Shown: positions 1 through 26,496 of the stretch, piece after piece
Layout: the number at the start of each line of letters is the position of its first letter
How positions within the stretch are numbered: the first letter of the stretch is position 1
Source of the DNA: a virus
Virus record (IMG/VR): IMGVR_UViG_3300028920_000242
Coordinates: 1 to 26,496 of that record
Direction: 5' to 3' (one strand)
DNA length: 26,496 nucleotides
The notes under the pieces: model-generated
Databases searched by the model: none
What the model was told of the DNA's origin: nothing
What the model saw: the letters and a program-made list of their open reading frames with translations, nothing else
Translations under genes and position numbers: made by a program

Positions 1-149
1 CGCGTCTCCAGGAACTGGGCGTAGTCGGGCGGGATCCCGATCTGCTGCCAGGTCATCCCCTCTTCGAGGATGGCGATGCGGTGGGCGTTGTCGAGCCCCT
101 TGTGCATCCGCTCCCAGCTCGCCCGGAGGTTGTCCCTCGCCTTCTCGTT
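1..149. repeat. Terminal direct repeat, left copy (circular overlap)
   Basis: These bases match 26348-26496 position for position except base 23 (a) versus base 26370 (c). The last 126 positions are identical. The repeat lies wholly inside the portal coding sequence and keeps its frame across the junction, so it most likely marks circularity or circular permutation of the assembled genome rather than a functional terminal repeat. The mismatch changes Tyr to Asp in the portal and suggests strain variation or a sequencing error. Confidence 0.95.
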
Positions 150-809
150 AAGAGCCTCGGGGTGCTGGAGAACGCCGCCGGGGCTGGCCCCGTTGCCAAA
201 GAAGGCCGCGCCGAACTCCTCGGCGGCCCGGCCGAGGCCGATGGCCTCGCGGTGCTGGCGGATCGGTGAAAGGCCCTGGTAGCCGTTCGAGCTGTAGGCC
301 TTGATGTGCAGGACGTCGGCGGGGTCCAGGACGACGCCGGAGCCGCCCTTGCGGTTCTTGACCTCATAGGTCAGGCGGTTGCCCTTCATCGCCGGCTCGA
401 CCAGGTCCGGGGCGAGGGGCCAGAGGTTCAGCGGCCGACCTGCCCCGTCGCGTTCGATCTCGGCGTAGCCGTTGCCCCAGGTCAGGACGTGGCCCTGGAG
501 GACCTGGCGGAAGGTCAGGGCGTCCATGTAGGGGTTCGCCTGCTCGCCCAGCAGCCGCCAGTTGCGATGCGTTCGGGCCCGGTCCTTCCCTCGCTCCATC
601 CGTCGGTAGACGACGAAGGGCAGCGAGGCCACCGACTGGCTGATGATGTTCACGGCGGCCCATACGGGCGAGTACTTCAAACCCGTCTCCGGCGTGACGG
701 ACACGCCCGAGCCGCTCCGCTCGCCGTGGACCCAGTCGATCAGCCACTGCGCGGGGTTGGCCACCCCGCTGCGTCGTTCGCCCTTGCTGAGTAGATCACA
801 GATCGCCAT
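1..809 (-). CDS. Portal protein (HK97 family), N-terminal 269 residues; gene continues at 26349
   Basis: The portal forms the dodecameric ring at the head vertex through which DNA is packaged and ejected. The ATG at 809-807 begins MAICDLLSKGERR and the frame stays open to base 1. Family hallmarks visible here are the segment SPVWAAVNIISQSVASLPF near residues 47-65, an aromatic patch GNGYAEIERDG around residue 113, and a helical region ending in NLRASWERMHKG. The gene starts 4 nt after the stop of a small membrane-protein gene and lies downstream of the large terminase, the usual order in HK97-like phages. Joined to 25474-26349 it gives a protein of about 560 residues, longer than typical HK97-family portals. 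The frame leaves the window at base 1 only because the circle was opened here. Confidence 0.93.
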   Translation of the reverse strand, partial: MAICDLLSKGERRSGVANPAQWLIDWVHGERSGSGVSVTPETGLKYSPVWAAVNIISQSVASLPFVVYRRMERGKDRARTHRNWRLLGEQANPYMDALTFRQVLQGHVLTWGNGYAEIERDGAGRPLNLWPLAPDLVEPAMKGNRLTYEVKNRKGGSGVVLDPADVLHIKAYSSNGYQGLSPIRQHREAIGLGRAAEEFGAAFFGNGASPGGVLQHPEALNEKARDNLRASWERMHKGLDNAHRIAILEEGMTWQQIGIPPDYAQFLET

Positions 810-813
810 TGCG

Positions 814-987
814 TTACCCGTTGGTCGCCAGGATGGCGTCGAGGTAGAGGCCCGCCCCGGCGGCGGTCAGCCCCACCGGCCAGCCGAGCCAGAAACCCAG
901 CCCCACGGCCAGTGCGGCCAGGCCGATCAACTGGATTAGGCCGGCTGCGCGGCGGGGATCGATGCCTGCTGCCACAAATCGCTCCAT
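814..987 (-). CDS. Small two-helix membrane protein ahead of portal
   Basis: A 57-residue protein starting MERFVAAGIDPRR, with two adjacent hydrophobic stretches (about residues 15-34 and 36-50) broken by the WPVG turn. It overlaps the 3' end of the nucleotidyltransferase/kinase fusion by about 50 nt and ends 4 nt before the portal start, so it looks translationally coupled to both. Very small hydrophobic genes next to portal genes occur in other siphophages, usually without a known role. The size and helix hairpin would also suit a holin-like function. The function is not known from sequence; the gene call rests on composition, fit between neighbours and tight spacing. Confidence 0.65.
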   Translation of the reverse strand: MERFVAAGIDPRRAAGLIQLIGLAALAVGLGFWLGWPVGLTAAGAGLYLDAILATNG

Positions 988-2069
988 CGCTCGTAGGGCT
1001 CGATCGCCACGGCCTCGGGCGAGCTGGCCACGAATTCGTCCCGGTCCTCGGGGTGGGCGAACAGGTAGAGGCCGTAGCCGCCCCAGCCCGCGCCGCAGTA
1101 CTTGCAGGCGAGCTCGCGTATGCTTGGTCGCAACGGGTCCATGCCCTCGGCGATCTGCGCCCGGTGCGAGAGGACGACGGCCTGGCTCAGCCGCTTCAGG
1201 TCTTCCCGGATCACCGCCTCGCGGGCGACGTCGCCCGCCCGGCGGATGGTGCCGTAGTCCCGATCGCGGCGCGTGAGGCCCGCGGTGACGTGTCGCTGCC
1301 CCGTCCACTCGATCGCCATGAGCCCCCGCAGCCAGCTCCCGGGCGTCTTGGTTTCCAGAGAGGGCATCAGCCCGGACCGCCAGACGCACAGGCCGGTTTC
1401 GCGGATCACCGCGGCGTCTTGCCAGCCGACGCCCTGCTCGATCTCGGCGTGGATTCCGTTGATGCCGTCTCGCATCGCGGCGGCGGCCGAGCCGCCGAGG
1501 CCCGACCCGTGCGGCCAGGCTCGCTCGTCGATGCCCGGGCGAACGGCGCAGTTCACCACGAAGGCGCCGCACTGGGCGAGGTCGGGGACGTCCAGCCAGC
1601 CGCCGGCGAAGTCCACCCGCATCGGGATCGTCACCCAGCCCCGGATACGGCGGCGGATCTCTGACACGGAGATCTTCGGATACTCCAGACCCTTCGGTAG
1701 GACGACGTAGCGGGCGCCGAACTCCGCACAGAGGTCCCGCTTCGCCTGGGCGTAACGGTCGTCCTCCGTGACGGCGAGGATGTCCGGGCGACGCGCCTTG
1801 AAGGCCTCGGCGAAGTCCAGGCCGGGCTCCGTCGGATGGCAGCTTGAGATCACCACCTCGTCGACGCAATCGAGGGCGGCCAGGACGTGGGCCTTGTGCT
1901 CGGCGGGCATGGCCGGCGGGCGGCCCTTGTGGCGCATCAGGGCCTCGTCGGAGGCCACCGACACCGTCAGCCAGTCGCCCAGGCTCTTCGCCTGGCGAAG
2001 GAAGTGCACGTGCCCGCCGTGCAGGACGTCGAAGCAGCCGCTCACAAAAACCTTGCTCACCTTGCTCAT
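936..2069 (-). CDS. Bifunctional sugar nucleotidyltransferase / GHMP sugar kinase fusion
   Basis: A 377-residue fusion. Residues 5-142 form a cytidylyltransferase-like domain: FDVLHGGH (13-20) holds the HxGH nucleotide-binding motif, and ISVSEIRRRI (133-142) is the C-terminal phosphate-binding motif, as in HldE/RfaE C-terminal and glycerol-3-phosphate cytidylyltransferases. From about residue 148 a GHMP kinase follows: RVDFAGGWLDVP (151-162) as in fucokinase and HddA, the ATP loop HGSGLGGSAAAA (187-198), and motif 3 CGAGWGGYGLYLF (325-337). Together they could phosphorylate a sugar and activate it as a nucleotide sugar in the cytoplasm; the sugar cannot be read from sequence. About 25 residues separate GHMP motifs 1 and 2, where cellular relatives have many more, so the kinase lobe is compacted. 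The start overlaps the terminase stop (TGATG), indicating coupled translation. This is a highly unusual cargo inside a packaging module. Confidence 0.88.
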   Translation of the reverse strand: MSKVSKVFVSGCFDVLHGGHVHFLRQAKSLGDWLTVSVASDEALMRHKGRPPAMPAEHKAHVLAALDCVDEVVISSCHPTEPGLDFAEAFKARRPDILAVTEDDRYAQAKRDLCAEFGARYVVLPKGLEYPKISVSEIRRRIRGWVTIPMRVDFAGGWLDVPDLAQCGAFVVNCAVRPGIDERAWPHGSGLGGSAAAAMRDGINGIHAEIEQGVGWQDAAVIRETGLCVWRSGLMPSLETKTPGSWLRGLMAIEWTGQRHVTAGLTRRDRDYGTIRRAGDVAREAVIREDLKRLSQAVVLSHRAQIAEGMDPLRPSIRELACKYCGAGWGGYGLYLFAHPEDRDEFVASSPEAVAIEPYERWSDLWQQASIPAAQPA

Positions 2070-3796
2070 CAGAGGGACATCAGCCCGCGATCTTCGTAGA
2101 CGCTCTTGCGGATCTCCGGCTGAACGATGGCCCGGCCGATGGCCATCACGAGGGCAACGATCCCGTCGATCCTTTCAGCACTGCGCTTCTTACTTGGTTT
2201 GATGTTCTCCGCACTGTCCAGCTCGACGGTCACGTTGGCGGCTTGCCAGCGGAGCATCGGGTTGCCGCCGTGGGCGAGCTGGCCGCCGACGACGAGCTTT
2301 TCGAGCGCCTTGGTCGGCGCCGACATGGACGCGAAGCCCTGGCCGAACGGCACGATCGTCAGCCCCTCGGCGGCGAGCAGTTGCTGCAGGTGCTCGCTGT
2401 TCCAACGGTCGACGGCGATCTCGCGGATGGCGTACCGCTGGGCGATCTGGCAGACGTCGGCCCGGATGCGGTCGTAATCGACGACGTTCCCGGGGGTCAG
2501 CGTCACCAGCCCTTGCCGCGACCAGGTCATGTAGGGGACGCGGTCGCGGCGTTCCCGCAGCGGGGCGTTGTCGGCGGGGACCCAATGCCAGGCCAGCACG
2601 GCATTGGTCTTCGGGAAGTACAAATCGAAGGCCGACAGGTCCCGCGTGCTGGACAGGTCCAGCCCGCCGAAGCATTCCTGTCCGACGAGCTCGTCGGGGT
2701 CGACGTCGCCCTCGCAGGCGTCCCACCGTTCCAGCGGCAGCCAGCGGGTCTCCTGCTGGGTCTTCACGTTCAAGTGGAGCCGCCGGAAGGTGTTTTCTCG
2801 TGCCGGCACCTCGCGGGCCTTTTGGCATTCTGCCGCGAGATGTTCCTTCGAGACGGACACGCCGAGGTTGGGGTTCGCCATCCGCCAGGCCTTCGGCTTC
2901 GTCCAATCGTCGTCGACGTCGACGCTGTAGATCACCGGCAGGAAGCTGGCATCCTCGATCACCCCATCCCGCACACGTTCGGCGTAGGCGAGGACCTCGT
3001 TGCAGATGGACTCTCGCTCGTGGTCGGCGGTGGTGATGTACAGGACGAGCGGCTGCGCCCGGGCGCCGGTGGAGGTCGTCAGCGTATCGACCAGCTCGCG
3101 GTCCTTCTGGACGTGCAGCTCGTCGATGACGACCAGATGGCTGTTGTAGCCGTGCTTGGTCCCGGCCTCGGCCGAGATCGACCGATAGGAGCTGTTCGTA
3201 TCGGTGAAGACGACGCTGTGCTGGAAGATCTCCGCTCGCCGCGTCAGCTCGGCGTCCTGGCGGATCATCTGCTTGACGATCTCGCGGACGATCGACGCCT
3301 GGTCGCGGTCGCCGGCGGCGGAGTAGATCTCGGCGCCCGGCTCGCCGTCGCAGAAACCGACCAGGCAGACGATCCCGGCGGCGAGGGTCGTCTTGCCGTT
3401 TTTGCGGGGCACGTAGACGAGGCATTCGCGGTAGCGACGGAGCCCGTCGGGCCGTTTCCAGCCGAACAGGTTGCCGACGATCGCCTGCTGCCAGCGTTCG
3501 AGCTTGAGCGGCTGGCCGGCCTGTCGGCCCTTGACGTGGGTCAGGCACTCGTTGAAGAAGTCCACGGCTCGCCGTGCGGCGTCCGGATCCCAGTGGCAAT
3601 CTCCCGCGGTGGCCCAGGGATCGTAGCCTGGGATCTTCGTGCGGCAGATGGTTCGCAGTGACGTCGGCGCCTTTTGGCGTTTCGTCGCCCGTTTCGTCCG
3701 CCTTGCCGGCCGCGACGCGGCCCGCTTGGGCTTAGCCGGAGCCTTTGCCGAAGAACCTCGTCTTGGTGTCCGTGTCGTCTTCTGCGGCGTCGGCAT
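2069..3796 (-). CDS. terL: Terminase large subunit (HK97-like ATPase-nuclease)
   Basis: This is the DNA-packaging motor, which hydrolyses ATP to pump DNA through the portal and cuts concatemers. Of 575 residues, the first ~45 are a Lys/Arg/Ala/Pro-rich tail. The ATPase has Walker A VPRKNGKTT (129-137) and Walker B LVVIDE (221-226). The C-terminal nuclease starts with GGLDLSSTRD (377-386), whose Asp residues would bind metal, and closes with RIDGIVALVMAIGRA near residues 545-560. The ATG at 3796 overlaps the small terminase gene by 65 nt. No other ATG occurs before the conserved part, so the basic tail is probably real, though the start has only a weak ribosome-binding site. The stop shares a base with the fusion gene start at 2069. 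Confidence 0.95.
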   Translation of the reverse strand: MPTPQKTTRTPRRGSSAKAPAKPKRAASRPARRTKRATKRQKAPTSLRTICRTKIPGYDPWATAGDCHWDPDAARRAVDFFNECLTHVKGRQAGQPLKLERWQQAIVGNLFGWKRPDGLRRYRECLVYVPRKNGKTTLAAGIVCLVGFCDGEPGAEIYSAAGDRDQASIVREIVKQMIRQDAELTRRAEIFQHSVVFTDTNSSYRSISAEAGTKHGYNSHLVVIDELHVQKDRELVDTLTTSTGARAQPLVLYITTADHERESICNEVLAYAERVRDGVIEDASFLPVIYSVDVDDDWTKPKAWRMANPNLGVSVSKEHLAAECQKAREVPARENTFRRLHLNVKTQQETRWLPLERWDACEGDVDPDELVGQECFGGLDLSSTRDLSAFDLYFPKTNAVLAWHWVPADNAPLRERRDRVPYMTWSRQGLVTLTPGNVVDYDRIRADVCQIAQRYAIREIAVDRWNSEHLQQLLAAEGLTIVPFGQGFASMSAPTKALEKLVVGGQLAHGGNPMLRWQAANVTVELDSAENIKPSKKRSAERIDGIVALVMAIGRAIVQPEIRKSVYEDRGLMSL

Positions 3797-4196
3797 GGAG
3801 TCCCACGCGATCGGCCGGGCTCAGCCCGAGCTTCGCCCCGGTCCGCAGCATGGCCTGGAGGGCTTGTTCGGCGGTGATCTCGACTCGCCTCCGCTCGGCC
3901 GAGCCCCGGGGCATGCCCTTGCCGCCCCTTCTCAGGACCGACAGAGCCCCGAGCCAGTCGCTGTAGGCCTGGCAGTACCCTGCGATGACCCCCTCATCGG
4001 CCAGCGTCAGCACGCCCATGGCCTCGAGGACCGGCAGGAGCCGATCCCAGGTCCGCTTTGCCCGGGCATCGAGTCCTCGGGGCTGCTGGGGTCGACCCGG
4101 CGGGGCCTTCGGTTCGCCCTTCCGTTTCTTCGCTCTCCAGGATCCCCGGAGCTTCAGGATCGGCGTCGGCGTCGGTTGTGGACCTCGTTTCCCCAT
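3732..4196 (-). CDS. terS: Terminase small subunit (P27 family)
   Basis: A 154-residue protein beginning MGKRGPQPTPTPILKLRGSW, the RGPxPxPT...LRG signature of P27-type small terminases, which recognise the packaging site and recruit the large subunit. The middle (about 50-110) is helical and ends with the common 'E..LG..P..R' segment (KLGLSPADRVGL). It sits between the HNH nuclease (stop 69 nt upstream of its start) and the large terminase, whose start overlaps its 3' end by 65 nt. The order HNH - TerS - TerL - portal is typical of HNH-dependent cos or headful packaging systems. Confidence 0.92.
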   Translation of the reverse strand: MGKRGPQPTPTPILKLRGSWRAKKRKGEPKAPPGRPQQPRGLDARAKRTWDRLLPVLEAMGVLTLADEGVIAGYCQAYSDWLGALSVLRRGGKGMPRGSAERRRVEITAEQALQAMLRTGAKLGLSPADRVGLHADAAEDDTDTKTRFFGKGSG

Positions 4197-4264
4197 CGTC
4201 TGGTCGCCCCAGCTATCTCGTGCCCGGAAACCCGTGCAAAAAAACGCGCGTTTGCCACCCCGGT

Positions 4265-4639
4265 CTACAGCGGGCGATTTTCAGCTATTTTGACCCCTAT
4301 CCCCCGCTCGGCCATCGTCTTGCGGCTGTGGCATCGATGGCAGAGGGCTTGGAGGTTGCTCTCGTCGTTACTGCCGCCTCGGGCAAGCGGTACGATGTGA
4401 TCTACGTCGGTTGCCGCTTCAACGATCCCCTGGCTCTCGCATTCGACACAGAGAGGATGTCGCCGCAGGAACCACGTCCGGAGGCGGCGCCAGTCCCGAT
4501 CGTAGCCTCGCCGAGCGGAGCTCAGTCGTCCCTCGTCCTCGGTCTTCGCTACGACCACGGCGTGGCGCGGGCAGTACGGTCCATCGCACAGCTCGCCACA
4601 GCCCGGCCAGCGACACGGTGTCCTCAATGCGGTTGGCAT
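4265..4639 (-). CDS. HNH endonuclease of the packaging module
   Basis: A 124-residue protein. An N-terminal Cys cluster (C9, C14, C18, C23) is followed by a classic HNH fold: PLCVEC (62-67) and CHRCH (100-104) supply the zinc-binding Cys pairs, and the catalytic DVDHIVPLARGG segment (78-89), with Asn95 in NDESNLQALC, gives the beta-beta-alpha metal site. In HK97-like phages an HNH protein encoded just upstream of the terminase genes stimulates terminase cleavage. Its start shares a base with the stop of the upstream structural gene (TGATG at 4641-4637), so the two are probably coupled. Confidence 0.92.
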   Translation of the reverse strand: MPTALRTPCRWPGCGELCDGPYCPRHAVVVAKTEDEGRLSSARRGYDRDWRRLRTWFLRRHPLCVECESQGIVEAATDVDHIVPLARGGSNDESNLQALCHRCHSRKTMAERGIGVKIAENRPL

Positions 4640-5481
4640 CAGGCCGGGTTGCCCGTCTGGCCCTTATGTACGGTCAGCGTGCCGACGGCCAGCTTATGGT
4701 GCCGGCTGTTGGCGTCGGTCACGTCGAACTCGTACCGGTAATGCTCCGTGTCCCTCGGCGGGTGCATGTTCAGGGCGGCTGTCTCCGTGTCGGTGAGCTC
4801 CACCTTGAGCGTCACGGTCGTGCCGTCCTGGCTCACGCTGCCGGCCTTCTTGAAATCGGCCGCCACCGTCGTGCCGCCCTCGAAGGCCGGTTGGTTCAGG
4901 AGCCGGAAGACACACGTCGCGGCGGCCAGGCTGGGGCCCGTGTAGTCGGTGATCGTCTCGGTCAGGGCCAGGCCATCGGCGTCGGCGTAGTCGCCTCCGG
5001 CGTAGATCTCGAATTCGCCCTCCTCGGCCACGGGTGCGCTGTAGGTCACGCTGATCGATCCGATCTGAGACACCTTCGTGAGGATCGTCGCGCGGTCGGT
5101 CGTGCTGCCGCCCCACTGGCTGACGTCCACCTGCAGCTTGTCGCTGCCATACAGGGAATCAAAGACGTTCGCCGGCAGCACGACGAAGTCCTTCCACACC
5201 GGCAGACAGACGTCCTCATCCGCAACGAACACCGTCAGCCGCCCCGTGGTCTCCGTGTCCGTGGTGGAGAGGCCGAGCGTGTACATGCCGCCGGCCTTGT
5301 GCGTCCATCCGTTACCGGAGATGTCGACGAACGTGGTGCCATCGTGCTTCATCAGCTCGGCAGAATCGGCCGCGCCGAGGGTCACCCCCGTCTCGCCGGT
5401 GACGCCGTCGGACTTGTCCACGAAGGTCCCGACCAGGACGGTGGCCGTCGTGCTTTGTCTCAGGGGCTGGCTCACGCGCAC
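4639..5481 (-). CDS. Virion structural protein, BppU-like beta-rich
   Basis: A 280-residue protein of two beta-rich halves. The first half (1-115) has the pattern VGTFVDKSDGVTGETGVTL ... LSTTDTETTGRLTVFVAD ... PVWKDFVVLPANVFDSL, familiar from tail or baseplate proteins such as BppU-type N-terminal domains and many metagenomic phages. The second half, after a short LQVDVSQWGG linker, has FEIYAGGDYADADG and a closing HYRYEFDVTD ... LAVGTLTVHKG, which suggests an immunoglobulin-like sandwich. It probably forms part of an adsorption structure with the adjacent lectin-like protein. The start overlaps the lectin gene's end by 10 nt. The family is recognised only by pattern and the receptor is unknown. 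Confidence 0.7.
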   Translation of the reverse strand: MRVSQPLRQSTTATVLVGTFVDKSDGVTGETGVTLGAADSAELMKHDGTTFVDISGNGWTHKAGGMYTLGLSTTDTETTGRLTVFVADEDVCLPVWKDFVVLPANVFDSLYGSDKLQVDVSQWGGSTTDRATILTKVSQIGSISVTYSAPVAEEGEFEIYAGGDYADADGLALTETITDYTGPSLAAATCVFRLLNQPAFEGGTTVAADFKKAGSVSQDGTTVTLKVELTDTETAALNMHPPRDTEHYRYEFDVTDANSRHHKLAVGTLTVHKGQTGNPA

Positions 5482-6170
5482 CTCAGTTGGGTGTAGTGGT
5501 GCATGAAGACGGGAATGCTCGTCGGCATCGGCACGTCGGCCAACACATCACCCATCATGATGTAGTCCAGATACATCGTCGCATAGAAGGCGTCCGGGTT
5601 GGAGAACCCGGCCCAGAGCGCGTTGAGCGACATGGCGCTTCCGCCGTGCCCCGAATCCACCGCCTGACAGACCTGCGCCCCGTCCATGTAGACCGTCGCC
5701 GTAGCGGCCGATGCGCCTGCGACGTAGGTGATCTGGACCCAATACCAGGTGTCTATGGCAATCGGCGTGGACGACCACGAGAACCCCGTCCAACTCCCGT
5801 CGTCGCCCCTGCATCGGACGCCAAATTGAAGGTCGCTGCCGCTCTTGCGGATGTCAACGTGAACGCGCCCCGATGTCCCCTGGAGCATGTAGAACGCCCG
5901 CACATCCTCGCCATCGTCCCAGCCGATCCCTCCGTCGAGCCGGAACCACATCCCGACGGCCATCGTGTTTGTGAAGCTGTAGTCCGTCTGCTTGGCGTAG
6001 GCGTCGTCGTCGCTCGATCCGGCCACATCGCAGGCGAGATAGTACGTCCCCTCGATGCGCACCCCGACCGCAGACCCAACGGCCACAGAGCCGCCGTTGT
6101 TGGCAACTTGTGACGACCAGCCATCGGGCCAGGAACCCGTCTCGTGGTCTATGGTCGCGCGGAGCGCCAT
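5472..6170 (-). CDS. LamG/concanavalin A-like lectin protein, probable receptor-binding component
   Basis: A 232-residue protein with a single jelly-roll lectin fold pattern: FTNTMAVGMWFRLDGG, then FYMLQGTSGRVHVDIRKSG, DTWYWVQITYVAGAS and TATVYMDGAQVCQ, ending with a beta strand MYLDYIMMGD. This is the usual LamG/laminin G order (a 'W.H..V.Y.....ATVYVDG' core followed by 'LDDI..G'). There is no signal peptide. In phages such domains often sit in fibres or tips that bind glycans. A good ribosome-binding site (GGGAGG, 6 nt from the ATG) supports the start, which lies 22 nt inside the PEP-CTERM gene end. It could also be a carbohydrate-binding capsid ornament. Confidence 0.75.
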   Translation of the reverse strand: MALRATIDHETGSWPDGWSSQVANNGGSVAVGSAVGVRIEGTYYLACDVAGSSDDDAYAKQTDYSFTNTMAVGMWFRLDGGIGWDDGEDVRAFYMLQGTSGRVHVDIRKSGSDLQFGVRCRGDDGSWTGFSWSSTPIAIDTWYWVQITYVAGASAATATVYMDGAQVCQAVDSGHGGSAMSLNALWAGFSNPDAFYATMYLDYIMMGDVLADVPMPTSIPVFMHHYTQLRCA

Positions 6171-6811
6171 CTAGGCCTCCCCAAGAACACCAACCCGCCC
6201 AGCAGCAGCATCGCCGTCGCCGGTTCGGGAATCGGGCGGGGGTCGGTGTCGTACAGCCAGTAGTTGCCCACGTCGGCCTCGATTTCGGCTTCGGCCGGGG
6301 AATGAAAGAGCTTGGCGTCCTCGCCACGAACCATCAGGCCATGCAGCCAGTAAATTCCCGCCGGGACAACGCCTTCGTAATAGATGTTGTCGTCGTTGGA
6401 GTTATCCTCGGGCGTGGGGTCGGCCTCAACATGAGGCGCCCAGGTCAGATCGGCATAGAGAACGTGCCCGCAGACGTACTTCGTCCCGCCGATCCACTGC
6501 ACCATCTCCGGGCCACGATCTGCCCACGGGTTCAGGTCGGCGTAGCCGAAGACGTTTACCGGGTTGTCGCCCGTCCACGTCGGTTTGAAGCGGATGCCGG
6601 TGAGGTCCGTAGCGCCACGGCGGTTGTCGATGACGCCCAGCATGGCGACGTACTTGACCCCGTTCGGGTCGCGGAGGGTGTTGCCGTCGCGGTCCAGTTC
6701 GGCGGCGTCGATGTAGTCGTTCTCCCGTCCGGCCGGCAGAGTCGCCGCCAAGCTGCTCGCCGTCACCGCAAGCAGCACCAGCCCCGTCAGCCCTTTGATG
6801 CTCGTTCTCAT
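6149..6811 (-). CDS. PEP-CTERM secreted protein, phage-encoded exosortase substrate
   Basis: A 220-residue protein with an N-terminal signal peptide (charged MRTSIKG, hydrophobic LTGLVLLAVTASSLA, likely cleavage after SLAA). The C-terminal sorting tail is textbook: PIPEPATAMLLLGGLVFLG followed by an Arg cluster (RPRWRSARP), which is PEP box, transmembrane helix, basic end. Cellular exosortases recognise such tails, cut near the PEP box and release or anchor the protein at the envelope, usually in bacteria that make exopolysaccharide. The middle domain (about 30-190) is not recognised; it is acidic and rich in Asp, Tyr and Trp. The ribosome-binding site AAAGGAG lies 7 nt before the ATG. It is the first gene of the late operon, next to the lectin gene. 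No exosortase gene is present, so a host enzyme would be needed. Confidence 0.85.
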   Translation of the reverse strand: MRTSIKGLTGLVLLAVTASSLAATLPAGRENDYIDAAELDRDGNTLRDPNGVKYVAMLGVIDNRRGATDLTGIRFKPTWTGDNPVNVFGYADLNPWADRGPEMVQWIGGTKYVCGHVLYADLTWAPHVEADPTPEDNSNDDNIYYEGVVPAGIYWLHGLMVRGEDAKLFHSPAEAEIEADVGNYWLYDTDPRPIPEPATAMLLLGGLVFLGRPRWRSARP

Positions 6812-6847
6812 GGTCGTCTCCTTTCGAGAGTGGCGTTCACCATCGAG

Positions 6848-6856
6848 ATTGTACCA
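6848..6856 (-). promoter_or_regulatory. Possible extended -10 promoter for the late operon
   Basis: On the minus strand TGGTACAAT (TGn extended -10, with TACAAT one base from consensus) lies about 37 nt before the ATG of the PEP-CTERM gene, in a gap of 69 nt after the sigma-like gene. No convincing -35 box is seen, which fits an extended -10 or activator-dependent late promoter. Sequence match only. Confidence 0.4.
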
Positions 6857-6880
6857 CGAGCGCCAAGGGTCGGGGCGGTT

Positions 6881-7171
6881 TCAGACCTGGCCGATGATCT
6901 GGTCGGGTCCGAGGCGGTCCATCTCCAGCGGCGGCATGGCCACGGATGCGGCCTGGGATGCGGGCCTGGCAGGCAGCGGCAGGCCGCTGGCCCGCAGGTT
7001 CGCCCGACCCCGAGCCAGCAGGCCGTTGGCCGAAGACGGGCAGATGCCCATCCGCGAGGCGATCTCCCGCTGGGACAGCCCATCGTGATGATGCCATGCC
7101 AGGGCGATGAGCTGCCTCGCGGTGAGCCGCTTGGCGGCCCCGGAGACGATTCGCAGCCGCAGCCGCGACAT
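6881..7171 (-). CDS. Sigma-70 region 4-like HTH protein, candidate late regulator
   Basis: A 96-residue protein starting MSRLRLRIVSGAA. Residues about 15-65 match the region 4 pattern of sigma-70 factors: LTARQLIALAWHHHDGLSQ, then REIASRMGICPSSANGLLAR with a helix-turn-helix, then RANLRASG. No region 2 is present, so it is more likely a transcription activator or sigma-appropriation factor than a full sigma factor. I chose the ATG at 7171, preceded by AGAGGGG, over the TTG at 7243. The next gene downstream is the first late gene, preceded by an extended -10-like site, so late-operon control is a natural hypothesis. Function is inferred from motif and position. Confidence 0.72.
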   Translation of the reverse strand: MSRLRLRIVSGAAKRLTARQLIALAWHHHDGLSQREIASRMGICPSSANGLLARGRANLRASGLPLPARPASQAASVAMPPLEMDRLGPDQIIGQV

Positions 7172-7212
7172 AGCCCCTCTGTAAGACGGCTCCGTGCGCT
7201 CGCGCCTATGCG

Positions 7213-7335
7213 TCAAGTCGTGCTCCTGTCGGTTATTAGGCAATCAGTCATGGCCGCATCCTTTGTTGCCCCCGCGAACAGGGGGCCGCTGATGCGGCGG
7301 TTGGCCTCCCCGCATATGATCCGGCTCGCCGTCAT
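7213..7335 (-). CDS. Tiny hypothetical protein (40 residues)
   Basis: The ATG overlaps the stop of the upstream coiled-coil gene (ATGA) and has GGGGAG 8 nt before it. The product begins MTASRIICGEANRR and ends at a TGA at 7213. No family is recognised, and the case rests on spacing and ribosome-binding site alone. It may be only a leader for the sigma-like gene that starts 41 nt after its stop. Confidence 0.3.
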   Translation of the reverse strand: MTASRIICGEANRRISGPLFAGATKDAAMTDCLITDRSTT

Positions 7336-7595
7336 GAGCCAGACTCCCCGCCGTCGGCGGGATGAGGGGCTCGCAGCCGCGCGTTCTCCTTGCGGAGCTG
7401 CTCAATCTCGTCCCTGAGCATGGCGATCTCCATGTCGGCTGCTGCGCGCTCATCGACCGTCATCCAAACAAGCGTTTGCTCCTCGCGGATGATGCGGTCA
7501 ACCATCGCCTTGATCTTCTCGTCGGCGTGTTCCTTCCCGGTCAGCTTCTTTCCGGCGATGCGAAACGCCTCCTCGATGATCTCGCGCTCTGTCAT
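7332..7595 (-). CDS. Small coiled-coil protein, unknown
   Basis: An 87-residue protein starting MTEREIIEEAFRIAG with a strong ribosome-binding site (AAGGAG, 6 nt before the ATG). Residues about 48-75 form heptads (ERAAADMEIAMLRDEIEQLR) typical of a short leucine-zipper coiled coil. It ends HPADGGESGS, a tail encoded by the same repeat that lies upstream of neighbouring small genes. The start lies 17 nt after the stop of the small membrane-protein gene. No enzymatic motif is present; it may be a small adaptor or regulator. Confidence 0.7.
   Translation of the reverse strand: MTEREIIEEAFRIAGKKLTGKEHADEKIKAMVDRIIREEQTLVWMTVDERAAADMEIAMLRDEIEQLRKENARLRAPHPADGGESGS
7345..7361 (-). repeat. Hairpin/SD repeat element, copy 1
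   Basis: On the minus strand CCCGCCGACGGCGGG is a perfect 6-bp stem with a 3-nt loop, followed by GAG. It encodes the PADGGE end of the coiled-coil protein and lies just before the ATG at 7335. Related copies lie at 7843-7869, 7891-7909 and 8096-8121, with partial ones at 7600-7613 and 8160-8179. Confidence 0.75.
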
Positions 7596-7612
7596 GGTGT
7601 CTCCTTCTCCCG

Positions 7613-7840
7613 CTACCGATCATCCATCTTGTTCTGAATCGCCAGCCACACACACAGCCCCACTAGCACCCCCGTCCAGCCGCCAGCCGCCCAGGGAATC
7701 CAAAGCCACGTCGGGCAGCCTAATACCGCCCGAGCCGACACCAGCACACCAATACCCAGCGCGACCCCAAGAGGGGCACAGAGCGTGCCAATCAGGGCGC
7801 CAGACACCCACACTTCCGCATCTCGCCACCAAGGTCTCAT
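7613..7840 (-). CDS. Small membrane protein with two transmembrane segments
   Basis: A 75-residue protein starting MRPWWRDAEVW. It has two hydrophobic stretches (about 11-32, containing SGALIGTLCAPLGVALGIGV, and about 43-67, containing PWAAGGWTGVLVGLCVWLAI) and a short polar tail NKMDDR. The size and topology resemble small phage holin-like or superinfection-exclusion membrane proteins, but no family is recognised. A strong ribosome-binding site (GAAGGAGA) lies inside the recurring hairpin/SD element immediately upstream. The gene lies in the small-gene chain between a zinc ribbon and a coiled-coil protein, far from the structural lysis region. Confidence 0.7.
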   Translation of the reverse strand: MRPWWRDAEVWVSGALIGTLCAPLGVALGIGVLVSARAVLGCPTWLWIPWAAGGWTGVLVGLCVWLAIQNKMDDR

Positions 7841-7842
7841 GA

Positions 7843-7869
7843 CTTCTCCTTCTCCCCGCCGTCGGCGGG
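7843..7869 (-). repeat. Hairpin/SD repeat element, copy 2
   Basis: On the minus strand this is CCCGCCGACGGCGGG (perfect hairpin) followed at once by GAGAAGGAGAAG, whose AAGGAG is the ribosome-binding site of the ATG at 7840. This 27-nt form is almost identical to 8096-8121. The hairpin abuts the ribosome-binding site and could tune translation. Confidence 0.8.
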
Positions 7870-7880
7870 CTTGTTCCGCG

Positions 7881-8090
7881 TTATGGTTTTTCCTCCCCGC
7901 CGACGGCAGCGGCGGCTTCGGCGAACATTTTCGCCCGCTCCTTTTCCAGACATTTGGGACACCATTGAAACATCCCGTCGCACGGCGCACACCAGCCAAG
8001 CTTCGCGGCGTCTTGCCACCTTTCAAGAAATATCGTTTTCCCGCATAGATCACATACCACTTGCACAACGTTTATGCACCGAATCGCCAT
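7881..8090 (-). CDS. Zinc-ribbon miniprotein (three CxxC pairs)
   Basis: A 69-residue protein with three Cys pairs: CDLC (13-16), CAPC (34-37) and CPKC (44-47). The first pair plus one of the others would bind a zinc ion as a treble-clef or ribbon. It ends in a short helix AKMFAEAAAA. The ATG at 8090 has AAGGAG 7 nt upstream, supplied by the hairpin/SD repeat. Phage miniproteins of this type bind nucleic acid or host transcription proteins, but the target here is unknown. Confidence 0.75.
   Translation of the reverse strand: MAIRCINVVQVVCDLCGKTIFLERWQDAAKLGWCAPCDGMFQWCPKCLEKERAKMFAEAAAAVGGEEKP
7891..7909 (-). repeat. Hairpin/SD repeat element, degenerate copy 3
   Basis: The minus strand carries CTGCCGTCGGCGGGGAGGA, related to the other copies but with the first half of the stem altered. 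It falls at the 3' end of the zinc-ribbon gene, where it encodes AVGGEE in place of PADGGE. Confidence 0.5.
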
Positions 8091-8157
8091 CGCTGTTCTC
8101 CTTCTCCCCGCCGTCGTCGGGCTGGGCGGCGCCCGTTTGATCACCTTCCCTGTTCAT
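8050..8157 (-). CDS. Possible tiny protein (35 residues) overlapping the zinc-ribbon start
   Basis: The ATG at 8157 has a near-perfect ribosome-binding site (AGGAGAAG) and opens a 35-residue frame, MNREGDQTGAAQPDDGGEKE and onward. It shares the DGGEKE tail motif with neighbouring small genes and overlaps the upstream zinc-finger gene by 17 nt. The zinc-ribbon start at 8090 lies inside it in another frame. It may be a real peptide or a leader that couples translation to the zinc-ribbon gene. Confidence 0.35.
   Translation of the reverse strand: MNREGDQTGAAQPDDGGEKENSDGDSVHKRCASGM
8096..8121 (-). repeat. Hairpin/SD repeat element, copy 4
   Basis: The minus strand reads CCCGACGACGGCGGGGAGAA and onward: the same element as 7843-7869 with one changed base in the stem. 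It supplies AAGGAGAAC, the ribosome-binding site for the zinc-ribbon ATG at 8090. Confidence 0.75.
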
Positions 8158-8503
8158 CGCTTCTCCTGCCCGCCGGCAGCAGATCGCAGAGCCTCGCGGC
8201 CGACCGGGCATCCAGGATTGCGAGGCCGGTGAGCGGCTTGCGGGTCGCGTTCTGGATGGGCGTGCCGTCCGGCCAGGTCCAGAACGGGTCGGGCTCGTAA
8301 CGCTCCCGCCGCTCGTAGCCGGCGGGCACCAGCCCCGCGAGGTAGCAGCCGTAGCAGACATCCTTCCAGGGCGTCTCGATCGGCCCGCCGCACAGACGGC
8401 ACCGCGGGCCCTGGATTTCGTCTCGGGCTGTCGTCGCATGTTGCCCTCGAGCTCGGCGTCGCTGGCGAGAAACCATCCATGGTCCGATCGTGCCGTTGGC
8501 CAT
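8141..8503 (-). CDS. Zinc-finger protein of the early region
   Basis: A 120-residue protein (from the ATG at 8503) with one zinc site, CRLCGGPIETPWKDVCYGC (35-53), in a treble-clef-like arrangement. It is followed by an aromatic stretch (DPFWTWPDGTPIQ) and a helix (LTGLAILDARSAARLCDLL). The start is uncertain: ATGs at 8512 and 8518 and a GTG at 8533 are also in frame, and all lie in or next to the left arm of the large inverted repeat, so binding there could control this gene. There are no strong family matches; a DNA-binding regulator is plausible. Confidence 0.65.
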   Translation of the reverse strand: MANGTIGPWMVSRQRRRARGQHATTARDEIQGPRCRLCGGPIETPWKDVCYGCYLAGLVPAGYERRERYEPDPFWTWPDGTPIQNATRKPLTGLAILDARSAARLCDLLPAGRRSDEQGR

Positions 8504-8521
8504 GCCCACCATGGGCATGTT
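8503..8521 (+). repeat. Large inverted repeat, left arm
   Basis: TGCCCACCATGGGCATGTT, exactly complementary to 8560-8578 (19 of 19). Within the arm ATGCCCA-CCA-TGGGCAT is itself a perfect 7-bp hairpin, so the structure is nested. Confidence 0.95.
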
Positions 8522-8526
8522 GTTAC

Positions 8527-8542
8527 ACAACACTACTGTTGT
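8527..8542. repeat. Hairpin inside the inverted-repeat spacer
   Basis: ACAACA-CTAC-TGTTGT is a perfect 6-bp stem with a 4-nt loop, located in the AT-rich 38-nt spacer between the two 19-bp arms. An ACAT-type tandem repeat follows at about 8548-8559. Confidence 0.85.
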
Positions 8543-8559
8543 TCATTACATACATACAT

Positions 8560-8578
8560 AACATGCCCATGGTGGGCA
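8560..8578 (+). repeat. Large inverted repeat, right arm
   Basis: AACATGCCCATGGTGGGCA, the exact complement of 8503-8521. With the left arm it can form a cruciform with a hairpin in its loop. Candidate origin, operator or recombination site. Confidence 0.95.
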
Positions 8579-8647
8579 GCCGATCCACATCTTGGGGCTT
8601 CCGGTCCTGACCGACCCCAGCGGTAGGGGGTCCGTTTTCGCCGTCCT

Positions 8648-8769
8648 CGCCAAGTCGACTTCAACTCGAGTGACACTCGACTTCAACTCGACTTCAACTC
8701 GACTTGGCGTGCCGCAAGGCGACTTCATCTCGACTTCATCTCGACTTGAACTCGACTTCATCTCGACTT
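8648..8769. repeat. Phased 11-bp repeat array (two blocks of five), candidate origin iterons
   Basis: The core CGACTT begins at 8656, (8667 degenerate, CGAGTG), 8678, 8689 and 8700, and again at 8720, 8731, 8742, 8753 and 8764. Within each block the spacing is exactly 11 bp; the blocks are 20 bp apart. Units in block 1 read CTCGACTTCAA and those in block 2 mostly CTCGACTTCAT. Block 1 is bounded by the inverted pair CGCCAAGTCG (8648-8657) and CGACTTGGCG (8700-8709). One unit per helical turn points to cooperative protein binding on one face of the DNA. Confidence 0.9.
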
Positions 8770-8830
8770 GGCTGATCGCATCATCTCCCGCCTGTTGGCA
8801 TCTGGCCGATTGCCAACAGGTACCAACAGG

Positions 8831-8839
8831 TTATCCACA
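8831..8839 (+). promoter_or_regulatory. DnaA box (perfect consensus)
   Basis: TTATCCACA matches the strict bacterial DnaA-binding consensus. It sits at the end of the winged-helix gene (its TAA stop is within the box on the minus strand) and adjoins the phased repeat array, as expected for a host-dependent origin. Confidence 0.7.
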
Positions 8840-9505
8840 GGCGACGACGGCGAGCAGGCCGGCATCGTCCAGGGCATTCTGGAGGGCTTCGCGGCCGATG
8901 CGGGTCTGCCCGACCTGGGCGAGGAACTCCCCAAGCACCTTGCGGAGGTGGCCCCCGCCCGCGTCTCGATCCACCATCGCGTTAAGAAGATCCTCGTGCT
9001 CACCCGCTGGCGTCTCGTCGGGTCCGGGCGGCATCATGAAGTTGAAGGCGAGCTGGGCGATGGACTGCTGCGCGGAGCCCTCAGACATGAGGGCCGCACG
9101 GGCGAAGGCGGCTCGCCCTCGCCGCCTGGCCTCGCTGACGGCCCCGGCGTACAGATCCGGATGGGCCGGCCCCCAAAAGTAGCCGTGGCCCGGGACGCCG
9201 ACGATCCGCCATTCTCGCCAGTGCACCTGGGCATAGGTCACCAGGGCCCGGACGGCTCGTGGCCCGCCACGGTGCAGAAACAGCGCCCTGGCGACCTGGT
9301 CGCCCGTCATGCACCTGGGCGTGATTTCCGGGACGCCATGGCCCTGCAGCAGGCTTTTCAGTTCATCGACGAGCCCGTCCAGTCCCGTCCGGGTTGCGGG
9401 CAAGCTCCGCAGGCCGATGGGATCCCATGACGGCCGCGTGCGCTCGTGTCTGACATACGGCCAGATGGTATCCGGCAGATCTGCGTGACGTGGTTCGTGT
9501 GCCAT
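8831..9505 (-). CDS. Winged-helix-like DNA-binding protein, probable replication protein
   Basis: A 224-residue protein. Residues about 60-125 fit a winged-helix pattern seen in small phage replication proteins: MTGDQVARALFLHRGGPRAV, then a 'wing' segment VGVPGHGYFWGPAHPDLYAG, then an Arg-rich helix EARRRGRAAFARAALM. The C-terminal half is helical. The start (ATG at 9505) lies 1 nt after the stop of the preceding gene with AGGTGAG close upstream, so the two form an operon. It ends on the DnaA box beside the repeat array, so it is a candidate iteron-binding initiator. The family assignment is by pattern only. Confidence 0.55.
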   Translation of the reverse strand: MAHEPRHADLPDTIWPYVRHERTRPSWDPIGLRSLPATRTGLDGLVDELKSLLQGHGVPEITPRCMTGDQVARALFLHRGGPRAVRALVTYAQVHWREWRIVGVPGHGYFWGPAHPDLYAGAVSEARRRGRAAFARAALMSEGSAQQSIAQLAFNFMMPPGPDETPAGEHEDLLNAMVDRDAGGGHLRKVLGEFLAQVGQTRIGREALQNALDDAGLLAVVACG

Positions 9506-9506
9506 C

Positions 9507-10052
9507 TCACCTGTCCTTTCCGGGTTCCTGGTCCTCGACCGCCCAGCCTTTGCTGAGTGCCGTGCGGATCCATGCGGCGGGGTTTTTCAGGCGCTTGGCC
9601 TGGGCTCGCGCCGCCGCGCAGACCTGGACGATGCGCGCGGGCCGATAGGTGGCCATGATTTTGCCGGCGCCGTTGACCCCGAACTCGGCGAGCGCGGCGA
9701 TCGCGTCGTGCTCGGCCCGGCTGGGATTCTTGGTAGGGGCAGGTGATGGAGACGCAGGAGATGCCCCGGCGACATCGAGATCGGCCGTGGGTCCCTGGCT
9801 GCCGTCGTCGCGGCCATCCTGGCCGCTGTTACGCTCGCGCTTGCAGTGCCCCGGACGGGTCGTCCCGTCCGTGGTTGGTTGACAGCCGACAGGGGCTCTG
9901 TCCGTGCTTTCGGGTACATCCTCGACGTCGCCCGGCTCCGCGGCCTGCCGGGGCATCTCCCGCGTCTCCATTCCTGGGCAGCCGGCCTGGCCGAGCACTT
10001 CGATGCGGACCTGGCCGCTGCTGTCCAACGTGATGATGAGGCGTGTGGTCAC
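9507..10052 (-). CDS. Probable replication-associated protein
   Basis: A 181-residue protein beginning at a GTG (10052) that overlaps the small membrane-protein stop by 4 nt (GTGA). The N-terminus, TTRLIITLDSSGQVRIEVL, is a short beta unit. A long low-complexity Pro/Ser/Asp linker follows (about 35-115). The C-terminal ~65 residues, from HDAIAALAEFGVNGAGKIMA to NPAAWIRTALSKGW, resemble the C-terminal helical module of plasmid and phage replication proteins ('NPaGwL..Al..gW'). This domain is suggestive rather than diagnostic. It precedes the winged-helix gene in one operon near the putative origin. Confidence 0.6.
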   Translation of the reverse strand: MTTRLIITLDSSGQVRIEVLGQAGCPGMETREMPRQAAEPGDVEDVPESTDRAPVGCQPTTDGTTRPGHCKRERNSGQDGRDDGSQGPTADLDVAGASPASPSPAPTKNPSRAEHDAIAALAEFGVNGAGKIMATYRPARIVQVCAAARAQAKRLKNPAAWIRTALSKGWAVEDQEPGKDR

Positions 10053-10162
10053 TGTCGCCCGATCAGATGCTCGTCCTCGGCCTCGCAGATCGCCCATATG
10101 AGGGCGAGCAGCAGGACCGCCGCCACCAGTCCGATGATCACGCCCGCGGTTGCGAGAACCAT
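10049..10162 (-). CDS. Tiny single-pass membrane protein (37 residues)
   Basis: It starts MVLATAGVIIGLVAAVLLLA, one transmembrane helix, and ends with a short charged tail CEAEDEHLIGRQ. AAAGGAG lies 9 nt before the ATG, and the stop overlaps the next gene's GTG start. The translation signals are strong although the frame is very short. Function unknown. Confidence 0.65.
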   Translation of the reverse strand: MVLATAGVIIGLVAAVLLLALIWAICEAEDEHLIGRQ

Positions 10163-10506
10163 GCCAGAAAACTCCTTTCCCGGTGAGCAGCGGGCCGCTC
10201 CGACGGTGACAGAGGAGTGGCTAGCGGTGTTTCGGGCGGACCCGCCGCTCACCGTTTGATCCTGCCGCACGAGCGGCAGTGTGGCGTAACGGAAGCGCGT
10301 CTGCCTGCCGGGCGGGCAGGGCAGTTGGATGGCAGGGATTTCCCGATCGCCGGGCGGCGCCCGTCGGGCGTGCTGGCGGGCTGCATGGCTGGGCGGCCAC
10401 CGCCTCAGCATGGCGTCCGGTCGGGAGAGTCCGGAGCCAGGGTGGTGCCGTCGAGGCGCCGCATCCGGCGTCGGTTTTTGGGACAACTGTGGGCCTGGGC
10501 CCCGGG
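10163..10506. other. Intergenic stretch with hairpins, no confident gene
   Basis: No gene is supported in about 344 bp. Two clean hairpins occur: CTGCCGC-ACGA-GCGGCAG (10262-10279, 7-bp stem) and CCTGCC-GGGCG-GGCAGG (10304-10320, 6-bp stem). Between them GTGGCGTAACGGAAGCGCG resembles a tRNA D-arm, but no T-arm follows. The stretch could be a leader or terminator for the genes on either side. Confidence 0.5.
10262..10279. repeat. Perfect hairpin
   Basis: CTGCCGC-ACGA-GCGGCAG: a 7-bp stem with a 4-nt loop and no T-run on either side, so a classic intrinsic terminator is not indicated. Possibly an operator or RNA structure. Confidence 0.7.
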
Positions 10507-10800
10507 TCAGGCTGTACGTGCGGGCCGTCGGTGGCGGGGGCGCGCCGTCGGTGGCGTCGGGTCATCGGCGCCCCCCCCGTCGCGGATCACCGGTTGGCGT
10601 GGCGTCCGCAGCTTCCAGACGTCCAGGGAGCCGACGGCGAAGCTCTTGGCATGGATTCGCCAGTCGTCTCGTCGGAGCCGGCCGCCGCATCGTGGGCAGC
10701 GGCACTCGGTAAGGGGCGCGGGCCAGGTCCATACCCAGCGGGCGCGGCACGTCATACAGAGGGCTTGGGCGGACACGATGAGGAATCCCCGCGGTTCCAT
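10507..10800 (-). CDS. Zinc-ribbon protein, unknown
   Basis: A 97-residue protein from the ATG at 10800. It has CMTC (15-18), a Trp-rich loop RWVWTWPAP and CRCPRCGG (33-40), giving a four-Cys zinc ribbon. Then comes a conserved-looking segment RIHAKSFAVGSLDVWKLRTP, and a Pro/Arg-rich tail. The ribosome-binding site is poor and the frame opens further upstream (to an ATG at 10911), so the start is uncertain. It lies downstream of the repressor gene in the early region. Zinc ribbons of this kind often bind DNA or RNA polymerase; there is no direct evidence of target. Confidence 0.5.
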   Translation of the reverse strand: MEPRGFLIVSAQALCMTCRARWVWTWPAPLTECRCPRCGGRLRRDDWRIHAKSFAVGSLDVWKLRTPRQPVIRDGGGADDPTPPTARPRHRRPARTA

Positions 10801-10992
10801 CCTGAGGTTGAGCCGTCCGTGAGGCCACGGTGAACGGCTCCCCTGTTGAGCGATCCCCTGGGGGCAGGAGCAGCGAGACGCATGCAGGCCGCAAGAGCCG
10901 GTTGCTCCCATAGTACCATATATACGCAGGCGTAACGGCAGTTTTTCGACCGCCGGACGAACATATCTTATCGGACGGGCCGGGGCGAGAAA

Positions 10993-11235
10993 TCATGTCT
11001 CATCCCCCCGATCGTCCGCCACGACCAGCTCGCCCATCGGCACGCGGAGGGCCTTGGCAAGGGCCGCCACCGTCGCCTCGGCCACGCCGCCGCCGGTCAG
11101 TGCCCGTTGCACGGTCGTCCAGGCGAGCCCCGACTGCTCGGCCAGCTTCACCATCGACCAGCCCTTCAGCAGCCGGGCCTTCTCCAGCCGCGAGATGTCG
11201 TATCGGTAGGTCATCGCTATCACGGTAGAGGTCAT
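10993..11235 (-). CDS. XRE/Cro-like helix-turn-helix repressor
   Basis: An 80-residue protein. The HTH covers about 20-70: ARLLKGWSMVKLAEQSGLAW, then TTVQRALTGGG, then TVAALAKALRVPMGEL, the five-helix XRE pattern with recognition helix around WTTVQRAL. The ATG at 11235 has a weak AGGG ribosome-binding site. A second ATG at 11214 gives a 73-residue form starting MTYRYDISRLEKARL and is also plausible. A -35-like TTGACA lies just upstream. The gene is divergent from the only plus-strand gene, so this pair looks like a lysogeny- or copy-control switch. Confidence 0.82.
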   Translation of the reverse strand: MTSTVIAMTYRYDISRLEKARLLKGWSMVKLAEQSGLAWTTVQRALTGGGVAEATVAALAKALRVPMGELVVADDRGDET

Positions 11236-11317
11236 CGGTTACCCTGTCAAGTCTTTTTTATCTTTTTTCTTCACTTCTCACGCCAACGTTCTATCATACT
11301 CACGAAGGGAGTTTGCC
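11236..11317. promoter_or_regulatory. Divergent promoter/operator region
   Basis: An 82-nt AT-rich gap between the minus-strand repressor gene and the plus-strand membrane-protein gene. Plus-strand candidate: TTCACT (11270-11275), 16 nt, TATCAT (11292-11297), 20 nt before the ATG. Minus-strand candidate: TTGACA (complement of 11245-11250); the best -10 at 17-nt spacing is weak (TACCGT) and would fall inside the reading frame, implying a leaderless transcript from 11214. No clear operator repeat is seen. Confidence 0.5.
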
Positions 11318-11500
11318 ATGATCGGCGAGATGATCCTGCTGTTTCTCGGCTGTGCGACCTGGCTGTTCGGGACGATGATCGCCTTCGCCGTGCCCGGGCT
11401 GCATCCGGAGATCCTCTGGGTCGGCGGCTGGCTCATGTGCGCCGCCGCCCAGGCCTGCCAGACCCTTCGGAAGATTCAGCGCCAGCAGCCGGGGGCATAG
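11318..11500 (+). CDS. Small two-TM membrane protein, the only clear plus-strand gene
   Basis: A 60-residue protein with hydrophobic stretches at about 3-25 (EMILLFLGCATWLFGTMIAF) and 32-46 (LWVGGWLMCAAAQAC), and a basic tail TLRKIQRQQPGA. The ribosome-binding site GAAGGGAG lies 6 nt before the ATG, and a promoter-like pair lies upstream. It is transcribed away from the repressor gene, so it would be the repressor-controlled transcript. Holin, antiholin or superinfection-exclusion roles fit such a protein equally well; none is shown. A plus-strand terminator-like hairpin lies at 11752-11780. Confidence 0.6.
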   Translation: MIGEMILLFLGCATWLFGTMIAFAVPGLHPEILWVGGWLMCAAAQACQTLRKIQRQQPGA

Positions 11501-11672
11501 CCGCCCAGCAGATCGGCGCCTCGCGCCCGCCGGGGTTGTCCTTACCCGGCCGCACGCCTGGGCAGCTTCCGCCAGCCAGCAGAAACCGCCGGCACCGCTC
11601 GCACCAGGGGCTGTGGCCCGCCACGGTGCGGAACTCGTCAGCCATCCGACTGATCGTGCCGCCGGTTTCCAT
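11433..11672 (-). CDS. Possible small zinc-binding protein, antisense overlap with the plus-strand gene
   Basis: A 79-residue frame from the ATG at 11672 (GAGGA just upstream). It contains WCERCRRFLLAGGSCPG and a later PICWAA, so four Cys residues could bind zinc as in the neighbouring zinc-ribbon genes. Its last 23 codons overlap the plus-strand membrane-protein gene head-on. One of the two may be spurious; composition slightly favours the plus-strand gene at the overlap. Confidence 0.35.
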   Translation of the reverse strand: METGGTISRMADEFRTVAGHSPWCERCRRFLLAGGSCPGVRPGKDNPGGREAPICWAAMPPAAGAESSEGSGRPGRRRT

Positions 11673-11693
11673 CACGTCCTCGCTGCGCATAGC

Positions 11694-11739
11694 AAGAGCG
11701 CCGACGCGGGAAAGGAGGGGGAACCCGCGCGGCGCTCTT
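11694..11739. repeat. Long imperfect hairpin after the tail/lysis operon
   Basis: AAGAGCGCC (11694-11702) pairs with GGCGCTCTT (11731-11739), and inside it CGCGGG (11705-11710) pairs with CCCGCG (11724-11729), with a purine-rich loop on the plus strand. No T-run follows. It may act as a bidirectional block between convergent transcripts. Confidence 0.7.
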
Positions 11740-11751
11740 ACCGGACACGCT

Positions 11752-11780
11752 CGGGCCGCGCCACACGGCCCGGGGATTTT
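11752..11780 (+). terminator. Intrinsic terminator-like hairpin (plus strand)
   Basis: CGGGCCG-CGCCACA-CGGCCCG is a perfect 7-bp stem followed by GGGATTTTTG on the plus strand. It lies beyond the plus-strand membrane-protein gene and would stop that transcript before it opposes the late operon. Confidence 0.55.
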
Positions 11781-11817
11781 TGACAGGAGTCAGGGCACAG
11801 GGGACAGTGGGCAGGGG

Positions 11818-12330
11818 TCAGGGGTCGAACTTGGCCGACCAGGCCTTGGCCTTCATGCGTCTCACCGTCCGGTGCAGCTCGCTCTCGGCCTTCCGGGCGG
11901 TAGCCTGGGCCTCTACGCGGCGCTTCCAGCCGTCCGGCTGGGCCATCGAGTTCGCCACGACGGTCTCCAGGGCCGCCTGCCGTCGTCGCCCGACGATCGC
12001 CATCCACACGATCGCCACCGCCGCCGCCGCCAGAAACGCCACGGTCCCGCCGTCCATCACCACGGCCCCGACGTTCCAGCCGCCGTCGCCCGCCGCCTGG
12101 TCGCCAGCGGTGGCCCGATGCTCGTCCGGGGCGTCCACGCACACGTCCAGGTCGCCGCGAGCCTCGACAGACGCCCCGGCAGCCCGAACGGCCCCGGGCG
12201 ACACATCGACCGGGGCAGAGCACGACGTCGCCAGGAGCCCCGCCAGGACGCCCGCCGCAGAAATCAGAGGGCCAGCAGCAGCGGCAGCATGGCGCCGCCC
12301 GCCTTGAGAATGGCCAGCAGGACTTCCCAT
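11818..12330 (-). CDS. Putative lipoprotein with a membrane helix, last gene of the late operon
   Basis: A 170-residue protein (from the ATG at 12330). An N-terminal signal GPLISAAGVLAGLLATSC ends in a lipobox-like ATSC, so Cys lipidation is plausible. A second helix (GGTVAFLAAAAVAIVWMAIV, about 94-113) is followed by a basic amphipathic tail (ALETVVANSMAQPDGWKRRV and onward). The start overlaps the preceding gene by 67 nt. A lipoprotein anchor plus an inner-membrane helix and coiled tail is reminiscent of spanin architecture, but no match is certain. Just past its stop are CCCCTGNC-type direct repeats (11789-11825) and the hairpin at 11752-11772. Confidence 0.55.
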   Translation of the reverse strand: MGSPAGHSQGGRRHAAAAAGPLISAAGVLAGLLATSCSAPVDVSPGAVRAAGASVEARGDLDVCVDAPDEHRATAGDQAAGDGGWNVGAVVMDGGTVAFLAAAAVAIVWMAIVGRRRQAALETVVANSMAQPDGWKRRVEAQATARKAESELHRTVRRMKAKAWSAKFDP

Positions 12331-12668
12331 TGTGCTCGCTCCCGTTGGATCTTCCGCACCGTCGCCGCGATCGCCGCCTGGCGGGTGCTCTCCATCAGCC
12401 TCACGCGCTGCTCCGCGGTGCCCCGCCGGATCAGCAGGTCCCACGCCGCCCGGTCCCGCCGCGCGCCCAGGCCGGCGAGCACCCGCTCGACCTCCAGCAT
12501 CGACTCGGTCGCGGCCAGGTCGATCAGGCCCGGCAGGATCTCGGCGATCGGCCCGAGCAGCTCCGGGTGGTCCCCGAAGGCGTCCGTCAGCAGCTCCATC
12601 AGCTTCGCCGTCAGTGCCGCGATGATCGCCGCCTGATTGTCGGCCGCGCTGCCGTTCTCCGCACTCAT
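12264..12668 (-). CDS. Hypothetical helical protein with C-terminal membrane segment
   Basis: A 134-residue protein, mostly alpha-helical, with an acidic N-terminus (MSAENGSAADNQ) and helices such as IIAALTAKLMELLTDAF and VRLMESTRQAAIAATVRKIQ. It ends in a short hydrophobic tail LLAILKAGGAMLPLLLAL. The start overlaps the lipoprotein stop by 4 nt (ATGA). No family is recognised. The location between two lipoprotein-type genes in the terminal part of the late operon suggests a lysis or tail-accessory role; this is inference. Confidence 0.6.
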   Translation of the reverse strand: MSAENGSAADNQAAIIAALTAKLMELLTDAFGDHPELLGPIAEILPGLIDLAATESMLEVERVLAGLGARRDRAAWDLLIRRGTAEQRVRLMESTRQAAIAATVRKIQRERAQWEVLLAILKAGGAMLPLLLAL

Positions 12669-13039
12669 CCGCCATCACCCCCTCCACCCTCATCGGGAAG
12701 AGGCGTCAGACGGCCCGCCTCGAAGTAGTCGGCGACGGCCTTGCAGTTCGCCGCCGCCTGTTCGGCCATCCGCAGCCACAGCTCGAGCGCCACGTGCTGG
12801 CGAGCCGCCCTGTCCTCGACCGTCTCGCCGGGCGGTGCCCGCCAGGGATAGCTCTCGGCGGCCTTCGCCTCCTCGACGGTGGCATTCAGGGCGGACTCGG
12901 CCGTGTACAGGGCCGCCCTGATCTCCTCGGGCGGCTGGTGGCAGCCGCCCAGCAGAACCGCCATCGCCACCAACGTCACCGCCAGCAACGCCAGGGCGAA
13001 TCCGTCCCCCCTGTGCCGACTCGCATGTCGCGTTTCCAT
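12665..13039 (-). CDS. Small lipoprotein, candidate spanin component
   Basis: A 124-residue protein. A basic start METRHASRHRG, a hydrophobic segment FALALLAVTLVAMAVLLGGC with a clear lipobox (LLGGC) and Cys32 for lipidation, then a periplasmic helical region (EEIRAALYTAESALNATVEE) and a Gly/Asp tail. AAGGAG lies 7 nt before the ATG. Small lipoproteins next to membrane proteins at the end of a late operon are often outer-membrane spanins of phages that infect Gram-negatives, but the sequence alone does not identify it as Rz1. Confidence 0.65.
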   Translation of the reverse strand: METRHASRHRGDGFALALLAVTLVAMAVLLGGCHQPPEEIRAALYTAESALNATVEEAKAAESYPWRAPPGETVEDRAARQHVALELWLRMAEQAAANCKAVADYFEAGRLTPLPDEGGGGDGG

Positions 13040-13075
13040 GTGCTGCTCCTTGAAAGGGTCTGCCGGTAACAGGAG

Positions 13076-13318
13076 TCACTGCACCTGCTGGAGCATTTTG
13101 CTGATCCAGCCGCCGACCAGCCCGCCGCCGATCCCGCTGCTGAGTGCCGCGCCGATGGTCATCCACATCAGCCGGTCCGTCTTCCGCCTCGCCGGACATT
13201 GCGCCGCATGAAGATCGAGGCGAGCCTGTTCGAGCTCGTCATGGCGAGCGTAGACCGCCTCGGCCGCCTGGTAGGCGACCTCGCGGATGTAGGCCTGGGT
13301 TTCAGCAGTCAGTTCCAT
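13076..13318 (-). CDS. Small membrane protein, holin-like candidate
   Basis: An 80-residue protein. A helical, charged N-terminal half (AETQAYIREVAYQAAEAVYA, HDELEQARLDLH) is followed by one hydrophobic, Gly-rich segment (about 52-72, MTIGAALSSGIGGGLVGGWI) and a short tail. A coiled N-terminus with one C-terminal transmembrane helix resembles XhlA-like or other type III holin-associated proteins. It precedes the lipoprotein gene in the terminal late cluster. The ribosome-binding site is weak (GGGG, 7 nt upstream). Confidence 0.6.
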   Translation of the reverse strand: MELTAETQAYIREVAYQAAEAVYARHDELEQARLDLHAAQCPARRKTDRLMWMTIGAALSSGIGGGLVGGWISKMLQQVQ

Positions 13319-13333
13319 CGGTGATCCCCGTGA

Positions 13334-13618
13334 TCAGAAGAGCCCCTCCGGACAGGTGAACTCGGGATCTTCAAGCAGGTCGTACAGCATGGCCTCCAGG
13401 CGATGCTCGCAGCGGATCTGCTCGATGCCCGGGCCCTTGATCAGGTGGGGGCACAGCCGCCCGCAGGTGGAGGCGTGGCAGCACTGGTTGAGGCGGTGCA
13501 GGCTCAGGGCGGCGGCAGCCGCCTCGCGCCCGCGTGACCCCAGGAGCCGGGCGTGCATCGCCAGCATCGTCTTGCGTTGGCTGTTGCGGGGCCTGGTCGT
13601 CTTGCCGCCGCACCCCAT
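13334..13618 (-). CDS. Hypothetical small Cys-rich protein
   Basis: A 94-residue basic protein with Cys at 3, 47, 48, 53, 57, 70 and 89. The order CC...C...C (LNQCCHASTCGRLCPH) suggests metal binding or disulfides, followed by an acidic helix EAMLYDLLEDPEF. The ATG shares a base with the stop of the preceding tail-tip gene (TAATG). No family is recognised. Confidence 0.6.
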   Translation of the reverse strand: MGCGGKTTRPRNSQRKTMLAMHARLLGSRGREAAAAALSLHRLNQCCHASTCGRLCPHLIKGPGIEQIRCEHRLEAMLYDLLEDPEFTCPEGLF

Positions 13619-14016
13619 TAGAATGTTACCGTCGCCGTGCAGCCGGAGCAGTCACCCTGTCCCTGCACCTCCACAGTTCCCACGAACAGACCGCATACGC
13701 ATTGCATGTCCGCGACGGTCATGTCATCCACAAACGTGAAGCCATCAACGTAGATTCTCCATCCGCCGGTGATTTTGATTATCACCAGCGGTGACGACGT
13801 TTCGGAATGCCGCCATCGCCAAGTATCCAGTATGTATTGGTCCCACTGATAGGTGCCGCCCCGTTCTTCGCACCCTTCTTGGTCGGCACACGAGCCGGAA
13901 ACGGTCACCGTAAGCGATGGCTGTTCCCCTCGGCACCAGCAGCAGTAATCTCTTGTGGCAACACCCCCCTTAGCGACCAGCAAAAGGCCCCCAGATATTT
14001 GGATTCCGTCACCCAT
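13618..14016 (-). CDS. Cys-rich tail-tip protein, unknown
   Basis: A 132-residue beta-rich protein from the ATG at 14016 (MGDGIQISGGLLLVAKGG). It has a CCWC triplet (25-28), the segment LTVTVSGSCADQEGC, repeated Trp/Tyr beta strands (GTYQWDQYILDTWRWRH), and terminal Cys pairs (CVC, CSGC). Disulfide-stabilised beta domains of this type occur among phage tail or adhesion proteins. It starts 7 nt after the previous gene's stop. Base composition here looks lower in GC than most of the genome, consistent with a recently exchanged host-recognition gene. Confidence 0.65.
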   Translation of the reverse strand: MGDGIQISGGLLLVAKGGVATRDYCCWCRGEQPSLTVTVSGSCADQEGCEERGGTYQWDQYILDTWRWRHSETSSPLVIIKITGGWRIYVDGFTFVDDMTVADMQCVCGLFVGTVEVQGQGDCSGCTATVTF

Positions 14017-14023
14017 GCCTCGG

Positions 14024-14530
14024 TTACTCCCAACACTCTTCTGTCTTGGGCGTCTCGCCGAAGGCAACTAACAGCTTGAGCGTGCCATCAGAGGCGCGGC
14101 AGGCAATAGCGTAACGGCTTGTCGCCCCGCCCGGGGCATCCCGGGCTTCGCCTGCATACCAATAGGCGCAGTTATGATGCCGTGGTTTCTCAGGAGTCAT
14201 CCCCGTCGCTGCAACATAAGCGTTCTGCCGTAGGACCGTCGCGTCGTCCAGGTCTTTGACGGTGTAGGTGTAGCTGCACTCGGTCGAGGATGAGCCGGCC
14301 ACCCCCCCGTCCTTGGTTACCAGGCAGGGGATCACGTGCTTCCGCTTCGACAGCTTCTCGGCGAGGCGGTTGGGGTTGACGCGGGCCGTCGCCCCGGTCC
14401 CCACGTGCGAGATCTCTATCACCCCGTCGCCCGTCAGCCCGAGGAAGGCGTTGCACACGTCCACCAGGCGGTTGAGGTGCGCGGCGGACAGTCGGCGCTG
14501 TCCGGCCTCGAAGTGGGGAATCTTGGCCAT
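14024..14530 (-). CDS. Tail-tip/fibre-associated protein
   Basis: A 168-residue protein beginning MAKIPHFEAGQRRLSAAHLN. The 'HF.AG..LSA.HLNRL...CN' opening is common in phage tail-fibre-type proteins of uncharacterised families. A small beta domain with EISHVGTGATARVNP follows, and later TVLRQNAYVAATG. It begins 5 nt after the stop of the 172-residue structural gene, with no clear ribosome-binding site, so translation is probably coupled. Likely a minor virion component; the exact role is not known. Confidence 0.65.
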   Translation of the reverse strand: MAKIPHFEAGQRRLSAAHLNRLVDVCNAFLGLTGDGVIEISHVGTGATARVNPNRLAEKLSKRKHVIPCLVTKDGGVAGSSSTECSYTYTVKDLDDATVLRQNAYVAATGMTPEKPRHHNCAYWYAGEARDAPGGATSRYAIACRASDGTLKLLVAFGETPKTEECWE

Positions 14531-14535
14531 CGGGG

Positions 14536-15054
14536 TTAGGAGGCCGCCTCTCGCAGCGTGCAGGTGGCGATCAGCCCCTGGCCCTGCGTGCCGGTGGTGC
14601 CGGAGGCAGTGACGACGATCGCCAGCGTCTCCCCGTCTTCCAGGTCGGCGTCGGAGATCGTCCCGGAGCAAACCTCGTAGTCCGCCACGGTGGTGTCCAC
14701 CGTCACCGCCGCCGACAGCACGCTGGCGAGCGTCGTCGCCGTCTGGCTGGCCGACTGCAGGTCCACCGTGAACTGCTTCGCGCCGCCGGCGGGCGCGTCC
14801 TGGCAGACCACCTCGAACGCCACGATCTCCGCCGTCGAGCCGTAGACGGTGTAGATCGGCACCGTCGCCGTCGCCACGTCCGTCCCGTCGTCCTGCCGGT
14901 AGGTCAGGGCGTGCTGGTGGACGAGCTTTGTGGCCGCGATCCCGGCGGCGCCGCCGACGTCCGCGTCGACGATCGTCCCGGCGGGGATCCGCAGCTCGTT
15001 GCAGCTAAGCGTCCCGGCGACGTGGTGGTCGCCGTCCGTTCGCGACAGTCCCAT
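14536..15054 (-). CDS. Tail-associated structural protein, beta-rich
   Basis: A 172-residue protein with an N-terminal segment PAGTIVDADVGGAAGIAATK, then KLVHQHALTYRQDDGTDV, and a beta-sandwich core (FTVDLQSASQTATTLASVL, LAIVVTASGTTGTQGQG). This layout matches virion-associated proteins found downstream of tape-measure genes in siphophages. GAGAGGAG lies 6 nt before the ATG. A structural function is expected from position; there is no biochemical assignment. Confidence 0.65.
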   Translation of the reverse strand: MGLSRTDGDHHVAGTLSCNELRIPAGTIVDADVGGAAGIAATKLVHQHALTYRQDDGTDVATATVPIYTVYGSTAEIVAFEVVCQDAPAGGAKQFTVDLQSASQTATTLASVLSAAVTVDTTVADYEVCSGTISDADLEDGETLAIVVTASGTTGTQGQGLIATCTLREAAS

Positions 15055-15066
15055 CGCAAGCTCCTC

Positions 15067-15819
15067 TCAGAGCCCAAGGCCGTTGAAGGCCTTGGGCTCG
15101 TAGATCTGGTAGGTCTTGATCCCCGTGCCGTCGACCAGGTCGCTCGGTGGCCGGCCCGTGTCCGGGTCCATCCAGATGACCCGGGCCCCCCAGCCGTCCG
15201 GGTTGTACTGGAAGCTGTAGGTCACCTGCCAGGAATCCCCCCCGTCGGCGGATCGGCCGACGATGCCGGTGCACAGCCAGGTCCTCGCCGCGGAGCCGGG
15301 ATCGAACTTCCAGCCCCCGTCGTTCACCGTCCCGACGTAGCTGCGTGCCTTCGCACCCGGCGAGGACGACTCGCGGCGGGTGTAGTTCATCGTCACCTCG
15401 GGCCGCAGGCGGCTGACGAGGCCCGACTGGTCCGGGTGATCGGCATAGGAAACAGTCATCACGTTGCCGTTGATGTCGGTGTTGACCTCCTCACCGACGA
15501 GCGAGGCCCCGACCTCGATGTCCGAGTCTTCCTCGCCGCCGGACGCCTCGTCGGCGGCGTCGCGGTGATCGTAGGTCAGCGTGCAGCGGGCGGTGTCGTG
15601 GCTGACCATCTCGACGTCGATCCGCTGCAGCCGGGCGGTGGCGATCTCCGGATGCGGATCGTTGATGCTCAGCCCGAGCGCGTCGGCCGCCTCGGTCTGT
15701 CGCTCGTAGGCGTTCACCGCCGACAGACCCGTCACGATCGCCACCCGCACGGGGTGGTCGCCGGCGGCGTCTCGCTGCAGCCGGGTCTGCTCGAGGATGT
15801 CCCAGGTCACGCTACTCAT
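15067..15819 (-). CDS. Distal tail / tail-tip protein, uncharacterised
   Basis: A 250-residue protein, the first gene after the tape measure. It has alternating beta strands and a C-terminal segment SYFQ-like VTYSFQYNPDGWGARVIW followed by DPDTGRPPSDLVDGTG and a short 'YQIYEP' strand. A 'W-F-NPDGWD....D..TG..P' ending is recurrent in tail proteins of this type. An acidic region (EASGGEEDSDIEVG) sits mid-protein. The ribosome-binding site is weak. A distal-tail role is inferred from position. Confidence 0.6.
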   Translation of the reverse strand: MSSVTWDILEQTRLQRDAAGDHPVRVAIVTGLSAVNAYERQTEAADALGLSINDPHPEIATARLQRIDVEMVSHDTARCTLTYDHRDAADEASGGEEDSDIEVGASLVGEEVNTDINGNVMTVSYADHPDQSGLVSRLRPEVTMNYTRRESSSPGAKARSYVGTVNDGGWKFDPGSAARTWLCTGIVGRSADGGDSWQVTYSFQYNPDGWGARVIWMDPDTGRPPSDLVDGTGIKTYQIYEPKAFNGLGL

Positions 15820-15839
15820 AATCTCATCGTCTCACGGTC

Positions 15840-17249
15840 TCACGGTCCGATGAGGGCCCCGCCGTCGCCGCTGATCCGCTCGAGCAGCCCGGTCTGTCGC
15901 CGCAGCTCGGTCACCTGCTGCTCGTTGAGTTTCTGGATCGGGTCGCGGGCGCCGACCGACAGCCCCTCGACGGCCAGCCGGGCCGATTCAATCTGCCGGA
16001 ACTGGCCGAAGCGGCCCTGCCCGGCCTGGTCGCGCTCGTATGCGGCGGCCATCAGCGCCGCCGTCTCGTCCCGCTCGGCCGCCATTCGGTCGAACTGCCG
16101 CTTCTCGACCGCCGCCCGCTCCTCGGCCTTGCGTTCGGCCAGTTGGGTCATCTCGTCCTGGACGCGCCCGTACTCTTTGCGAATGTGGAACCAGGCGTTT
16201 CCCCATATATCCTGCAGGCTGCGCTGTAGGGCTTTTGCCTCAACCTGTTGAATCATTCCCGCGAGGATCCCTCGCTTTTGTTGCGCGGCACCTTCCCCTA
16301 TCCCTCCCAACGTTAGTGCCCCCTGGTACTTGAGCATGCGGAAATTGGCCACCATCTTCACCAACATGTCATCCATGGCCCGCAACGAAGCGAGTTGTTC
16401 CTGTGGATGGGCCCATGGGTTCGCTCGGAACTCGGCAAGTGCTTGATCATAGTGATCTAGAAGCACCCGAGCCGTATCCATGCGCTCCTTAAGCAACTGC
16501 TCTTCGATCGGCACCCCCTGCTTGCCGCGAGCCTGGTCGATAAAGTACTTCCAGCCTGCGGCGACCTCCATGGTCTTCTTACCAACCGATTCAAGCATGT
16601 CCGACCAGGTGTTTTTTAATTGATCAAGTTGGCCGGTCAGCGTCCCTGCCTCGGCCTGGGCGACCCGGAAGTTGTCCGCCCCGATCCGCAGGAGCTCGTT
16701 GAACTTCTGCGACGGGCTGAGCAACTCGTTGAGCTTGATGCCGTAGCGGGTCAGCATCGCCGTATCGCCGATCGCCGCCCGGGCGACCAGCCGCATCGAC
16801 GCCTCGAGCTGGATCCCGAAGGCCTTGGACAGGCCGATCGCCGCCGTGGTGGCGTCTTTGAGCTGCTGCCCGGACAGCTTGCCGAGCCCCGCGCCCAGGG
16901 CGCCCAGGGCGATCACCGCCTCGTCGCCGAGCGTCGTCTGCTTCTGGATCCCCGCGGCGAACGCCTCGAAGTCTTTGGTGGCCGCTCGGGCGTCCACGCC
17001 GAGGTTGCCCAGGGCCGCCGAGAGCCGGGCGGTGGCCTGCTCCTGCTCGCGGAAGAGCTGGACGGCCTCAGAAACCTTGCCGAGCAGCATCCGCGCGCCG
17101 AAGTAGACCGCCAGGCCCTTCATGGTGGTCTTGAGGGTGTTGACGGACTTCTGGAAGCCGCTGACGTGCTTCTGCGCGCCGCGCATCTGCCGGCCAAACG
17201 GTCCGGTGTTCGCCCGCAGGTTGATCAGGAGGTTACCGATCGTCGCCAT
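15840..17249 (-). CDS. Tape measure protein (short tail length)
   Basis: A 469-residue protein that sets tail length and is ejected with the DNA. The N-terminus, NLLINLRANTGPFGRQMRGA, is the typical tape-measure opening, followed by long alpha-helical and Ala-rich stretches (ALGALGAGLGKLSGQQLKDA) and a Gln/Arg/Glu-rich coiled coil near 370-430 (LAERKAEERAAVEKRQFDRM). At this length a short siphovirus tail is expected. It starts 17 nt inside the end of the chaperone extension frame. The stretch 16190-16625 is visibly less GC-rich than the flanks, suggesting a recombined internal segment. Confidence 0.88.
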   Translation of the reverse strand: MATIGNLLINLRANTGPFGRQMRGAQKHVSGFQKSVNTLKTTMKGLAVYFGARMLLGKVSEAVQLFREQEQATARLSAALGNLGVDARAATKDFEAFAAGIQKQTTLGDEAVIALGALGAGLGKLSGQQLKDATTAAIGLSKAFGIQLEASMRLVARAAIGDTAMLTRYGIKLNELLSPSQKFNELLRIGADNFRVAQAEAGTLTGQLDQLKNTWSDMLESVGKKTMEVAAGWKYFIDQARGKQGVPIEEQLLKERMDTARVLLDHYDQALAEFRANPWAHPQEQLASLRAMDDMLVKMVANFRMLKYQGALTLGGIGEGAAQQKRGILAGMIQQVEAKALQRSLQDIWGNAWFHIRKEYGRVQDEMTQLAERKAEERAAVEKRQFDRMAAERDETAALMAAAYERDQAGQGRFGQFRQIESARLAVEGLSVGARDPIQKLNEQQVTELRRQTGLLERISGDGGALIGP

Positions 17250-17601
17250 CGTTTTGACAAGCTGTCGCTCGCCCCAGGGATCCCGGGATCAGTTGGGAGT
17301 AGTTGCCCAGAAACCGCTTCATCTCGCCCGGCGTCCGCGCCTTGCGGCCGGCCTGCACCAGCGGCATGAAGTCGCCTGGCTTGTAGGCTCGGCCCCGCTT
17401 GCCTCGCCAGGCGTTGGCCATCGCCGCGCAGATCAGCCCGCTGCGCAGGTCCGCCCGCTCCTCGCCCCAGGGCTCCTCGTGGAAGTACGCCGCCCACTCG
17501 GCCAGTTCGCGGGCGTCCACGGTGGTCAGCAGCTCGCGGACGGATCGGCTCAGGAGGGCGGCCAGGCGGAAGTAGAACCGCCTCGCCGGCCGCCGCCTCA
17601 G
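17233..17601 (-). CDS. Tail assembly chaperone -1 frameshift extension (gpT-like part)
   Basis: This frame is read after a -1 slip at 17607-17601 in the preceding gene; it has no good start of its own. It encodes 122 residues starting LRRRPARRFYFRLAALLSRS, with the DUF4035-like core ELAEWAAYFHEEPWGEERAD, then LRSGLICAAMANAWRGK and KPGDFMPL. That is the usual T-domain pattern ('LaeW.A....PWGeeRaDlR...i...ian..rgk'). Joined to the 117-residue G-like part it gives about 239 residues. The G and GT pair chaperones tape measure and tube assembly in lambda-like tails. It overlaps the tape-measure start by 17 nt. Confidence 0.85.
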   Translation of the reverse strand: MRRRPARRFYFRLAALLSRSVRELLTTVDARELAEWAAYFHEEPWGEERADLRSGLICAAMANAWRGKRGRAYKPGDFMPLVQAGRKARTPGEMKRFLGNYSQLIPGSLGRATACQNDGDDR

Positions 17602-17951
17602 TTTTTTGCCAGCTCCTCGACGTCCGCCGCCCGCAGGCCGTTGATCTCCTGGGCGATGGCGAAGAGCCGGTCGAGCACGGCGGCGGACTTCTCGCCCAGC
17701 AGCCCGGCGTCGTCGTCGGCGAAGAGCCGGTTGCCCTTGGCGTCCACCAGTGTGCGGACCAGCAGGCGGGCCCGCAGGTTCGCCAGGTTGCGGTCCCCGT
17801 CGGCCCCGGCGAGCAGCGAGGCCTCGAAGGCATCCCGCTCCGCCCCGGTCATCGTCCGCAGCCAGACCCCACCGCCCCACTCGGGCACGGCGGCCTCGCG
17901 GCGTGGCAGGTCCTCGGCCGCGAGGATCTGGTCTTTGCTTAAAAATCCCAT
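17598..17951 (-). CDS. Tail assembly chaperone (gpG-like)
   Basis: A 117-residue protein starting MGFLSKDQILAAEDLPRRE, then VPEWGGGVWLRTMTGAERDA, and ending VLDRLFAIAQEINGLRAADV. This is a common gpG-like chaperone pattern in siphophages. It ends GCA-AAA-AAC-TGA, where the last codons form a slippery heptamer. Some ribosomes would slip -1 and read into the T-like extension below. The ribosome-binding site AAAGGA is 7 nt upstream. Position between tail tube and tape measure is as expected. Confidence 0.87.
   Translation of the reverse strand: MGFLSKDQILAAEDLPRREAAVPEWGGGVWLRTMTGAERDAFEASLLAGADGDRNLANLRARLLVRTLVDAKGNRLFADDDAGLLGEKSAAVLDRLFAIAQEINGLRAADVEELAKN
17601..17607 (-). promoter_or_regulatory. 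Programmed -1 ribosomal frameshift slippery site
   Basis: On the minus strand A-AAA-AAC (17607 to 17601) sits in the zero frame of the chaperone gene, immediately before its TGA. A -1 slip continues with CTG-AGG-CGG into the conserved T-like frame. This matches the lambda G/GT arrangement in layout and in heptamer type (X XXY YYZ). Confidence 0.88.
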
Positions 17952-18001
17952 CGTCGTGTCCTTTCCGGGCCTCCGGGCCCGATGCGAATCAACCCGTCGC
18001 C

Positions 18002-18020
18002 GTCAGGTGTCAGGTGTCAG
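18002..18020. repeat. Short tandem repeat after the tail tube gene
   Basis: GTCAGGT-like units occur three times in a row (GTCAGGTGTCAGGTGTCAGG), ending over the tail tube stop codon. Related GTCAGG-type repeats flank the last late gene at about 11789-11825. Confidence 0.75.
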
Positions 18021-18421
18021 GTGATCGCCCCGGTGAGCTGGAAGGTCACCGTCGCGCCCAGCTTGTCCTCGGCCGACGCCGAGGGCGACAGGCTCTGGAC
18101 CAGTGCGTTGAAGGTCCAGGCCGTGGTCGCCGCGTCGTTGAAGACGAGGGCGTAGCTGGTCGCCGTGGCCGTCAGGTCGGCCTTGAGGGCGGTGTGGGTC
18201 GTGTTGCCGGGCAGGAAGTTGAGTTCGCAGGTGATCTGACCGGGATCGATCATGCCGCCGGCGTACTCCTTCCAGCCGCTCGCCGAGTCCATGTTGGACA
18301 GGTCGACCATGCCGCGATCGATCCCCGGCCCGTCGATGGAGACGACCTCCGCGACGGTCGTCCCGGTCGTGCCGCCCTTCTTGAGCAGGCAGCCCCATCC
18401 TCTGGTTCCCGCAGTTGCCAT
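18017..18421 (-). CDS. Major tail (tube) protein
   Basis: A 134-residue tail tube subunit. The segments VAEVVSIDGPGIDRGMVDLS, NMDSASGWKEYAGGMIDPGQ and ITCELNFLPGN match the phage major tail protein pattern ('eV.sIdgPgl..d.iDvT.mdS..gw.Efi.GlkD.Ge'). It polymerises as hexameric rings around the tape measure. AGGAG lies 9 nt before the ATG. It sits between the completion proteins and the tail chaperone, the usual order. Confidence 0.9.
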   Translation of the reverse strand: MATAGTRGWGCLLKKGGTTGTTVAEVVSIDGPGIDRGMVDLSNMDSASGWKEYAGGMIDPGQITCELNFLPGNTTHTALKADLTATATSYALVFNDAATTAWTFNALVQSLSPSASAEDKLGATVTFQLTGAIT

Positions 18422-18449
18422 CGTTCGTTACTCCTATCTGTACCGCAGG

Positions 18450-18854
18450 TTACTCTTCGTGCCAAAAATCCCAGTCCTGGCGGATGCCGTAGAACCGCCG
18501 CTGGTCCAGGTCCGTCGGGGCCTGCTGCACGTCGTCCTCATCGACAAAGGCGCCATGGATCACCGTGACGTCATCCGCCTCGCCGCTGTAGTCGGCCAAA
18601 CAATCGTGCACGTGGTCGGCCAGTGTCCGGGCGCCCGCGTAGCTCGACGCCCATATCGTGAGCTGGAAGCGGGGTCCCGCCCAGCCCGATTCCCCCTCAA
18701 GACTCCGTATCTTGGGGGTCGCCACCCGCTGATACACGATATATGGGGCACTCGCCCCCGGCGGGGCCGTCAGCGGGTAGATACGGGCCACGACCAGGGC
18801 GGCCACGTCCTCGTCCGCCCGCAGCAGGGCCACGATGCCGGTCTCGATGCTCAT
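18450..18854 (-). CDS. Tail completion/terminator protein (DUF3168-like)
   Basis: A 134-residue protein starting MSIETGIVALLRADEDVAAL, with VVARIYPLTAPPGASAPYIV and YQRV as the typical opening of DUF3168/gp17-like proteins, then a beta strand FQLTIWASSYAGARTLADHV. Such proteins cap the tail tube at the head-proximal end. The ATG overlaps the stop of the gp10-like gene by 4 nt (ATGA). No separate ribosome-binding site is needed. Confidence 0.85.
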   Translation of the reverse strand: MSIETGIVALLRADEDVAALVVARIYPLTAPPGASAPYIVYQRVATPKIRSLEGESGWAGPRFQLTIWASSYAGARTLADHVHDCLADYSGEADDVTVIHGAFVDEDDVQQAPTDLDQRRFYGIRQDWDFWHEE

Positions 18855-19336
18855 CGTTGCTTGACCCCGGCGGCGGCCTCGCGCTCGACGCCCGCGTGCA
18901 GGGTCTTGACGCCCTCGTCCACCGCCCGGCGGCCGTGGCTCACGTACGCCTTCCGCATGAACGGGATCGCGGGCACGTGGCTGCCGTCGGGGGCCTCGTG
19001 GCCGTACTCGATGGCGGCCGGAATGTAGGATCGACCCGTCCATCGGCTGACGTGGACGAGCTGGTCGTTCGCCTCCGGCGAGATGGCGATCCGCATGGCG
19101 TAGGTCCCCCGCCGGTGCTTCTTGTACGTGCGAAGTCCCAGGTGCCGCTTGAGCAGCTTGCCCATGTCGCCGCCGACCATGCTGATGGCGTTCGCCTGCG
19201 CCTCCGGCAGGACGACCTTGCCGGTCGCCCGCACCGCCTGGCGGATCACCTTGCGTTGAAGCTTCGGTTCGATCTGCTCGAGCTTCCGCTGGAGGGCCTT
19301 GTCGCCCTCGAGGTCCATGGTCATGCTCGCGCCCAC
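18851..19336 (-). CDS. HK97 gp10-like head-tail/tail protein
   Basis: A 161-residue protein. Helical start LEGDKALQRKLEQIEPKLQR, then KVIRQAVRATGKVVLPEAQA, and later IEYGHEAPDGSHVPAIPFMR, the 'EyG......aRPFmRpA' end typical of HK97-gp10-like proteins. The GTG at 19336 is chosen because AAGGAGGT lies 8 nt before it; the ATGs at 19324 and 19318 are too far from this site. It lies one base after the stop of the head-closure gene. Confidence 0.87.
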   Translation of the reverse strand: MGASMTMDLEGDKALQRKLEQIEPKLQRKVIRQAVRATGKVVLPEAQANAISMVGGDMGKLLKRHLGLRTYKKHRRGTYAMRIAISPEANDQLVHVSRWTGRSYIPAAIEYGHEAPDGSHVPAIPFMRKAYVSHGRRAVDEGVKTLHAGVEREAAAGVKQR

Positions 19337-19337
19337 G

Positions 19338-19655
19338 TCAGACGACCTCCTTACAGAGGCACTCGAGCAGGAGGTTCTGCTCGCCCGGGTTGATCATCTG
19401 GACGATTTCCAGGACGCGATCGCGGTAGAGGAAGCGATGCCGCGCGGTCAGCGTCTTCATGTAGCGAAGCGTCACCTTGTGAGAGACCTCGCCGATGAGC
19501 TGCTCGTTGGCGATGATCTCGCGGCCTCGCACCGGCTCGACGGCGGCCCAGCGGACGCCGATCTTCGACCACGTGACGGTGACCTGGCCGTCGTCGGCCT
19601 GGCTTTCAACAGGCTCCTGGACCGTGACGCGATGTCGAAGTCGTCCGCCCTGCAT
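19338..19655 (-). CDS. Head-tail joining / head closure protein
   Basis: A 105-residue protein starting MQGGRLRHRVTVQEPVESQA and continuing WSKIGVRWAAVEPVRGREII, the classic pattern of SPP1 gp16-like head-tail joiners ('G.LrhRvtiq.p.......g.....W....t.wA.V.p..G.E'). It caps the connector after packaging. The start follows the connector's stop by 7 nt. The segment LTARHRFLYRDRVLEIVQMI ends the fold. Confidence 0.9.
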   Translation of the reverse strand: MQGGRLRHRVTVQEPVESQADDGQVTVTWSKIGVRWAAVEPVRGREIIANEQLIGEVSHKVTLRYMKTLTARHRFLYRDRVLEIVQMINPGEQNLLLECLCKEVV

Positions 19656-19662
19656 CGGTTGG

Positions 19663-20241
19663 TTATCGGTAGTCCCGGATGCCTTCGACGGCCAGCAGGC
19701 TTCGCACGCCCATGGGCAGAACGCTGGCCGCCTGGCCCACAAGGGTCGCCTCGCGGTGCTCGTAGAGGTGGCCGACGGCCAGGAGGATCGCCTGGCGGTC
19801 CGTCGCGGGGACGTCCGCCGCCTCGTCGCCGTAGCCGGCGACGTAGATGATTTCGACGTCGTTGACCTCGCCGTAGGTGCTCGGCCACGTCTGTTGGTAG
19901 GCCAGGCTGACCGCGCCGGGCTCGGCCGCCGTGTCGACGTAGTAGGTCGCCGCCGCGAGCGTCTGCTGGGCGTTGTTGCCGTCCTGGTACTTGATCGACG
20001 TCACCGACTGCAGCGGCGGACGGGGCAAATAGAGCTTGCCGGTCCAGAACCCGTCGCGATACATCGTCCAGGTCTGCTCGATGAACGCCCGGCCGGCGAG
20101 CTGCTCGCACTGCTGGCGGGCGGCGGTGATCAGCCGGTCGACCAGGTCGTCCTCGTCGTAGCTGTCGAGGCGCAGATGCAGCTTCGCCTCGGCCCGGGTG
20201 ACGGGCTCCGTCGCGGCGTCGGTTGTGCGGGACAGTTTCAT
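19663..20241 (-). CDS. Head-tail connector (gp6-like)
   Basis: A 192-residue protein: VTRAEAKLHLRLDSYDEDDL, then RLITAARQQCEQLAGRAFIE and QTWTMYRDGFW, matching HK97 gp6-like and phage_connect proteins ('s..eaKahLRld...eDd.l..lI.aAr.~~e..tgRali'). It forms the ring under the portal. The ATG at 20241 shares a base with the upstream stop (TGATG); a GTG one codon earlier is also in frame. Confidence 0.92.
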   Translation of the reverse strand: MKLSRTTDAATEPVTRAEAKLHLRLDSYDEDDLVDRLITAARQQCEQLAGRAFIEQTWTMYRDGFWTGKLYLPRPPLQSVTSIKYQDGNNAQQTLAAATYYVDTAAEPGAVSLAYQQTWPSTYGEVNDVEIIYVAGYGDEAADVPATDRQAILLAVGHLYEHREATLVGQAASVLPMGVRSLLAVEGIRDYR

Positions 20242-20501
20242 CACGTCGTCTTGCGGCGGCCCGCCTGCCGCTTCCGGGGCTTGCCGACCGGTCGGGCCGC
20301 CTGCTCGGCCGACGGCTCGGCCGTGGTCGTTTCGACGGCCGGGGCCTGCTCGGGTGCGGGCTGGGGCCGCTTGCCGTCGTCGGCCGCCTCCGCGACGCCC
20401 CGACCGATCAGGTCGCGGCCGAAGCTCTCTTGCCCGGGCTTGAGGGTCAGCAGGTGACCCGTCGGGTAGCCTGCATAGTTCGCGAGGAAGCGTATCTTCA
20501 T
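20241..20501 (-). CDS. Small head-associated protein, unknown
   Basis: An 86-residue protein. The N-terminus MKIRFLANYAGYPTGHLLTL, followed by 'GRDLIGRGVAEAAD', matches small proteins often found between capsid and connector genes ('mkvr.l..~~gy..Gdvv.lp...A..Li.rG.a'). A Pro/Ala/Glu/Thr-rich tail and a basic end RKRQAGRRKTT follow. AGGAGA lies 5 nt before the ATG. The role is not known. Confidence 0.75.
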   Translation of the reverse strand: MKIRFLANYAGYPTGHLLTLKPGQESFGRDLIGRGVAEAADDGKRPQPAPEQAPAVETTTAEPSAEQAARPVGKPRKRQAGRRKTT

Positions 20502-20528
20502 CGTTGTCTCCTGCTCTGTTGCCGGCGG

Positions 20529-21818
20529 CTACTGCCAGGCGTCCTTGGGTTTACCGTTCTCCCAGAAGTCTTTGGGCGTCTGCCAGACGGCCTTCGCCTC
20601 CGGACCCGGCCGGCCCGGCCATCCGATCATCAGCTCGGCGTGGCCGATCACCACGCGGGGGGCCAGGTAGAGGGTGTTGCCGAGCTTATGCCACCACCGC
20701 CAGAACCAGATGTCGTCATCGACCCGCCCCTCGTCCCAGCGGCCGTCGGGGCCCGGGCGGCTGTGAAACCACGGCTTCTTCATCGCCTTGAGCTTCTCCG
20801 TCCGGATCAGCGTCAGGCCGAAGTGCGCCGTCGTCACCTGTAGAAGCTCCTGCTGCAACTCCTCCATGGCGACCTTGTCGCGGTTCTTCCCGTCGTCGCC
20901 CTGGATGGTCATCATCGGATAGGGCGTGTGACGGTGGATCTGGACCGGGGCCAGGGCATCGATCTCCGGGTGAGCGGCGAACAGCTCGCAAAGCCGGCGG
21001 ACGTCGTCCACGGTGAAGACGCTGTCGTAGTCGAGCGTCAGGATCGCCCCGGCACCCTCCTCGACCGTCTGCTCCATGCCACGCTCGAGGCATTGCCCCC
21101 AGAACGCCCCAGAAACCTTCTTGAGCCCGATCTTCAGCGGAAGAAAGGCCTGGAAGGCCGCGAAGAAGTTGTCCTGGAAGCCCAGCCGCGGAATGCTCAT
21201 CACCGCCGAGACATGCAGATCATCGCGCGGCCCGTAGGTGGTCGGCTTCGGGGCCGAGGCCGGCTGGACCACTGGAAACGCCGGCTGGCCGTGCATGCTC
21301 ATCGGCTTGCGGCCCTGGAGGTTCAGGCTGATCGGCAGGCTCGCACAGTCGCCGACCTCCGTGGTCCACGGCTCGATCTGCTCGAGCCCCGCCGCCTCCA
21401 GGAGGCCGCGGAGCTTCTGCTCGTTGAAGATCGATCGGTGGAAGTCGTCCTCGTCGCCCTGGCCGCCCATCAGCCACGCCTCGATCGGATCGTCGTGCCC
21501 TGGCTCATGGTATCGCTTGACGATCGCGGTGAAGTTTGGCACGGCGATCCGCAGCAGCCCGCCCGGCTCGAGCGCCCGGATCCAGTCACAGAGGATCTCG
21601 GGCGTCCGCTGGTGGCTGAAATGCTCCAGCAGGTGGCTGGCGCGGATCTCGGCCACCGAATCGTCGGGGTACTTTAGCGGCACCGCCTCGCCGCCTCGCC
21701 GGTGATCCACGGCCACGTAGCCGGGGATGTGCGAGATCCCCGACCCGAGATTCAGCTTCAGAGGTTTTGCGGCGCTGTCGTCGCCGTCCGCGCGTAGCCC
21801 AACCTTTCCATCGCCCAT
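20529..21818 (-). CDS. Methyltransferase-glycosyltransferase fusion
   Basis: A 429-residue protein with two domains. Residues ~20-165 form a SAM-dependent methyltransferase of the class 11 type: LNLGSGISHIPGYVAVDHR (22-40), EIRASHLLEHF (57-67) and LEPGGLLRIAVPNF (83-96). Residues ~195-429 look like a GT-A-type glycosyltransferase: SAVMSIPRLGF, LTLDYDSVFT (260-269; DxD-type D263/D265), and later VDDDIWFWRWWH with IGHAELMIGWPG. The ATG at 21818 is chosen for GGGAGA 7 nt upstream; the frame is open further upstream. It overlaps the sulfotransferase end by 61 nt. It could add and methylate a sugar on a capsid, decoration or surface glycan, but acceptor and donor are unknown. Confidence 0.85.
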   Translation of the reverse strand: MGDGKVGLRADGDDSAAKPLKLNLGSGISHIPGYVAVDHRRGGEAVPLKYPDDSVAEIRASHLLEHFSHQRTPEILCDWIRALEPGGLLRIAVPNFTAIVKRYHEPGHDDPIEAWLMGGQGDEDDFHRSIFNEQKLRGLLEAAGLEQIEPWTTEVGDCASLPISLNLQGRKPMSMHGQPAFPVVQPASAPKPTTYGPRDDLHVSAVMSIPRLGFQDNFFAAFQAFLPLKIGLKKVSGAFWGQCLERGMEQTVEEGAGAILTLDYDSVFTVDDVRRLCELFAAHPEIDALAPVQIHRHTPYPMMTIQGDDGKNRDKVAMEELQQELLQVTTAHFGLTLIRTEKLKAMKKPWFHSRPGPDGRWDEGRVDDDIWFWRWWHKLGNTLYLAPRVVIGHAELMIGWPGRPGPEAKAVWQTPKDFWENGKPKDAWQ

Positions 21819-22423
21819 CCATGTATCTCCCAAAAGCGTGCCTCGTCCTCGGCACTCATTTCGTGCCGCCACGTCCCGATCCGCCCTTTGCGGAAGATCT
21901 TCGGGACCAGACGGCGGAAGCGATCGAAGTCGTTGCGCCAGTCCGTGCGGACGGGCGGCCCCAGTGTCTTTGCCATCTCACCGATCGCCCAGCCGGGCCG
22001 CTCGAGCAAGTCCTCGTAGCGTACAAGCAGCGTATTCGGCCGGCCGCCCGGCCAGGGCGCCCAGCGGGCGACGTGTTCCGCCCACCGCTGCCAGCTCGGC
22101 AGACCGTCGATCACGTAGCGGACGGGCCGGTTGTACATCGCCGCCATCGAGCAGCAGGCGTCCCGACCGTCCCGGACCACGTAGATCGCGGGACGGTCGT
22201 CGCCCTCGATCGGCCACCGGTGGGTCTTGACCACGGCGCCAGGCAGATGGAACCGCATCGTGATGCCGGGCACCGGCGGGTTGACGTAGGCCCTCCGGTT
22301 GGGCAGCAGCCCGTCCAGCATCGGCTCGTTGTAGATCGACGGGCAGTCGCGGTCCCAGCAATGCTGGATGATGAGCCGCGCGAGGGTGTTGCCGCTCCGC
22401 GGCCAACTTGCCAGCCAGATCAC
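21758..22423 (-). CDS. PAPS-dependent sulfotransferase
   Basis: A 221-residue enzyme with the core motifs of sulfotransferases: WPRSGNT (7-13, the 5'-phosphosulfate loop), VKTHRW (65-70, catalytic His region), YVVRDGRDACCS (81-92, 3'-phosphate binding), VRYEDLLERP and RKGRIGTWRHEM (178-189). It would transfer sulfate from PAPS to a hydroxyl on an acceptor in the cytoplasm. It starts at GTG (22423), 2 nt after the decoration-type gene, and is followed by the methyltransferase-glycosyltransferase fusion. No sulfotransferase is expected in a head-morphogenesis module. The acceptor cannot be read from sequence. Confidence 0.88.
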   Translation of the reverse strand: MIWLASWPRSGNTLARLIIQHCWDRDCPSIYNEPMLDGLLPNRRAYVNPPVPGITMRFHLPGAVVKTHRWPIEGDDRPAIYVVRDGRDACCSMAAMYNRPVRYVIDGLPSWQRWAEHVARWAPWPGGRPNTLLVRYEDLLERPGWAIGEMAKTLGPPVRTDWRNDFDRFRRLVPKIFRKGRIGTWRHEMSAEDEARFWEIHGWAMERLGYARTATTAPQNL

Positions 22424-22425
22424 GG

Positions 22426-22857
22426 CTACAGGTTCACCAGGGCCTTGACGCCTGCGATCGTGGTGTTGATCGCGCCCTCGTCGCCTCGGAAGAGGTTGGC
22501 GATCGCGACGATGCCCTGCGTGGTGAGCGGGGTGACCACGACGCGGAGGTACCGCTTCCGCCCGCGGCAGTCGACGTTGAACTTCACCCCGTAGTTGCCC
22601 TCGGTGAGGGCGGCCGGGACGTCGAAGTCCGTGTCACCCACCGCGCCGGAGATGTCGGCGAAGCTGGTGGCGACGGTCGTGTCGCACTCCTGCAGCTTGA
22701 GCGTGCTGGGGTTGTTGGTGGCATCGTCCGAGGTCGTCATCACGACGTCGATCGTCGCGAAGTCGAAGCCGAGAGTATCGATGTTGCCGGTCGCGGTCTC
22801 GCCGTTGGTGACCTCGATGTCGTTGATCGCGACCACTTGCTTTCCGTAAGGAACCAT
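22426..22857 (-). CDS. Probable head decoration or capsid-associated protein
   Basis: A 143-residue protein beginning MVPYGKQVVAINDIEVTNGE with a repeated beta-strand layout (TIDVVMTTSDDATNNPSTLK, DVPAALTEGNYGVKFNVDCR) and a short C-terminal helix (AIANLFRGDEGAINTTIAG). It directly follows the capsid gene in order, where decoration or stabilisation proteins are normally encoded. A long intergenic region with hairpins separates the two. It would be a natural surface-exposed target for the sugar-modifying genes that follow; this is an inference. Confidence 0.65.
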   Translation of the reverse strand: MVPYGKQVVAINDIEVTNGETATGNIDTLGFDFATIDVVMTTSDDATNNPSTLKLQECDTTVATSFADISGAVGDTDFDVPAALTEGNYGVKFNVDCRGRKRYLRVVVTPLTTQGIVAIANLFRGDEGAINTTIAGVKALVNL

Positions 22858-22868
22858 TTCTCGCTCCT

Positions 22869-22885
22869 GTTTCTGGTAGTGCCGG
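22869..22885 (+). repeat. 17-bp direct repeat, copy 1
   Basis: GTTTCTGGTAGTGCCGG. Copies at 22916-22932 (GTTTCTGGTAGTTCCGC) and 22993-23009 (GTTTCTGGCAGTTCCTG). Function unknown; all lie in the capsid-decoration gap. Confidence 0.85.
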
Positions 22886-22915
22886 GACGCCCTGCCAACT
22901 CACAAGGCGCCGTCA

Positions 22916-22932
22916 GTTTCTGGTAGTTCCGC
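22916..22932 (+). repeat. 17-bp direct repeat, copy 2
   Basis: GTTTCTGGTAGTTCCGC; see 22869-22885. Confidence 0.85.
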
Positions 22933-22942
22933 GCCGCCCCGG

Positions 22943-22975
22943 CCCGGGCGTGGCCACGGAAACGCCACGCCCGGG
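22943..22975 (-). repeat. Perfect 12-bp hairpin, possible attenuator after capsid
   Basis: CCCGGGCGTGGC (22943-22954) pairs fully with GCCACGCCCGGG (22964-22975), with a 9-nt loop. No T-run follows in either direction. Its location is suitable for partial termination or RNA end protection after the capsid gene. Confidence 0.85.
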
Positions 22976-22992
22976 AACGCGGGGCCTCGGAG

Positions 22993-23009
22993 GTTTCTGG
23001 CAGTTCCTG
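22993..23009 (+). repeat. 17-bp direct repeat, copy 3
   Basis: GTTTCTGGCAGTTCCTG; see 22869-22885. Confidence 0.8.
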
Positions 23010-23076
23010 TCCGCGTTGGCCGGTGGCCGAACGTCGCGGGTGTCTGTCGTCTGTCGTGAAACCCAAAGAGCCCGGC

Positions 23077-23105
23077 CCCGGGCGGGCATCGCTGCGCCGC
23101 CCGGG
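23077..23105 (-). repeat. Perfect 9-bp hairpin
   Basis: CCCGGGCGG (23077-23085) pairs with CCGCCCGGG (23097-23105), with an 11-nt loop. It lies about 50 nt past the capsid stop in the direction of transcription. Confidence 0.8.
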
Positions 23106-23151
23106 ACCTGGCGGCTCCGGGAGAATCCTCACGGACACATTGTGCGTGAGA

Positions 23152-24501
23152 TCAGGAGGTATTGCCGCGGAGGCCGACCAGCGGGCCGGCCGTCGAGGCG
23201 TCGCCGAGGTCGTGGACGTTGATGTCCATCCGCTCCGTCATCTGCACGCCGATCTGGTCGTACTCGAGGTACCGATCCGTGCTGGTACGGAGCGTGATGC
23301 CCCGCCGATCGCCGAGATCGGCCGCCTGCCGCATGTTGCCGAAGGCGATCATCACGAGCTCGTTGTACGCGCTCGTCGCGGACGGCATCGCCGCCGACAG
23401 CTTGATCGGGTAGCCGAGCAACTGCGGCGTCATGCCGTCGGCGATGTTCTGCATCGCATTGCCGGACAGGGCGCTCAGCAGCCGCAGGACGCAGGAGCCG
23501 TAGGCGTAGTACGACATGTACCACTTGGCGTTGAAGTGGGCGTAGCCGGGCAGCTTGCCCACCAGCGAAATGATGTCCGGCAGCAGCAGCTCGGTGAACT
23601 GATCGTCGCCGGCCGTCGCGTCGGCGTAGCTGGCGGCGTGATTGCCGTCCACCATCTTCGCCCGGAATCCCACGATTCCGTGGTAGGTCGACGTGCCGTC
23701 ACCGTCGATCAGGCACTCGTCCTCTTTCTTCACGGCCGCCCAGGCCATCTCATCGGCCAGGTCGTCGGCCATGTTGATGATGGCGTCGTCGGCGAGATCG
23801 GTGCTCATCCGGGTCAACGCCCCCCACTTGCGGGCGACGAGCTCGACGTTCGACCAGCTCTTGTCGGAGGCCGTGATCTCCGTGTTCTCGCCGATGGCGT
23901 ACATCGTGATCCCGCCCGCTCGCCTGGGCACCAGGAGGTTGTCCGAGCCCATGGGTCGGATCCGGCACTCCTGCCGGGCGAGGCCGTACTCCTCGCGCAA
24001 GTCGATAATGGCCGACTCGAGCTCGACGGGCACCACGTAGCCGCCTGCCGCGTTCTTACCGGTCGTCATCACCCGCAGCTCGATGTTGTTCTCACGGCAC
24101 CAGTCGCGGGCCTGCTGGTTGCCGAGAATGGCCGCCCGGAACCACTGGCCGGCACGGTAGGCGTCCTCATCGGCACGCGCCCCCTTGAAGGCGCGGAGCC
24201 GACTGTAGCGGAACCGCTGCGGTCGCCGCTCCTGGCGGCTGCCGTCCGTCCGACTGATCCAGTCCGGGTCGGAGGGCACGGATCGCCCGGACGTTCCGTC
24301 CATCAGGCCCTTGGCGTCTTCGAGCTGCTGACGCCGGCTGATCTCGTCCGTCAACGTCTTGAACTCGGTCATCAGCTCTGCGTAGCGGTTGGCCTCGTCG
24401 TCGTCCAGGCGACGACTTTCCTCATCGGCCTTGGCGTACAGCTCGTTGGCCGCCTGGTAGGCGGCCAGTCGACGAGCCCTCAATTCCTCGATCGTGGTCA
24501 T
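23152..24501 (-). CDS. Major capsid protein (HK97 fold)
   Basis: A 449-residue protein. The N-terminal ~100 residues form a charged coiled coil (MTTIEELRARRLAAYQAANE and on), the delta/scaffold-like domain that HK97 proteases cut. The core begins near TTGKNAAGGYVVPVELESAI and includes MGSDNLLVPRRAGG, WSNVELVARKWGALTRMSTD and LIDGDGTSTYHGIVG (P-domain and E-loop-type segments), then LLGYPIKLSAAMPS near the C-terminus. It assembles as the icosahedral shell. The ATG at 24501 starts the coiled coil cleanly; the frame is open 32 codons further. The upstream protease gene and the downstream decoration-type gene fit the order. Confidence 0.93.
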   Translation of the reverse strand: MTTIEELRARRLAAYQAANELYAKADEESRRLDDDEANRYAELMTEFKTLTDEISRRQQLEDAKGLMDGTSGRSVPSDPDWISRTDGSRQERRPQRFRYSRLRAFKGARADEDAYRAGQWFRAAILGNQQARDWCRENNIELRVMTTGKNAAGGYVVPVELESAIIDLREEYGLARQECRIRPMGSDNLLVPRRAGGITMYAIGENTEITASDKSWSNVELVARKWGALTRMSTDLADDAIINMADDLADEMAWAAVKKEDECLIDGDGTSTYHGIVGFRAKMVDGNHAASYADATAGDDQFTELLLPDIISLVGKLPGYAHFNAKWYMSYYAYGSCVLRLLSALSGNAMQNIADGMTPQLLGYPIKLSAAMPSATSAYNELVMIAFGNMRQAADLGDRRGITLRTSTDRYLEYDQIGVQMTERMDINVHDLGDASTAGPLVGLRGNTS

Positions 24502-24637
24502 TTCTTTCACCCGTGAACTGTCGCGACCCGTGCCTCCGTCGCCGAACAACGGCTCAGCGGCGGCGAGTTCGCCTGGTTGTGTGGAAGCTCTGCTCACCAG
24601 CCGACGACGGCCGAGCGGCGAGCGTCGTTGTGCGTGC

Positions 24638-25456
24638 TCAATGGCTGTGTCGCGCGATGTCCGTTTCCAGTTGCGACCTGCTGGCGTACTGATCCGCCTC
24701 GGCCCGCAGCTTCGCCGCGTCCTCCAGGCTCATGCCATCGGGGAAGGCGGCGGGTTTCCTCTCGGGCTCGGCCTTGCGCCATTGCTCGCGAGATCGCACG
24801 GCGACGGACGTGTCGGGGTAGGCGGGGTAGGTCACGACCGACACGTCGATCAGGCGGACCTTTTCGAGCGTCCGCAGCTCCTCGCCGTCCTTCGTCTCCC
24901 ATCGGTCGCTCACCGTCTGGAAGGCAAAGCTCATGCCGTCCAGGTCGCCCCGCTTGATGCTCTCCAGGACGTCGCGGCCGGCCGTTGTGTCGCCGGGCTC
25001 GATCTTCACCCGCAGGCCGTGGTCGTCCTCGGCCATGGACAGCGTCTTGGCCTTGGTCCGCCCGAGGATTCGGCCCGGGTCGTGATCGATGAGCGCCCGG
25101 ACGTCGTCCCCGGCCTTCAGGCTCTCGGCGAAGGCCTTGGGGGCGATCCGCTCCCGGAAGCCGCCGAGGTCCTCGCTCAGCTTGTCAAAGACGGCGGCGT
25201 AGCCGACGATCACCGGAGCCTTGCCGTCGTCACCGTCGGATCGCTCTTCGATCCGCAGCTCGCCGGCTGCCATGAACCGCTGCTCGACGTCGCCTGGAAC
25301 GACGAGCTGCTTCGTCTCGGTCCCGCGCCACAGGTCGTAGCAGACGGCCAGTCGCTGGTCGTTGTCGGGGTATTCGGACTGCATCACGCCGTCGGCCATG
25401 CAACGGCTGATGAAGTCGTCCTGCGTCTCGTCCTTCTTCGGCTTCGGCATCGGCAT
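24638..25456 (-). CDS. Prohead maturation protease (HK97 family, peptidase U35)
   Basis: A 272-residue protein starting MPMPKPKKDETQDDFISRCM, an N-terminal extension common in this family ('.F..rCm.d..m..ey.d..qR.AvC...w'). The protease core is VIVGYAAVFDKLSEDLGGFR, ERIAPKAF, ALIDHDPGRILGRT (catalytic His125) and GDLDGMSFAF (Ser176), followed by LIDVSVVTYPAYPDTSVAVR. It cleaves the capsid delta domain during maturation. The true start is 25456, with GGAGG 9 nt upstream; the frame runs open further 5' through the portal gene's end. Position between portal and capsid is typical. Confidence 0.93.
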   Translation of the reverse strand: MPMPKPKKDETQDDFISRCMADGVMQSEYPDNDQRLAVCYDLWRGTETKQLVVPGDVEQRFMAAGELRIEERSDGDDGKAPVIVGYAAVFDKLSEDLGGFRERIAPKAFAESLKAGDDVRALIDHDPGRILGRTKAKTLSMAEDDHGLRVKIEPGDTTAGRDVLESIKRGDLDGMSFAFQTVSDRWETKDGEELRTLEKVRLIDVSVVTYPAYPDTSVAVRSREQWRKAEPERKPAAFPDGMSLEDAAKLRAEADQYASRSQLETDIARHSH

Positions 25457-25473
25457 TTTTAACAACCTCCGCG

Positions 25474-26496
25474 TTATCGGTGCGCAAGCAGGCATGCAGG
25501 CGCCCGCGCCACCTCGGCCACGGTGTTCATCACGTGATCGGCGAGTTGAGCGGGACGCGAGAGCTGCCATTCGGCCAGGACCCGCTCGGGCTGGGGCCCG
25601 TCGGCCAGGGCTCGCCGCGCGGCGTTCGCCTCGTGGATCGCCAGTTGGGCCATCGCGGCCACCACCGCCGCCCGGGTCTCGGCCGCCCGCAGACCGATGG
25701 CCTCGGCGTAGGCCCTCGCCGCCGGGGTCAGCACCTCGGCCACGTGCGCGGCGTGGTTGCCGTTGCCGTAGAACCGCTCGACCGCCTTGCAAAAGTCCTG
25801 CCGCTTCGCGGCGGTTCGCATGGCGTTGATCTCTTTGGTAACGATGCGGCGGGCAAGCTCGACGAGCAGCTCCCGGTGGGCCCGGCCGTCCGGTTTGTCG
25901 GCAGGGCTGTCGGACGTATCGTCGTCATCGTCCTCGTCCGGGTCCGGCGGCCCTGGCGGCAAGGCGGTCGGCCGGTCGGCCGGGGCCATGTTCACCGGCA
26001 CCCAGTACCGATCGCCCCCGGCAATCGGGTTGAGATTCTCTTTCTCGCGAATCTCGTTGGCCGACAGGACACCCAGGTTCCACAGCTCGCGGTAGAACTG
26101 CCCGCGGGCCCGGCTGTCGCCCCGCAGCAGCCCTTCGACGAGGAACTCGCCAAAGAAGTTCGTGCTCCATGGCCCGAACAGCTTCCGGTTGCATTCGAGC
26201 TCCCATCGGCGGAGCCAGGGCATCAGTGTGTGCCGCACGAAGTCGATCGACTGGTGCTCGATGTTCGAGAAGGTCGCCCGCTCCAGGTCGCCCAGCATGT
26301 GCGGCGGGATCTGGTAGATGCGGGCCACCTCGGTCACCTGGAACTTCCGCGTCTCCAGGAACTGGGCGTCGTCGGGCGGGATCCCGATCTGCTGCCAGGT
26401 CATCCCCTCTTCGAGGATGGCGATGCGGTGGGCGTTGTCGAGCCCCTTGTGCATCCGCTCCCAGCTCGCCCGGAGGTTGTCCCTCGCCTTCTCGTT
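25474..26496 (-). CDS. Portal protein (HK97 family), C-terminal part
   Basis: This is the rest of the portal gene that starts at 809. The first 149 bases duplicate 1-149, and the protein then continues to a TAA at 25474-25476. Conserved portal features include RKFQVTEVARIYQIPPHMLG, the following TFSNIEHQSIDFVRHTLMPW, and the clip/stem segment GVLSANEIREKENLNPI. After about residue 400 there is an acidic stretch (DPDEDDDDD), and then about 150 residues of Ala-rich helix not found in minimal portals. That extension could be a scaffold-like or core-binding domain, which is my inference. The prohead protease gene follows after 17 nt with its own strong ribosome-binding site. Confidence 0.93.
   Translation of the reverse strand, partial: NEKARDNLRASWERMHKGLDNAHRIAILEEGMTWQQIGIPPDDAQFLETRKFQVTEVARIYQIPPHMLGDLERATFSNIEHQSIDFVRHTLMPWLRRWELECNRKLFGPWSTNFFGEFLVEGLLRGDSRARGQFYRELWNLGVLSANEIREKENLNPIAGGDRYWVPVNMAPADRPTALPPGPPDPDEDDDDDTSDSPADKPDGRAHRELLVELARRIVTKEINAMRTAAKRQDFCKAVERFYGNGNHAAHVAEVLTPAARAYAEAIGLRAAETRAAVVAAMAQLAIHEANAARRALADGPQPERVLAEWQLSRPAQLADHVMNTVAEVARAPACLLAHR
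26348..26496. repeat. Terminal direct repeat, right copy (circular overlap)
   Basis: Second copy of bases 1-149, with one mismatch at 26370. Removing one copy gives a 26,347-bp circle in which the portal gene is intact. Confidence 0.95.

Follow-up and report, generated by a model that had tools for sequence, protein, structure and literature searches.

Gene content of the window

The window, i.e. the whole stretch of 26,496 nucleotides that was analysed, begins and ends with a 149-bp direct repeat (1-149 and 26348-26496; one mismatch between the copies). The genome, about 26.3 kb long, is probably complete in this record. Because the record ends, which share this repeat, fall inside the portal gene, that gene is split in two parts. 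The late operon runs in the order terminase small subunit (TerS), terminase large subunit (TerL), fusion gene, 57-aa ORF, portal, protease, capsid, 143-aa protein, sulfotransferase, methyltransferase-like/GT-A glycosyltransferase, head-tail adaptor and neck genes. The features concerned are the following:

3-809, minus strand: portal, N-terminal part, clustering with the portals of L009, L014, L111 and L134
814-987: membrane-type ORF of 57 aa that separates the fusion from the portal and overlaps, out of frame, with the end of the fusion gene
936-2069, minus strand: fusion ORF of 377 aa, HxGH nucleotidyltransferase plus compact GHMP (putatively fucokinase-type) kinase
2069-3796, minus strand: TerL (phrog_9, E 4e-171; Pfam TerL_nuclease/TerL_ATPase)
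3732-4196, minus strand: TerS (Pfam Terminase_4, phrog_83)
19663-20244, minus strand: head-tail adaptor (phrog_442, E 6e-30)
20529-21872, minus strand: methyltransferase-like protein plus GT-A glycosyltransferase with an invariant DYD (GT-A fold at residues 196-397, Z 15-18)
21758-22423, minus strand: sulfotransferase in the capsid-neck interval (Pfam Sulfotransfer_1, E 1.8e-9)
22426-22857, minus strand: conserved capsid-adjacent protein of 143 aa, a candidate decoration protein (phrog_5707) that also flanks the glycosyltransferase gene in 61 of 80 relatives of the latter
23152-24597, minus strand: major capsid protein (Pfam Phage_capsid, phrog_10)
25474-26454, minus strand: portal, C-terminal part (phrog_12, E 1.7e-63)

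A secreted protein encoded at 6149-6811 has a putative PEP-CTERM sorting signal (Pfam E 0.0017, below the cut-off), hinting at an exosortase-bearing host.

A nucleotidyltransferase fused to a compact GHMP kinase

The fusion ORF starts at an ATG (2069-2067) that shares bases with the TGA stop codon of TerL, in agreement with the translational coupling described in an earlier note on this DNA. The position between TerL and portal given there is correct as to the two neighbours (TerL phrog_9, portal phrog_12), except that the 57-aa ORF intervenes before the portal. The note had also described an HxGH nucleotidyltransferase domain joined to a GHMP kinase with all three of its motifs, and these could be located as listed below; equivalent residues are those of FKP, the L-fucokinase/GDP-fucose pyrophosphorylase of Bacteroides fragilis (PDB 9iip, 9iit, 5yys).

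2067-2071, minus strand: TGATG, overlap of the fusion start with the TerL stop
1644-2069, minus strand: nucleotidyltransferase domain, residues 1-142 (Pfam CTP_transf_like; VIA-align Z 17-18.6 to 3glv, 1coz and 5xf2)
2010-2021, minus strand: HGGH (HxGH) motif, residues 17-20; H17, G19 and H20 invariant in 48 of 48 relatives
939-1643, minus strand: GHMP kinase domain, residues 143-377, with a folded core that ends near residue 361 (VIA-align; no Pfam match)
1584-1619, minus strand: GHMP motif 1, residues 151-162, RVDFAGGWLDVP; R151, W158 and D160 equivalent to FKP R592, W599 and D601
1482-1502, minus strand: GHMP motif 2, GLGGSAA, residues 190-196 (context GSGLGGSAA)
1416-1427, minus strand: GWQD, residues 215-218; Q217 and D218 equivalent to FKP Q761 and the catalytic base D762
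1074-1103, minus strand: GHMP motif 3, KYCGAGWGGY, residues 323-332

Motif 1 can also be given as PMRVDFAGGWLDVP. All three GHMP motifs are kept across 48 relatives, and the catalytic D218 is invariant. Judging from its full-length relatives, which are 42-55% identical to the window protein, and from the 45 invariant columns among the 48 sequences, the fusion is far beyond what chance would produce.

The Pfam model CTP_transf_like (PF01467) matches residues 9-141 (E 6.7e-14; 52.7 bits against a cut-off of 21), as well as the corresponding half of all 48 family members. No Pfam GHMP model matched the kinase half of any of the 48 members at E<=0.01, and the assignment of this half therefore needed structure. 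An AlphaFold model built from an 18-sequence alignment (mean pLDDT 86) supports an intact nucleotidyltransferase fold followed by an intact GHMP kinase fold. In VIA-align comparisons, residues 3-142 matched the HxGH enzymes 3glv (Z 18.6), TagD (1coz, Z 17.3) and HldC (5xf2, Z 17.3), and residues 142-361 matched GHMP kinases at Z of about 20 across 203-217 residues, with an rmsd of 2.3-2.7 Å (mevalonate kinase 8teb, 20.6; galactokinase 2cz9, 20.3; heptokinase WcbL 4usk, 20.1; FKP fucokinase 9iip, 18.8). Membership of the GHMP kinase superfamily is thus carried by the modelled fold and the motifs, despite the lack of a Pfam match. No degenerate site was seen in either half except for a single T-to-V change at residue 135 in the ISTT motif, where the window copy has Val and 44 of the 48 sequences have Thr. 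The relatives show no broken frame. The kinase is unusually compact compared with FKP, that is, motifs 1 and 2 are separated by about 37 residues, versus about 105 in Verrucomicrobiota FKPs, so that about 70 residues are missing. In other GHMP kinases this region helps to line the nucleotide pocket.

Distribution and phylogeny of the family

Two subfamilies were distinguished, a main one (F1) and a second, divergent one (F2). About 30 distinct contigs of uncultured phages carry full-length relatives at roughly 50% identity; 19 viral-contig loci were found, then 41 in a later search, the latter including five F2 loci, one match to the nucleotidyltransferase alone and some near-duplicates. Among cultured phages and plasmids, only the nucleotidyltransferase half was matched, over at most 41% of the query. 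Bacterial genomes yielded relatives in at least 375 stretches, the best 80 of which were read. They belong chiefly to Verrucomicrobiota, and also to Planctomycetota, Myxococcota, Bacteroidota, Fibrobacterota and Patescibacteria. The fusion is therefore not the phage peculiarity that it had appeared to be, the family being widespread in bacteria. Literature searches for a fucokinase with cytidylyltransferase and GHMP, or for Verrucomicrobia with GDP-fucose and fucokinase, returned nothing matching.

A single clade of 73 rows (support 99) contains most of the host copies in the phylogenetic tree. The siphophage copies, that of the window among them, are placed outside this clade on long branches, and the tree needs only five label changes. 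Phage copies thus look old rather than recently acquired from the sampled hosts, although such long branches are hard to place. Several Akkermansia-sized genomes have two copies of the fusion.

An optional cargo of phage head genes

Among relatives of the window TerL, the gap between TerL and portal is at most 139 bases in 18 of 19 measurable cases, and none of these relatives has a fusion gene or a remnant of one. Since the two genes are adjacent in these relatives, the fusion gene must be an insertion. L134 has an F2 fusion in the same slot and L205 an F1 fusion, making three phages with the window included, and the TerL of L205 is of another family (phrog_2 versus phrog_9 in the window). 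In other siphophages the fusion lies between the capsid block and the head-tail adaptor/neck genes, often beside the same methyltransferase/GT-A gene. The fusion is therefore an optional cargo in phages, and its presence in a head-packaging cluster, for which the earlier note knew of no other case, recurs in L134 and L205 and, within the head-neck module, in several more. The TerL/portal junction of L224 holds other cargo (4229-5748), with ORFs that by eye resemble ParB-type and DNA methyltransferase proteins, and both TerL (1242-3893) and portal (4092-6842) of L142 seem to hold large intein-like inserts.

The glycosyltransferase that the fusion had been expected to serve, encoded elsewhere in the operon, corresponds to the GT-A protein at 20529-21872, which lies in the same structural operon. 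The model of this protein has low confidence overall (pLDDT 61), and the GT-A domain alone was used. Hundreds of contigs of uncultured phages have this gene next to that of the capsid (74 of 80 relatives in uncultured phages), and it had no match in 50,697 cultured phage records. A strong association between fusion and glycosyltransferase was not found, the fusion query matching in 4 of 80 glycosyltransferase loci, one of them in the nucleotidyltransferase half only. GT11 fucosyltransferases are encoded 7-10 kb from the fusion in two pairs of phage contigs (L002/L101 and L006/L104), and also by L007. By Pfam, GT11 occurs in 3 of 33 fusion-bearing virus records, and a GT11 query matches 102 of the 50,697 cultured phage records, the methods differing between the two counts. 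In the window phage, GDP-mannose 4,6-dehydratase (GMD), GDP-fucose synthase and other fucose genes were not seen among the ORFs, and a Pfam search gave no GT11. A sulfotransferase related to that of the window is carried by L167. The capsids of mycobacteriophages Che8 and Rita are described as glycosylated by phage-encoded glycosyltransferases (cited in PMC11256854), a precedent for such modification; the window phage also appears to carry a sugar-activating enzyme.

Genomic context in bacteria

In many Akkermansiaceae and Verrucomicrobiaceae, GMD and GDP-L-fucose synthase are encoded just upstream of the fusion in polysaccharide clusters that also encode a WecG-type glycosyltransferase, UDP-glucose dehydrogenase, APS kinase and CysD. 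This linkage is concentrated in one bacterial lineage. Elsewhere, GDP-fucose synthase lies near the fusion in a Fibrobacteres bin, the gene order at L137 is GMD, F2 fusion, GDP-fucose synthase, and the gene next to the fusion in a Rhodothermales genome (L025) encodes a GH95 fucosidase (E 3e-147). Canonical FKP lies near GDP-fucose synthase on the same contig in G026, G046 and G131, as does F1 in G005 and F2 in G089 and G107.

Among 145 evenly sampled Verrucomicrobiota genomes, F1 was present in 28, F2 in 12 and canonical FKP in 21, with zero overlap (hypergeometric P 6e-4, uncorrected for phylogeny). A GH29 fucosidase was found in 27 of the 28 F1 genomes versus 79 of the 117 others (P 7e-4, uncorrected for shared ancestry). 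Co-occurrence of the fusion with GDP-fucose synthase was not above background in these genomes (about 20/28 versus 68/117). Canonical FKP was found in none of the 64 genomes of host loci, and in a Bacteroidota sample it was above the cut-off in just 2 of 198 genomes, the fusion being present in five, numbers too small to bear on mutual exclusion in that phylum. In Verrucomicrobiota and other bacteria the fusion seems to replace canonical FKP, an enzyme of nearly three times its size; the mutual exclusion may partly reflect phylogeny.

Kinase residues suggest fucose as the probable sugar

The kinase of B. fragilis FKP uses Asp762 as catalytic base and Arg592 to stabilise the leaving group; fucose is stacked against Trp599, and its hydroxyls are bound by Asp601, Thr602 and Gln761. 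The substitutions W599A and D601A reduce kcat/Km by a factor of more than 3000 (PMC11982464). HMMER aligned FKP 588-619 (SPVRIDMAGGWTDTP) with window residues 147-178, and FKP 751-762 (EQLLTTGGGWQD) with the GWQD region. FKP R592, W599, D601, Q761 and D762 are in register with R151, W158, D160, Q217 and D218, all invariant in 48 of 48 sequences. E209, which probably corresponds to FKP Glu751, is likewise invariant in all 48. The position of Thr602, which contacts the C3 hydroxyl, is occupied by Val in 47 of the 48 and by Ile in one (Gln in F2), so the pocket is not identical to that of FKP. With both folds intact, the earlier proposal of a sugar-activating enzyme is consistent with the sequence sugar plus ATP to sugar-1-phosphate to NDP-sugar; of the fucose and heptose enzymes that it named as known examples, the former are the closer, the kinase signature being that of the fucokinase FKP and not that of a heptokinase. 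The sugar is best read as L-fucose, judging from these residues, the profile matches to FKP, the neighbouring genes and the mutual exclusion with FKP.

The enzyme could instead take another free sugar near L-fucose, such as L-galactose, D-arabinose or a modified 6-deoxysugar, and convert it to a CDP-, ADP- or GDP-sugar for an unusual glycan. The usual nucleotide of HxGH enzymes is CTP or ATP, not GTP, which would fit such a product. The replacement of the Thr602 contact by Val in F1 and Gln in F2 points the same way, and FKP itself tolerates variation at C5 (PMC11982464). The GDP-fucose synthase, GH95 and GT11 neighbours nevertheless suggest fucose itself, and we regard a different sugar as rather unlikely.

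Searches of the PDB with kinase-only profiles returned FKP as the best match of both subfamilies, at E 4e-5 with F1 and at a stronger E 7e-10 with F2. With hhalign, F1 matched three Verrucomicrobiota FKPs with a probability of 74% (E 3e-5), the values being 95% for F2 versus FKP and 97% for F1 versus F2. The heptose kinases HddA (3k85, E 2e-4) and WcbL (4usk, E 8e-4) followed closely in the F1 search, and WcbL is also among the top structural matches. This could suggest heptose activation, in which the kinase would act on heptose-7-phosphate (as in HddA/WcbL) and the HxGH domain would make ADP- or GDP-heptose (as in HldE/HldC), the nucleotidyltransferase half matching HldC/RfaE models and PHROG 7878. 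The fucokinase stacking Trp is, however, invariant in the family, whereas 3k85 has GGGSD in place of the GGW motif, with Gly at the Trp position; the neighbours found are fucose genes; and the likeness of the nucleotidyltransferase half is to the entire HxGH class, the fusion remaining far below the cut-offs of the HldE/RfaE equivalog models (71.3 versus 181.5 bits for TIGR02199 and 59.8 versus 521 bits for NF008454). Heptose is therefore an improbable substrate. Very improbable is a catalytically weakened or moonlighting passenger with no role in glycosylation: the window copy does sit on a long branch with its one ISTT substitution, and TerL relatives manage without it, but an intact frame and the retention of all invariant residues across deep divergence imply selection on activity.

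Comparison with known systems and proposed function

FKP and the fusion have the same domain order, an N-terminal nucleotidyltransferase and a C-terminal GHMP kinase, and share the kinase fold, the five residues in register and the genomic link to GDP-fucose synthase. The fusion, at about 360-380 aa, has about 40% of the length of FKP (949 aa). The nucleotidyltransferase of FKP is of the NTP_transferase/beta-helix type (PF07959), for which a Pfam search of the 48 members gave no match, whereas that of the fusion is an unrelated, Rossmann-type HxGH domain (PF01467). The fusion is therefore an analogue of FKP and not a member of its family. HddA and WcbL share the GHMP fold, and TagD (glycerol-3-phosphate cytidylyltransferase) and HldC that of the N-terminal half, but these are stand-alone enzymes. 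HldE (RfaE), a heptose kinase/adenylyltransferase, likewise joins an HxGH nucleotidyltransferase to a sugar kinase; its kinase is PfkB-type and N-terminal, in contrast to the C-terminal GHMP kinase of the fusion.

The established features, namely both folds, the conservation of catalytic and sugar-binding residues, the distribution of the family and its gene context, suggest that the fusion is most likely a previously unrecognised enzyme, common in Verrucomicrobiota and other bacteria, that would convert a free L-fucose-type sugar to a nucleotide sugar. We favour, as the probable reading, a compact bifunctional kinase/nucleotidyltransferase for L-fucose or a close L-galacto sugar, feeding the phage GT-A glycosyltransferase. 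That is, the C-terminal kinase would use ATP to phosphorylate the anomeric hydroxyl of L-fucose, or of a near relative with the L-galacto configuration, with D218 as base, R151 stabilising the transition state, and W158, D160 and Q217 holding the sugar. The N-terminal HxGH domain would then react the resulting sugar-1-phosphate with an NTP to form NDP-L-fucose, releasing PPi. The activity, the identity of the sugar, the choice among GTP, CTP and ATP, and the acceptor are our inferences. In the phage, the fusion would be a cargo at the TerL/portal junction, translated from the late structural operon, and its donor sugar would go to the GT-A glycosyltransferase encoded between the capsid and neck genes; the sulfotransferase in the same interval would perhaps sulfate the product, and the end use would be decoration of virion proteins or host glycans. 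A more far-reaching version is doubtful but worth stating: the fusion would be a miniature FKP, a third and independently assembled enzyme leading from free fucose to GDP-L-fucose, whose HxGH domain uses GTP, common to Verrucomicrobiota and their phages, and the phages would fucosylate, and perhaps sulfate, their own capsids.

The compact L-fucose-type kinase/nucleotidyltransferase favoured here gives a candidate function to a large family, the kinase half of which Pfam misses and whose members would otherwise be annotated only as adenylyl- or cytidylyltransferases. If true, Akkermansia-type and other Verrucomicrobiota without FKP could reuse fucose freed by their own fucosidases. So compact a sugar-activation enzyme also suggests that some phages may bring their own activation step for glycosylating virions or host glycans.

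Separate HxGH nucleotidyltransferase genes accompany some of the fusions. In four Verrucomicrobiota genomes (G150, G118, G019 and G082) a stand-alone gene of this type lies within about 120 bases after the fusion, and in a T4-like fusion-bearing contig (L016:7461-7898) another lies 0.6 kb downstream of it.

Follow-up and report, generated by a model that had tools for sequence, protein, structure and literature searches.

Helically phased 11-bp repeats beside an AT-rich inverted repeat: a candidate iteron-type replication origin in a 26.3-kb siphovirus genome

The repeat region and its genome setting

The segment at 8503–8839 of the virus genome holds a large inverted repeat, a double block of short direct repeats, a second repeat family and a DnaA box, and adjoins two minus-strand genes. 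Coordinates refer throughout to the window, i.e., the whole stretch analysed, a single virus record of 26,496 bp. The features are as follows (+, −, strand; unmarked, no strand assigned).

8503–8578: 19/19 inverted repeat with nested hairpins, around an AT-rich tract; candidate DNA-unwinding element (from fold, stability and repeat scan)
8517–8566: AT-rich tract, 68% AT against a genomic GC content of roughly 67% (from composition)
8567–8651: G+C-rich spacer separating the repeats from the AT-rich tract (from the sequence)
8652–8709 (+): iteron block 1, near-palindromic, with units at 8656, 8667 (degenerate), 8678, 8689 and 8700 (base check)
8718–8772 (+): iteron block 2, with units at 8720, 8731, 8742, 8753 and 8764 (base check)
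8791–8830: second repeat family, three copies of CCAACAGG at 8791–8798 (inverted), 8813–8820 and 8823–8830 (base check)
8831–8839 (+): TTATCCACA, a consensus-perfect DnaA box overlapping the final codons and stop of gene 8831–9505
8831–9505 (−): 224-aa protein, possible winged helix, candidate initiator (from position and a low-confidence model)
9507–10097 (−): 196-aa protein, candidate second initiation protein (from a helical C-terminal third in a low-confidence model)

The first 149 bp of the record (1–149) overlap with its last 149 bp (26348–26496), apart from one mismatched base, and the end join is crossed by the portal reading frame, indicating that the genome, about 26,347 bp long, is circular or permuted. 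The record is nevertheless classed as lacking end repeats. All assigned genes are on the minus strand, including those for the large and small terminase subunits, an HNH endonuclease, the major head protein and a tape-measure-like protein (weak match); portal and protease were assigned from similarity to relatives and from position. The best reading is a siphovirus of about 26.3 kb that is circular or forms concatemers. No tRNA was found. Amid the structural genes are a cytidylyltransferase-like gene (936–2069), a methyltransferase and glycosyltransferase-like fusion (20529–21872) and a sulfotransferase gene (21758–22423), all on the minus strand and possibly serving surface-sugar modification. 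A phage-encoded PEP-CTERM-like protein (6149–6811, −) gives a weak match slightly below cut-off, and a sigma-70 region-4-like protein (6881–7243, −) is a possible late regulator. One phage protein matches a planctomycete sigma-factor family; together with the PEP-CTERM-like protein, this match gives a weak hint of a planctomycete host.

The arms of the inverted repeat (8503–8521 and 8560–8578) are complementary at 19/19 positions and enclose a loop of 38 nt, making it the longest perfect inverted repeat of the window (the runner-up is 13 bp). One hairpin is nested in the arm (TGCCCA-CCA-TGGGCA, 8503–8517) and another in the loop (ACAACA-CTAC-TGTTGT, 8527–8542). A single-strand fold of the 361-nt region gave z = −8.4 against shuffles, and the inverted repeat likewise lies well above what shuffled sequence gives. 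Rfam returned only weak microRNA-like hairpin matches, far under their gathering scores and taken as chance. We also weighed, and rejected, the inverted repeat as an intrinsic terminator: short stems with T-rich tails fit the scan, but no T run comes after the long hairpin.

The AT-rich tract at 8517–8566 is tied with 11249–11298 as the AT-richest 50-mer of the window. Of all 40-bp windows of the circle, the one starting at 8524, within the inverted repeat, has the lowest duplex stability. For windows of 60 bp or more, the least stable duplex is the other AT-rich peak at about 11.24 kb, before the HTH_3 gene. This second weak-duplex peak (11239–11298) lies immediately upstream of that gene and is probably an early promoter region. 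The tract at 8517–8566 could likewise be a promoter instead of an unwinding element.

Units within a block of the array follow one another at exactly 11 bp, with a 20-bp step from block to block. Nine are exact copies of CGACTT; the second in block 1 (8667) reads CGAGTG. The array has a TRF score of 186 (105 for the 11-bp period), compared with 74 for the best of 100 dinucleotide-shuffled windows. Block 1 is flanked by CGCCAAGTCG (8648–8657) and CGACTTGGCG (8700–8709). The CTCGACTT units, CCAACAGG and TTATCCACA are restricted to these 340 bp, save for position 17369, where the 11-bp motif has one isolated match; CCAACAGG has no copies in the window outside 8791–8830, and TTATCCACA occurs once, against an expectation of 0.03 per shuffled window. 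On the minus strand, TTATCCACA reads TGT GGA TAA, which supplies gene 8831–9505 with its final two codons and stop, so that it is also coding sequence. It may be a host DnaA box.

These details largely agree with the sequence-only reading. The 19/19 inverted repeat with hairpins in arm and loop was borne out base by base, the 10-bp inverted pair around block 1 corresponds to CGCCAAGTCG/CGACTTGGCG, and the perfect DnaA box that it placed after the CCAACAGG copies is present and single in the window, doubling as a gene end. Its counts need adjusting: the spacing and the two blocks of five stand, but its ten CGACTT units are nine exact and one degenerate, and the two copies of CCAACAGG that it listed (8813 and 8823) are joined by a third, inverted, at 8791.

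Neighbouring genes and local GC skew

Gene 8831–9505 directly adjoins the repeat region, with the array lying beyond its stop codon. No homologue of its product, or of the 196-aa protein, was detectable in viral contigs, phages, plasmids, PDB, Pfam, PHROGs, NCBIfam or the TerL-locus records, so the identification of an initiator stays at the candidate level. The 224-aa protein also had no relative in 13 array records or in 398 genomes of one phylum. AlphaFold, run without an alignment, gave poor models of both proteins (pLDDT 39 and 44); the predicted helix-helix-strand-strand order of the 224-aa protein would, at low confidence, be compatible with a winged helix. Neither neighbour protein matched DUF1376 (PF07120) in Pfam or by profile comparison, and a PF07120 search over the whole record was empty, although the control for this search was silent. 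The earlier description of two probable replication genes was too strong, its basis being gene position and weak secondary-structure hints.

The strongest local turn in GC skew was located at 8793 with 1-kb windows, at 9008 with 1.5-kb windows and at 9005 with 2-kb windows. By block permutation, the turn was not significant at 1 kb (P = 0.38–0.54), and gave P = 0.005–0.018 at 1.5 kb and P ≤ 0.0025 at 2 kb. The sequence is rich in C on the left side and in G on the right, as expected for a bidirectional origin. The signal is local, spanning about 7.1–11.0 kb and fading within about 2 kb, and could be due to gene composition. A skew turn looked for near 8.6 kb is found as a local one at 8.8–9.0 kb, but the global cumulative-skew extremes lie elsewhere, at 3878 and 18954. 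A turn of this sort lends support to an iteron-type origin without being one of its strict hallmarks.

Phased arrays in other phages

Three CGACTT units at 11-bp steps were found at 30 viral loci, in unrelated phages; about 25 of the loci are distinct by our own reading of the duplicates. In six of these 25 the array is inside a gene of replication-initiator type:

L035, L036, L039 and L047: DUF1376 gene with the array inside
L044 (= L052): DUF6291 gene with the array inside, counted as initiator-type, its function not established
L053: gene for a phrog replication-initiation protein with the array inside

Relatives of the DUF1376 proteins carry the annotations DNA replication protein O, primosomal protein or replication protein, and in several phages a gene for a DnaC-type loader or helicase comes next. 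The array in these genes sits after the N-terminal domain, and in most of the six it is followed by an AT-rich tract, which is the arrangement reported for lambda and Stx phages (PMC7466680). If the initiator gene is assumed to occupy 2.5–5% of a phage genome, the binomial probability of six in 25 is 3e-5 to 1e-3. A control hexamer of the same composition (TTCAGC), also at 11-bp steps, gave 15 loci, about 13 of them distinct and none (0/13) in a recognised replication gene; compared with 6/25 this gives a Fisher P of 0.06, so the excess for CGACTT is not significant. Since the control hexamer also yields 15 loci, CGACTT itself was dropped as a shared motif, and the claim is limited to the 11-bp phasing and its context. 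Not all GenBank DUF1376 genes contain 11-bp arrays, so the 11-bp step is not universal. CGACTT arrays also adjoin tyrosine integrases in four distinct loci (L029 at 2619, L049 at 1620, L055 at 1658/L057 at 8180, and L038 at 5202), where they are possibly attP arm-type sites; the motif alone is consequently no proof of an origin.

Four CGACTT units at 11-bp steps were absent from the 398 genomes, a stricter repeat pattern gave no matches, and no relative with the same region was found. DNA similarity searches returned no phage match, and a single 23-bp match among plasmids. Closer relatives were collected with a TerL alignment. One of them, L091, has a TerL that is 58% identical and a DUF1376-like gene (E 1.6e-4, under the curated cut-off), which holds 11-bp-phased TGCGAACGCAA units at 2467, 2489 and 2500, with an AT-rich stretch after them. 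Judging from this layout, L091, a related phage, seems to have an origin that is likewise phased at 11 bp but served by a different initiator. The early-region proteins of the window were unmatched in all TerL relatives over the stretches examined, showing that the module is not conserved in those stretches.

A candidate origin and its alternatives

Helically phased direct tandem repeats (8652–8772) and, next to them, an easily melted AT-rich tract (8524) are features of iteron-type origins; some 85 bp separate the tract from the array, a greater distance than in most comparison loci. The region 8503–8839 is probably an iteron-type replication origin of this siphovirus, whose genome of about 26.3 kb is circular or forms concatemers. 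The clustering of elements within about 340 bp, earlier taken as a compact putative origin, gains support from the least stable 40-bp window, the local skew turn and the 11-bp phasing seen inside initiator-type genes of unrelated phages. The sequence shows the elements and how they are spaced, that they hardly recur elsewhere in the genome, and that the duplex is weak; the origin activity inferred from this would take the following course. The protein of the adjoining gene (224 aa) is the most likely phage initiator. The initiator would occupy the ten 11-bp units along a single helical face, with one unit to each turn, and wrap the DNA, perhaps assisted by host DnaA at TTATCCACA. The resulting strain would melt the AT-rich tract between the 19-bp inverted-repeat arms, and the host helicase would be loaded at the opened tract, perhaps via the 196-aa protein.

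For lambda and Stx phages, gene O is described as having iterons, four to six in number, as well as an AT-rich region in its middle (PMC7466680). The present region is similar in that tandem repeats and an AT-rich tract adjoin a gene whose product may bind DNA. It differs in having units of 11 bp (those of lambda are longer), ten of them in two blocks, and in lying after the gene, whereas the lambda origin lies within its initiator gene; it also has a DnaA box, an AT-rich tract inside a perfect inverted repeat, and no detectable kinship to O or P. The in-gene repeats of DUF1376/YdaU-type genes (L035, L036, L039, L047 and L091) share the 11-bp step and, in four of them, the CGACTT core. There the array follows the N-terminal domain, in most cases with an AT-rich tract 3′ on the coding strand, and consists of few units inside the gene, while here ten intergenic units accompany a protein without a DUF1376 match. 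Neither a PF07120 domain in the initiator nor phased repeats inside the initiator gene, both features of that module, are found here.

Iterons of the pSC101, RK2, F and P1-type plasmids are about 17–22 bp long. Such plasmid origins likewise bring together repeats, a DnaA box and an AT-rich region, but the units here are 11 bp, and neither a Rep-family protein nor a meaningful plasmid match was found. The sequence-only reading had considered the region more plasmid-like than phage-like, a view that does not hold: 11-bp repeats occur in phage O-type initiator genes, and the proteins and DNA have no plasmid match apart from the one of 23 bp. As 11-bp phasing occurs in phages, a plasmid ancestry is unnecessary. 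Most likely this is a phage iteron origin of a known kind, with an unusual layout and protein set. That it represents a new type of origin, in which a protein pair without known relatives replaces the O/P-type pair, a two-block array of ten units lies outside the initiator gene, a perfect 19-bp inverted repeat encloses the unwinding tract, and a host DnaA box sits in the same region, seems doubtful.

The main rival to the origin reading, an unlikely one, is an operator array, in which a phage regulator (the 80-aa HTH_3 protein encoded at 10993–11235, or the 224-aa protein) acts on the repeats to control leftward genes starting near 8533, with the AT-rich tract as promoter and the inverted repeat as leader hairpin. 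The region fills the gap from the early genes to the next leftward gene, ORF 8141–8533 may start in sequence that the inverted repeat overlaps, a Cro/CI-type HTH protein (HTH_3) is encoded nearby, and a dimer would fit the TCGA-centred near-palindromic units well. For an operator, however, ten helically phased units is a high number, and the motif is confined to the array and the single match at 17369, being absent from the AT-rich promoter-like region at 11.25 kb before the HTH_3 gene. No sigma-70-like promoter was found (planctomycete-type promoters may differ), and regulation would leave the DnaA box and the skew turn unexplained.

The parC site of plasmid R1 has its repeats split in two groups (PMC5016525), and resembles the present array in consisting of ten direct repeats of 11 bp. 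A partition centromere of this kind, coated by a small DNA-binding protein that tethers the DNA to a motor and belonging to a phage that persists as a plasmid, would account for the repeat number and step, but is very unlikely here. Neither parM nor parR was found, no Par family was seen among the early genes scanned, and the blocks are only 20 bp apart, too little to flank a promoter as the R1 groups do; the genome also lacked a match to the ParM-type ATPase (PF06406), which counts for little because the control was silent. Least probable is an attP site with the repeats as integrase arm-type sites. The arrays beside tyrosine integrase genes in L029, L049, L038 and L055/L057 provide a precedent, but the genome is circular by its end overlap and has no tyrosine integrase (PF00589) match, in a search whose control matched in all 14 genomes.

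If the origin reading is true, the region would provide this phage, in which replication proteins are so far only candidates, with an origin open to experimental test. The comparison further suggests a simple search for origins and initiators in unannotated phages, i.e., for 11-bp-phased repeats adjoining an AT-rich tract.

In a separate phage of 70% GC (L041), a gene for a 323-aa protein (2523–3494) carries 11-bp repeats of the CACTGACC type, and three units of the CGACTTCAAA type are present at 3735–3762, about 240 bp upstream of that gene. These repeats are a possible origin of that phage.

Follow-up and report, generated by a model that had tools for sequence, protein, structure and literature searches.

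The window, by which we mean the whole 26,496-nt stretch of DNA analysed here, is an IMG/VR virus record (IMGVR_UViG_3300028920_000242) whose ends carry a direct repeat of 149 bp (positions 1–149 and 26348–26496, 99.3% identical). Because of this repeat at both record ends, it is the complete genome, ~26.35 kb in size, of a siphophage-like virus. The junction of the record ends falls inside the portal gene; a junction-spanning portal gene together with a terminal repeat indicates a complete genome that is either circularly permuted or terminally redundant. The late genes lie on the minus strand in the order TerS, TerL, NTK, portal, prohead protease, HK97-type capsid protein, decoration-like protein, sulfotransferase (ST), methyltransferase-glycosyltransferase fusion (MT-GT), sm86, gp6-like adaptor, head closure, neck, tail completion and tail tube, and a weakly matching tape-measure protein closes the run. 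Elsewhere on this strand, positions 6149–6811 encode a protein of 220 aa that opens with a signal-like stretch and ends in a PEP-CTERM-like C-terminus (Pfam PEP-CTERM 0.0017, just under the cut-off), a possible phage-encoded exosortase substrate. It adjoins a sigma-70 region 4-like gene (6881–7243, also minus strand), the 120-aa product of which contains a sigma-70 region 4 domain (PF08281, 1.6e-6) and is a possible phage regulator.

Enzyme genes among the head genes

A preliminary description, made from the sequence alone, had reported a sulfotransferase gene and a methyltransferase-glycosyltransferase gene with overlapping starts, flanked on the same strand by a decoration-type gene and by the genes for head-tail connectors. 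Both ORFs were correctly placed on the minus strand: ST at 21758–22423 (221 aa, GTG start) and MT-GT at 20529–21872. Upstream lie the genes for a 143-aa decoration-type head protein (22426–22857; phrog_5707, 7e-12), our best candidate acceptor, and for the HK97-type major capsid protein (23152–24597; PF05065, 4e-35), an alternative acceptor. On the 3′ side of MT-GT, the gene for the small protein sm86 (20241–20501; phrog_2616, 1.8e-4) forms the far border of the insertion slot and separates MT-GT from the gp6-like head-tail adaptor (19663–20244; PF05135, 5e-7; phrog_442, 2e-30), with the head closure and neck genes beyond, and all of these neighbours share the minus strand. The overlaps need correction: the decoration and ST genes do not overlap, the decoration stop and the ST start reading TAG-cc-GTG with a 2-bp spacer. 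ST and MT-GT do overlap, likely by 61 bp and not by 115 bp, an ATG at 21818 (429 aa) being a more likely MT-GT start than the GTG at 21872 (447 aa).

ST is a predicted PAPS-dependent sulfotransferase of the SULT-like kind. All three PAPS motifs previously noted (WPRSGNT, VVRDGRD and GRIGTW) are present, as is a catalytic KTH motif (K66-T67-H68) that was missing from the earlier list; ST carries the 5′-PSB loop WPRSGNT, in which the loop Lys is replaced by Arg, the catalytic His, the 3′-PB pair R84/S92 and RKGRIGTW. The Pfam model Sulfotransfer_1 (PF00685) matches at 1.8e-9 and 37.8 bits, passing its gathering cut-off of 22. Among 15 ST relatives, W3, P8, G11, K66-T67-H68, R84 and R87 never vary and S92 hardly does. 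A profile of these relatives matched SULT1E1 at 1.6e-22 over profile positions 4–214, with the PAPS loop, the KTH and RKG motifs and the Arg/Ser pair in register, as against 4.7e-4 for TPST1. The predicted structure (pLDDT 83.7) has the SULT alpha/beta fold (Z 15.6, rmsd 3.2, 198 residues); the glycopeptide sulfotransferases Teg12 and StaL are near-top fold matches, and TPST1 follows at Z 13.9. The RKGxxGxW motif is lost from the ST relative of locus L002, and ST may be altered in some relatives.

A methyltransferase fused to a GT-A-like domain had also been proposed, and the predicted structure of MT-GT (pLDDT 84.8) bears this out, with a clear class I methyltransferase fold (MT) in the N-terminal part and a clear GT-A fold (GT) in the C-terminal part. 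Since the Pfam scores are under cut-off (Methyltransf_23 at 1.8e-5 and 25 bits, just under its cut-off of 27; Glyco_trans_2_3 at 0.0037 and 17.5 bits, cut-off 27), both assignments were made from profile alignments plus structure, and for GT we claim a fold, not a CAZy or Pfam family. PHROG 6636, a methyltransferase family, matches MT-GT at 9e-9. The MT domain contains LNLGSG as its glycine-rich motif I and resembles SAM methyltransferases at Z 13–14 (3cc8, Z 13.7; 3dli, Z 13.2). The best fold match of the GT domain is A197 of STIV (PDB 2c0n; Z 19.6, rmsd 2.2, 172 residues), followed by LH3 (Z 16.5), Mimivirus R699 and COLGALT1 (Z 14.9), of which LH3 and COLGALT1 are glycosyltransferases acting on a protein, collagen; A197 was absent from a sequence search with the MT-GT profile, and the tie between the two is thus by fold only. 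Twenty-six diverse MT-GT relatives keep DYD (263–265), GA[FY]WGQC, HxGxT, DxD..FW and GH. Neither ST nor MT-GT contains a transmembrane-like stretch, which is consistent with a cytoplasmic protein acceptor.

In related phages, dN/dS is 0.06–0.17 for ST and MT-GT (leaving aside one near-identical pair with 7 differences), comparable to the capsid gene. This purifying selection indicates that both genes are maintained in those phages; for ST it was measured in relatives only, the window ST being without a close relative.

The NTK gene (936–2069, minus strand, 377 aa), situated between TerL and portal, encodes an HldE/RfaE-like nucleotidyltransferase joined to a GHMP-kinase-like domain, and was compared with the HldE/FKP-like sugar kinase-nucleotidyltransferases. 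Its nucleotidyltransferase domain matches CTP_transf_like at 6.7e-14 and rfaE_dom_II at 7e-20, the latter under its own cut-off, and the kinase part gives a weak GHMP_kinases_C match (0.047, under the cut-off).

The cassette in related phages

Relatives of ST and MT-GT came to light through alignment-based searches; single-sequence searches of IMG/VR gave no match for ST and one locus for MT-GT. In a collection of 50,697 phage records, neither the ST nor the decoration protein of the window had a match, and MT-GT had none over its full length, which explains why the cassette has gone unseen until now. For the remote GT of locus L103, the only matches (20–26%) were hypothetical proteins of cyanophages and metagenomic phage records that lack annotation. 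With MT-GT relatives in at least 472 IMG/VR stretches, the predicted sugar-adding core is common to hundreds of unstudied phages, known almost entirely from metagenomes. Three of the nine loci found in MAGs were from Phycisphaerae or Phycisphaerales. In the phylum of the former, one of 392 genomes carried a match that extends as far as the GT domain, and in the phylum of a gammaproteobacterial MAG one of 398 did, both already known; stray viral contigs can end up in MAG bins, and from these data we assign no host.

An independent contig repeats the gene order with an ST relative 33% identical and an MT-GT relative 55% identical to those of the window. Recurrence of the order at such identities, together with purifying selection in relatives, puts the locus far beyond chance. 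In L002, a distant relative, the order is decoration-ST-MT-GT; its decoration-ST gap holds a dGTP_diPhyd_N protein.

To describe the position of GT, we scanned loci with profiles, the fractions referring to the best 80 loci of each scan, to contigs that are in many cases fragmentary, and to profiles built from the same loci in which they were counted. Among 95 GT hits with sufficient sequence upstream, the nearest profiled gene upstream of GT was decoration in 69, ST in 16, gp6 in 6 (mostly second GT copies), NTK in 1 and none in 3; downstream it was mostly sm86 or gp6. GT is conserved alongside the structural genes. When the best 80 matches to the decoration protein alone were used, GT lay within 3.5 kb in each of the 57 loci whose downstream flank measures 2.5 kb or more; a capsid-protein scan found it in 36 of 49 loci, and never without decoration. 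In the remaining 13 loci decoration is followed by sm86/gp6, with sm86 the very next gene in most GT-less relatives; this indicates that GT is cargo in a fixed slot, and weakens the notion that decoration is always accompanied by GT. Two GT copies flank gp6 in L089, L090, L012 and L037.

The other components are more variable. The MT glycine-rich motif is lost and GT retained in one subgroup (L045, L055 and L071), and GT occurs alone, without MT, in 18 loci; GT is therefore the core of the cassette. As had been suggested for a neighbourhood search, sulfotransferase genes are found next to head genes: 22 of 30 ST relatives in IMG/VR stand directly behind the decoration gene, and 6 lie outside head regions. 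The next profiled gene downstream of the 22 is nearly always MT, GT or NTK, the exceptions being two where the contig stops first and one where gp6 comes next. On the decoration tree at least nine changes of state were counted for ST and at least eight for MT (170 GT-bearing sequences), compared to one for GT (all 179). Such repeated changes and the 22 decoration-adjacent genes indicate that ST has been gained or lost repeatedly in the same place and, judging from these gene patterns, MT-GT is the core and ST an optional extra. In L192, L086 and L087, ST relatives adjoin or lie within 3 kb of MT-GT or MT and the stretches hold no profiled head gene, perhaps representing a related cassette in other phage genomes.

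NTK probably acts as the sugar-nucleotide supplier of the same pathway, as suggested by the placement of its homologues; this link, like the division into core and optional parts, went unnoticed in the preliminary description. These occur within the head cassette in L084, L276, L278, L279, L281, L282 and L285, while L099 repeats the gene order of the window, with NTK likewise in the TerL-portal slot. An independent NTK scan returned 19 loci, six of which have it in the head region near the MT-GT cassette, at differing slots; repeated independent arrival in one region favours a shared pathway over inherited adjacency alone. Between decoration and gp6, L084 carries ST, NTK and MT-GT plus one further ORF that encodes a DxD-like motif; the product of this ORF (L084:8510–9307, between ST and NTK) has a DVDCE motif, lacks a Pfam match and is possibly a second glycosyltransferase. 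Between ST and MT-GT, L099:8784–9491 (CTP_transf_like, 3.4e-8) and L101:1549–2223 encode a second nucleotidyltransferase-like protein with an apparent MazG-like tail.

The acceptor and the proposed pathway

Taken together, the enzyme families with their intact motifs and folds, the purifying selection in relatives, the conserved place and the recurrent linkage make it reasonably probable that the genes between decoration and the head-tail connector form a virion-modification cassette that places a glycan on a head protein. This claim of virion glycan modification is stronger than any claim of family membership. The preliminary description had named virion proteins and surface glycans alike; the conserved location and linkage and the structural relatives of GT lend good support to modification of virion proteins at the time of capsid expression, and host surface glycans are less favoured.

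From adjacency, linkage and a change of loop, the acceptor is most probably the decoration protein. Because the genes of the head module are passed on together, a neighbouring position does not by itself make a protein the substrate. The decoration protein of the window contains an S/T-rich loop, MTTSDDATNNPST, and this loop is lost from GT-less decoration proteins (mean S/T 4.6 versus 1.56). The nine distinct GT-less sequences group in a single long-stemmed clade, and the loop difference thus counts as a single event. Loss of the S/T loop along with absence of GT is suggestive and points to decoration as acceptor.

We infer the enzyme activities, the order of reactions, the NTK product and the benefit as follows. 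NTK and/or the host would activate a sugar, which GT would pass in the cytoplasm to a newly made head protein, most probably decoration, during late head-gene expression. MT would then methylate the sugar or glycan, and the optional ST would add sulfate from host PAPS. The capsid surface would then bear a capped glycan with negative charge, and the likely benefit would be altered adsorption or shielding; the preliminary description had proposed adsorption, shielding against host defences and mimicry of sulfated glycans as possible benefits.

The same cassette could modify another virion protein, be it the major capsid, a connector or a tail protein, which we regard as somewhat unlikely. In mycobacteriophages it is capsid and tail-tube proteins that are glycosylated (PMC12363180), and capsid and connector genes are usually nearby in our loci too. 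However, decoration is the immediate upstream neighbour of GT in almost every locus, and where GT is missing the capsid type and connectors are retained, while the decoration protein is changed. A different target is proposed if the enzymes act on host surface glycans or LPS (serotype conversion or superinfection exclusion) and the head-gene place is merely a convenient site of expression. Methyltransferases of this type are common in surface-polysaccharide pathways, serotype conversion by phage GTs is known, and the bacterial proteins that match the MT-GT alignment cover only its methyltransferase part. This reading is nevertheless unlikely, given the recurrent fixed place behind the decoration gene and late expression, which would come too late to serve exclusion. 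Furthermore, the absence of transmembrane-like stretches from ST and MT-GT and the protein-acting fold relatives of GT, the closest GT folds being viral and protein glycosyltransferases, speak for a protein as acceptor more than for glycans of the envelope or on a lipid carrier.

ST might also act directly on a virion protein, sulfating tyrosine or some other residue independently of the MT-GT glycan. Its loop reads PRSG, with Arg in place of the SULT Lys, as TPST loops likewise do, and TPST1 is among its fold matches, but SULT-type and glycopeptide sulfotransferases match better, and MT, GT or NTK comes next downstream of nearly all decoration-adjacent ST genes, making direct sulfation quite improbable. 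Least credible of all is that the cassette is mobile cargo (a moron) serving some other purpose on host small-molecule substrates: while ST and NTK come and go and some ST relatives lie outside head regions, GT is nearly as stable as the structural genes, with one inferred change in 179 decoration rows. A role in DNA modification was also considered and set aside, as none of the window proteins scanned was recognised as a hydroxymethylase and MT is not of the DNA-MTase type.

Returning to a glycan on the decoration protein, we tentatively extend the reading to a large uncultured phage lineage that tailors this glycan with a core GT, to which modules for methylation, sulfation and sugar activation can be added or exchanged, all in one fixed slot; this fuller picture is possible and held with less confidence than virion modification as such. 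The fixed recurrent place of the genes suggests one specific acceptor, open to testing. Should the reading hold, phage capsids would bear a made-to-measure charged surface chemistry, including the first sulfated virion glycan known from any phage, and new glycan-modifying enzymes could be sought in the slot that follows decoration.

Comparison with known systems

Virion glycosylation is known in other viruses; for a phage head cassette that includes a sulfotransferase we found no published description in the open-access literature. In mycobacteriophages Che8, Corndog and Myrna a phage GT glycosylates capsid and tail tube proteins and antibody binding is altered (PMC12363180, PMC11256854). Unlike the genes described here, the GTs of one F1-cluster genome (Maravista) lie near its 3′ end and not behind a decoration gene, and the passages of the two reports considered here make no mention of a sulfotransferase.

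A single viral polypeptide joining glycosyltransferase and class I methyltransferase domains for a capsid glycan is found in PBCV-1, where A064R (GT-GT-methyltransferase) builds and methylates the Vp54 glycan (PMC9614988). Unlike MT-GT, A064R belongs to a eukaryotic giant virus, has three domains in the order GT-GT-MT and is encoded among early genes; the same chlorovirus review does not mention sulfotransferases. The fold of the window GT, with its DxD, is shared by STIV A197, which has been proposed to glycosylate the capsid protein, the major capsid protein B345 of that virus being glycosylated (PMC10551542, PMC4187194). A197 differs in belonging to an unrelated archaeal virus, in being a lone GT without MT or ST, and in its ~14% identity. 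Finally, ST shares with SULT1E1, Teg12 and StaL the fold (Z 14–15.6), the PAPS loop, KTH, the 3′-phosphate R/S pair and an RKGxxGxW-like motif; at ~20% identity it is shorter than these enzymes, has Arg for the loop Lys and, unlike them, is encoded among phage head genes.
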